A DNA stretch of 36,668 nt from Pseudomonadota bacterium (GTDB lineage: Bacteria > Desulfobacterota > Desulfarculia > Desulfarculales > Desulfarculaceae): contig JAHJPG010000032.1 of assembly GCA_018819925.1 (NCBI GenBank), positions 1 to 36,668 of the forward strand, written 5' to 3'. The position numbers and the translations under genes were made by a program. The notes beneath the pieces are model-generated. The model worked only from the letters and a program-made list of their open reading frames with translations. It was not told the DNA's origin and ran no database searches. This document shows positions 1 to 36,668 of the stretch, one piece after another (the first letter of the stretch is position 1; each line of letters opens with the position of its first letter).

Positions 1-381
1 TTGGGCGTGCCGCCCATCATCAGCGGGCTGCACGAGACCCTGGAGGAGTTGGGTGCCGCGGTGGTGTTCAACGAGGTGCCCCGTCAGTTCGCCATGCTGC
101 CGGGCAAGGTGGACCCGGGCAGCCTGGCGGAGCAATACGCCCGCTACACCTATCCCTACGAGGTGGGAGCCCGGATACGGGACATCCGCCAGAAGGCCGC
201 CGGCCGGGGCTTGGACGGTCTTATTCACTACACCCAGAGTTTTTGCTGGCGCCAGATGCAGGACCTGGTGCTGCGCCGGGAGTTGGATCTGCCCCTGCTC
301 ACCCTGGAGGGCGACCGGGTGGCCCCGGTGGACGGACGCACCCGTCTGCGCCTGGAAGCCTTTGTGGAGGTGTTGGGCTGA
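1..381 (+). CDS. 2-hydroxyacyl-CoA dehydratase subunit, HgdB/FldC family (5' truncated by window)
   Basis: This is the C-terminal 126 residues of a 2-hydroxyglutaryl-CoA dehydratase D-component type protein. The family recognition rests on the segment IHYTQSFCWRQ near residue 76, followed by LRRELDLPLLTLEGDR and the RTRLRLEAF tail, which is the usual C-terminal pattern. The family uses a [4Fe-4S] cluster and single-electron chemistry to dehydrate 2-hydroxyacyl-CoAs, or relates to benzoyl-CoA reductase subunits. The Cys in FCW is a likely cluster ligand. The frame is open to the left edge, so the TTG at base 1 is not the true start and about two thirds of the gene lies outside. It is followed by a 59-base gap before the Mrp gene. 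The substrate cannot be told from this fragment. Confidence 0.85.
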   Translation: MGVPPIISGLHETLEELGAAVVFNEVPRQFAMLPGKVDPGSLAEQYARYTYPYEVGARIRDIRQKAAGRGLDGLIHYTQSFCWRQMQDLVLRRELDLPLLTLEGDRVAPVDGRTRLRLEAFVEVLG

Positions 382-440
382 TTCCGTTGCTACTGGTATC
401 CTAAAGGCCAAATTTTATTCGCGCGACGATTGGAGCGATC

Positions 441-1496
441 ATGTCCGATAAAGACCAGAAGTTCCCCATCGATCTGGAGTTGGAAGCACCCCTGAAGAAG
501 GTTCGCTACCCCGGCTTTGACATGGATATATTGGCCATGCAATTGGTTACCGAGGCTCATGTGGAGGACGGCAAGGCGGTGATCCGTTTGCGTCCCATTT
601 CCGCCCCGCCCGAGGTGCGCGAGGAGTTGGAAAACCAGATCGCCGCCGTGGTGCGCGAGGCCACAGGGGTCCAGGAGATCGAGGTGTATTCGCCCGAGCC
701 GCCTCCGGCCAAAAAGGAGGAAAAAGGCCCTCGTCCCATCGACGGCGTAAAGTGGGTGGTGCCGGTGGCCTCGGGCAAAGGCGGAGTGGGCAAGTCCACC
801 GTGGCGGTGAACCTGGCCATGGCCTTGTCCGCCCTGGGTCTCAAGGTTGGCATCCTGGACCTGGACCTCTACGGCCCCTCGGTGCCCATGATGCTGGGCA
901 TGACCAAGGCCAAGCCCGACGCCATCGGCCAGCAGATCGCCCCGGTGGAGGCCCATGGCCTCAAGGCCATGTCCGTGGGTTTTCTCATCAAGGCCGACAC
1001 CGCCCTCATCTGGCGCGGCCCCTTGGTGATGAAGGCGGTGCGCCAGCTCCTGCACGAAGTGGTCTGGGCCCCTCTAGACGTGCTGATACTGGACCTCCCT
1101 CCGGGCACCGGCGACGTGCAGATATCCATGGCCCAGGAGGTGCCCATCACCGGGGCGGTGGTGGTTACCACTCCCCAGGACGTGGCCCTCACCGACGCCA
1201 TCAAGGGGGTGGACATGTTCCGCCAGGTGAGCGCTCCCCTGCTGGGCATCGTGGAGAACATGAGCTACTTCAACTGCCCCGACTGCGGCGGGCGTCACGA
1301 AATTTTTGGGCACGGTTCGGTGGAGCCCTTGTGCGCCAGGCTGGGCGTGCCTTATTTGGGCGAAATCCCCCTGGACCCCACGCTGCGCAAGTTGGCCGAC
1401 CTGGGCCAGCCCCGGGAGGTTCTGAAAATACCGGCCGGCGAACCCTACCGCGTCTTGGCCAAAAAGGTGCTGGCCCAATTGGAAAGCGAAGATTGA
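441..1496 (+). CDS. Mrp/ApbC (NBP35-type) Fe-S cluster carrier P-loop ATPase
   Basis: This 351-residue protein is predicted to be a cytosolic carrier that assembles and hands on [4Fe-4S] clusters. Residues about 20-85 form a MIP18/DUF59-like domain. A linker rich in Pro, Glu and Lys follows. The ParA/MinD-type P-loop domain then has the deviant Walker A GKGGVGKST at 112-120 and DLDLYGPSVPMMLG just after it. The CxxC motif C279-P-D-C282, expected to bridge a shared cluster in the dimer, is present. Length and order match Mrp proteins that keep the N-terminal domain. The next gene, 19 bases downstream, is a Nfu-type protein, so the pair looks like a Fe-S maturation unit. That fits a neighbourhood full of Fe-S enzymes. 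Family certainty is high; the client proteins are unknown. Confidence 0.93.
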   Translation: MSDKDQKFPIDLELEAPLKKVRYPGFDMDILAMQLVTEAHVEDGKAVIRLRPISAPPEVREELENQIAAVVREATGVQEIEVYSPEPPPAKKEEKGPRPIDGVKWVVPVASGKGGVGKSTVAVNLAMALSALGLKVGILDLDLYGPSVPMMLGMTKAKPDAIGQQIAPVEAHGLKAMSVGFLIKADTALIWRGPLVMKAVRQLLHEVVWAPLDVLILDLPPGTGDVQISMAQEVPITGAVVVTTPQDVALTDAIKGVDMFRQVSAPLLGIVENMSYFNCPDCGGRHEIFGHGSVEPLCARLGVPYLGEIPLDPTLRKLADLGQPREVLKIPAGEPYRVLAKKVLAQLESED

Positions 1497-1515
1497 TCAT
1501 AAGGGAGAGCTTGTC

Positions 1516-1752
1516 ATGGCCGAACTGAACCGCGAGGCGGTGGAGCAGGCCCTGGGCCAGGCCCGCATCGAGTTGATGAAGCACAAAGGCAACGTTGAGC
1601 TTCTGGGGGTCAACGACCAGGGTGTGGTGTTGGTGCGCTTGGTGGGGTCCTGTTCGGGCTGCGCCTCGGCCAACATCACCCTCAAGGAGATCATCGAAAA
1701 GTCCCTCAAGGAGCAATTGCCCGGCGTCACCCGGGTGGAAGCCTTGATGTAA
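1516..1752 (+). CDS. Nfu-type NifU C-terminal domain protein
   Basis: This 78-residue stand-alone NifU C-terminal domain carries the signature [13 protein letters not shown], with C46 and C49 forming the CxxC cluster-binding site. Proteins of this family act as intermediate Fe-S carriers, binding a cluster between two monomers. The length is normal for a minimal Nfu and there is no A-type or other added domain. A GAG-rich ribosome-binding site (GGGAGAG) precedes the ATG. The gene sits 19 bases after mrp and 10 bases before queC, so the three are probably co-transcribed. QueC itself does not need a cluster, but the later queuosine enzymes QueE and QueG do, which may be incidental. Confidence 0.92.
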
Positions 1753-1762
1753 AATTGGGCCG

Positions 1763-2464
1763 ATGACTCAAGCAGCCACAAATCCCCGGGCCGTGGTGCT
1801 GCTTTCCGGCGGCCTGGATTCAACCACCTGCCTGGCCATGGCCCGGGCCCAGGGCTATGAGTGCTTGGCCCTGACCGTACTCTACGGCCAGCGCCACCGG
1901 GTGGAGATTCAGGCGGCCCGGCGGGTGGCCCAGGCCTTGGGCGCGGCCCGGCATCTGGAGATCGTCGTGGACCTGGGCGCCTTTGGCGGCTCGGCCCTCA
2001 CCGCCGATATCGAGGTGCCCAAGGGCCGCTCCGAGGCCGACATCTCCGGGGGCATCCCCATCACCTACGTGCCGGCGCGCAACACCGTGTTTCTTTCTCT
2101 GGCCCTGGCCTGGGCCGAGGCGTTGGACTGCACCGAGCTTTTCATCGGGGTCAACGCCCTGGACTACTCCGGCTATCCCGACTGCCGCCCCGAGTTCATC
2201 ATGGCCTTTGAAAATTTGGCCAATATGGCCACCAAGATGGCCACCGCCCAGGGCCGGCGCATCAGAGTTCACGCTCCCTTGATCCGCATGAGCAAGGCCC
2301 AGATCATCAAAGCCGGCTTGGAGTTGGGAGTGGACTACGGCCTTACCCATTCCTGTTACGACCCCACCCCGGATGGCCGCCCCTGCGAACAGTGCGACTC
2401 CTGCCTGCTCAGGGCCAAGGGCTTCGCCGAGGCCGGGGTGGCTGATCCCGTGTTCTCTAAGTGA
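1763..2464 (+). CDS. queC: 7-cyano-7-deazaguanine synthase QueC
   Basis: QueC converts 7-carboxy-7-deazaguanine to preQ0 with ATP and ammonia, on the way to tRNA queuosine. The 233-residue protein begins with the PP-loop ATP pyrophosphatase motif [13 protein letters not shown] (residues about 11-23). It ends with the structural zinc site formed by C198, C208, C211 and C214 in the segment from SCYDPT to CDSC. The internal ITYVPARNT segment is also typical. Length is normal for the family. It starts 10 bases after the Nfu gene and the molybdenum-related fusion gene follows 17 bases later, so it belongs to the same plus-strand run. Sister genes queD, queE and queF are not in the window. Confidence 0.96.
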
Positions 2465-2481
2465 AATAACAAGGTGCAGCC

Positions 2482-3840
2482 ATGGCTTTGCCCAAGAGTG
2501 AAGTCGCCGGGATTATTCTGGCCGCCGGTCTTTCCACCCGCTTTGGCGGGGAGAAGCTGACCACCCCCCTGGCGGGACGCCCCCTGGCCTTTTGGGCCAT
2601 CGAGGCCGCCCTGACATCACGCCTGGGGAGGGTGGTCCTGGTCACCCGGCCGGAATTGGCCGGTGAATTGGCCGCCACCTTCCCCGGCCTGGAGTTGGTG
2701 CTCAACCACCAGGCCCATCAGGGGCAGGCATCGTCCCTGCGCCTGGGGCTGGAAGCCCTGGGTCCCGGCCACAGCCATGCGCTTTTCCTGTTGGCCGACC
2801 AGCCTTTGTTGACCTCGGACTTGATAAACAGCTTCGTGGACAAGGCCGAATCAGGAATCGGCCTGGCCGCTCTGGCCGGCAGCGAGTCCTTCTCTCCCCC
2901 CACCCTGTTCGCCCGCGGCTTTTGGAAAGACCTGGGGCAAGCTCAGGGCGACTCCGGGGGCCGGGAAATCCTGCGAGCCCATGCCGGCGAGGCCGCGTTC
3001 CTGACGCCAAACTTTCCCCTGGCCGGGCTGGACGTGGACACCCCCGAACAGCTTGGACGGGCCGAGGCGGTGCTCTGCCAACGCTTCAGCCGGGCCCTGG
3101 AGTTGGAGCACGGGGATATGGTGAGCCTGGTGGGCGCGGGCGGCAAAACCAGCCTGCTGGAAACCCTGGCCTCGGAGCAGGCGTCCGCTGGCCAGGCGGT
3201 GTTGGCCACCACCACCACCCATATCTTCCGCCCCAGCGGCCAGGTGCTTTTGGAGCCCCACGAACAGTGGCTGCCAGAGCGCATAGCCCGGCGCCTGGCC
3301 CCCGGCTGGTGCCTCACCGTGGCGGCCGGCGCCACCTCCGGCGAGGACCGCCCCAAACTCAAGGGCCTCACTCCCCAAAGCGTGGACTGGCTATGGGAAG
3401 AAGGAGTGGCTCCGCTCATCCTGGTGGAGGCGGATGGGGCGCGCCGCTTGCCTTTGAAAGCTCCGCGAACCCACGAGCCGGTGACCCCTCTGGCCACCAC
3501 CGTGCTGGTGGGCGTCCTGGGACTTTCCGCTATGGGGCAGCCGGTGGATGATGAGCATGTGTTGGCCGTGCCCGAATTCTGCGCCCTCACCGGGGCCGCG
3601 CCGGGGGAAGCCGTGACCCCCGCTCATCTGGCCGCCCTGGCGGCGCATCCCAAGGGCCTGTTCAAAAAGGCCCCGCCCCGGGCCCGCAAGGCGTTGGTGC
3701 TGAACCAGGGCGAGTTGCCCGGCGCTGCCGAGGCGGCTCGGCAGGTCGCCGAAATGGTCAGCGAACAAGAACCCGCCCTGAGGGTGCTGCTCACCAGCTT
3801 GCAGCGGGGTGAGTGCGAAGTTTTGTTGGAGGGAGACTAG
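2482..3840 (+). CDS. MocA-like MPT cytidylyltransferase fused to YqeC (selenium-dependent Mo hydroxylase accessory)
   Basis: This 452-residue protein has two parts. Residues 1-195 are a MobA/MocA-type nucleotidyltransferase with LAAGLSTRFGGEK at 13-25 and LLADQPLL at 103-110; MocA makes molybdopterin cytosine dinucleotide. Residues 205-452 match YqeC, with a P-loop-like GAGGKTSL at 218-225, TTTTHIFRP at 243-251, and EADGARRLPLKAP further on. YqeC is a marker of selenium-dependent molybdenum hydroxylases, where a labile selenium ligates Mo. Seen: the two families in one frame. Inferred: the fusion couples dinucleotide formation to selenium insertion in the Mo hydroxylase encoded nearby at 6219-9816. 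Its stop codon overlaps the convergent UPF0280 stop by 3 bases. An AAGGTG ribosome-binding site precedes the ATG. Function of the YqeC half is not biochemically settled. Confidence 0.9.
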   Translation: MALPKSEVAGIILAAGLSTRFGGEKLTTPLAGRPLAFWAIEAALTSRLGRVVLVTRPELAGELAATFPGLELVLNHQAHQGQASSLRLGLEALGPGHSHALFLLADQPLLTSDLINSFVDKAESGIGLAALAGSESFSPPTLFARGFWKDLGQAQGDSGGREILRAHAGEAAFLTPNFPLAGLDVDTPEQLGRAEAVLCQRFSRALELEHGDMVSLVGAGGKTSLLETLASEQASAGQAVLATTTTHIFRPSGQVLLEPHEQWLPERIARRLAPGWCLTVAAGATSGEDRPKLKGLTPQSVDWLWEEGVAPLILVEADGARRLPLKAPRTHEPVTPLATTVLVGVLGLSAMGQPVDDEHVLAVPEFCALTGAAPGEAVTPAHLAALAAHPKGLFKKAPPRARKALVLNQGELPGAAEAARQVAEMVSEQEPALRVLLTSLQRGECEVLLEGD

Positions 3841-4724
3841 GCGGCCAAGAGTTTTGCCGCGGCAGCCGGTCCGGCCAAGGTGATGCGCTGCCCCTGATCC
3901 AGCAGCAGGGCCTCGCCCTGCACCAACACCAGGCAGCCCACGATGAGTCCCCGGCGGTGCAGGCGGCGGGCCAAGTCCCTGGCCCCGCGCAAGGCGGCCA
4001 GACGCTGAGTGCGCGGCAAAGGCCCCACCTTGGTGGTGACCTTCTGCCCGCCCAACCCACAGTCAGGATCGATGTCTTGCGCCGGGGCGGACTCTGAACC
4101 CGGGTCCTGGGCCTGGGCCGCGTTACCCAGGGCGGTGGCCGCTGCATCGGCCTGGGCCGCGCTGGTGGCCCATACCGTGACCAGATCGGCCACCCCCGAG
4201 CTGTGGCTGCGGCCCCGCCAGCCGCTGCTGGCCACCCCGCCGATGCCGTCGCCGCCGCGCAGGTTCAGGCGGCCCATAAGGGGTGAGGGCTCCCCCTCCG
4301 GCGCGTCGGGCGGCTTCACGCCCACCCGCAAGGATTGGCCCGGCGACAGGCGCACCGCGATGTCCCCGCCGTTGTTCACCACCACCCGGTCCGCGCCCAG
4401 GGCCAGGGCGAACTCGGCCACCTCGTCGGCCACCGCCCCGGCCACCGCCGCCAACGGAGCCAGGCCGCTGTCCACCGTGCGGCAGGCCCGGGCGGCCCGT
4501 TCCACCACCGGCGGCAGGGGACGCCCAGCCGGCAGCTCGCGCACCCGGCGGCGCACGTAGCCCTGAAACTCGGCCAGCACCTTGAGGCAACGCAAAGCCG
4601 CCCGGGCGGCTTGGGCGGCCATCACCGGGCGGGGTTCGCCGCCTTGCCAGGCGGCTATGGTCAAGGTCATGGGGCCCCAGTCCACCAGGACCAGGTCGGG
4701 GCGTATTACTTGGACCGGATCCAA
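3837..4724 (-). CDS. UPF0280 family protein (ApbE-like fold)
   Basis: This protein of up to 295 residues is the last gene of the minus-strand operon. Family features are the segment RTVDSGLAPLAAVAGAVAD, followed by ADRVVVNNGGDIAVRL and a C-terminal SSGVADLVTVWATSAAQADAAATALGNA stretch split here by its loops. UPF0280 proteins belong to the ApbE-like fold group, whose best-known members transfer FMN to proteins. The start is ambiguous: TTG at 4724 keeps the family N-terminus (VIRPDLVLVDWGPM), GTG at 4685 and ATG at 4670 are shorter alternatives, and none has a clear ribosome-binding site. It follows the Hnr-like gene, with a short overlap if the TTG is used. The pairing suggests a maturation role for that flavoprotein, but no function is proven. 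Confidence 0.85.
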   Translation of the reverse strand: MDPVQVIRPDLVLVDWGPMTLTIAAWQGGEPRPVMAAQAARAALRCLKVLAEFQGYVRRRVRELPAGRPLPPVVERAARACRTVDSGLAPLAAVAGAVADEVAEFALALGADRVVVNNGGDIAVRLSPGQSLRVGVKPPDAPEGEPSPLMGRLNLRGGDGIGGVASSGWRGRSHSSGVADLVTVWATSAAQADAAATALGNAAQAQDPGSESAPAQDIDPDCGLGGQKVTTKVGPLPRTQRLAALRGARDLARRLHRRGLIVGCLVLVQGEALLLDQGQRITLAGPAAAAKLLAA

Positions 4725-6218
4725 GGCACCGGTTCCGTGGCCAAGAAAGGCTTCACCGCCTCCATGTGGCCGCCCATTTGTTTGTAGTCGCTCAGGCGCA
4801 TGGTGTATTCGATGGGAGCCACCGTGGCCGGGGTGGGCACCCAGGTGAAGCCGCCGGGCCGCACCTTCTCCACGTCCACGTAGAAGGTGATGCCGCCTCC
4901 GGGCAGGACAAACACCTTGGCCCCGCCGCAGGTGAGCACCGCCTTGGCCGCGTGCACCGCCCGGGTGAGGCGCAGGGGATAGCGCACCGCCCCGGCCCGG
5001 GCCGAGCCCCCTGCCCCGCCCACGTACACCGCCGACACCCGCGACTCCTGGCAGGTTTCGGCCAGGGCGGCCACCGCCAGGCGGGCCTTTTCGGTCAACT
5101 GGGTGAGCTTGAACTTGCCGTCGTCGCCCAATACGAACATGGCCGCGTTCTGGCCGGTGGTCTCGGTGATGAGCAGGGTGGACCCCGGAGGTGTGAGGCC
5201 GGTGTCCACCTTGGCCACGATGTCCAAGGGATTGTCCAGGCCGGTGCCGCCCCAGCCCTTGCCGTGGGTGCCGAAATAGCGCCCCGGGGTGGAGCGCTTG
5301 AAGCACAACTCCACCCCGCCCGGGGTCAGGCCCAGGCAGCGCCCGGCGGCGTGATGGCTGAACAGGCTGGTGATGTGGTGGTCCAACACCACCACCTCGT
5401 CGGCGGCCTCCTTGAAAAACGGCGCGAACAGCCCGGCCGAGGCCGAGCCGCAGCCCACCCGCATTTTTTCCACCAACTCTCCGTCGATGACCGGAGGTTG
5501 CCCCACCTGGATATCCAGCTTGGCCCCGCCCTTCACCTTGAGCCGAACCGCCTCGCGGTTGGCTATGGCCGCCACCGCCCGGGCGGCGGCAAAGCCGTGC
5601 CGGCCGGTGAGGCGGTTGACTCCGCCGATGGCCAGCATCTTGGAGCCGTACTCCTCGGTTTCCACCATGCCCACGGTACGGCCCTCGAAACTCACCGCCG
5701 CGCCTTCGGGGCCCACCTCCAGATCGGTGTCGATCTTCACCTTGAGCCCGGAGTAGGACAGCGGGGCCTCGGTGACCACGGTGACCACCTCCACTCCGTC
5801 CCGCTCGTGGCTAACGATATAGGGGGCGGGCACGTAGTCGGGATAGGTGCCCCCGGCTCCGATGGCGGTGATGCTGGGGCGCTCGATGATGAGCTCCGGT
5901 TCGGGGCCCACCTCCCGGGCCACCTCGGCGTAGGTTAGCAAGGGGCGGGTGCGTATCAGCTCCTGGCCGTGGTTGGAGTAGCGGCCGCAGGCTCCGGTCA
6001 GCCCCTCGGGAACCCGGCAGCCCACCGGGCAGTGACCGCACTCCTGGGCGCCGGGCACTGGGATCACTTCATCGATCACCGCCTCACGGGGGCACACTCT
6101 GAGGCAGGTGCGGCATTCCACGCATCCCTGGTCGATAACCGCCTTTTTGTCGCTCAAAGACACGGCGGCCACCGGGCAGTCCTTAACGCACAGGCCGCAG
6201 CCGTTGCAGCGCTCCAGA

Positions 6219-6229
<11 letters not shown>
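4706..6229 (-). CDS. hnr: 6-hydroxynicotinate reductase-like Fe-S flavoprotein
   Basis: The predicted reaction is ferredoxin-dependent reduction of 6-hydroxynicotinate to 1,4,5,6-tetrahydro-6-oxonicotinate. The 507-residue protein opens with two ferredoxin motifs, C8-C11-C14-C18 and C36-C39-C42-C46, then a third cysteine group, C64-C67-C71-C81. This matches the two [4Fe-4S] and one [2Fe-2S] clusters reported for the Eubacterium barkeri enzyme, which also has covalently bound flavin. The remaining 400 residues are glycine-rich and match that family only. The start is GTG at 6229, overlapping the end of the Mo-subunit gene by 11 bases, so translation is probably coupled. Position between a nicotinate dehydrogenase-like enzyme and UPF0280, with an enamidase divergent, strongly supports the call. 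A related substrate such as another hydroxypyridine is the main alternative. Confidence 0.85.
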
Positions 6230-8476
<2,247 letters not shown>

Positions 8477-8480
<4 letters not shown>

Positions 8481-9333
8481 GACCGCGCCTCCAGTTGGGC
8501 CCAGGCGCGGCTCAAGGCTCGGGCGGTGATTCGGGCGATGGCCGGGACCTTGTAGGTGGCCGAAGCACGCCAACCGCATACGTCGGTGAAGTGGCCGGCC
8601 GCCTTCTCGCCCGCCGCCCGCCACAACTCCGGGCCGGGCGTCGCGCCCTGAATTAGCTCTTCCACGTCGCGTAGGCGGCGTGGGGTGGGAAAGCAGGACC
8701 CCAGCACCACCCGGGGGTCGGACAGCTCCCGGTCCAGGCACGCGGCCAGATTCAGCCGGGACACGGCCACCTCTTGGCGGCGTCCCACCTTGAGGAAGGC
8801 CTGGCCCCTGGTCTCGGCCGGCGGGTCCAGGGCATAGCCCAGGATCAGCTCGCCTTGGGCCAGGGTGGTTTTGTTGGGAGCGGTGATGAGTTCGCCGAGA
8901 GGGCAATGGCGCATCCCTCCCAGGGAGGCGATCTCGGCCACCGCGTCCAGGGCCACCAGGGCGCTGAGGCCGTCGGCCGCTGGCGAGGCGTTGGCCACGT
9001 TGCCGCCGATGGTGGCGGTTTGGCGCACCTGCATGGAACCCACTGTGGCCGCGGCCTGGGCCAACACCGGGATGCGCCGGGCCACCCGGGGGTCTTCTTC
9101 CAAGCAGCGGAAGGTGAGCCCGGCCCCGAGATAATAAGCGGGGCCGTCCAATTCCAGGCGCCCCAGTTCGGGCAGGCGGGTTACGTCCAAAATCAGTTCG
9201 GGAAGCTCTGTGCCGCTCAGGCGGGCCTGGCGCAAGGCCAGCATCAGGTCCGTGCCGCCGGCCAGCACCTTGGCTCCTGGGTGGGACAGGGCATTGAGGG
9301 CTTCATCGAGGGTGGCGGGGGTCAGGAAGCGGC

Positions 9334-9337
<4 letters not shown>
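8477..9337 (-). CDS. FAD-binding subunit of molybdenum hydroxylase (NdhF/CoxM type)
   Basis: This 286-residue protein is the flavin subunit that passes electrons from the 2Fe-2S subunit to the acceptor. Both FAD pyrophosphate-binding signatures of the CO dehydrogenase/xanthine dehydrogenase family are present: AGGTDLM at 26-32 and TIGGNVANASPAAD at 109-122. Length is normal for a separate FAD subunit, and a CO_deh_flav_C type C-terminus follows (KVGRRQEVAVSRLN). Its start overlaps the stop of the 2Fe-2S gene by four bases (ATGA at 9337-9334), and its stop overlaps the start of the Mo subunit the same way. The three subunits are therefore translationally coupled in the order S-F-LM. No 4Fe-4S insertion typical of 4-hydroxybenzoyl-CoA reductase is seen. 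Confidence 0.93.
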
Positions 9338-9816
<479 letters not shown>

Positions 9817-9829
9817 GGCCCATCAGCCC

Positions 9830-11143
9830 CTAACGGTTCATCATGGCCGGCAACATGGTGGCAATGCCGGGGATGACCGTGATCAAAATGACCACCAGGA
9901 AAACCGCCAGCAAAAATGGCGCCACCCCCCGGAAGATGGTTTCCACCTTGACGTCCTTGGCCACTCCGGCCACGGTGAAGATGTTCAGGCCCATGGGCGG
10001 GGTGATAAGGCCGGCTTCCATCATCAACACCGCGATCACCCCGAACCAGATGGGGTCGAAGTGCAGTGCGGTGATGATGGGATAGATCACCGGCAGGGTG
10101 AGCACCATCATGGAAATGGCGTCCAGGAAGCAGCCCAGGAACAGGTAGATCAAGATGATCACCACGTGGATCAGGTAGCGCGAAACCTCCAGGCCCGCCG
10201 CCCAACCGGCCACCTCCATGGGGATGGTGGACAGGGCCAAGAAGTAGCTGAACACGTTGGCTCCGGCCACCAGGAACAGAACCATCACCGATATGCGCAC
10301 CGACTCGAACAGGGCGCCGACCAGCACCTGCCAGCTAAGGTTTCCCTTGACCATGGCCACGATGAACAAAACCGTGGCGCCAACCGCGCCGGCCTCGGTG
10401 GGAGTGAAGAAGCCGGCGTAGATTCCACCCATTACGATCATAAACAGCACCAAGGGCTCCCAAACGCCCTTGAGTGAAGCTATCTTTTGGGCCCAGGTGA
10501 CCTTTTCCGGGCTGGCCGGGGCGATGGCCGGGTTCATCTTGACCCAGGCCACCACGATGCCAATGTAGGCAAAGGTAAGCAGGAGGCCCGGCAGCATGCC
10601 CGCCACCAAAAGCTTGCCGATGGATTGCTCGGTGAGCATGCCGTAGACCACGAAGCCGATGCTGGGGGGGATCAAGAAACCCAGGGTGCCGCCGGCGGCC
10701 ACCGCGCCCGTGGCCAGGCGGGGATCGTAGTTGAAGCGCTTCATCTCAGGCAGGGCCACGGTGCCCATGGTGGCCGCCGTGGCCACCGAGGAGCCCGACA
10801 CCGCCGCGAAGCCGCCGCAAGCGCCGATGGTGGCTATGGCCAAGCCCCCGGGCAGGCGGCGCATCCACTTGTCAAAGGTCCCGTACAACTCCCGGGTGAT
10901 GCCCGAACTGCTGGCGAAACCGCCCATGACGATGAACAGGGGTATCACCGTATAGGGGTAAAAGGAAGCGACCTCCCACACCGTGCTGGCCACTTTGGGC
11001 AGCGCGGCGTCAAAAGAGGCCAGGTAGCCGATGCCGGAAAAGCCCACCAGCATCAAGGCAAAGGCTATGGGCATGCCCAAAAACAGGAGCACGAAGACGG
11101 CTATGGTGCCGATTACTCCTACCGTGACGGGATCCAGCATCAT
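9830..11143 (-). CDS. dctM: TRAP transporter large permease, DctM family
   Basis: This 437-residue, strongly hydrophobic protein with about 12 predicted membrane segments is the cation-coupled translocation subunit of a TRAP uptake system. Characteristic segments are PLFIVMGGFASSSGI, GACGGFAAVSGSSVATAATMG and GGTLGFLIPPSIGFVVYG, plus ITPPMGLNIF near the C-terminus. The start ATG overlaps the dctQ stop (ATGA at 11143-11140). It is a separate chain, not fused to DctQ. The transporter is followed on the same transcript by the nicotinate dehydrogenase-like genes, so its substrate is probably the acid degraded by this cluster, either nicotinate or an oxidised derivative. That substrate is inferred from position only. 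Confidence 0.95.
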   Translation of the reverse strand: MMLDPVTVGVIGTIAVFVLLFLGMPIAFALMLVGFSGIGYLASFDAALPKVASTVWEVASFYPYTVIPLFIVMGGFASSSGITRELYGTFDKWMRRLPGGLAIATIGACGGFAAVSGSSVATAATMGTVALPEMKRFNYDPRLATGAVAAGGTLGFLIPPSIGFVVYGMLTEQSIGKLLVAGMLPGLLLTFAYIGIVVAWVKMNPAIAPASPEKVTWAQKIASLKGVWEPLVLFMIVMGGIYAGFFTPTEAGAVGATVLFIVAMVKGNLSWQVLVGALFESVRISVMVLFLVAGANVFSYFLALSTIPMEVAGWAAGLEVSRYLIHVVIILIYLFLGCFLDAISMMVLTLPVIYPIITALHFDPIWFGVIAVLMMEAGLITPPMGLNIFTVAGVAKDVKVETIFRGVAPFLLAVFLVVILITVIPGIATMLPAMMNR

Positions 11144-11628
11144 TTACCTGCCAGCTTGCGCACCGTGTCCACCACATCGCACATCAACTCCAGGCAGAGG
11201 AAAAGGGCGGCAACGGATACCAGCAGCCGGAAGGGATACTGGGGGACGCGCAGCATATCCGAGACCGAAACCTCTTCCATGGCCACTTCGTAGCCTTGCC
11301 AGCAGAGGATGGCGATGATGAAGATGCTCAAGAGTGTGGTTAGTATGTTCAGGGCCAGGGCGACCTTCTCCGGCAAACGGTCGGTGAACATGGTCACCCG
11401 GACGTGGCCCTTTACCTGATGGGTGTAAGACAAGCCCAGCAACAAGAATATAGACAGCATGTAGCTGGAAAGTTCCAGGGTGCCGGGGATGGGCCGGGAC
11501 CAAACGCCCCGGCCCACCACCTCGGCTGTCGTCAACAGCATCATGGGAATGAGCAGAAACATGCCCACGTAGGCCAACCCGCGGGTAACCTTTTGGATAA
11601 GGGTCTTTATGTTTTCGTAAGCTTCCAT
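11140..11628 (-). CDS. dctQ: TRAP transporter small permease, DctQ family
   Basis: This 162-residue protein has four predicted membrane helices, starting near residues 18-38, 48-65, 86-108 and 128-152. The pattern GTLELSSYMLSIFLLLGLSYTHQVKGHVRV is typical of DctQ, with the acidic residue and the HVRV stretch after helix 2. It stabilises the large permease and docks the binding protein complex. A GGGAGG ribosome-binding site lies six bases before the ATG. The gene starts 39 bases after the dctP stop and its own stop overlaps the dctM start. Sequence alone does not show the transported substrate. Confidence 0.93.
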   Translation of the reverse strand: MEAYENIKTLIQKVTRGLAYVGMFLLIPMMLLTTAEVVGRGVWSRPIPGTLELSSYMLSIFLLLGLSYTHQVKGHVRVTMFTDRLPEKVALALNILTTLLSIFIIAILCWQGYEVAMEEVSVSDMLRVPQYPFRLLVSVAALFLCLELMCDVVDTVRKLAGK

Positions 11629-11667
11629 GGGACCTCCCGGGTCCGGAGCATGCGCCTGCTTAAGAGG

Positions 11668-12741
11668 TTATTTTTTCTTGCCGCCGGTGTGCCACTCGGG
11701 CGGGGTGGCCACGCACTTGGAACCGGCCTGCTCCACGATCTGGGTGTACATCAACACCGCTTCCTTGGCCGGCTTGCCCTGCTTCTCCAGGGTGGCCACC
11801 CACTCGCGGGTGACGTTCTGGAAGCGGGCGAACCAACGCGCCTCCTCCTTGGGGGAAAGCGTATAGACCTTGACGCCCTTGGCCGCGATCTCTTTCATCA
11901 TCTGGGCGTAGGTCTTCTTGTCCAGACCGTGGGTGGTGGCGAAGGGGTTGCCCACCACGTCCTCGATGATCTTCTGCAGGTCCTTGGGAGTGCGGTCCCA
12001 GGACTTCTTGTTCATGACCACGCCCTCGGACACGCAGCCGAAGGTGGCCTGCACGCCGTACTTGGCCACTTCAAAGAGCTTGAAGGCCAAAACCAGCGGG
12101 GGGCAGGTGACCAGACCGTCGATGGTGCCGGTTTCCATGGCCAGGTACACGTCGCCCAAGGGCATGAACACGGGCTCGGCGCCCAGGGACTTGATGTAGT
12201 TGGTCTGCATGCCGCCGGGGGTGCGGATCTTCAGGCCCTTCAAGTCTTCCAGGGTATGCACCGGCTTGGTGGTCCACAGGAAGGCCTGGATGCAGCCGTT
12301 AAGCTCCAGCACCTTGACGTCCTTGAACTCCTTCTCCAGGGCCTTGGCGTACACCTTGTTGCCGATGTCCGCGGCCAAATCCTTGCCGTCCACCCAGGCG
12401 GCCATGGAAAGCACGTCGGTCAGCGGGAAACGGCCCGGGGTCCAGGTGGCGGTAAAATAGCCCATGTCAGACAGGCCGTTTTTGACGATGTCAAAGTGCT
12501 CGGGGCCCTTGCCCAATGCGCCGCCGGCGTAAAGGGTGTAGGTGATGCGGCCGTTGCTGCGCTTCTTGAGTTCCTCAAGCATGGGGATCCAAACCGTTTT
12601 CACCTCGCGGCTCACCGGCGGATGCCAGGTGGAGAACTTCAGGTGAATGGTCTTTTTCTCCTCGGCTTGAGCTCCGGTGGCGCCTCCCAGGCACAACAGC
12701 AGCGCCGCCAACAGGCAGAACAACCAGATGGTCTTTTTCAT
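11668..12741 (-). CDS. dctP: TRAP transporter periplasmic substrate-binding protein, DctP family
   Basis: This 357-residue exported protein captures the substrate for the TRAP permease. A Sec signal peptide is clear: MKKT, a Leu-rich core, then GAQA-EE as the cleavage region around residue 26. The mature protein has family landmarks: a LKFSTWHPP start, the YAGGALGKG stretch, and LKGLKIRTPGG, where the Arg normally salt-bridges a substrate carboxylate. The carboxylate preference fits nicotinate or a similar acid but is not specific to it. It is the first gene of the minus-strand operon, with an excellent ribosome-binding site (AAGGAGGG) just before the ATG. Expression is likely driven from the 12742-13280 divergent region. 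Being first, it may be made in excess over the permease, as is common. Confidence 0.94.
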   Translation of the reverse strand: MKKTIWLFCLLAALLLCLGGATGAQAEEKKTIHLKFSTWHPPVSREVKTVWIPMLEELKKRSNGRITYTLYAGGALGKGPEHFDIVKNGLSDMGYFTATWTPGRFPLTDVLSMAAWVDGKDLAADIGNKVYAKALEKEFKDVKVLELNGCIQAFLWTTKPVHTLEDLKGLKIRTPGGMQTNYIKSLGAEPVFMPLGDVYLAMETGTIDGLVTCPPLVLAFKLFEVAKYGVQATFGCVSEGVVMNKKSWDRTPKDLQKIIEDVVGNPFATTHGLDKKTYAQMMKEIAAKGVKVYTLSPKEEARWFARFQNVTREWVATLEKQGKPAKEAVLMYTQIVEQAGSKCVATPPEWHTGGKKK

Positions 12742-12917
12742 CGAAATAGCCCTCCTTAACCGATTGACATGGATGACGCGCCAGCCCCCGCGCCCCTAGG
12801 GACGCGCGTATAAGCGCACAATAAAACAGCCAATTCCAAGCAACTTATTTGTTTTTCCCGCTTCGCTTCATCTTGGCGTCCGATCCTCGTTTTCACCACA
12901 GGGCTAGTACTCAACCC

Positions 12918-12961
12918 TGATGTTAATATCTGCTTTAAATATTAAAATATAGTTAACATCA
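12918..12961. promoter_or_regulatory. Candidate operator: nested inverted repeats
   Basis: A perfect nine-base inverted repeat, TGATGTTAA at 12918-12926 and TTAACATCA at 12953-12961, is centred at about 12940. Inside it lies a second dyad, TTTAA at 12934-12938 and TTAAA at 12942-12946, with nearly the same centre. Centre-to-centre distance of the outer arms is 35 bases, between three and four helical turns. The position between two divergent operons, beside a gene for an XRE-cupin regulator, makes it a candidate binding site for that protein. The dyad is seen; its binding function is inference. Confidence 0.5.
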
Positions 12962-13179
12962 TTTGACCGTCAAGCTTTTTGTAGGCATGGTTCAGCCAAC
13001 CTGATTTTGCCCGTAAGTGGGTATCTGGCATATATTTATTATATATCAAGGCCTTATTCATTTTATTTTACGCGCGGCTTCAGGCGCGGCCCCAAAAAAC
13101 GGCTTTGGCCTCGTTCCCAACGGGGAATTGGCAAGGTTTCAATACCGTTATGACTTGCCATCCCCTCTCCTTTTTCTAC

Positions 13180-13208
13180 TTGACCGGACCAATTTTAATA
13201 GTTAGTAT
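13180..13208 (+). promoter_or_regulatory. Sigma-70 type promoter for the XRE-cupin/enamidase operon
   Basis: TTGACC at 13180-13185 and TAGTAT at 13203-13208 are separated by exactly 17 bases. They match the -35 consensus at five of six and the -10 consensus at four of six positions. The stretch around and after the -10 is AT-rich. Initiation near 13215 would leave a leader of about 65 bases before the regulator start. No competing promoter is visible on this strand closer to the gene. Confidence 0.55.
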
Positions 13209-13280
13209 ATTTTTTAATTTATATTTAAGTCTGCGGCTGCGTCAAGCGGTTTTTGAGTTCTGAGGGAGTTCTTAAGGATT

Positions 13281-13826
13281 TTGGAAACACTCGGCAGCAA
13301 ACTAAAGGCATTGAGGCTGGCCAAAAGTCTCACCCTGCAACAGGTGGCCAGCCAGGCCCAGTGCACGGCGGCGCATCTGTCGCAGATAGAGAACGACAAG
13401 GCCTCTCCCTCCATAGCGACACTAAAGAAAATAGCCGCGGTCCTGGAAGCCAGGATCGTGGATTTTTTTGACGACGAAACCGAAGACGATCCCGTGGTGT
13501 TGGACCCATCCCAATGGGTGCAGGTGAGCCTGCCCCGCTGGAAAGCGGACATCAGGCAAATGGTCCGCATGGTCAAACACCGCCACATGCAACCATTTTA
13601 CACCGTGATCCAGCCTGGTGGCGGCACTCGGGAAAATTATCACCACATGGGCGAGGAATTTGGCCTGGTGCTGGAAGGACAGCTTACCTTGCGCTTGGGC
13701 GATGATATCCATCAGGTGCCTGCCGGTTCCTCCTTCTACTACTCCTCCAATCAACCCCACGCCTGGACCAACGATGGTAAAAAACCTTGCCGGGTGGTGT
13801 GGGTGGTTACACCCCCTAGCTGGTAA
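13281..13826 (+). CDS. XRE-family transcriptional regulator with C-terminal cupin domain
   Basis: This 181-residue regulator has an N-terminal lambda-repressor type helix-turn-helix at about residues 5-62 (LQQVASQAQ, AAHLSQIENDKASPS). A cupin_2 sensor domain at about 105-181 shows EEFGLVLEGQLTLRLGD and SSNQPHAWTNDG, with His residues that may bind a metal. XRE-cupin proteins usually control nearby catabolic genes, with the ligand bound in the cupin barrel. The start is uncertain. TTG at 13281 fits the family N-terminus, but the AAGGA at 13274-13278 is only two bases away; an ATT at 13278 or CTG at 13260 are weaker options. It lies 27 bases before the enamidase gene, in the same direction, and divergent from the TRAP operon. 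It is the obvious local regulator of both. Confidence 0.9.
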   Translation: METLGSKLKALRLAKSLTLQQVASQAQCTAAHLSQIENDKASPSIATLKKIAAVLEARIVDFFDDETEDDPVVLDPSQWVQVSLPRWKADIRQMVRMVKHRHMQPFYTVIQPGGGTRENYHHMGEEFGLVLEGQLTLRLGDDIHQVPAGSSFYYSSNQPHAWTNDGKKPCRVVWVVTPPSW

Positions 13827-13853
13827 GGGCATTTCAGAAATGGAGCATATTAA

Positions 13854-15011
13854 ATGAGCTCGATATTGGTAAAAAACGTGGGGCTTATGCTTAGCGGCGA
13901 AGTTGAAAACCCCATTCTGGAAGCGGACAGCCTGGTCATAGCCGACGGCCTGATACAAGAGGTCGGCTCCGGCCTCGGCGCTCCCCAAGGCGCCACGGTG
14001 ATCGACGCCCAGGGCGCGGCGGTCACTCCCGGCCTCATCGACTCCCACTGCCACGTGGTCCTGGGCGACTGGACCCCCCGGCAACAAATGATGAATTTTC
14101 TGGACTCCTCCCTGCACGGCGGAGTGACCACCTCCATCAGCGCCGGAGAGGTGCACCTGCCCGGCCGCCCCAAGGATGCCCTGGGCGCCAAATGCCTGGC
14201 CATCGTGGCCGCCAAGAGTTGGGCCGTGGTGCGCCCCGGCGGAATGAAGGTCTTGGGCGGAGCCCTTATCTTGGAAAAGGGCCTCACCGAGGCTGACATC
14301 GAAGAGTGCGCCCAGGCCGGAGTCAAGGTGATCGGCGAAGTGGGGCTGGGCTCGGTGAAGGAGCCGGCCGAGGCGGCGGAGATGGTGGCCTGGGCCAAGG
14401 CCCGGGGCATGACCGTGATGATGCACACCGGCGGCACCTCCATACCCGGGTCATCGGTGGTGGGGGCCGAGCAGATCATCGCCACGGGGCCCTCGGTGGC
14501 CAGCCATATCAACGGCGGCCCCACCGCGGTCAGCCTGGACGAGGCCAAGCGCATCATCGACCAGACCGACATCGCCATCGAGATCGTCCAGTGCGGCAAC
14601 ATGCGGCGCGCCGCCGAGGTGGCCCGCTACATGGATGAAACCAAGCAGTGGGACCGGGTGATCTTCGGCAACGACGCACCCAGCGGCACCGGAGTGGTCA
14701 CCCTGGGCATCCTGCGCAACATGGCCCTGGTGGCCAGCCTGGGCGGGGTGGCCCCGGAGCTTACCGTGGCCATGGCCAGCGGCAACACCGCCAAGCTCTA
14801 CGGCCTCAACCGGGGCCGCATCGCCGCCGGCCTGGAAGCGGACCTGGTGTTCATGGACACCCCCATCGGCTCTCCGGGCAACGACGTGTTGGGAGCCCTG
14901 GCCGAAGGCGACACTCCGGGCATCAGCATGATCCTGATCGACGGCAAGGTGGTGGTCAAGGTAAGCCGCAACACCCCGCCGGCGATGCGCAAGGCCCAGG
15001 TGGTCTCTTAA
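13854..15011 (+). CDS. ena: Enamidase (amidohydrolase family)
   Basis: Predicted reaction: hydrolysis of 1,4,5,6-tetrahydro-6-oxonicotinate to 2-formylglutarate and ammonia, by a cytosolic binuclear metal enzyme. The 385-residue length equals my recollection of the E. barkeri enamidase, and the resemblance runs end to end. Shared stretches include LHGGVTT, GRPKDA, ALILEKGLTE, MHTGGTSIPGSS, SHINGGPTA, VIFGNDAPSGTG, LGILRNM and SRNTPPA. The expected metal ligands are present in order: H65 and H67 (HxH), E162, H191, H218 and D274. The E. barkeri enzyme is described as an Fe-Zn member of the amidohydrolase family. A GGAG ribosome-binding site precedes the ATG. It follows the regulator closely and the AA_synth gene comes 30 bases later. 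This is the best diagnostic gene of the cluster. Confidence 0.92.
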   Translation: MSSILVKNVGLMLSGEVENPILEADSLVIADGLIQEVGSGLGAPQGATVIDAQGAAVTPGLIDSHCHVVLGDWTPRQQMMNFLDSSLHGGVTTSISAGEVHLPGRPKDALGAKCLAIVAAKSWAVVRPGGMKVLGGALILEKGLTEADIEECAQAGVKVIGEVGLGSVKEPAEAAEMVAWAKARGMTVMMHTGGTSIPGSSVVGAEQIIATGPSVASHINGGPTAVSLDEAKRIIDQTDIAIEIVQCGNMRRAAEVARYMDETKQWDRVIFGNDAPSGTGVVTLGILRNMALVASLGGVAPELTVAMASGNTAKLYGLNRGRIAAGLEADLVFMDTPIGSPGNDVLGALAEGDTPGISMILIDGKVVVKVSRNTPPAMRKAQVVS

Positions 15012-15041
15012 TTCATTGTCCATTCGCGAGGAGATTTGAGC

Positions 15042-15620
15042 ATGCAAATCCGCAAGCTGGTAACCATAGTGGAGGAAACCTTGCAGGAGGCGGGCAAGCA
15101 AGTCAAGCCGGCCACCCGCAAAGCCGCTGCCATCGCGGTGATCAAAAACCCCTTTGCCCATGAATACGCCGAGGACCTCAGCCAACTGATGGAAATTGGC
15201 GAAGAGTTGGGCGGCATGTTGGGCAACAAGGCCCGCGAGGCCCTGGGCATCGCCCCCGAGCAGTGCGAGAGCTACGGCAAGGCGGCCATCGTGGGTCTTA
15301 AGGGCGAGTTGGAGCACGGCGGGGCCATCCTGCACCCCAAGCTGGGCGCCCCATTCCGCAAGGCCTTGGGCCGTGGCCTGGCCTTGATCCCCTCGGTTAA
15401 AAAACGCGGCCCGGCCGGTTGCACCATCGACGTGCCCCTGAACCACAAGGACGCGGCATTTATCCGCTCCCACTTTGACGGCATGACCGTGAGCGTTGAA
15501 GACGCGCCCATGCCCGACGAGATACTGGTGGCCCTGGTGGTCACCGACTCGGGCCGCCCCCTGCCCCGCATCGGCGGCCTTACCAAAGAAGACGCAAAGT
15601 ACGAGGACGGCCTTCGCTAG
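15042..15620 (+). CDS. AA_synth family (DUF1185, pfam06684) protein
   Basis: This 192-residue protein matches the family labelled amino acid synthesis (DUF1185), whose members have structures but no firm activity. Recognisable stretches are IRKLVTIVEETLQEAGK at the N-terminus, NPFAHEYAEDL, the AIVGLKGELEHGGAILHP segment, and the GRPLPRIGGLTKED C-terminus. The ATG at 15042, eight bases after GAGGAG, is preferred over a TTG six bases upstream. It lies between enamidase and aldehyde dehydrogenase, so it probably acts on, or protects, an early ring-opened or reduced intermediate. It could for example hydrolyse or isomerise a lactam. That role is speculation. Soluble, with no signal peptide or membrane segment. 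Confidence 0.85.
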   Translation: MQIRKLVTIVEETLQEAGKQVKPATRKAAAIAVIKNPFAHEYAEDLSQLMEIGEELGGMLGNKAREALGIAPEQCESYGKAAIVGLKGELEHGGAILHPKLGAPFRKALGRGLALIPSVKKRGPAGCTIDVPLNHKDAAFIRSHFDGMTVSVEDAPMPDEILVALVVTDSGRPLPRIGGLTKEDAKYEDGLR

Positions 15621-15658
15621 GGCCGAACCCGCAAACATTTAGTTAGGAGGGGCCTGCC

Positions 15659-17149
15659 ATGGCCATACTACCCGAAGTCAAGAGCCATTACGGCCGCCTG
15701 AAGCTTCTCATCGGCGGCGAGTGGGTGGAATCGAAGTCCGACATCATAAACAAAACCACCAACCCGGCCACGGGGGTGGAGATAGCCGAGTTCCCCACCG
15801 CCACCAAACAAGAGGCACGGGCGGCGGTGGAGGCGGCCCAGCAGGGCTTCGAGGCCATGAAGGGCATCGCCCTGCGCGAGCGGGCCCGCATGCTCTTTGA
15901 CATGCGCCAGATATTCGACCGCGAAGCCGACACCCTCAGCCGGGTGCTTACCCAGGACCACGGCCGCACCTTCAAAGAGGCCGCGGGCTCGGTGCGCCGC
16001 TCCATCGAGAACATCGAGTCCGCCTGCTCCGCCGCCTACGGCATGGCCGCGCGCAACGAGCACATCGACAACCTGGCGGGCGGCATCGACATGTGGCTGA
16101 CCTGGGAGCCGTTGGGGCCCTTCCTCATCGTCACCCCGGGCAACATTCCCATGCACGCCTGGAGCTCCTTTGTGCCCTACGCCCTGGCGGCAGGCTGCTC
16201 GGTGGTGGTGAGCCCCTCGCGCCAGGACCCGGTGGCCGCCGAGTACATGAGCAAGGTGGCCCTGGAGGCCGGCTTCCCGGCGGGCGCCATCAACCTGATC
16301 CACGGCGGCCGGGATGTGAACAGCTACATCCTGGAGCAAAAGGAGATCGAGGGCATCGGCTTCATCGGCTCCACCGGAGCGGGCCTGGATCTTTTCGCCC
16401 AGTGCGGCAAACTGGGCAAGACCAGCAGCCTCAACGGCAACGGCAAGAACACCGTGGTGATCATGCCCGACGCGGACATTGACTCCTGCCCGGCCTACGT
16501 GCGCCAAGGCTGCTTCGGGATGACCGGACAGCGCTGCCTGGGCTCTGACAACGTGGTGATCATGGGCGACAAGGCCCGTTACGAAGAAGTCAAGCAGGCC
16601 CTGGTGGCCAACGCGGCCTCCATGAAACTGGGCTACGGCCTGGACGAGTCGGTCACCATGGGCCCCTATGCCACCCCGGCGGGCCGCGACAAGGTTTGGG
16701 CCTGGGTGGAGCGCGGCCTGGCCGAGGGCGCCAAGATGGTGCTGGACGGCCGCACCATGCTTCCGGCGGACTACCCCGACGGCTACTTCATGGGCCCCAC
16801 CATCCTGGAAGACGCCGACATAGACATGGATATTTGCAAGGAGGAGGCCTTTGGCGCGGTGGCGGCCCTTATCCGGGCGGACAGCCTGGAGCAGGTCATC
16901 GGCTGGATCAATTCCAAGACCGACCTGGGGCACAGCGCCTGCATCATGACCGCCAGCGGAGCCAACGCCCGCAAGTTCGCCCGCGAAGTCAACGTGGGCA
17001 ACGTGGGCATCAACGTTGGCGTGCCCCAGCCCTACGCCTTCTTCCCCTTGGGCTCCAAGCGCAAGAGCTTCCTGGGCGCGGCCAAGTCCCGCATGGCTTC
17101 CATGCGCCTGTTCCTGGACGAAAGGACCGTCACCGCCCGCTGGGTGTAG
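15659..17149 (+). CDS. Aldehyde dehydrogenase, methylmalonate-semialdehyde dehydrogenase-like
   Basis: This 496-residue NAD-dependent aldehyde dehydrogenase has the catalytic Cys at C293 (GMTGQRCLGSD). It has the cofactor-site stretches IVTPGNIPMHAW near 157-168 and GFIGSTGAG near 234-242. The usual general-base Glu of the ELGGK motif is missing; the equivalent segment reads SLNGNGKNTVVIMPDAD, with Asn at 259. Loss of that Glu and the PDAD segment resemble methylmalonate-semialdehyde dehydrogenases, which are CoA-acylating and decarboxylating. Its likely substrate here is 2-formylglutarate from the enamidase, or glutarate semialdehyde formed by decarboxylation. The product would be glutaryl-CoA or glutarate. 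An AGGAGGGG ribosome-binding site precedes the ATG. It is the last gene before a strong terminator. The family is certain; CoA dependence is inferred. Confidence 0.9.
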   Translation: MAILPEVKSHYGRLKLLIGGEWVESKSDIINKTTNPATGVEIAEFPTATKQEARAAVEAAQQGFEAMKGIALRERARMLFDMRQIFDREADTLSRVLTQDHGRTFKEAAGSVRRSIENIESACSAAYGMAARNEHIDNLAGGIDMWLTWEPLGPFLIVTPGNIPMHAWSSFVPYALAAGCSVVVSPSRQDPVAAEYMSKVALEAGFPAGAINLIHGGRDVNSYILEQKEIEGIGFIGSTGAGLDLFAQCGKLGKTSSLNGNGKNTVVIMPDADIDSCPAYVRQGCFGMTGQRCLGSDNVVIMGDKARYEEVKQALVANAASMKLGYGLDESVTMGPYATPAGRDKVWAWVERGLAEGAKMVLDGRTMLPADYPDGYFMGPTILEDADIDMDICKEEAFGAVAALIRADSLEQVIGWINSKTDLGHSACIMTASGANARKFAREVNVGNVGINVGVPQPYAFFPLGSKRKSFLGAAKSRMASMRLFLDERTVTARWV

Positions 17150-17185
17150 CAACAAGCTCCTGATCTAAACCGTTGCCTTATCATG

Positions 17186-17217
17186 GGCCCTTCCCTTCGC
17201 GGGAAGGGCCTTTTTTT
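17186..17217 (+). terminator. Rho-independent terminator after the aldehyde dehydrogenase gene
   Basis: A perfect ten-base stem, GGCCCTTCCC at 17186-17195 and GGGAAGGGCC at 17201-17210, encloses a five-base loop and is followed directly by seven T residues. It closes the regulator-enamidase-aldehyde dehydrogenase operon and separates it from the flavodoxin gene. Confidence 0.95.
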
Positions 17218-17298
17218 CTTCCGGCATTGTCACCAGCACCCGCCCATGGCCTAATATTAAATGGAGCGCTTATTGGTATTCAATCAAGGAGAACCGCC

Positions 17299-17865
17299 AT
17301 GGCCGAGGTTTTGATCGTATACGCCACCGACCACAAGGGCACCTTGAGGCTGGCCGAGGCCCTGGCCCAGGGCGTGGAGTCGGTTCAGGGCTGCACGGCC
17401 AAGCTCAAGACAGCCGAGGAGGCCGTGGCCGATGACGTCTTGGCCGCGGACGCCCTTGTGCTGGGCACACCGGTGCATATGGGCTGCATGGACTGGCGGG
17501 TGAAAAAATTCATTGACCAGCATTGCGCCGGGTTGTGGATGGGCGACAAGGTGGTGGGCAAGGTGGGCGGCGTATTCGCCTGCGGCTCGGGCTACGGCGG
17601 CGCGGGCGGCGGCTGCGAACTGACCATGTTGGCCATGCTAAACAACCTGGCCGAGCTGGGCCTGGTCCTGGTTCCCTTGCCCAAAAACTCGCTGGGTTAC
17701 GCTCAGGGCGGCTTGCAGTGGGGACCCTACGGCCGGGCCCACAACGAGGACCTTTCGCCCATTGAGGGCGGCCTGCCCGCCGAGCGCGCCCAGGCCGCCA
17801 GGCAGCATGGCAAAAACATCGCCCGGGTGGCCCAGGCCCTGGCCGGCAAGGCCATTTTCGGTTAG
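17299..17865 (+). CDS. Flavodoxin-like / WrbA-type flavoprotein
   Basis: This 188-residue protein has a flavodoxin-like fold: the N-terminal FMN phosphate loop VYATDHKGTLRLAEAL, the second loop GTPVHMGCMDWRVKKF, and a third region FACGSGYGGAGGGCE. It resembles WrbA-type quinone reductases and flavodoxin-domain proteins more than short electron-carrier flavodoxins. The ATG at 17299 with AAGGAGAA upstream is chosen; the open frame extends back to 17173 but that part overlaps the terminator. It is separated from the nicotinate operon by the terminator, so co-regulation is unlikely, although a flavin electron carrier could in principle serve the reductase. The following gene starts 20 bases downstream. 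Confidence 0.85.
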   Translation: MAEVLIVYATDHKGTLRLAEALAQGVESVQGCTAKLKTAEEAVADDVLAADALVLGTPVHMGCMDWRVKKFIDQHCAGLWMGDKVVGKVGGVFACGSGYGGAGGGCELTMLAMLNNLAELGLVLVPLPKNSLGYAQGGLQWGPYGRAHNEDLSPIEGGLPAERAQAARQHGKNIARVAQALAGKAIFG

Positions 17866-17885
17866 TCCGATCCGAGGAGATGAAT

Positions 17886-18314
17886 ATGAGTGACACGGAC
17901 GCGGTGAAGGAGTTCGCCCGGCGGGTTGGCATGTCAGCCCGGGAGGCGGAATCGATCGCCCAGGATGACCCCCGGGCCCGCTACATAAAACGAATTGGCG
18001 AGGCCGCATCCCGCTACAGCATAGTGGCGGAGGTGGTGTCCTCGGTGGCCTGCAACACCGGCTACCGCCCGGGCGACCGTTTCGTGATGGACGTGAACGG
18101 CAATTTCATCAGCAAGCTGTGCCCCAAGCGGATGTGCGTCTATCTGGTGGGGCAACTCACGGTTCCGGCGGCCCTGATAAACGAGCGCCTAAGCGAGGGC
18201 CTTGATCCCAACCAATTCCACTTCATGCGCCAGGTCGCCTGCACCGACTGCGGGGTGGAGCGCGAGGGCTACGGCCAGGTGGGGCTGAAGGTGTCGGTAA
18301 GGCCGCGCGCCTGA
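17886..18314 (+). CDS. TIGR04076-like uncharacterised protein
   Basis: This 142-residue protein has an N-terminal part (about 1-45) reminiscent of a proto-chlorophyllide reductase 57 kDa-type helical domain (EFARRVGMSAREAESIA). The remainder contains CNTGYRPGDRFVMD, LCPKRMCVYL and QVACTDCGVE. The spaced cysteines and the GYRPGDRF stretch resemble the TIGR04076 family, whose function is unknown. The cysteine pairs could bind a metal. The second ATG (17886) is preferred over the first (17880), because GAGGAG ends right at the first. It is probably co-transcribed with the flavodoxin gene. I do not recognise a function. Confidence 0.65.
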   Translation: MSDTDAVKEFARRVGMSAREAESIAQDDPRARYIKRIGEAASRYSIVAEVVSSVACNTGYRPGDRFVMDVNGNFISKLCPKRMCVYLVGQLTVPAALINERLSEGLDPNQFHFMRQVACTDCGVEREGYGQVGLKVSVRPRA

Positions 18315-18322
18315 ACCGGAAC

Positions 18323-20368
18323 CTACTGCCCGGCCGGTGGGGCCTGTCCCGCCGGCGGGACGATCGGTCCGCCACCCTCTAACAGGGCTGGGGCCGGGGC
18401 TGGTTCGGGCTCCACCCGGTCCTGGGGATGCACCGGCCGGAAGCCGGCGCGGTCCACGGTGAAGATCACCACCGGTTGGTCAAAGGAACGTTGGGGGCTG
18501 ATGGTGACCGGGCCGCAGACCCCGGGCAGGTCCTTGATACCAAGCAAGGCCTGTTGCATGGCCTGCCGGGTGCGGGGCGGCTGGTTTCCGCTGATAAGGT
18601 GACGCAGCACTCTGGCCGTATCGTATCCCTGAGCCTCCAGCAAGGCGGGGGTGCGCCCCAGTGCCTTTTGATATTCGGACACGAACTTGCGCACCAAGGG
18701 GTCGTTGGCGTTAGGGTCGAAGCACCCGGGCATGATGGCCCCTTGCACGTCCCGGGCGGCCAACTCAAGCAGGCGCGCCTCGTGCCACAGGTTGGTGCCC
18801 ATCAAGAGCACCCCGGTCACGTCGAAGTAACGCAATTGGCTGGCGGCCATGGCCACGGCCTGGGGGCTGTCGGGAATGAAAAGAGCCTGAAAGTCTATGA
18901 CCGGCTGGGGCGAATCCGGCGCGCCGGGACGGTACTTGCCCGGAGGCAGCTTGACCAGGGCCTGCACGTATTGGGTGAAGTCCGTGGCCTTGGGATCATA
19001 GTAGACCCTGCGCACCACCTCCCCGCCCCGGGCGAGCACGCCTTTTTCCAGCAGCCCGGAAAAACCCCGGCCATAGGAATTGTCCGGGGCCAGCAAGGCA
19101 AAGCTTTTCTTGCCCCTCAGGGACATGGCCTCGGTTAGCAGGCCGTCTACCTGGCGCTGGGGAGTAAGGGAATCCTGGAAAACGTAGGGGCCGCTCCTGG
19201 CCACGCCGTCGATGCGGGCCAGGCTGATCAGGGGCACTTGGCGGGTCTGGGCCTGGCGGGCGGCGGCCAGGGATGGGCTGGCGCCCAGGGGGCCGATGAT
19301 GGCCAGGACCTTGTGATTGTCCACCAGTTTGTCCACTGCCGCGCCGGCCTCCATGGGCAAGCCCTTGCTGTCGGCGATGAACAGCACCGGCGCCTTGCCG
19401 CCATCGCTTTCATATATCCCAAGCCCCAACTCCACCGCGGCCAGCACTTCCCTGCCCGTTTGGGCCCAGGGACCGCTGAGGGGCAACAACACCCCCACCG
19501 CCACCGGGTCCACCAGCTTGGCCTGTTTTATTTCCTGGCGCAGGACCTTGGCTTCCGCCCCGATGTTGCTGTCGGACACCAGCCCGTCCACCTGGCCCAG
19601 AGTGCTCAGGGCCTCGTCCAGGCGTCCTTCCCTGAACTGGGCCCGCGCCAGGGCCAATAGTAGTATGGCGTTAAGCATGGGTGGCCGGGGCTTGCCCAAT
19701 TGGCCTTCCAACTCGCCCGAGGAAGCCCGTCCGGCCACCTTGGCCAGGTGTAGCTGCAACGACGGAGTGACCATCCCCTCCAGGCCGGCCAACTCCAGCA
19801 AGGTGCCGGTGGCCATGCCGTACTGGCCCAGGGCCGTCTGGGTGGCGGCCAGGGAATCCAGGACCTGACGCTGCTCCGCCTCGCTCAAGGGCCGGGGAGG
19901 CATCCTCACCAATTGGCGCAGGGTGGCGGCGGACTGGTTTAGTTGGCCCAGCATGCGTTCCAACCCCGCCCGCATGAGCAGCGCCTTGGTGAGGGCCTCG
20001 GGTTCGCCTCCCTGGGCGGGCATGGCGCGCAGTTGGTCCAAGGCCATGGCCCGTTGGCCAGCGCCCTCGTAGGCCCGGGCCAAGTTCAGGCGCAAGCGGC
20101 TGACGGCCTTGGAGCCGGGGTTTTGTGACAAGGCGGCCAGGTAGGCGTCCACGGCAAAGTGATAGCGTCCCCGGGCCAGGCGGTCGTTGCCCACTTCCTC
20201 CAGGGCCGAGGGAGGCAGGGTCTTGTCCACCTTTTCATCGGCAGGGGTGGGCAGTGGGACTTCTGCCTTTTCCACGGGGGCGCAGCCGCCGGCAAGCAAT
20301 GCGGCCAAGATAAAGAAAACCGCCGCCAGGACGGTGGCTAAATATTTTTTTGCCGAGCCGGTGTTCAC
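18323..20368 (-). CDS. LpoA-like penicillin-binding protein activator lipoprotein
   Basis: This 681-residue lipoprotein has a signal peptide with lipobox LAGGC, so C29 would be lipidated. Residues about 55-280 are helical TPR-like repeats (YHFAVDAYLAALSQNPGSKAV, LARAYEGAGQRAMALDQL). Residues about 290-640 form a periplasmic-binding-protein type domain beginning VAVGVLLPLSGPW. A Pro/Ala-rich tail follows. The combination matches LpoA/LppC proteins, which activate peptidoglycan synthases from the outer membrane, and also the broader branched-chain amino acid receptor group. GTG start with GGGGAGG upstream. It is third in a row after hrcA and grpE, 35 bases after the grpE stop. Enzyme partner unknown. 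Confidence 0.85.
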   Translation of the reverse strand: MNTGSAKKYLATVLAAVFFILAALLAGGCAPVEKAEVPLPTPADEKVDKTLPPSALEEVGNDRLARGRYHFAVDAYLAALSQNPGSKAVSRLRLNLARAYEGAGQRAMALDQLRAMPAQGGEPEALTKALLMRAGLERMLGQLNQSAATLRQLVRMPPRPLSEAEQRQVLDSLAATQTALGQYGMATGTLLELAGLEGMVTPSLQLHLAKVAGRASSGELEGQLGKPRPPMLNAILLLALARAQFREGRLDEALSTLGQVDGLVSDSNIGAEAKVLRQEIKQAKLVDPVAVGVLLPLSGPWAQTGREVLAAVELGLGIYESDGGKAPVLFIADSKGLPMEAGAAVDKLVDNHKVLAIIGPLGASPSLAAARQAQTRQVPLISLARIDGVARSGPYVFQDSLTPQRQVDGLLTEAMSLRGKKSFALLAPDNSYGRGFSGLLEKGVLARGGEVVRRVYYDPKATDFTQYVQALVKLPPGKYRPGAPDSPQPVIDFQALFIPDSPQAVAMAASQLRYFDVTGVLLMGTNLWHEARLLELAARDVQGAIMPGCFDPNANDPLVRKFVSEYQKALGRTPALLEAQGYDTARVLRHLISGNQPPRTRQAMQQALLGIKDLPGVCGPVTISPQRSFDQPVVIFTVDRAGFRPVHPQDRVEPEPAPAPALLEGGGPIVPPAGQAPPAGQ

Positions 20369-20403
20369 TCCGCGGCCTCCCCTGACTAATTCCCGCCCCA
20401 GGT

Positions 20404-20970
20404 CTAGGAGGGCTTCCTGCTGACCACCACCATGGCCGGGCGCAAGAGGCGTCCCTCGAACATGTAGCCCTTTTGGGCCTCGGCCAAGACTGTATTTTCT
20501 TCCTGCTCGGGGTCTTCTTGCTGCATCATGGCCTCGTGGCGTTCGGGGTCAAAGGTTTGCCCCAGGGACTCCACCGGTTCCAGGCCGTAACGCGCCAAAG
20601 TCTTTAGCAACTCGGCGTGGACCATCTCCAACCCCTGCACCAGGCTCTGGTCGCTCTGCGGGTTTTCCTGGGCGCTGGCCAGGCCCCGCTCCAGGTTGTC
20701 CAACACAGGCAGCAGATCTTTGACCAGTCCTTCGTTGGCCCGTTTGAAAAAATCGGCCTTTTCACGTTCCGTGCGCTTCTTGAAGTTATCCAGTTCCGCC
20801 GCTTGGCGCAGGGCGCGCTCCTTGAGTTCGGCCACCTGGGCGGCCAACTCTTGGCAGTCGGGCTCCGGAGCCTCTTGCTGGGCCTCGGTGGGGGCTTTTT
20901 CTTCCTGCTCCGGCGCCGGGGCGGCCCCGGGTTTTTCGCGCTTTATCACTTCCAAATATTCCTTTCGCAA
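20404..20970 (-). CDS. grpE: Nucleotide exchange factor GrpE
   Basis: GrpE releases ADP from DnaK. The protein of up to 188 residues has an acidic, Glu/Pro/Ala-rich N-terminus and a long coiled-coil (ELAAQVAELKERALRQAAELDNFKKRTEREK). The conserved core LLPVLDNLERGL and the C-terminal beta domain, PERHEAMMQ and GYMFEGRLLRPAMVVV, follow. The start is unclear: TTG at 20970 gives the longest frame, but an AAAGGA just inside it would better serve TTG at 20955 or GTG at 20949. It lies 20 bases after the hrcA stop. dnaK and dnaJ do not follow, which is an uncommon break of the usual hrcA-grpE-dnaK order. Confidence 0.96.
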   Translation of the reverse strand: MRKEYLEVIKREKPGAAPAPEQEEKAPTEAQQEAPEPDCQELAAQVAELKERALRQAAELDNFKKRTEREKADFFKRANEGLVKDLLPVLDNLERGLASAQENPQSDQSLVQGLEMVHAELLKTLARYGLEPVESLGQTFDPERHEAMMQQEDPEQEENTVLAEAQKGYMFEGRLLRPAMVVVSRKPS

Positions 20971-20990
20971 ATTCCGGCTGCGGCGCGCGG

Positions 20991-22040
20991 CTACTTGCCC
21001 CGCTGGTCCAGGATACGGCTTACCAAGCGGGCGGTGAAGTCGACCATGGGGATTACTTTGGAGTAGTCCATGCGGGTGGGGCCGATCACTCCCAGGGCGC
21101 CCAACGGCTTGCCAGCCTCGCCATAGGGCGAGGTGACCAAGCTAAGGCCGTCCAACTCGGACAGCTTGCTCTCCGAGCCGATGTACAGGCGCACCCCCTG
21201 GGCGGTAAGCGCCTTGTCCAAGAGGCGCAGCAGGGTGGATTTCTCCTCAAAGGCCTGAAAAATTCCTCTGAGGCGCACCATGTCCTTGAACTCGGGCTGG
21301 TCCATGAGGTTGGTCTGGCCGTCGATTAAGAGCTCGCCCTCGCTTCGGTTTTCCATGGCTTGCTTGCCCAGGGTGAGCGCGCGGGAGAGCACCGTGTCGA
21401 ACTGGTTGCGCTCATTGGTCATTTCCTGGGCCACCCGTTGCTTGACCTGGCTCAGGGTGAGGTCGGCCAATAGCTCGTTGAGGTAGCGGGTATAGCGGTC
21501 CAACTCCTCCTGGGCGATGTCCTCCTCGGCCTCGATTATGCGGTTCTGCACCCCACCGGCCTTGGAAACCAGCACCACCAGGATGAGCCCGGGAGCCAGG
21601 CGCACGAACTCCATGTGGCGGAAAACCTCCTGCTCCGGGCTGGGCACCGCCACCAAGGCGGCTTGGCGGCTCATCTGGCTAAGGGTGCGGCTGGTGGCCT
21701 TGAAGATGTCGTTGGCCTCGCTCACCGGCTGGTTTTCCAGTTGTGAGCGAATCATTTCCTTGGTGTGCAGGTCCAGTTCGTCCAGTTCCAGGATGGAATC
21801 CACGTAAACACGCAGGCCGTCGGCGGTGGGCACCCGGCCGGCAGAGACATGGGGCTGCTCCAGGTAGCCCATTTCCTCAAGGTCGGCCATGACGTTACGG
21901 ATGGTGGCCGGGGAAAAATCAACGTCTTTTTGCTTGGATACGGTGCGAGAGCCCACCGGCTCGGCCGTGGCTATGTAGTTGGCCACCACCGAGGCCAGCA
22001 CCAGTCGGGCACGCTGAGAAAGTTCTTCGGCCACGGCCAC
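20991..22040 (-). CDS. hrcA: Heat-inducible transcription repressor HrcA
   Basis: HrcA represses chaperone genes by binding CIRCE elements and is itself folded by GroEL. The 349-residue protein has the N-terminal winged helix (TAEPVGSRTVSK, FSPATIRNVMADLEEMGYLEQPH). The GAF-like C-terminal domain includes MDYSKVIPMVDFTARLVS at the end. Length is normal. The start is GTG at 22040, with a weak GGGGG ribosome-binding site. No CIRCE inverted repeat is visible upstream, so the gene does not look self-regulated in the classical way. It is the first gene of a unit with grpE and the LpoA-like lipoprotein. Confidence 0.96.
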   Translation of the reverse strand: MAVAEELSQRARLVLASVVANYIATAEPVGSRTVSKQKDVDFSPATIRNVMADLEEMGYLEQPHVSAGRVPTADGLRVYVDSILELDELDLHTKEMIRSQLENQPVSEANDIFKATSRTLSQMSRQAALVAVPSPEQEVFRHMEFVRLAPGLILVVLVSKAGGVQNRIIEAEEDIAQEELDRYTRYLNELLADLTLSQVKQRVAQEMTNERNQFDTVLSRALTLGKQAMENRSEGELLIDGQTNLMDQPEFKDMVRLRGIFQAFEEKSTLLRLLDKALTAQGVRLYIGSESKLSELDGLSLVTSPYGEAGKPLGALGVIGPTRMDYSKVIPMVDFTARLVSRILDQRGK

Positions 22041-22076
22041 TTACCCCCGTTTTGCCGGGAAAAACCCGTCAGCTAG

Positions 22077-22105
22077 AATTTAGCAACCGCAAGGGGCCAT
22101 GTCAA
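22077..22105 (-). promoter_or_regulatory. Sigma-70 type promoter for hrcA-grpE
   Basis: On the minus strand, a perfect TTGACA (22105-22100) is separated by 17 bases from TAAATT (22082-22077), four of six matches to the -10 consensus. It lies about 37 bases before the hrcA GTG. The absence of a CIRCE element and the presence of a housekeeping-type promoter suggest constitutive rather than HrcA-controlled expression. Confidence 0.65.
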
Positions 22106-22125
22106 GGCAAACCCCCGAATAACCT

Positions 22126-22977
22126 TTAAGTTTCTAGACTTAGCCAGTCCCACAGGGCCAAGATCACCTCCATGTCCCGCTGGTCCAACTCCAACTCTTT
22201 CAGGCGCACCGACTTGAGTTTCTCCAAAATCTCTTTGCGCGCCACAGCCGAACGCTTGCCTTGGCCATTAAGTTGACTCATGGCGGCTTGCAGGGCTTCG
22301 GCCAAGGGGAGGCTGGTGCCATTCTGGCAGAGCCCCAGGCCCACCACGCCGGTAAACGCGGCCAGGCGTCGATCCACGGCGGCGAAAGCGGCCCGGGCCA
22401 GTTCCGGAGCCGCCTCCCGGCTGGCCTTGGCTATGGCATCCTCGCCGTCCCCCTGGGGCTTTTGCAAAACCCCGTCAGCCCCGGCCATACACATGGCCGC
22501 CGCGTCGGCGAACAGGGCCTTGCGGCTATAGCCCAGGGCCGCGGCCCAAGGCTGGTGTTCCCGTACCTGGGCCAGGTAGTTCAGACCAAAGGAGGCGCTT
22601 TGCCCCAACTGTTCGGCTGCGGCTACAAAGGCCTCCTGGGCCGCCTGGACTCGGGCATGGAGCCGGCGCAAAAACTGGTTGGCCCGCTCGCCGCCCTCGC
22701 CTTCCAGGTTTTGGTAGAGCGTATCCACCTGGAAACCCTGGCCCAGGGCCGCGGCCAGTACCTCCGGAGCCGGCAAATCGTCCGAGCTCTTTCCCGGGGC
22801 AGCCCCGTAGATGTCCAGCAAAAAGCACAAGCAGCGGCGTCCTTCCAGCTTGTGCTGGGCCCGGTCGAAGTCCCGGGCGTAGACGAAATCCACCCCCTTG
22901 AAGGCCGGAGCCAGGTTTTGCTGGAAATTGTCCAGCTCAAAGTCGGCGTCGTCGATGAAACAAAAGGTGGGTTGCAT
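22126..22977 (-). CDS. Response-regulator receiver-like protein with large internal insertion
   Basis: This 283-residue protein is not a known named family to me. The N-terminus looks like a CheY-type receiver: acidic pair D9-D10 (CFIDDADFE), putative phospho-acceptor D55 (CFLLDIYG), a Ser in GYSRKALFADA at about 151, and GADGVLQKP with K173-P174. From D55 to the Ser is about 96 residues instead of about 30, so some 65 residues are inserted after beta-strand 3. The C-terminal 100 residues are helical with no recognised output domain. The gene lies upstream of hrcA, 85 bases away, on the same strand. GGAAG precedes the ATG. A role in stress signalling is possible but unproven. Confidence 0.6.
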   Translation of the reverse strand: MQPTFCFIDDADFELDNFQQNLAPAFKGVDFVYARDFDRAQHKLEGRRCLCFLLDIYGAAPGKSSDDLPAPEVLAAALGQGFQVDTLYQNLEGEGGERANQFLRRLHARVQAAQEAFVAAAEQLGQSASFGLNYLAQVREHQPWAAALGYSRKALFADAAAMCMAGADGVLQKPQGDGEDAIAKASREAAPELARAAFAAVDRRLAAFTGVVGLGLCQNGTSLPLAEALQAAMSQLNGQGKRSAVARKEILEKLKSVRLKELELDQRDMEVILALWDWLSLET

Positions 22978-23074
22978 ATGCTTCCGGTTTACTAGTGCGT
23001 GGATTTGATGCGTCGAAGCTAGTATACCTTGGTAGCATTACATAATCCTTGATACAAGCCCTCATAATCCCGCC

Positions 23075-23103
23075 TTGACCACCAGGCCGGGCGGTGCTAT
23101 TAA
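23075..23103 (+). promoter_or_regulatory. Sigma-70 type promoter upstream of the CGGC protein gene
   Basis: TTGACC at 23075-23080 and TATTAA at 23098-23103 are 17 bases apart and lie about 60 bases before the ATG at 23166. They match the consensus at five and four of six positions. It is the only good match in the gap between the divergent 22977 and 23166 starts. Confidence 0.55.
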
Positions 23104-23165
23104 AGACCTGCTGTTTTTGGGGAATAGTTTCCCGCCGTTGGCGGGCCGACCATTTGGAGGATTCA

Positions 23166-23510
23166 ATGAAAAAAGCATTGATCGTGGGCTGCGGCTCCTA
23201 CATGGACAGCGGCTACGGCTGCCCCGGCGAATGGCGCTGTCTCAAGGCTGCGGCCTTGGGCGAAGGCAGCTTTGACGAGCCGGTGCAGGTAATGGGCTTC
23301 CACGCCTGTCATTGCCCAGGCCGCAACACCGCCCCCAACATCGGGGTGGGCATCAAGATGAGCGGCGTGAAGCCCGACGTCATCTACATGAGCAGCTGCA
23401 TGGCCAACGCCAAGCCCTCCTGCCCCTACACCAGCGCCCAGGAGATGGCCGACATCATCAGCAGCAAAACCGGGGTTCCGGTGATTCTGGGCACCCACGA
23501 CTACCACTAA
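23166..23510 (+). CDS. CGGC domain protein (putative metal-binding)
   Basis: This 114-residue protein resembles the CGGC family (pfam08821), small cysteine-rich proteins of anaerobes that are thought to bind metal. Visible residues are VGCGSYMDSGYGCPGEWRC near the N-terminus, GFHACHCPGRN in the middle, and MSSCMANAKPSCPYT before the LGTHDYH C-terminus. At least eight Cys are conserved in position with family members as I remember them. A GGAGG ribosome-binding site supports the ATG at 23166; the frame stays open 24 codons upstream but that part is the promoter region. A stem-loop follows 24 bases after the stop. The function is unknown. Confidence 0.8.
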   Translation: MKKALIVGCGSYMDSGYGCPGEWRCLKAAALGEGSFDEPVQVMGFHACHCPGRNTAPNIGVGIKMSGVKPDVIYMSSCMANAKPSCPYTSAQEMADIISSKTGVPVILGTHDYH

Positions 23511-23533
23511 TTTTTACGCCCGCCACGACTCTC

Positions 23534-23566
23534 AAGGCCCTCCCCGGCGCGTCCGGGGAGGGCCTT
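23534..23566 (+). terminator. Strong stem-loop after the CGGC gene
   Basis: A perfect 14-base stem, 23534-23547 pairing with 23553-23566, has a five-base loop. The T tract is short (TTGGCTT), so it may act as a bidirectional stabiliser or a weaker terminator. It divides the CGGC gene from the radical SAM gene. Confidence 0.7.
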
Positions 23567-23631
23567 GGCTTGCGCCATCCCCCCTGCCGCCATATAAATA
23601 GGGTCGAGACACCCTCATCCCGGAGAGAAGC

Positions 23632-24528
23632 ATGGACTGCGCCAGCGAACCCCAGGGCTTTGACTACGTGGGCAACTGCATCCGCCCGCCCAGCGAGGCC
23701 TATTCCATATTGATCCAGGCCACCCTGGGCTGCTCGCACAATAAGTGCGGCTTTTGCGGCACATACAAGGACAAGCGCTTCGCCATCAAGGATCAGAAGA
23801 TCCTGGAGCGGGACCTGGAGTTCGCCTCCAAACACTGCCACCGCCAGCGGCGGGTGTTCGTCATGGACGGCGACGCCCTGATAATGCCCATGAAGCGCTG
23901 GGAATGGCTGCTGGGCCAAATAAAGGAAAAGCTGCCCTGGGTGACCAGGGTGGGGGCCTACGCCAACGCTAAGGGCGTGGCCATGAAGAGCGACGAAGAC
24001 CTGGCCCGCCTCAAGGAACTGGGCCTGGGCATCCTCTACTACGGAGTGGAGAGCGGCCACCCGGTGGTGCTCAAGGATATGGTCAAGGGCTCAAGCCCCG
24101 AGAAGCTCATCGAACAGGGCCGGCGGGTGAAAAAGGCGGGCATCAAACTCAGCGTCACCGTGTTGCTGGGGGTGGGCGGCACCCAGTACAGCCTGGAGCA
24201 CGCCAAGGCCACCGGCGAGTTGCTCACCGCCATGAAGCCCGACTACGTGGGGGCCCTGACCCTGATGCTCATCCCCGGCACGCCCATGTACGAAGCCCAG
24301 CGGCGCGGCGAGTTCGAGCTGCCAGGGGTGGAAGGCATGCTGCGCGAGCTGCGGGAGATGATCGCCCACAGCGACCTGGGCGGCGGGCTGTTCTACTCCA
24401 ACCACGCCTCCAACTACCTGCCGGTGAAGGCCGTCCTGCCCCGGGACCGGGAGCAGACCCTGGCCCTGATCGACCAGGCCCTGGGCGGCCGGGTGGGGCT
24501 GAAGCCGGAGTGGATGCGGGCGCTGTAG
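23632..24528 (+). CDS. Radical SAM protein with CX4CX2C motif
   Basis: This 298-residue protein is a radical SAM enzyme with a partial TIM barrel. The cluster motif is LGCSHNKCGFCGTYKD, spaced CX4CX2C rather than CX3CX2C; this spacing is known in a subfamily that also has the FCGxYKDKRF extension. GGE-like and SAM-contacting stretches are YYGVESGHPVVLKDMVKG and SVTVLLGVGGT. The C-terminal half resembles the HemN/Elp3-like group without added domains. A GGAGAG ribosome-binding site precedes the ATG. The substrate is unknown. The upstream CGGC protein is separated by a hairpin, so they may not be co-transcribed. Confidence 0.9.
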   Translation: MDCASEPQGFDYVGNCIRPPSEAYSILIQATLGCSHNKCGFCGTYKDKRFAIKDQKILERDLEFASKHCHRQRRVFVMDGDALIMPMKRWEWLLGQIKEKLPWVTRVGAYANAKGVAMKSDEDLARLKELGLGILYYGVESGHPVVLKDMVKGSSPEKLIEQGRRVKKAGIKLSVTVLLGVGGTQYSLEHAKATGELLTAMKPDYVGALTLMLIPGTPMYEAQRRGEFELPGVEGMLRELREMIAHSDLGGGLFYSNHASNYLPVKAVLPRDREQTLALIDQALGGRVGLKPEWMRAL

Positions 24529-24537
24529 GGATATAGA

Positions 24538-25140
24538 TTAAAAATCAATGGTAATTGTTATGCCATGCCACCCATAGGAATCGACAATTTTTTGTAAAAT
24601 CTCGTGGGCCTGACGAATGGTTTCTTCCGTTATATCAATTCCGTATTCATTGCCATCATCGCCTGTAAAGCAATAGGTGTTATTTACAAAGTTGCTCAAA
24701 CTTATAATATTTGCACCAAGAGGCAATCCATTTTTATTTACCCCTCGACCGCGGTCCTCAATGTGGATCGCTGAATCTCTGATGAATTTTAGATGGCCAA
24801 ACCTTCTTTTGTATTCCTCGTAAATTGGTAACACTTGAGGCGGCGGATCACACTTTTTACATAATTTATTGATAATATTTCTAATTGAATCAAGAGAGTA
24901 AACTAAATGTTTAGCAAGAATAGTGTTAAGGTGGGCGTCGTATGGTGATGGTCGCTCGTAGGCTTCAATGCTATCGATGGAGAATGGGCGAAAATAGTAT
25001 AAAGCGACGGTAGCTTCATAAAAGCAATCTGTTATTAACATTAAACATCGGTAATTTTGTGAAGCCCAGTCACGATCATCAGAAACAATCCATTGTCCAG
25101 GGAATATAAGTTCGTACTTTTTTAACAAATCTTTTTTCAT
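24538..25140 (-). CDS. AT-rich orphan protein with HEPN-like RX4H motif
   Basis: This 200-residue protein is not recognised. Base and codon use (many AAA, ATT, TTT and AAT codons) differ sharply from all neighbours, which points to recent transfer. The mid part is helical (DAHLNTILAKHLVYSLDSIRNIINKL). The motif R121-D-S-A-I-H126, in LKFIRDSAIHIEDRGRG, resembles the RX4-6H signature of HEPN ribonuclease-type proteins, where Asn or Asp after Arg is common. The cysteine pair CKKC at 94-97 may be structural. An AT-rich leader with TCTC-type complement of GAGAG sits before the ATG at 25140. It is convergent with the radical SAM gene and has no partner gene, so a toxin or defence role is only a possibility. 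Confidence 0.7.
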   Translation of the reverse strand: MKKDLLKKYELIFPGQWIVSDDRDWASQNYRCLMLITDCFYEATVALYYFRPFSIDSIEAYERPSPYDAHLNTILAKHLVYSLDSIRNIINKLCKKCDPPPQVLPIYEEYKRRFGHLKFIRDSAIHIEDRGRGVNKNGLPLGANIISLSNFVNNTYCFTGDDGNEYGIDITEETIRQAHEILQKIVDSYGWHGITITIDF

Positions 25141-25351
25141 TACTCTCTCCCTATCTGTACTTCTTAGCCATTTGATTTATTCAGTAAACAATTTAATCAA
25201 GTATGTCAATGGTGATAAAATACAGAAGATCGCCACGCCACGCCGCGAGCAATCCCCAGCCCTCACCACCCTTTCGGGCAGCGCGGCTCGCAATGAGCAC
25301 TACTCCCAGATTTTAGCGGTTCGGAAAAATTGAGGCGCTTAGGCCCCCGCC
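25141..25351. other. Intergenic gap, partly AT-rich
   Basis: The first 80 bases share the low GC of the orphan gene and probably hold its promoter; the rest returns to the local GC-rich composition. Apart from that composition change near 25225, I see no repeat, tRNA or coding frame. Confidence 0.5.
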
Positions 25352-25996
25352 CTACTGCTTGGCGGGCGGCTGGCCCTGGGTATCGCCCTGCACGGGCGGC
25401 GCGGGCGCGCTCTGGCTCTGCTGTGGCTGGGGCGCGGGCTTTTGGTCCACCTTCACCCCGTAGCGCTCTTCCAAATACTTGCCGGCCAGGCGCTTGAGGT
25501 CGTTGGAGTCCATGTCCACGATCTGCCAGGGGCCGTTCTTGCGCTTTTGCATGCCCATGCGCAGGCGCTGGCCCTTTGCGGGATCGGAGAGCACCACCAG
25601 GGCGTAATTGCCGTTGCGGGTGACATTGGCGGCGAACACCAGGGTCCAGGACGAGGGCAGGTTTTCCCGGTCCGGGTCGTTGATGACCTTGATCACCTGG
25701 GCGGCCATCTGGTCGCTGAGGGGGGCCATGAAAGCGCCCACCAGGCCGCGCACCAGGTTTCGGGTGCTGTCGTCCCGCTGGCCCTTGGGGGCCACCAAAT
25801 CCACGATAGTGCTCTGCTGGCCTTTGAGGATGCGCTCGATATCCACGTGGGCCAGGAAAACCCGGGGCTCCCGGTCGTGGATGGCCTTGCCGATCTGGTA
25901 CAGGGCCCAGCGGGGGCCGTTAAGAAAGCTATGAGTAGCATAAAATGCACCCGTGGCCAAAAAGGCCAACAACACCCACAACCACCAGCGGCGCAT
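25352..25996 (-). CDS. DUF2939-type membrane-anchored protein
   Basis: This 214-residue protein has one N-terminal membrane segment (residues about 4-20, WWLWVLLAFLATGAF), followed by the DUF2939 hallmark GPRWALYQIGKAIHDREPRVFLAHVDIERIL. A globular part follows with a stress on predicted beta strands (WTLVFAANVTRNGNYALVVLSD), and then a low-complexity Pro/Gln/Ala tail. The anchored domain is presumably periplasmic. The family has no assigned role. No strong ribosome-binding site is visible before the ATG. It has no obvious operon partner; the upstream gap contains a palindromic element. Confidence 0.75.
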   Translation of the reverse strand: MRRWWLWVLLAFLATGAFYATHSFLNGPRWALYQIGKAIHDREPRVFLAHVDIERILKGQQSTIVDLVAPKGQRDDSTRNLVRGLVGAFMAPLSDQMAAQVIKVINDPDRENLPSSWTLVFAANVTRNGNYALVVLSDPAKGQRLRMGMQKRKNGPWQIVDMDSNDLKRLAGKYLEERYGVKVDQKPAPQPQQSQSAPAPPVQGDTQGQPPAKQ

Positions 25997-26030
25997 GATT
26001 TAGTCCGCAAATTTCATGAGGGCAGAGCGT

Positions 26031-26150
26031 CCGGCTGCGCCAGCCCCCAGCATACGGCGTTGCCGACTTCGCTCGGACCTCGACGTAGCTATGGCTACGC
26101 CTGCGGCCCTCGCTTGCCGGTCGTCTTGTCTGCCGGCGGCTGGCTGTGCC
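26031..26150. repeat. Palindromic (REP-like) intergenic element
   Basis: A core hairpin CGTAGC-TATG-GCTACG (26084-26099) sits in a longer, imperfectly self-complementary GC-rich segment. Outer partial pairings include CAGCC near 26041 with GGCTG near 26139. It lies in a non-coding gap. Similar small mobile or transcript-stabilising hairpins occur as dispersed repeats in related genomes, but only one copy is in this window, so the repeat status is unproven. Confidence 0.4.
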
Positions 26151-26258
26151 GGTGATGGGTACAAATTGTAGTTTGGCGATGTAAGCATCTTTTTCATGAC
26201 TGCCCTATGAATAATGATCCGCTGCCCATTACCACTCAACCCTCACGAAACCTGCGGG

Positions 26259-26489
26259 CTAGTCCCGGTCCAATGTGGAAGATGAATCAGACGGAGGCGC
26301 GGCCATGCCGTCCTTGGCGAAGAGCACCTCGCCCACCACCTTGTCCGCCGCGTCGGCCGCGTCCAGGAGCGTCTCGATCTTTTCGATCATCTCCAGGCGC
26401 AGCTCCTCGCCGGCGTTGTTAAAGGCGTCGGCCCAGCCGCCGGACTCCAGGAATTCCTTGAATTGAGCTAGATCGTTGGTCTTGAGCAT
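26259..26489 (-). CDS. Small acidic hypothetical protein
   Basis: This 76-residue protein is predicted mostly helical and acidic (FKEFLESGGWADAFNNAGEELRLEMIEKIETLLDAADAADKVVGEVL). It has a Ser/Asp-rich tail and no known domain that I recognise. Codon use is like the neighbours and the frame is intact. No strong ribosome-binding site is visible before the ATG at 26489. It lies downstream of the SAM hydrolase gene on the same strand, 48 bases away, and could be part of that unit. It is possible but less likely that it is not expressed. Confidence 0.55.
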   Translation of the reverse strand: MLKTNDLAQFKEFLESGGWADAFNNAGEELRLEMIEKIETLLDAADAADKVVGEVLFAKDGMAAPPSDSSSTLDRD

Positions 26490-26537
26490 GGGGCGAGTAT
26501 AGGGCGCGAAAACGGGGGTGTCAACGGAACCGGCTCC

Positions 26538-27341
26538 TCAACCCGCCTCCACCCTCACCTCCAAGCCCCGCTCGTTGCCCGGTTTAAGGCCCAGGCGATC
26601 CAGCAGGCTGCCCTGGTTCACGGCCACCTCCAGGCGGCCCTGGGAGTTGAATAGTGCCAAATGCATGCCCGGCGGGTGCTCTCCATAGGCCTTGGACAGC
26701 CCCTCCACCGCCCCGCCGGCCATGCGGACCAAGGCGGGTCGGCCGGCCAGGAAGGCCTCCACTTCCGTGCGGGATAGGTTGGTCATCAAATTGCCGAAGC
26801 GGTCGGCCGTGAGCACCTGACCCACCAGGGCATCTCCTTCCATGCGGGGTAGTGGCCATTCCAGGCGCACCGGATCGCTCACCAGGGGCCCCAGGCTGGC
26901 CGGGTCGCGGCCTCCGGCCAGAGCCGCCGCCACCGGAGCGAAGATGTCCCGGCCGTGGAAGGTGGCCGACAGGGGCTCGCGGAACAAGGACTCGTCGGTG
27001 ATCTCATAGGCCCGGGCCTGGGGATCGGCCAGGTAGACCGGGGTGAATATGCCGTTGTCCGGCCCCACCCAGAGGCAACCGGCTCCGTCCACCGCCAGGG
27101 GCCGCCGTCCGGCGCCCACCCCGGGGTCCACCACGGCCAGATGCACCGTGCCCGGCGGGAACACGCCGATGGCCTGCTCCAAGACCAGGGTTCCGGCAAA
27201 AACGTCCTGGGGGGCCAGGGAGTGCTCCAGGTCCACCAGATTGGCCTCCGGGCATAGGCCCAGGATCACCCCCTTCATGAGTCCAACATAGGGTCCGGGG
27301 CCGAAATCGCTTGTCAGGGTGATGATGCTCCGATGCTTCAT
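26538..27341 (-). CDS. SAM hydroxide adenosyltransferase (DUF62, SAM hydrolase family)
   Basis: The 267-residue protein belongs to the fluorinase/chlorinase-related DUF62 family, whose common bacterial members hydrolyse S-adenosylmethionine to adenosine and methionine. Family motifs are LTSDFGPGPYVGLMKG near residues 9-24 (Asp for the ribose), VVDPGVGAGRRPLAV, PDNGIFTP, and FHGRDIFAPVAAAL with the key His. The C-terminal beta-barrel domain includes DRFGNLMTNL. The Arg and His typical of hydrolases rather than halogenases appear to be present. It starts three bases after the sirtuin stop and is surely co-transcribed with it. SAM and NAD turnover may be linked in this pair, but that is conjecture. 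Confidence 0.9.
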   Translation of the reverse strand: MKHRSIITLTSDFGPGPYVGLMKGVILGLCPEANLVDLEHSLAPQDVFAGTLVLEQAIGVFPPGTVHLAVVDPGVGAGRRPLAVDGAGCLWVGPDNGIFTPVYLADPQARAYEITDESLFREPLSATFHGRDIFAPVAAALAGGRDPASLGPLVSDPVRLEWPLPRMEGDALVGQVLTADRFGNLMTNLSRTEVEAFLAGRPALVRMAGGAVEGLSKAYGEHPPGMHLALFNSQGRLEVAVNQGSLLDRLGLKPGNERGLEVRVEAG

Positions 27342-27344
27342 GGC

Positions 27345-28070
27345 TCAGTCCACCAGTTGGGGTAAAATCTCGCCGGCCTTGCCCATGAGCGACACGTCCA
27401 CCTCCCGGCTGTTGGGGGTGGGCTCCAGGTTCACTTCGATGACAAAAGCCCCGGCCTGCTTGGCCACCGAGGCCAGGCCCGCCGCCGGCTGCACCACCGC
27501 GCTGGTGCCCACCACCAGCATCGCCTGGCAACCCGCCGCCGCCCGCCAGGCCCGGTCCAGGATGGCGCTGTCCAGGGATTCGCCGAACCACACCACGTGG
27601 GGCCTGAGCAGGCCGCCGCACTGGCGGCAGGCCGGCCGGGCTGGCAGGCCGAGCCCCCGCTCTTCATATAGGGCCCCGCAGACGGTGCAGCGCACCATCC
27701 ACAGATTGCCGTGGACTTCCAGGAGATTTCGGCTGCCGGCCAGGCGGTGCAGGCCGTCCACGTTCTGGGTGAGCAGGGTGAAGTCCCCTACCCGTTGCTC
27801 CAGGGCGGCCAGGGCCAAATGGGCCGGGTTGGGGGCGCAACCCGCGATGAGCCTGCGGCGCCAGTTGTACCAGCGCCAAACCAGCTCCGGGTCCCGGGCA
27901 AAGGCCTGGGGGGTGGCCAGATCCTCGGGGCGGTGGTTTTCCCACAGGCCGCCCGGCCCGCGAAAGGTGGGCACCCCGGACTCGGCGGATATGCCCGCCC
28001 CGGTGAGCACCGCCACTTTTCCGGCCAGGGCCAGGCGCTGGGCCGCGATTTGTAGAGGAGTTGGGCTCAT
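27345..28070 (-). CDS. cobB: NAD-dependent protein deacylase, sirtuin (CobB-like)
   Basis: Sir2 family enzymes remove acyl groups from lysines using NAD. The 241-residue protein has GAGISAESGVPTFRG at 24-38, TQNVDGLH at 101-108, catalytic H120, and a zinc site C128-C131-C148-C151. Y68 and R71 in WRWYNWRRR match the Tyr-xx-Arg pair that lets class III sirtuins accept succinyl and glutaryl lysines. This matters here because the nicotinate route could produce glutaryl-CoA. The start ATG at 28070 with GGAAGG upstream is chosen over a longer open frame, because family homology begins there. It is followed at once by the SAM hydrolase gene. Confidence 0.93.
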   Translation of the reverse strand: MSPTPLQIAAQRLALAGKVAVLTGAGISAESGVPTFRGPGGLWENHRPEDLATPQAFARDPELVWRWYNWRRRLIAGCAPNPAHLALAALEQRVGDFTLLTQNVDGLHRLAGSRNLLEVHGNLWMVRCTVCGALYEERGLGLPARPACRQCGGLLRPHVVWFGESLDSAILDRAWRAAAGCQAMLVVGTSAVVQPAAGLASVAKQAGAFVIEVNLEPTPNSREVDVSLMGKAGEILPQLVD

Positions 28071-28121
28071 GCTTCCTTCCTCGGCCAAAATAGGCGGCTT
28101 GCGGGCCTGTGTCAATCGCCG

Positions 28122-28159
28122 GGCAAAACAAGGGCGCCCTCCCTGGATGGGGGGCGCCC
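28122..28159 (-). terminator. Terminator-like hairpin downstream of the FmdB gene
   Basis: On the minus strand GGGCGCC (28159-28153) pairs with GGCGCCC (28138-28132), with additional G-C pairs inside, followed by a TTGTTTTG tail. It lies 30 bases after the FmdB stop and before the sirtuin gene, so it probably separates the two transcripts. Confidence 0.7.
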
Positions 28160-28189
28160 AAAATAAGCTGGTTTGCGGGGCTGCCGGGG

Positions 28190-28486
28190 CTAGCTTTTGT
28201 CGGCCTTGGGAGTGGCGGCCTTGGTCTCTTTTTTTGCCGGAGTGTCGCTCTTGGGCGCGCTGTCGCTGCCGGCGGAGCTGTCGCTGGGGGCCGCGGTGGA
28301 GGAGTTTTTGCCCTTGTAGTCGGTGACGTACCAACCGCCCCCTTTCAGGTGAAAAGAGTTCAGGCTAATGATTTTCTTTAGCTTTCCACCGCAGTGAGGG
28401 CATTTCTTCAGGGGTGGATCACTGACCTTTTGCAAGGCCTCGCTAATCTGGTTGCATTTACAGCACTCGTATTCATAAAACGGCAT
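28190..28486 (-). CDS. FmdB family zinc-ribbon protein
   Basis: This 98-residue protein starts with MPFYEYECCKCN and has the second knuckle CPHCGG, the classic FmdB zinc ribbon with CxxC pairs. FmdB proteins are called regulators because of proximity to formamidase genes in Methylophilus, but most are of unknown role. The tail (about 62-98) is low-complexity Ser, Ala, Asp and Lys, probably disordered. The ATG at 28486 lies seven bases after GAGGAG and is preferred over a TTG six bases upstream. It stands alone, bounded downstream by a hairpin. Confidence 0.9.
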   Translation of the reverse strand: MPFYEYECCKCNQISEALQKVSDPPLKKCPHCGGKLKKIISLNSFHLKGGGWYVTDYKGKNSSTAAPSDSSAGSDSAPKSDTPAKKETKAATPKADKS

Positions 28487-28516
28487 GGCCAAACTCCTCT
28501 GACTGATCTCGCCGCG

Positions 28517-29050
28517 CTAGCAGTGGCCCTCGGGGCTGAGGGCGGCTGCGAAATTCTCGTAACAAGCGAGCACCTGCTCCAAATGAGGCAGGCGAACTTT
28601 TTTGAGCACTTCGGCGCTCAAGCGGTGCACCCGTGCTTCCTCGTCTTGGCGCCGCTCGTGGTCCAGTTCAAAAAGCTGCACAAAGGTGGCGAATCGGACA
28701 ACATGCACCAACTCGTGCACCATCACGTAAGTGAGCATGGGCAGAAACAGTTCATCCGCCTTGTCCCTTTGCATGGCCTCCAGGAAATTGTGGTCCTGAA
28801 AGCAGATGCGCCAGAAGTCCCGGCCCCGCAATCGCCGGGTGTCAGCCTTGCGCAGGCGCAAAACCTGGGCCAGGGCCTCGGTTGACACCTCGGCCGGCTC
28901 AAGCTCGGCCAGGGTGCGCACCTCAAAGAGATGGCGGCGCCAAAAACCCTCGGACAAGCGAAAATAGTCGCTTACGCTGTCCTCGGCCACGCAAAGACCT
29001 TCGGCTAGCAGCCTCATTTCCTCATGGCCAAATATGGTCTGGGGGTGCAT
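28517..29050 (-). CDS. Putative zinc metallopeptidase-like protein with HELVH motif
   Basis: This 177-residue protein is not recognised as a named family. Residues 112-116 read HELVH inside YVMVHELVHVVRF, the HExxH zinc signature on an aliphatic helix. Glu or His residues 15-25 positions downstream (FELDHERRQDEEARVH) could be the third ligand. The N-terminal 100 residues are helical and there is no signal peptide, so it would act in the cytoplasm. A GGAGG ribosome-binding site lies six bases before the ATG. It is 24 bases upstream of FmdB on the same strand, so the two may be co-transcribed. Peptidase activity is an inference from one motif. Confidence 0.65.
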   Translation of the reverse strand: MHPQTIFGHEEMRLLAEGLCVAEDSVSDYFRLSEGFWRRHLFEVRTLAELEPAEVSTEALAQVLRLRKADTRRLRGRDFWRICFQDHNFLEAMQRDKADELFLPMLTYVMVHELVHVVRFATFVQLFELDHERRQDEEARVHRLSAEVLKKVRLPHLEQVLACYENFAAALSPEGHC

Positions 29051-29217
29051 TAGCGCCTCCGATGCTCACCGGGAAGAATATAGTCACACATTCCCAAGGG
29101 TGCAAGCCACTTTTTGCTTATTTTTTCCAAAGCCTTGCCAGGCATTGACAATACCCGCCCCCCCGAGGAAAATGAAACCAATATTTTCGTTATCCCGAGT
29201 CGGCATCGGACTAAATC

Positions 29218-31827
29218 ATGCGAACTAGGTTGTTTTTTGTTCTGATTATCATGGGCGCTTGCCTTGTTGGGGCCAACTCCGTCCCGGCCGCCGCCACGCC
29301 CAACACCCTACTGCCCGGCATCTACCAGCCCGGCGACGCCTCGGCCACGGCCCTGGTGGACCCCCAGCCCGACGGCTCCTGGTTGCTGCGCCTTTGGCAG
29401 GGCGGCGAGGCGGCTCATGGCGGCGGTTTCGCCTATATGGGCCGCCTGGTGGCCAGCCCCGGCGGCCGGCGCCTGGCCGGGGCATGGCAGGCCCTGCCCG
29501 GCTCCTGTTGCCCGGGACGCGGCCGCCAGGAGATCGAAGTGCTGGGGCCGGAGGCCTTCCGTTTCGTCCTGTTCGCTCCCACCCTGGACCGCGCCGCCTG
29601 GCCCGGCGACGCCAGGATAATCTTCCGCAGGGTGGCGGGACTGCCGCCCGTTGAACCCTTGAGCCGCCTGGCCGGTGGTTGGCGCATAACCTACTGGTAC
29701 ACCAATCTGCTGCCCAATGGCTCCCCCAGCGACCTGGTGCGGGGCAAGCTGAATTTTAGCCCTCAGGGAGGGGTTTTACAGGGCAAATGGGAGGGCATGC
29801 CCGGCATGGTGAGTCTTACACCCACCACCGGCGGAGCCCTCTTGGAGTACCGCGACCTTGAGGCTGGCTTCGAGTTTAGCGCCCAGTTGGCCGAGGAAGC
29901 CTCGGGTCTGAGCCTGGGGGGCGTATTCAACTCCACCCTGGGCCAGGGGCAACTGAACATGACCCGCCAGGGCCTGCCGGCTTCTCCGCCCGGGCCCCAG
30001 GTCAGCCGTGAAGGCAACCTGAGCGGGGTGTGGGTGGACACCCGCACGGGAAGCGATTTCTTTAAAATCACCGGCTCCGATGCCGGTTTTTCCTTCGTGG
30101 CTTACGGCGGCTCACTTAGCCAGCCCCGCTACCTTTCCGAGGGACGGGCCGCCACGGCCGGGCCCGAACGCCTCCAGGGCCAAGCCCAGGACCAGCCGGG
30201 CCAGTGCTGCGGCAATCAGGGCAGTTTCGAGTTCCGCTGCCTGAACCCCAACCGCATGGAGGTGACCGCCTATTGGTGGCCCAAGGGACAGGCCCGCCCC
30301 CCCCACTTGAAGCCCGAAACCTTCCTGTTGGAGCGTGTATCCCAACCACAGAGTTCCGCCGCCGCCACTCTTGCCGGATGGCCCCAGGTCATCCCGTCCC
30401 GCAGCGGCCTGCCCGGCGGCCCCACCGGCGCGGTGGAGGTGAGTTTCAACCCCGGCCAAGGGACCGCAGGGCCCCGAACTCTGTTCTCCCAGGGTGGTTA
30501 CGGCCACCGCCTGGAGTTGTACCTGGACCCCGAGGGGTACTTGTGCGCCCTCATGGACACCGCGCAGGGGTCCCTGGTGCTGCGCTCGGCCTCCACCGTG
30601 GGTCTGGACCGCGAGCACGTCGCCTGGCTGGTCTGGGAGGCTGGAGGCCACGCCCGTTTGTTCTTGGACGGCGGCGAGGTGGCCGCCGTGGCCATGCCCG
30701 AGCCTTGGGCCGGCTCCGGCGCGCCCTACCTGGTGGGAGGCAGCCGCTGGCCGGGGCGTTTGTTCCTGGGTTCAATCAGCGAGGTGCGTCTGTGGCCCCA
30801 GGCCGAAGACCCCTCCGCCCCCACCCCGCCGGGCCTAACCATCACCCCGGGCGCGGCCCAGCCGGCCAGTGAGCCCGCCGCCCGCCCCCAGGCCCCGGCC
30901 ACTCAAACCCTAGTGCGCCTGTGGCACCCGGGCCTGCTGCGCCACGCCTATGCCGTGGACCCCCAGGGCGTGAGTTCTTGGGAGGAGCAGGGTTACCATT
31001 TGGAGGGCCCCGTAGCCCGCCTCTGGACCAAACCCGTCACCGGCAGCCGCCCCCTGTGGGGCTACCTGCACCAGCAGGCCGGCTACTTCCTAATCAGCGA
31101 AAGCACCACCCCGCCCCCTGGTTGCCGGCCCCTGGGACTCATGGGCTACGCGCCCGAGGAAAGCGGACCGGGCCGGGTGGAGCTGTGGGGGCTGGAGGCC
31201 CAGTTCCCCGAGCCCCTGCGCGGCGGGGTCTCCCTGGACCGCCTGTACACCACCAACCCCAAGACCGTGGACCAGGCCCGCCAGGATGGCTACGCCAATC
31301 CCCGCCGCCTGGCCTACGCCCTGCCCGCCAAGGGAGCCCGTTTTACCACTCCCCTGCTCTACGACTGGGCCGGTTTCTGGCGGGGCGACGGCTGGGGCCG
31401 CTTTTTCCTGGCCCGCCGGGGGGACGAGCTGTTCATGTTCTGGTACTACGCCAACCTGGAGGGCCCCAAGTTCCACGGCCGCTACCGCCTAAGCCCGGAC
31501 GGCAAGACCGCCGAGGGCGTGGCCGTGGGCCAGTCTGGCCCCAAGGCCCGCTACTACCACCACAAGTTGGTGTTCGACACCACATCGCCTGCGGGCCCCC
31601 GGGTGCGGCTCACCGCCTGGCGCCTGGCCGCGCCCCTGGATGACGGCCGTCTGGTGGTGTTTAAAAAGTCTCGCCCCATTGTGAGCGAGTTGATAAAGTC
31701 CGGCCAAAAATCTCCCGAGCAGGAGCAGGCCATCTTGGACAACCTGGCAGGTTCTTCCTCCCCCGAGGAGCAGTACCGGCAGGCCGTGAACCAGGCCCGG
31801 AGCCAGGGCCGCCTAGTGGAGCGTTGA
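29218..31827 (+). CDS. Large secreted protein with LamG-like and DUF5648-like domains
   Basis: This 869-residue protein begins with a Sec signal peptide (MRTRLFFVLIIMGACLVGAN, cleavage near PAAA). Residues about 30-370 hold three similar beta-rich repeats with the pattern of a sugar- or small-ligand-binding fold (SDGSWLLRLWQGG-like openings, GRLSG-like turns). Residues about 400-545 resemble a LamG/concanavalin jelly roll (RTLFSQGGYGHRLELYLDPEG, ARLFLDGGEVAAV, GSISEVRLWP). Residues about 565-700 carry two units like DUF5648 (LVRLWHPGLLRHAYAV, LDRLYTTNPKTVDQA). A final beta domain follows. No catalytic motif is seen. No clear ribosome-binding site precedes the ATG. It is likely a surface or exported binding protein. 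Confidence 0.75.
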   Translation: MRTRLFFVLIIMGACLVGANSVPAAATPNTLLPGIYQPGDASATALVDPQPDGSWLLRLWQGGEAAHGGGFAYMGRLVASPGGRRLAGAWQALPGSCCPGRGRQEIEVLGPEAFRFVLFAPTLDRAAWPGDARIIFRRVAGLPPVEPLSRLAGGWRITYWYTNLLPNGSPSDLVRGKLNFSPQGGVLQGKWEGMPGMVSLTPTTGGALLEYRDLEAGFEFSAQLAEEASGLSLGGVFNSTLGQGQLNMTRQGLPASPPGPQVSREGNLSGVWVDTRTGSDFFKITGSDAGFSFVAYGGSLSQPRYLSEGRAATAGPERLQGQAQDQPGQCCGNQGSFEFRCLNPNRMEVTAYWWPKGQARPPHLKPETFLLERVSQPQSSAAATLAGWPQVIPSRSGLPGGPTGAVEVSFNPGQGTAGPRTLFSQGGYGHRLELYLDPEGYLCALMDTAQGSLVLRSASTVGLDREHVAWLVWEAGGHARLFLDGGEVAAVAMPEPWAGSGAPYLVGGSRWPGRLFLGSISEVRLWPQAEDPSAPTPPGLTITPGAAQPASEPAARPQAPATQTLVRLWHPGLLRHAYAVDPQGVSSWEEQGYHLEGPVARLWTKPVTGSRPLWGYLHQQAGYFLISESTTPPPGCRPLGLMGYAPEESGPGRVELWGLEAQFPEPLRGGVSLDRLYTTNPKTVDQARQDGYANPRRLAYALPAKGARFTTPLLYDWAGFWRGDGWGRFFLARRGDELFMFWYYANLEGPKFHGRYRLSPDGKTAEGVAVGQSGPKARYYHHKLVFDTTSPAGPRVRLTAWRLAAPLDDGRLVVFKKSRPIVSELIKSGQKSPEQEQAILDNLAGSSSPEEQYRQAVNQARSQGRLVER

Positions 31828-31835
31828 GGCGCATC

Positions 31836-32540
31836 ATGCAAACCAAAGAAGACCTACGCCAAGAGTTGAGCGCCCGCTGGCAAGAGCTGTGGCCCCAGGG
31901 AGTCAAGCCGGGCCGCCCCCCCATGTTCGATGGGGCCGGGCGGGCGGCGGAACGCCTGCGCCGCCTCAAGGAATACCGAATGGCCAGGGTGGTGGCCATC
32001 ACCCCGGAGCCCTGCCTGCTGCAGGCGCGCATCAACGCCCTCAACGACAACAAGAGTCTTTTGGCCACCACCCCCGGGCTCAAGCAAGGGCTGGTGCGAA
32101 TCACCCCGCCCGACGTGCCCCTGCCCCTGCGCAGCCGGGCCCTGCGGGGCTGGTCCCTGGCCGAGGCCGGGCACCAGGTGCGCCTGCCCACCTCGCGCCC
32201 AGGCAAGGCCGAGCTGCTTGTGGGGGCGGCCTTGGCCGTGGACCGGCGGGGCCGTATCCTGGGGGACGGACGGGGCCTGCTGGACCTTACCTGGGCCCTG
32301 CTCATACATTTGAAGGTAATCTCGGCCGAAACGCCGGTGGCGGTGCTGGTGCACGACTATCAGGTGATGGACGAGCTTCCCGATGAGCCCTGGGATCTTT
32401 GGGCCGACTTGGTGGTCACTCCCACCCGGTTGCTGCGCATGGCCGGAGTGCGGCGCCCCACGGCCCGCCTGGAGGACCTGCCGGGCCGGCTTGCCTCCCT
32501 GCCCGTGGTTCAGGCGGCCCTGGGCCAAGCTTTAGGTTAG
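31836..32540 (+). CDS. 5-formyltetrahydrofolate cyclo-ligase-like protein
   Basis: This 234-residue protein resembles the MTHFS/YgfA family, which converts 5-formyl-THF to 5,10-methenyl-THF with ATP. Visible are an N-terminal KEDLRQELSARWQEL segment, the middle KLNDNKSL-like and SRPGKAELLVGAALAVDRRGRILGDGRGLLDL region, and VAVLVHDYQVMDELP. These correspond to the substrate and ATP stretches of the distant (MTHFSD-like) branch rather than the short bacterial enzyme. ATG at 31836 with GAGG six bases upstream is chosen over a TTG at 31824. It begins nine bases after the secreted-protein gene. Its stop overlaps the stop of the convergent PilZ gene. Confidence 0.75.
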   Translation: MQTKEDLRQELSARWQELWPQGVKPGRPPMFDGAGRAAERLRRLKEYRMARVVAITPEPCLLQARINALNDNKSLLATTPGLKQGLVRITPPDVPLPLRSRALRGWSLAEAGHQVRLPTSRPGKAELLVGAALAVDRRGRILGDGRGLLDLTWALLIHLKVISAETPVAVLVHDYQVMDELPDEPWDLWADLVVTPTRLLRMAGVRRPTARLEDLPGRLASLPVVQAALGQALG

Positions 32541-32935
32541 CCCCCCTGGATATGCCGCCAGAATACAGACGCGTGCCTGTCTTGCTCAGGGAAGCAGAGT
32601 CCAACCCTGAAGGGCAGGCCTCGGTCTTGCATATCCCGGTTGAGCCAGCGCACCTCGGCCTGAATTTGCCTGGAATGACCGTTCTCCCCGGCAAGGCGAA
32701 GCTCAACGATATAGTCTTTGGGGGCCTCCAGACAGCGGTGAAGGTGAAAGCCGCCGCAGTCCAAATGGCTCAGGGCCAAACGGCAGCCCTTGGGGGACAG
32801 ATCGAGCACCTGGGCAGGGCAAGGCAGGGAGAACTGTTTTCCGGAAAAACCGTCGCGCACCACAAACTCTGCCGCCACGGCGGATTCTTGACGCGCCACC
32901 GCGCGGCGCTCACCGCAAAAAGGCCACAGCTTCAT
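32537..32935 (-). CDS. PilZ domain protein
   Basis: This 132-residue protein has the PilZ signature for cyclic di-GMP: the RxxxR arginines in ERRAVARQE near residues 9-17 and the DLSPKGCRL motif (D/NxSxxG) about 40 residues later. A six-strand barrel is expected. It is a single-domain protein, so it may act as an adaptor. The ATG at 32935 lies just after GAGGACTC, a fair ribosome-binding site; the open frame reaches 32989 but has none there. The stop overlaps the convergent folate gene. Divergent from glgA with a 163-base gap. Confidence 0.85.
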   Translation of the reverse strand: MKLWPFCGERRAVARQESAVAAEFVVRDGFSGKQFSLPCPAQVLDLSPKGCRLALSHLDCGGFHLHRCLEAPKDYIVELRLAGENGHSRQIQAEVRWLNRDMQDRGLPFRVGLCFPEQDRHASVFWRHIQGG

Positions 32936-33098
32936 GAGTCCTCGCAAAACCTTATGGGGACCCAGCTGCAGCCAACACATTATTATCAATAGCAGCCCAG
33001 GGACTAAAGATCAAGCTCCCCGGCGAGCTTAAAACTATCCCGGATTTTTTGTATGGTCGGCAAGCTGCGTGCCAAACCAAAAGGCGAGGAAGAACCAA

Positions 33099-34574
33099 GT
33101 GCCAGCCAATGAGCCCGCGGTAAGCAGGGTCCTTTTCATCACCCCGGAGCTAACCCCCCTGGCCAAGACCGGCGGCCTGGGCGACGTGGCCGGCGGACTG
33201 CCTCCGGCTCTAAAGGCCCTAGGTTTGGACGTGCGCTTGGTCATGCCTCTTTACGGCGACATTCAACGAGAGGCCCACGGCCTGCGTCCCGCCGGCCTGG
33301 AGGTGCGGGTGGTGGTGGCCGGGCAGATGAAGCCTTGCCAGGTGTGGCAGGGCCAGGTGGGGGGCTGCCCCGTATACTTGCTGGGTAATGACGAATATTT
33401 CAGCCGCCCCGGCTTGTACGGCCGCATGCACGGCGACTTTCCCGATAATTTGCAACGCTTCGTTTTCTTGTGCCGGGGGGCGGTTGAGCTGGCCCGGGCC
33501 CTCGACTGGCCCGCCCAGGTGGTGCACGCCCACGACTGGCAGACCGCCCTGTTGCCCGCCTATCTGGCCACCGCGCCCTTTGATTTGGGCCCCCTGGCCA
33601 CGGCGGCCAGCGTATTGACCATCCACAACCTGGCCTTCCAGGGCATCTACCCCCGCTATGACTTTCACCTCACCGGCCTTCCCTCCCATATGGATGACAT
33701 CGAGGGGGCTGAATACTGGGGCAACATCTCGCTGCTCAAGGCCGGACTGATGACCGCCGGGGCCATCACCACGGTGAGCCCCACCTACGCGGCCGAGATT
33801 CAAACCCCGGAGCTGGGCATGGGCATGGATGGCATCCTGCGCCGCCGCTCGGCGGATCTGCACGGCATCATCAATGGAGTGGACTACGCCCAGTGGTCGC
33901 CCGGCGCCGATGCCCTGTTGCCGGCCACCTACTCCGTCAATGACCTGGGCGGTAAAACCGCCTGCCGCCGGGCTTTGCTGGAGGCTTTCGCTCTGGACGA
34001 TTCCCAACCGGGCCGCCTGCTCATGGGCTTCATCGGACGGCTGACCCACCAAAAAGGGGTGAGCCTCATAGCCGAGGCGGGCGAGGCGCTGCTGGAGGGT
34101 GGAGCCAGCCTGGCTCTCTTGGGCACCGGCGACGCCGAGATGGAAGTCGCCCTGGGCCACCTGGCCGCCCGCCACCCCGGGCGGGTGGGGCTTAAGCTGA
34201 CCTTCAGCGAAAAGCTGGCCCACCTGCTGCAAGCGGGCAGCGACCTGATGCTCATGCCCAGCCGCTTCGAGCCCTGCGGCCTTAACCAGATGTACGCCTT
34301 GCGCTACGGCACCCCTCCCCTGGTGCACGCCACCGGCGGGCTCAAGGATACGGTGTCGCCCTTTGATCCGGCCAGCGGCCAGGGCACGGGCTTTGTGTTC
34401 AGCGAGTTCAGCCGGGAGGCTCTGCTGGAGCAGGCGCACAGGGCAGCCCAGGTCTTTGCCCAGCCCGTGCTATGGCAAAGGCTCGTGGCCAACGGCATGA
34501 CCCAGGACTTTTCCTGGACGGCCAGCGCCACGCGTTATCTGGAGCTTTACCAGGCCGTCGCCAAAAGGCGTTAG
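33099..34574 (+). CDS. glgA: Glycogen synthase GlgA
   Basis: GlgA adds glucose from ADP-glucose to the growing alpha-1,4-glucan. The roughly 491-residue GT5 enzyme has KTGGLGDVAGGLP near the N-terminus (the Lys binds ADP-glucose), HAHDWQTALLP, the GIINGVD and GFIGRLTHQKG stretches, and the C-terminal SRFEPCGLNQMYALRYG with THE-like GGLKDTV. GTG at 33099 is preferred, six bases after GAGGAAG; GTG at 33069 would add ten residues. Codon use is typical of the window. A decayed copy of its last 39 coding bases, including the stop, occurs at 35651-35689. No other glg genes lie in the window. Confidence 0.95.
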   Translation: MPANEPAVSRVLFITPELTPLAKTGGLGDVAGGLPPALKALGLDVRLVMPLYGDIQREAHGLRPAGLEVRVVVAGQMKPCQVWQGQVGGCPVYLLGNDEYFSRPGLYGRMHGDFPDNLQRFVFLCRGAVELARALDWPAQVVHAHDWQTALLPAYLATAPFDLGPLATAASVLTIHNLAFQGIYPRYDFHLTGLPSHMDDIEGAEYWGNISLLKAGLMTAGAITTVSPTYAAEIQTPELGMGMDGILRRRSADLHGIINGVDYAQWSPGADALLPATYSVNDLGGKTACRRALLEAFALDDSQPGRLLMGFIGRLTHQKGVSLIAEAGEALLEGGASLALLGTGDAEMEVALGHLAARHPGRVGLKLTFSEKLAHLLQAGSDLMLMPSRFEPCGLNQMYALRYGTPPLVHATGGLKDTVSPFDPASGQGTGFVFSEFSREALLEQAHRAAQVFAQPVLWQRLVANGMTQDFSWTASATRYLELYQAVAKRR

Positions 34575-34861
34575 GCGAACCTATAAGGGTTGTCGAGTGT
34601 AGGTTGACGTGTTCAGGTATGAGACGGCAGCAAAGTTGCTAGCCGCCCCCACCCGGGCATAGATAGGGCCCTGTTTGCAACTGTAGCGGGCGGCGGCCTG
34701 AAACTGCCCGAGCACATGCCCGGTAGCCGTGAGCCCTCATAACACGCGGCCGCTTTTGGACGCATGGCCACACTACCGGGCCTCATGAGCCGTGTTTGTA
34801 TCATCCCACCAGCCCTCCCAAAAGGGCGGTGAATACCCCTAAAGCCGCTTTTGCAACACTC
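34575..34861. other. Structured GC-rich gap, possible ncRNA or element remnant
   Basis: This 287-base gap is rich in inverted repeats. The clearest is GCCCGGTAG at 34718-34726 with CTACCGGGC at 34773-34781. Others are AACACG near 34741 with CGTGTT near 34791, the self-complementary CTCATGAG near 34782-34789, and AGCAA/TTGCT near 34629. A 63-codon frame on the minus strand (34613-34804) lacks a ribosome-binding site. The segment could be a non-coding RNA, or a remnant of an insertion element end. Only the repeats are seen; the rest is inference. Confidence 0.3.
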
Positions 34862-35374
34862 CTATTGCCCGGGCAATAGCGACTTTTGGGTGAAATATCT
34901 CCAATTGCCCTTGGCCTGGCCACCGCAGGCGCGCCCGTAGTTTTTTTTGAAATAATAATTGGCCTGGTTTTGGGCGTCCGCCTTAGAGCTCCAGGAGTGG
35001 ACCATAAGCGTGCCCAGCTTTTTGCTGCCGCAGTACACAACGCCACTGTAGTTGTGCCTGATCAAATAATAGCGCCCATTCTCCTTCCAGGCAGTGTAGT
35101 TCTTTTTGCTCCAGTCTCCCCGGAACTGGCTGCCATCCGGACAGATAGGGTTCGTGGCCTTGGCTATTTCGTGGCGAAATTTACCGTCCATTTCAACTTC
35201 GGATTTATAGGAGTAGGCCACCACCTTGAATTGGTGCTTTTTACCGTTCGCATCTATGCAGTTACCAGTTGCCCATCTTTTGTATTGAGCGACTTTCACC
35301 CACTCGGCCAATGATGGCGTCGTCCAAGCCAGCACCGCGCAAAGTACCGCAATCAACACTACAAATTTACGCAT
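34862..35374 (-). CDS. Small secreted protein of unknown function
   Basis: This 170-residue protein has a clear Sec signal (MRKFVVLIAVLCAVLAWTTPSLA, cleavage before EWVKV). The mature part has four to six Cys (NCIDANGKK, NPICPDGS, VVYCGSKK, RACGGQ) that could form disulphides. Its composition is rich in Lys, Tyr, Trp and Asn, unlike any family I recognise. GC is lower than in the flanking genes, suggesting transfer. AGGAGG lies five bases before the ATG at 35374. Its last codons and stop are an 18-base perfect palindrome, CTATTGCCCGGGCAATAG. It lies between the two glgA-tail copies. Confidence 0.7.
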   Translation of the reverse strand: MRKFVVLIAVLCAVLAWTTPSLAEWVKVAQYKRWATGNCIDANGKKHQFKVVAYSYKSEVEMDGKFRHEIAKATNPICPDGSQFRGDWSKKNYTAWKENGRYYLIRHNYSGVVYCGSKKLGTLMVHSWSSKADAQNQANYYFKKNYGRACGGQAKGNWRYFTQKSLLPGQ

Positions 35375-35820
35375 CACACCCTCCTAACTTTTCAGAAAAA
35401 AGATAAAAGTAGCGCCAGTAGCGTTGTGTGGATATGGACCGTCGATACCCCTAAGCGGACTCACTGCCGTAAGAGCATCGGTTGTAAGGTTTGGTGGTGA
35501 AGCTTCAAAACAACAAGCACTTACCAACTCGGTATACGCCTAGTTCAGACTTATAGTATCCCAACGGGTTTTTGCCGGTCAATGTGCCCTAGGTATTAAT
35601 CCAAGTACTCCAGTGGCCCTCCATTGCACCGGGCATATCACGCGACTTCAATCTGGAGCTATACCAGGCCACCGCCCATAGGCATTAGGAGAAACGCTAA
35701 GGCTGGTCGGCTGGAAGCGGGAGGCTGGACACCACCGCTGGGCAGTTCATCCAAAAGCAGCAGTAGGGTTGTTTTAATCGTGCGCATGAAGCGATTTTAG
35801 CACAACCCGCTCGGCGAAAA
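35375..35820. other. Non-coding gap holding a decayed glgA 3' end
   Basis: This 446-base gap has no gene that I accept. It contains ATACCCCTAA at 35445-35454, repeated at 34833-34842 on the other side of the small secreted gene, and the glgA-like tail described separately. The short frame at 35697-35897 overlaps the end of the PAS gene and has no coding character. Confidence 0.6.
35651..35689 (+). pseudogene. Remnant copy of the glgA C-terminal end
   Basis: The 39 bases match 34537-34575 at 33 positions without gaps. They keep the reading frame and stop: LELYQATAHRH-stop against LELYQAVAKRR-stop. A CACGCG upstream is shared too. Several of the differences are third-position changes. It is a degraded fragment and cannot be expressed as a protein. 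Confidence 0.6.
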
Positions 35821-36240
35821 TCAAAGCCCCGCCTCGCCGCTGATGTCGCGGAAAATCCCCAGCAGATACAGAGGCCGCCCGCCCTCGTCGCGCACAAGCC
35901 AGGCCTGGGTGCGCACCGGGAAAACGCCGCCGTCCTTTCTGACGTATTCCTTTTCGTAAACCTCGCACCACCCCCGCTTCATGATCTGCTCCTCGCGGAG
36001 CTTGTCTTCCAGATCGCGCCATTTGGCCGGGGTGAGTTCCTGGTAGGTCTTCTTGCGCAGTTCCTTGAGGCTGTAGCCCAACATGTCCTGATAGGCCTGG
36101 TTGGCTTGCACCACCTTGCCGTCCATGGCGCAGAGCACGATGCCCTCGCCCAAGGTGCGGGCCAAGGCCATGGTCAAGGTATGGAACTTCTCCCGGCTCC
36201 GGGCCAGGCGTGCCTTAGCCTCGGTTAGTTCGTCGGTCAT
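35821..36240 (-). CDS. Stand-alone PAS domain protein
   Basis: This 139-residue protein has a short N-terminal coiled-coil (LTEAKARLARSREKFHTLTMAL) followed by one PAS domain (GIVLCAMDGKVVQANQAYQDMLGYSLKEL, then EKEYVRKDGGVFPVRTQAWLVRD and PLYLLGIFRDISGE, the PAC part). There is no kinase, GGDEF or helix-turn-helix output, so it must signal through a partner or be a remnant of a larger protein. A GGGAGG ribosome-binding site supports the ATG at 36240. It is 32 bases downstream of larE on the same strand, so they are probably co-transcribed. Confidence 0.88.
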   Translation of the reverse strand: MTDELTEAKARLARSREKFHTLTMALARTLGEGIVLCAMDGKVVQANQAYQDMLGYSLKELRKKTYQELTPAKWRDLEDKLREEQIMKRGWCEVYEKEYVRKDGGVFPVRTQAWLVRDEGGRPLYLLGIFRDISGEAGL

Positions 36241-36272
36241 TTTTACCTCCCGAAATATAACCGCATCGGGTT

Positions 36273-36668
36273 TCAGGCCTCCTTGGGCGTTTTCTGCCCT
36301 CCCCCCATGCGGTAGCCTTCCATATCCAGGGCGGCGTAGTCATATCCCGCCGCCTTCACCGCCTGTATGATGCGCTCCCGCAAGGGGTCTTCCAGGACCC
36401 TAGCCACATCCGAAGGCGACAACTCCAGACGGGCCACGGGGTAATGATCGCGCACCCTGAGGTTGCCGGGCAAGAGTTCGCGCAGGCCCTGTTCCGCCTT
36501 GCCGATGCGTTTCAGGGCCTCTTGGCTGAGAGGGGTTCCCCAAGGGATACGGGAGGCCAGGCACGCCGCCGGGGGCAGTTCGGCGGTGGCCAGGCCCAGG
36601 GCCCGGCTCAGGGCTCTGACCTCCCGTTTGCCCAGGCCGGCCTCGGCCAGCGGGCTGATTAGCCCCAA
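36273..36668 (-). CDS. larE: ATP-dependent sacrificial sulfur transferase LarE (5' end outside window)
   Basis: LarE inserts sulfur into the nickel-pincer cofactor precursor, using its own Cys or a cluster-bound sulfide. The visible 131 residues are the C-terminal part, with LISPLAEAGLGKREVRALSRALGLATAELPPAACLASRIPWGTPLS spanning the usual boundary. The ACLASRIPWG Cys corresponds to the conserved LarE position, as far as can be judged. The N-terminal PP-loop ATP site is missing because the gene runs off the right edge. Partner genes larB and larC are not in view. The reading frame is intact to the edge. Confidence 0.88.
   Translation of the reverse strand: MGLISPLAEAGLGKREVRALSRALGLATAELPPAACLASRIPWGTPLSQEALKRIGKAEQGLRELLPGNLRVRDHYPVARLELSPSDVARVLEDPLRERIIQAVKAAGYDYAALDMEGYRMGGGQKTPKEA

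Follow-up and report, generated by a model that had tools for sequence, protein, structure and literature searches.

In the 36,668-nucleotide stretch of DNA analyzed here (the window), the gene for a 6-hydroxynicotinate reductase (HnR)-like protein is directly followed by a gene for a protein of the UPF0280/COG2122 family, which raises the question of what this second protein does for the first. The E. barkeri HnR reportedly carries a covalently bound flavin, and an earlier note on this DNA had put forward UPF0280 as a candidate flavin transferase. Its statement that UPF0280 lies right behind the reductase gene holds: both genes are on the minus strand, with hnr at positions 4706 to 6229 (507 residues, GTG start) and the UPF0280 gene at 3837 to 4724 (~295 residues). 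The conserved start of the UPF0280 reading frame lacks an ATG; a TTG at 4724 to 4722 aligns with the ATG of its relatives (MEPVQV), and the 3' end of hnr and the 5' end of the UPF0280 gene overlap by 19 nt. Upstream of hnr, in the same operon, are genes for the Mo, FAD, and 2Fe-2S subunits of a Mo hydroxylase (9816 to 6219, minus strand), presumed to be nicotinate dehydrogenase. An enamidase-like amidohydrolase, the next pathway step, is encoded on the plus strand (13854 to 15011) and is a homologue of the E. barkeri enamidase (2VUN) by way of a Clostridia contig, L223. No export signals are visible in the sequences of HnR or UPF0280.

Cysteine motifs and candidate flavin sites of the reductase

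The hnr product combines an eight-cysteine ferredoxin domain, an additional cysteine motif, and the HnR catalytic domain, and its gene is clustered with Mo hydroxylase and enamidase genes, as expected of a 6-hydroxynicotinate reductase; the catalytic-domain profile used here gave the E. barkeri-type HnR a score of 593 bits. Pfam identifies two 4Fe-4S ferredoxin motifs, and with four more invariant cysteines, C64, C67, C71, and C81, the cluster cysteines come to 12 in all. The E. barkeri enzyme is said to contain two 4Fe-4S clusters and one 2Fe-2S cluster, a content that the cysteine set would fit. The catalytic domain (~390 residues) gave no PDB fold match below E 0.001 in a Foldseek search whose query included the ferredoxin part, and the alignments to PDB entries were confined to that part.

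The canonical ApbE target motif, D-x-x-[ST]-G-A-[ST], is present in 0 of 78 HnR catalytic domains, which extends to the family the earlier remark that the reductase lacks an SGAT-like motif. Several other hydroxyl side chains are strictly Ser/Thr or invariant, namely S262/S264, S313/T314, T329, T357/T358, and S409, and judged by this conservation they could serve as phosphoester acceptors. Among 62 sequences C260 and S262 are invariant and column 264 holds only Ser or Thr, and the segment G259-C-G-S-A-S264 (5438 to 5456, minus strand) is, speculatively, a candidate cofactor-attachment region. The invariant residues Y129, Y159, Y194, Y318, H285, H293, and C260 would suit, as an alternative, a self-formed 8-alpha flavin link.

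Genomic linkage of UPF0280 to HnR

With the HnR catalytic-domain profile, HnR was found in 59 of 395 Desulfobacterota genomes, and with a profile built from hnr-neighboring UPF0280 proteins, HnR-type UPF0280 was found in 60. The two occur together in 58 genomes, HnR alone in one, where the contig ends at that point, and UPF0280 alone in two (Fisher p ~5e-66, a nominal value since the genomes are related). Chance is excluded as the source of this pairing. UPF0280 lies immediately 3' of hnr on the same strand, at 14 to 467 bp, for 57 of 64 HnR copies or fragments, and the exceptions are mostly contig ends, fragments, or second copies. Likewise, adjacency is seen in 42 of the 52 retrieved loci that have at least 1.5 kb of downstream sequence (a few loci being counted twice), while at four loci (L012, L019, L020, and L024) UPF0280 is not beside hnr but elsewhere in the genome. 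The orphan HnR-type UPF0280 proteins of two genomes, G184 and G331, were considered as possible partners of another client, which we rejected; their genes stand beside TRAP transporter genes and their NGGD motif is degraded (NGED in G184), and they are probably relics.

The pair also occurs in Peptococcaceae/Desulfotomaculia and related anaerobes. The Clostridia contig L223 carries it within an E. barkeri-type nicotinate-fermentation cluster, in the order hnr, UPF0280, hgd, ndhF, ndhS, ndhL/M, ena, PF06684, mgm, mii, and the Hgd, enamidase, and methylitaconate isomerase encoded there are near-identical to the E. barkeri structures 3CKY, 2VUN, and 3G7K. In aerobic Alpha- and Betaproteobacteria hnr was found on 26 plasmids, with UPF0280 directly after it in 14 of the 14 loci examined and, in most annotated records, one or two PF06684 proteins behind UPF0280. 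A tblastn search of the plasmids with the window UPF0280 gave no match, yet profile HMMs recover it at each of the 14 hnr loci examined, so that the blank search reflects sequence divergence rather than absence of the gene; NCBI annotates relatives as UPF0280 family protein. In five bacterial lineages, among them a relative of E. barkeri, UPF0280 accompanies HnR almost without exception, as a dedicated partner.

Two classes of UPF0280 and their ApbE-like active site

The window protein scores 194 bits against NCBIfam PRK04334.1-2, below the equivalog cutoff of 290, matches DVU1097 (PDB 2O34) at 2.9e-13 in phmmer, and reaches 26.9 bits against the Pfam ApbE model (gathering cutoff 25.6), compared with 27.8 for the E. 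barkeri-type relative and 17 for the proteobacterial relatives. Across the 395 Desulfobacterota genomes the UPF0280 profile scores are bimodal, with HnR-type proteins at 184 bits or more and the remainder at 116 bits or less. COG2122 is required for homocysteine synthesis in Desulfovibrio, together with DUF39 and NIL/ferredoxin proteins (PMC5764234). In a 59-genome sample, all 41 genomes with HcyBio have UPF0280. In a tree whose ApbE root is unresolved, the Hcy-type sequences group together with a clade support of 1.0, and they bear the signature SSGxxGHS (HS in 10 of 14) versus [ST]SGxxGRS in the HnR type (60 of 63). The source genome itself has exactly two UPF0280 genes, of which one is HnR-linked and the other, on a different contig, is generic; it also has a single HcyBio gene, at another location, and a single true ApbE. 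Because this second UPF0280 class goes with HcyBio, the window protein is a dedicated HnR-class paralogue, and the UPF0280 family seems to consist of partners that are each specific to one client. Homology of HnR to HcyBio/DUF39, as an explanation of why one partner family has two clients, was considered and rejected; the best hhalign segment is DVVTxxTxxPxxxSG, and 25 of 200 column-shuffled controls score equally well or better.

An AlphaFold2 model of UPF0280 (pLDDT 91, pTM 0.91) superposes over its full length on 2O34 (Z 20.6), on FmnB-FAD (Z 16.3), and on the T. pallidum FMN transferase (4xdt; Z 17.7, 223 residues, 3.2 Å), with unrelated folds beginning at Z 7.3; the Foldseek match to FmnB has E 3.6e-06. 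At the level of this model, UPF0280 is shown to have a complete ApbE fold, and the earlier placement of the protein in the ApbE-like fold group can now be extended to a whole-fold superposition. The HnR-type profile also aligns with the ApbE profile (E = 3.6e-12). In this alignment S165 pairs with the serine of the ApbE TSG motif, D191 and T195 pair with the Mg-binding Asp and Thr, and NGGD pairs with NAGGD; the FmnB counterparts are Ser257, Asp301, and Thr305, and in that enzyme His273 acts as the base while Lys190 and Asp184 contact the ligand. On the minus strand of the window these elements are encoded at 4362 to 4373 (NGGD, N116 to D119, numbered from the codon at 4718), 4209 to 4226 (S-G-x-x-G-R, S165 to R170, in which the ApbE catalytic serine is retained), and 4134 to 4148 (D191-AAA-T195, the equivalent of the Asp and Thr Mg2+ ligands in the ADAxxT motif of ApbE).

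S165, D191, T195, and NGGD are at least 97% conserved among 63 HnR-type proteins. However, the loop that carries the catalytic histidine of ApbE (Vc H257/Lm H273) is deleted and GRS stands there instead in 61 of the 63, Arg170 occupying a position held by His in the Hcy type. The lysine of the ApbE AKG motif is replaced by Ala93, and FmnB Asp184, which contacts the adenine-side ribose, by Thr or Ala (T87; Ala in the window protein). With the Ser, Asp, Thr, and NGGD retained and the His loop, Lys, and Asp184 lost, the metal/pyrophosphate center is kept, and the base and flavin-side contacts are altered relative to ApbE. Price et al. remarked that the COG2122 homology seemingly falls short of the flavin-binding region (PMC5764234), which agrees with the sequence comparison but disagrees with the modeled fold.

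UPF0280 as a probable maturation factor for HnR

Taken together, the fold and the linkage lead us to favor, with roughly even confidence, the reading that UPF0280 is a divergent protein of the ApbE fold that acts in the cytosol on the maturation of HnR, most probably as its flavin transferase. UPF0280 would bind Mg2+ together with a flavin nucleotide, FAD or a different one, and move FMN (or flavin) onto newly made HnR, yielding a covalent flavin such as that reported for the E. barkeri enzyme; through this flavin, electrons leaving the Fe-S clusters would then reach the pyridone ring. Both the acceptor residue and the base would have to differ from those of ApbE because UPF0280 lacks the ApbE histidine and HnR lacks the D-x-x-S/T-G-A-S/T target motif. 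Canonical ApbE, counted as matches of at least 200 bits, is present in 33 of 63 HnR genomes and absent from 30, 16 of which are at least 95% complete, and thus it is not required. The transferase proposal of the earlier note therefore stands in part. The ApbE fold, the pyrophosphate/Mg core, the near-obligate pairing, and the frequent absence of ApbE speak for it, while the missing His loop, lysine, and target motif speak against it, as do the roles in homocysteine synthesis and sulfur trafficking that the literature gives to close UPF0280 relatives. A literature search under the name UPF0280 found no paper.

The missing histidine and lysine would fit a noncatalytic role, in which UPF0280 is an ApbE-fold chaperone or structural subunit of HnR and flavin attachment is spontaneous or results from nonenzymatic loading. 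The strict partnership and the overlapping genes suit a complex partner, and autocatalytic flavinylation is common, 8-alpha-linked covalent flavins arising spontaneously, so that a transferase may be unnecessary (PMC12052999). Nevertheless, we consider such a role possible but less likely, since conservation of S165, D191, T195, and NGGD across 63 diverse members is what a working nucleotide/metal site would be expected to show, and several genomes have the UPF0280 gene away from hnr.

A UPF0280 relative, MA1715, has been described as a sulfur-trafficking protein (PMC12068725), a precedent that, together with the role of COG2122 in homocysteine synthesis and with the 12 cluster cysteines and invariant C260 of HnR, could suggest a sulfur-trafficking or persulfidation factor serving the Fe-S clusters or a cysteine of HnR. 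This is quite unlikely because HnR-type UPF0280 has no conserved cysteine: the top column reaches 22%, and 5 of 63 sequences are Cys-free. Moreover, the HnR type is found in aerobes, and the Hcy type constitutes a class of its own, which coexists with it in the same genome. We regard as similarly improbable that UPF0280 catalyzes a step of nicotinate catabolism, acting on a small molecule and not on HnR. Its gene does belong to a catabolic operon and frequently has the gene of the uncharacterized PF06684 protein behind it, but in some relatives it still follows hnr where the other genes of the pathway have been rearranged or have given way to hydantoinases. In addition, the E. barkeri pathway is said to be complete, in a 2006 paper, without a UPF0280-like enzyme.

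The near-absolute genomic linkage, in anaerobes and aerobes, joins two questions, the source of the HnR flavin and the role of COG2122/UPF0280. Should the transferase reading be correct, UPF0280 would represent a flavin transferase of the ApbE fold that works in the cytosol and whose acceptor and active site are both new. A broader proposal, which we put forward tentatively and consider unlikely, is that UPF0280/COG2122 as a whole is a cytosolic flavin-transferase branch, one class acting on HnR at a noncanonical site in a His-independent manner and the other on HcyBio (DUF39). If so, a flavin would be worth seeking in the DUF39 homocysteine enzyme, and the long puzzling reductive sulfur transfer by HcyBio would become a flavin-dependent reaction.

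Comparison with the FAD:protein FMN transferases ApbE, FmnB, and Ftp (PF02424) reveals the same whole fold (Z 16-18), the active-site Ser, Asp, and Thr, and the GGD motif. In contrast to these proteins, UPF0280 is cytosolic and shorter, lacks the His loop and the AKG lysine, and has as its client a single cytosolic Fe-S flavoenzyme without a known target motif. The UPF0280/COG2122 proteins of the homocysteine pathway (DVU1097/2O34 and MA1715) share family and fold with the HnR type (Z 20.6; hhalign E 3.2e-26), and both types partner a ferredoxin-linked enzyme; however, the HnR type forms its own score class, has GRS in place of GHS, and serves HnR instead of HcyBio/DUF39. The E. barkeri HnR system follows a like gene-neighborhood logic, as L223 combines near-identical pathway enzymes with the hnr-UPF0280 pair. 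Unlike E. barkeri, the Desulfarculaceae-type organism of the window has no methyleneglutarate branch within the window, and its product route probably differs from that of E. barkeri.

HnR catalytic domain and unpaired UPF0280 genes

The catalytic domain of the 6-hydroxynicotinate reductase HnR (4706-5923, minus strand) belongs to no Pfam family, and a search with the whole protein returned no confident PDB fold match for it; the domain possibly adopts a new fold. Two loci from elsewhere, L141 and L142, harbor an HnR-type UPF0280 gene without hnr, in each case adjoining TRAP transporter genes, and the L141 protein contains NGED in place of the conserved NGGD motif. These orphans are apparent relics.

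Genes accompanying hnr and UPF0280

The gene for a PF06684 "amino acid synthesis" protein (15036-15620, plus strand) has counterparts in most hnr clusters, frequently immediately 3' of UPF0280 and duplicated in some. The protein may serve as another maturation factor, or it may instead be an enzyme of the pathway. Hydantoinase/acetophenone-carboxylase-like genes accompany some proteobacterial hnr-UPF0280 pairs (L227, L228, L229, L238, and L240), suggesting that the reductase may use other N-heterocycles there. In several aerobes (L228, L230, L232, L239, and L240), a ferredoxin-NADP reductase gene adjoins or neighbors hnr, and its product is a likely electron source for HnR in these organisms.

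Possible selenium dependence and possible pathway product

Converging on the UPF0280 gene is a fused MocA/PucB-like cytidylyltransferase and YqeC (selenium cofactor) gene (2482-3840, plus strand), which suggests that the molybdenum hydroxylase encoded upstream in the hnr operon is selenium-dependent. The aldehyde dehydrogenase (15659-17149, plus strand) is nearest to the CoA-acylating methylmalonate-semialdehyde dehydrogenase, TIGR01722, though at 339 bits it scores under the family cut-off of 449. Because 2-formylglutarate is a chemical analogue of methylmalonate semialdehyde, this enzyme may, by analogy, convert it to glutaryl-CoA and CO2. A glutarate route has been reported in A. caulinodans.

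Follow-up and report, generated by a model that had tools for sequence, protein, structure and literature searches.

An aldehyde dehydrogenase (ALDH) gene at positions 15659-17149 of a 36,668-nucleotide contig from a member of the Desulfarculaceae (JAHJPG010000032.1, called the window below) is probably dedicated to nicotinate catabolism, and its product, designated type A, would convert 2-formylglutarate to glutaryl-CoA in an NAD+- and CoA-dependent reaction for which no biochemistry is available. The wider proposal, likely in our judgement though slightly less firm, is that anaerobic nicotinate breakdown has a third lower branch, which needs no B12, unlike the long route known from Eubacterium barkeri: one dedicated ALDH would oxidise, decarboxylate and CoA-activate 2-formylglutarate. 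This branch would predominate in Desulfobacterota and be an alternative among Bacillota, with enzymes resembling methylmalonate-semialdehyde dehydrogenase (MMSDH), of types A and B, in the same operon slot. The genomic case for an ALDH route to glutaryl-CoA is strong, and no enzyme assay exists. Established at the level of sequence are the ALDH family, its motif, the conservation of the operon, the absence of the E. barkeri branch and the presence of the glutaryl-CoA branch.

The nicotinate operon

The three enzymes that define an E. barkeri-type upper pathway, namely nicotinate dehydrogenase, 6-hydroxynicotinate reductase (Hnr) and enamidase (Ena), are all encoded in the window. The first is specified on the reverse strand by a molybdenum subunit with fused large and medium chains (6219..8516), whose residues 13-422 correspond to chain A (323 bits) and 440-758 to chain B (246 bits) of the E. 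barkeri structure 3hrd, by an FAD subunit (8477..9337; NF043083 XdhB-type, 158.5 bits, and operon position) and by a 2Fe-2S subunit (9334..9816), recognised as an open reading frame syntenic with the other two. Hnr, a 4Fe-4S protein (4706..6229, reverse strand), is 43% identical over 463 residues to the annotated 6-hydroxynicotinate reductase of CP099606. The enamidase (13854..15011, forward strand) matches the E. barkeri enzyme 2vun with 473 bits, the next match reaching 40 bits, and was assigned the conversion of 1,4,5,6-tetrahydro-6-oxonicotinate to 2-formylglutarate and NH4+, the former being the enamidase product according to the biochemistry of E. barkeri (PMC9304392). After this step, the ALDH is the sole further catabolic enzyme recurring in nicotinate operons; a decarboxylase, a CoA-transferase and an acyl-CoA dehydrogenase were sought as conserved downstream neighbours and not found.

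An HTH and cupin protein (PuuR-like, HTH_3 and Cupin_2; 13281..13826, forward strand), which adjoins the ALDH or the enamidase in many loci, probably regulates the operon. A TRAP transporter (DctM, DctQ and DctP, the last with PF03480; 9830..12741, reverse strand), whose genes keep the same order in many ALDH loci, is presumed to import nicotinate. Two further genes are of unknown role: AA_synth (PF06684, DUF1185; 15036..15620, forward strand), with 243.6 bits to PF06684 and 257.5 bits to 2qtp, and the ApbE-like UPF0280 (3837..4700, reverse strand), with 195 bits to NF003322 and a weak PF02424 match. Since both are found in aerobic nicotinate clusters as well as in those of the E. barkeri and ALDH types, they most likely serve the common upper pathway; UPF0280, which directly follows Hnr in all three kinds of cluster, could be a maturation factor for that enzyme.

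Two observations concern the surroundings of these genes. At 2482-3840, upstream of the molybdenum hydroxylase genes, a MobA/MocA-like nucleotidyltransferase appears fused to a YqeC-like domain (judged by eye, without a family search) and is possibly involved in cofactor maturation. In other genomes, a hydrolase resembling nicotinamidase/isochorismatase, probably with a signal peptide (by eye), adjoins the ALDH (L109:1692-2429 and 11 other loci), which suggests that nicotinamide also feeds the pathway.

Family placement of the aldehyde dehydrogenase

The 496-residue product of the ALDH gene was characterised by its family and PDB matches, its conserved residues and its clade. Among curated NCBIfam families the highest score belongs to TIGR01722, the CoA-acylating MMSDHs (338.7 bits, the runner-up having 256), and the nearest solved structures are MMSDHs as well (5tjr, 304.5 bits; 1t90, 282.7), the first non-MMSDH reaching 185. 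These matches bear out the first-pass annotation, which had called the enzyme MMSDH-like and whose coordinates, forward strand and LNGNGKN motif were exact. The TIGR01722 score remains under the curated cut-off of 448.5 bits, so that this criterion for membership of the family is not fulfilled. An AlphaFold model (mean pLDDT 84.7) also places MMSDHs on top in structure comparison, narrowly (Z 49.1-50.3), with ALDH9 and BADH following at no more than 48.5, close enough that this comparison alone does not discriminate.

In the ALDH tree, from which three rows in a wrong reading frame were left out, type A forms a clade of its own (support 100/100). With the root on SSADH-like ALDHs, this clade lies outside type B and the MMSDH group and is sister to them, a position that the support of 88/76 does not firmly resolve. 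Scoring below the family cut-off and branching outside MMSDH, type A is best named as a separate subfamily: it works like an MMSDH and should not be filed as one, its CoA use and product being inferred. In the phylum sample, some 40 loci carry an ALDH at least 54% identical to that of the window, after which identity falls sharply to 40% or less; the conservation of the reading frame and the constancy of its neighbours rule out a chance ORF.

Active site and substrate region

The enzyme carries the motif SSLNGNGKN and the active-site stretch GQRC. The position of Glu268 in hydrolytic ALDHs is occupied by Asn259 in 13 of 13 type A sequences, as expected from the earlier remark that the general-base Glu is missing; it is Glu in all five SSADH-like sequences, Gln in type B, and Leu, Gln, Asn or Ala in MMSDHs. 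The catalytic Cys293, Arg292 and Arg114 are invariant in type A, N259 being conserved in the clade too, and the combination of a catalytic Cys with no Glu268, a criterion of MMSDH membership, is therefore met.

From work on B. subtilis IolA, two conserved Arg residues are said to bind the substrate carboxylate in MMSDH. This second criterion is fulfilled in type A by the invariant R114 and R292. The latter is also present in SSADH-like ALDHs and thus does not discriminate; Arg114 does, being conserved in types A and B and replaced by Glu in the SSADH-like sequences. Furthermore, the substrate region is rebuilt in type A (PGNIPMHAWSS), and the Trp of 22/22 MMSDH-group and 5/5 SSADH-like sequences is replaced in type A by Ser170 and in type B by Tyr, which would leave room for a larger substrate.

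Four residues (C285, H425, R478 and D487) are common to types A and B only. As proof of a common substrate they were rejected and are only a lead, since between 2 and 6 such positions are common to other pairs of clades, which makes four no unusual number.

Distribution of types A and B

With type A defined as the ALDH clade at 54% identity or more, it was found in 38 of 395 Desulfobacterota genomes, 37 of which also encode an enamidase; in the one that does not, the ALDH lies on a 6.7-kb contig. In a scan of GTDB representatives, 63 of 80 loci have the ALDH next to a core nicotinate gene, most of the others being on short contigs. Type A loci span Desulfobacterota, Bacillota, one Armatimonadetes MAG and one gammaproteobacterial MAG, and the named carriers include Desulfocarbo indianensis SCBM, Dethiosulfatarculus sandiegensis SPR and strain NaphS2.

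Seen from the enamidase, a clear copy of which is present in 58 Desulfobacterota genomes, 37 genomes have type A and 13 have type B (together 50/58). Type B is another MMSDH-like ALDH, 31-37% identical to type A and forming its own clade (100/100). In 11 of its 13 genomes it belongs to the enamidase locus; one has it on a separate contig with the operon order unchanged (L350), and one on a small contig (L308). As with type A, its gene is flanked by DctM and NdhS or else follows AA_synth. One type B member passes the TIGR01722 cut-off (469.0 bits) and another falls just below it (440.9). The occupation of one operon slot by two separate MMSDH-like lineages is the strongest sequence argument that this step needs MMSDH-type chemistry.

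Of the eight remaining enamidase genomes, six have loci that end at contig borders. Two (G241 and G114) are real exceptions: on long contigs they show neither ALDH type nor the methyleneglutarate mutase, and they count against the proposal. The nicotinate cluster of G241 (L224, from 12640 onward) has an Hgd-like gene (53%) after UPF0280, without type A, type B or mutase, and is possibly yet another lower branch.

The E. barkeri lower branch

The first-pass annotation had reported no E. barkeri lower-pathway gene, and within the window none of the Hgd-Hmd-Mgm-Mii-DmdAB-Dml genes was found. It had also regarded the presence of this pathway elsewhere in the genome, together with its expression on nicotinate, as a possible refutation; the methyleneglutarate mutase has no match in the whole genome, with 13 Bacillota genomes serving as positive controls, nor in any of the 395 Desulfobacterota genomes. 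A clear enamidase is encoded by 16 Bacillota, namely those 13 with the mutase and three that lack it, which have type A (G441) or type B (G560 and G728). Moreover, genes for the mutase, Hmd and Mii are in none of 120 type A loci (some genomes being duplicated across two collections).

The full lower pathway is represented by a Bacillota cluster (L325) with a 3-hydroxyisobutyrate-dehydrogenase-like Hgd, Hmd, the aconitase-like DmdA with DmdB, a B12-binding mutase, an isomerase (475 bits to the 3-methylitaconate isomerase 3g7k), a MutL-type protein and a lyase; Hmd and the mutase were named from place, size and domain. Judged from gene content, the ALDH and mutase branches are complementary, and they exclude each other in those Bacillota genomes that were tested. 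Some Bacillota clusters (L313/L314, L321) contain two enamidase genes several kb apart.

Fate of glutaryl-CoA

A glutaryl-CoA dehydrogenase encoded elsewhere had been named as a check on the route, and the genome of the window (4.03 Mb, 96% complete) does contain one (C112:4079-5251), which scores 707.9 bits with NF045552 against a cut-off of 470 and 599.6 bits with the Desulfococcus enzyme 3mpi. Directly after it lies glutaconyl-CoA decarboxylase subunit A (L343:5271-7007; 759 bits to 3gf3); contig C96 encodes a Na+-pump beta subunit. Dehydrogenase and decarboxylase genes are thus both present, as the glutaryl-CoA branch demands (the biotin carrier subunit was outside the search), which gives glutaryl-CoA an exit. 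The assignment of the dehydrogenase rests on the NF045552 and 3mpi scores. A second, glutaryl-CoA-dehydrogenase-like copy, on contig C90, is the weaker candidate (386.7 bits to 3mpi). The C90 copy belongs to a region (L212:3933-14106) with a TAXI TRAP transporter, a CaiB-type CoA-transferase, an MmdA-like carboxyltransferase, a ligase, a thiolase and GntR, likely a dicarboxylate operon.

Across genomes, glutaryl-CoA dehydrogenase-like matches of at least 365 bits are present in 22 of 25 type A genomes, compared with 7 of 28 that lack enamidase (Fisher p 5e-6), and in 8 of 11 type B genomes; the query was the C90 copy, which makes the bit threshold only a proxy. In the Bacillota survey no mutase genome (0/13) reaches 340 bits and three ALDH genomes do, two of them barely (345 and 346). 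Lifestyle confounds this survey, which is therefore supporting evidence only. Against the proposal count the lack of a strong match in the type A Bacillota MAGs G443 and G444, the location of the glutaryl-CoA genes outside the nicotinate operon and the occurrence of such genes in enamidase-negative genomes as well; a strong match is also lacking in the type A genomes G196, G103 and G177.

Proposed route and alternatives

In MMSDH, oxidation comes first, and the thioacyl-enzyme formed from malonate semialdehyde decarboxylates before transfer to CoA. By analogy, Cys293 would attack the aldehyde of 2-formylglutarate, and hydride transfer to NAD+ would leave a thioacyl-enzyme, chemically a beta-carboxy thioester, which would shed the former ring carboxylate as CO2 and hand the glutaryl group to CoA, giving overall glutaryl-CoA, CO2 and NADH. 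Two enzymes with genes outside the operon, glutaryl-CoA dehydrogenase and a glutaconyl-CoA decarboxylase, would then dehydrogenate and decarboxylate this product to crotonyl-CoA, and the net yield from nicotinate would be 2 acetyl-CoA, 2 CO2 and NH4+, without B12 and with no ATP spent on CoA activation. The substrate, CoA use, decarboxylation and product of the ALDH are all inferred from the chemistry of its family.

Glutaryl-CoA could also be reached with free glutarate as an intermediate. The first-pass annotation had named a glutarate-type route in Azorhizobium, which the literature confirms for A. caulinodans (PMC3511419), and a similar sequence here would run from 2-formylglutarate to glutarate semialdehyde, spontaneously or by another enzyme, to glutarate by a hydrolytic ALDH and to glutaryl-CoA by a CoA-transferase or ligase. 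The genome offers candidates for the last step in the CaiB-type CoA-transferase, whose top family is succinate-glutarate CoA-transferase (189 bits, with a cut-off of 750), and in an acyl-CoA ligase adjoining the second glutaryl-CoA-dehydrogenase-like gene. The ALDH itself, however, lacks the Glu268 that hydrolytic ALDHs use and that the SSADH-like sequences keep, the nicotinate operons have no conserved decarboxylase or CoA-transferase, two aerobic Hnr/enamidase clusters that were inspected have no ALDH, and a type B enzyme in the same slot passes the cut-off for CoA-acylating MMSDHs. This route is considered unlikely.

More doubtful still is a CoA-acylating ALDH that acts after decarboxylation, on glutarate semialdehyde. 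3-Oxo acids such as 2-formylglutarate can decarboxylate spontaneously, and neither the end product nor the enzyme family would change; against it stand the order of steps in the MMSDH family and Arg114, kept in types A and B where SSADH-like enzymes have Glu. That the gene encodes an ordinary MMSDH, acting in the metabolism of valine, inositol or beta-alanine and lying beside the operon by chance, is hardly credible, since, even with MMSDHs as the nearest characterised relatives, type A is a clade locked to nicotinate genes across several phyla and the genome has another ALDH (L002) above the MMSDH cut-off (512.9 bits), so that the operon enzyme is not the housekeeping copy.

The direct conversion of 2-formylglutarate to glutaryl-CoA by an MMSDH-like ALDH, as the first-pass annotation had interpreted the gene, is accordingly the supported reading: its predictions that could be checked in sequence held, and CoA dependence and product remain putative.

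If true, sulfate reducers and syntrophs would gain a complete nicotinate route to acetyl-CoA that needs no coenzyme B12 and saves the ATP equivalent otherwise spent on activation with CoA. Type A could serve as a marker gene for predicting nicotinate degraders, a testable function would replace the likely annotation as methylmalonate-semialdehyde dehydrogenase, and two competing lower branches upon one upper pathway offer a clean comparison. No description of an ALDH-type nicotinate branch was found in the open-licence literature; subscription journals were outside the search, and priority is unproven.

Comparison with known systems

With the MMSDHs (MmsA/IolA/ALDH6A1) type A shares the ALDH fold, the catalytic Cys, the absence of Glu268, Arg114 and, as proposed, a substrate of the 2-substituted malonate semialdehyde class. 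It differs from them in having PGNIPxHAWSS for PFNFPMMVPxW, Ser for Trp170, Q457/Y459 and the NGNGK motif, as well as in its score below the family cut-off, its separate clade and its operon with nicotinate genes.

With E. barkeri the window has in common nicotinate dehydrogenase, Hnr and enamidase, leading to 2-formylglutarate, together with the UPF0280 and AA_synth genes; unlike E. barkeri, it has no Hgd-Hmd-Mgm-Mii-DmdAB-Dml set and its genome no methyleneglutarate mutase. Azorhizobium caulinodans and the Bradyrhizobiaceae resemble it in that the upper pathway passes through THON and the lower route is of a C5, glutarate type, with the difference that glutarate is a free intermediate in Azorhizobium (PMC3511419). 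The two aerobic clusters inspected, from Pseudomonadota plasmids, have two AA_synth genes and no ALDH. Finally, the genome has side by side the genes for a glutaryl-CoA dehydrogenase and GcdA, counterparts of Acd of Desulfococcus multivorans and of the Na+-pumping glutaconyl-CoA decarboxylase; these enzymes are known from other degradation routes, and their role in nicotinate catabolism is proposed here.
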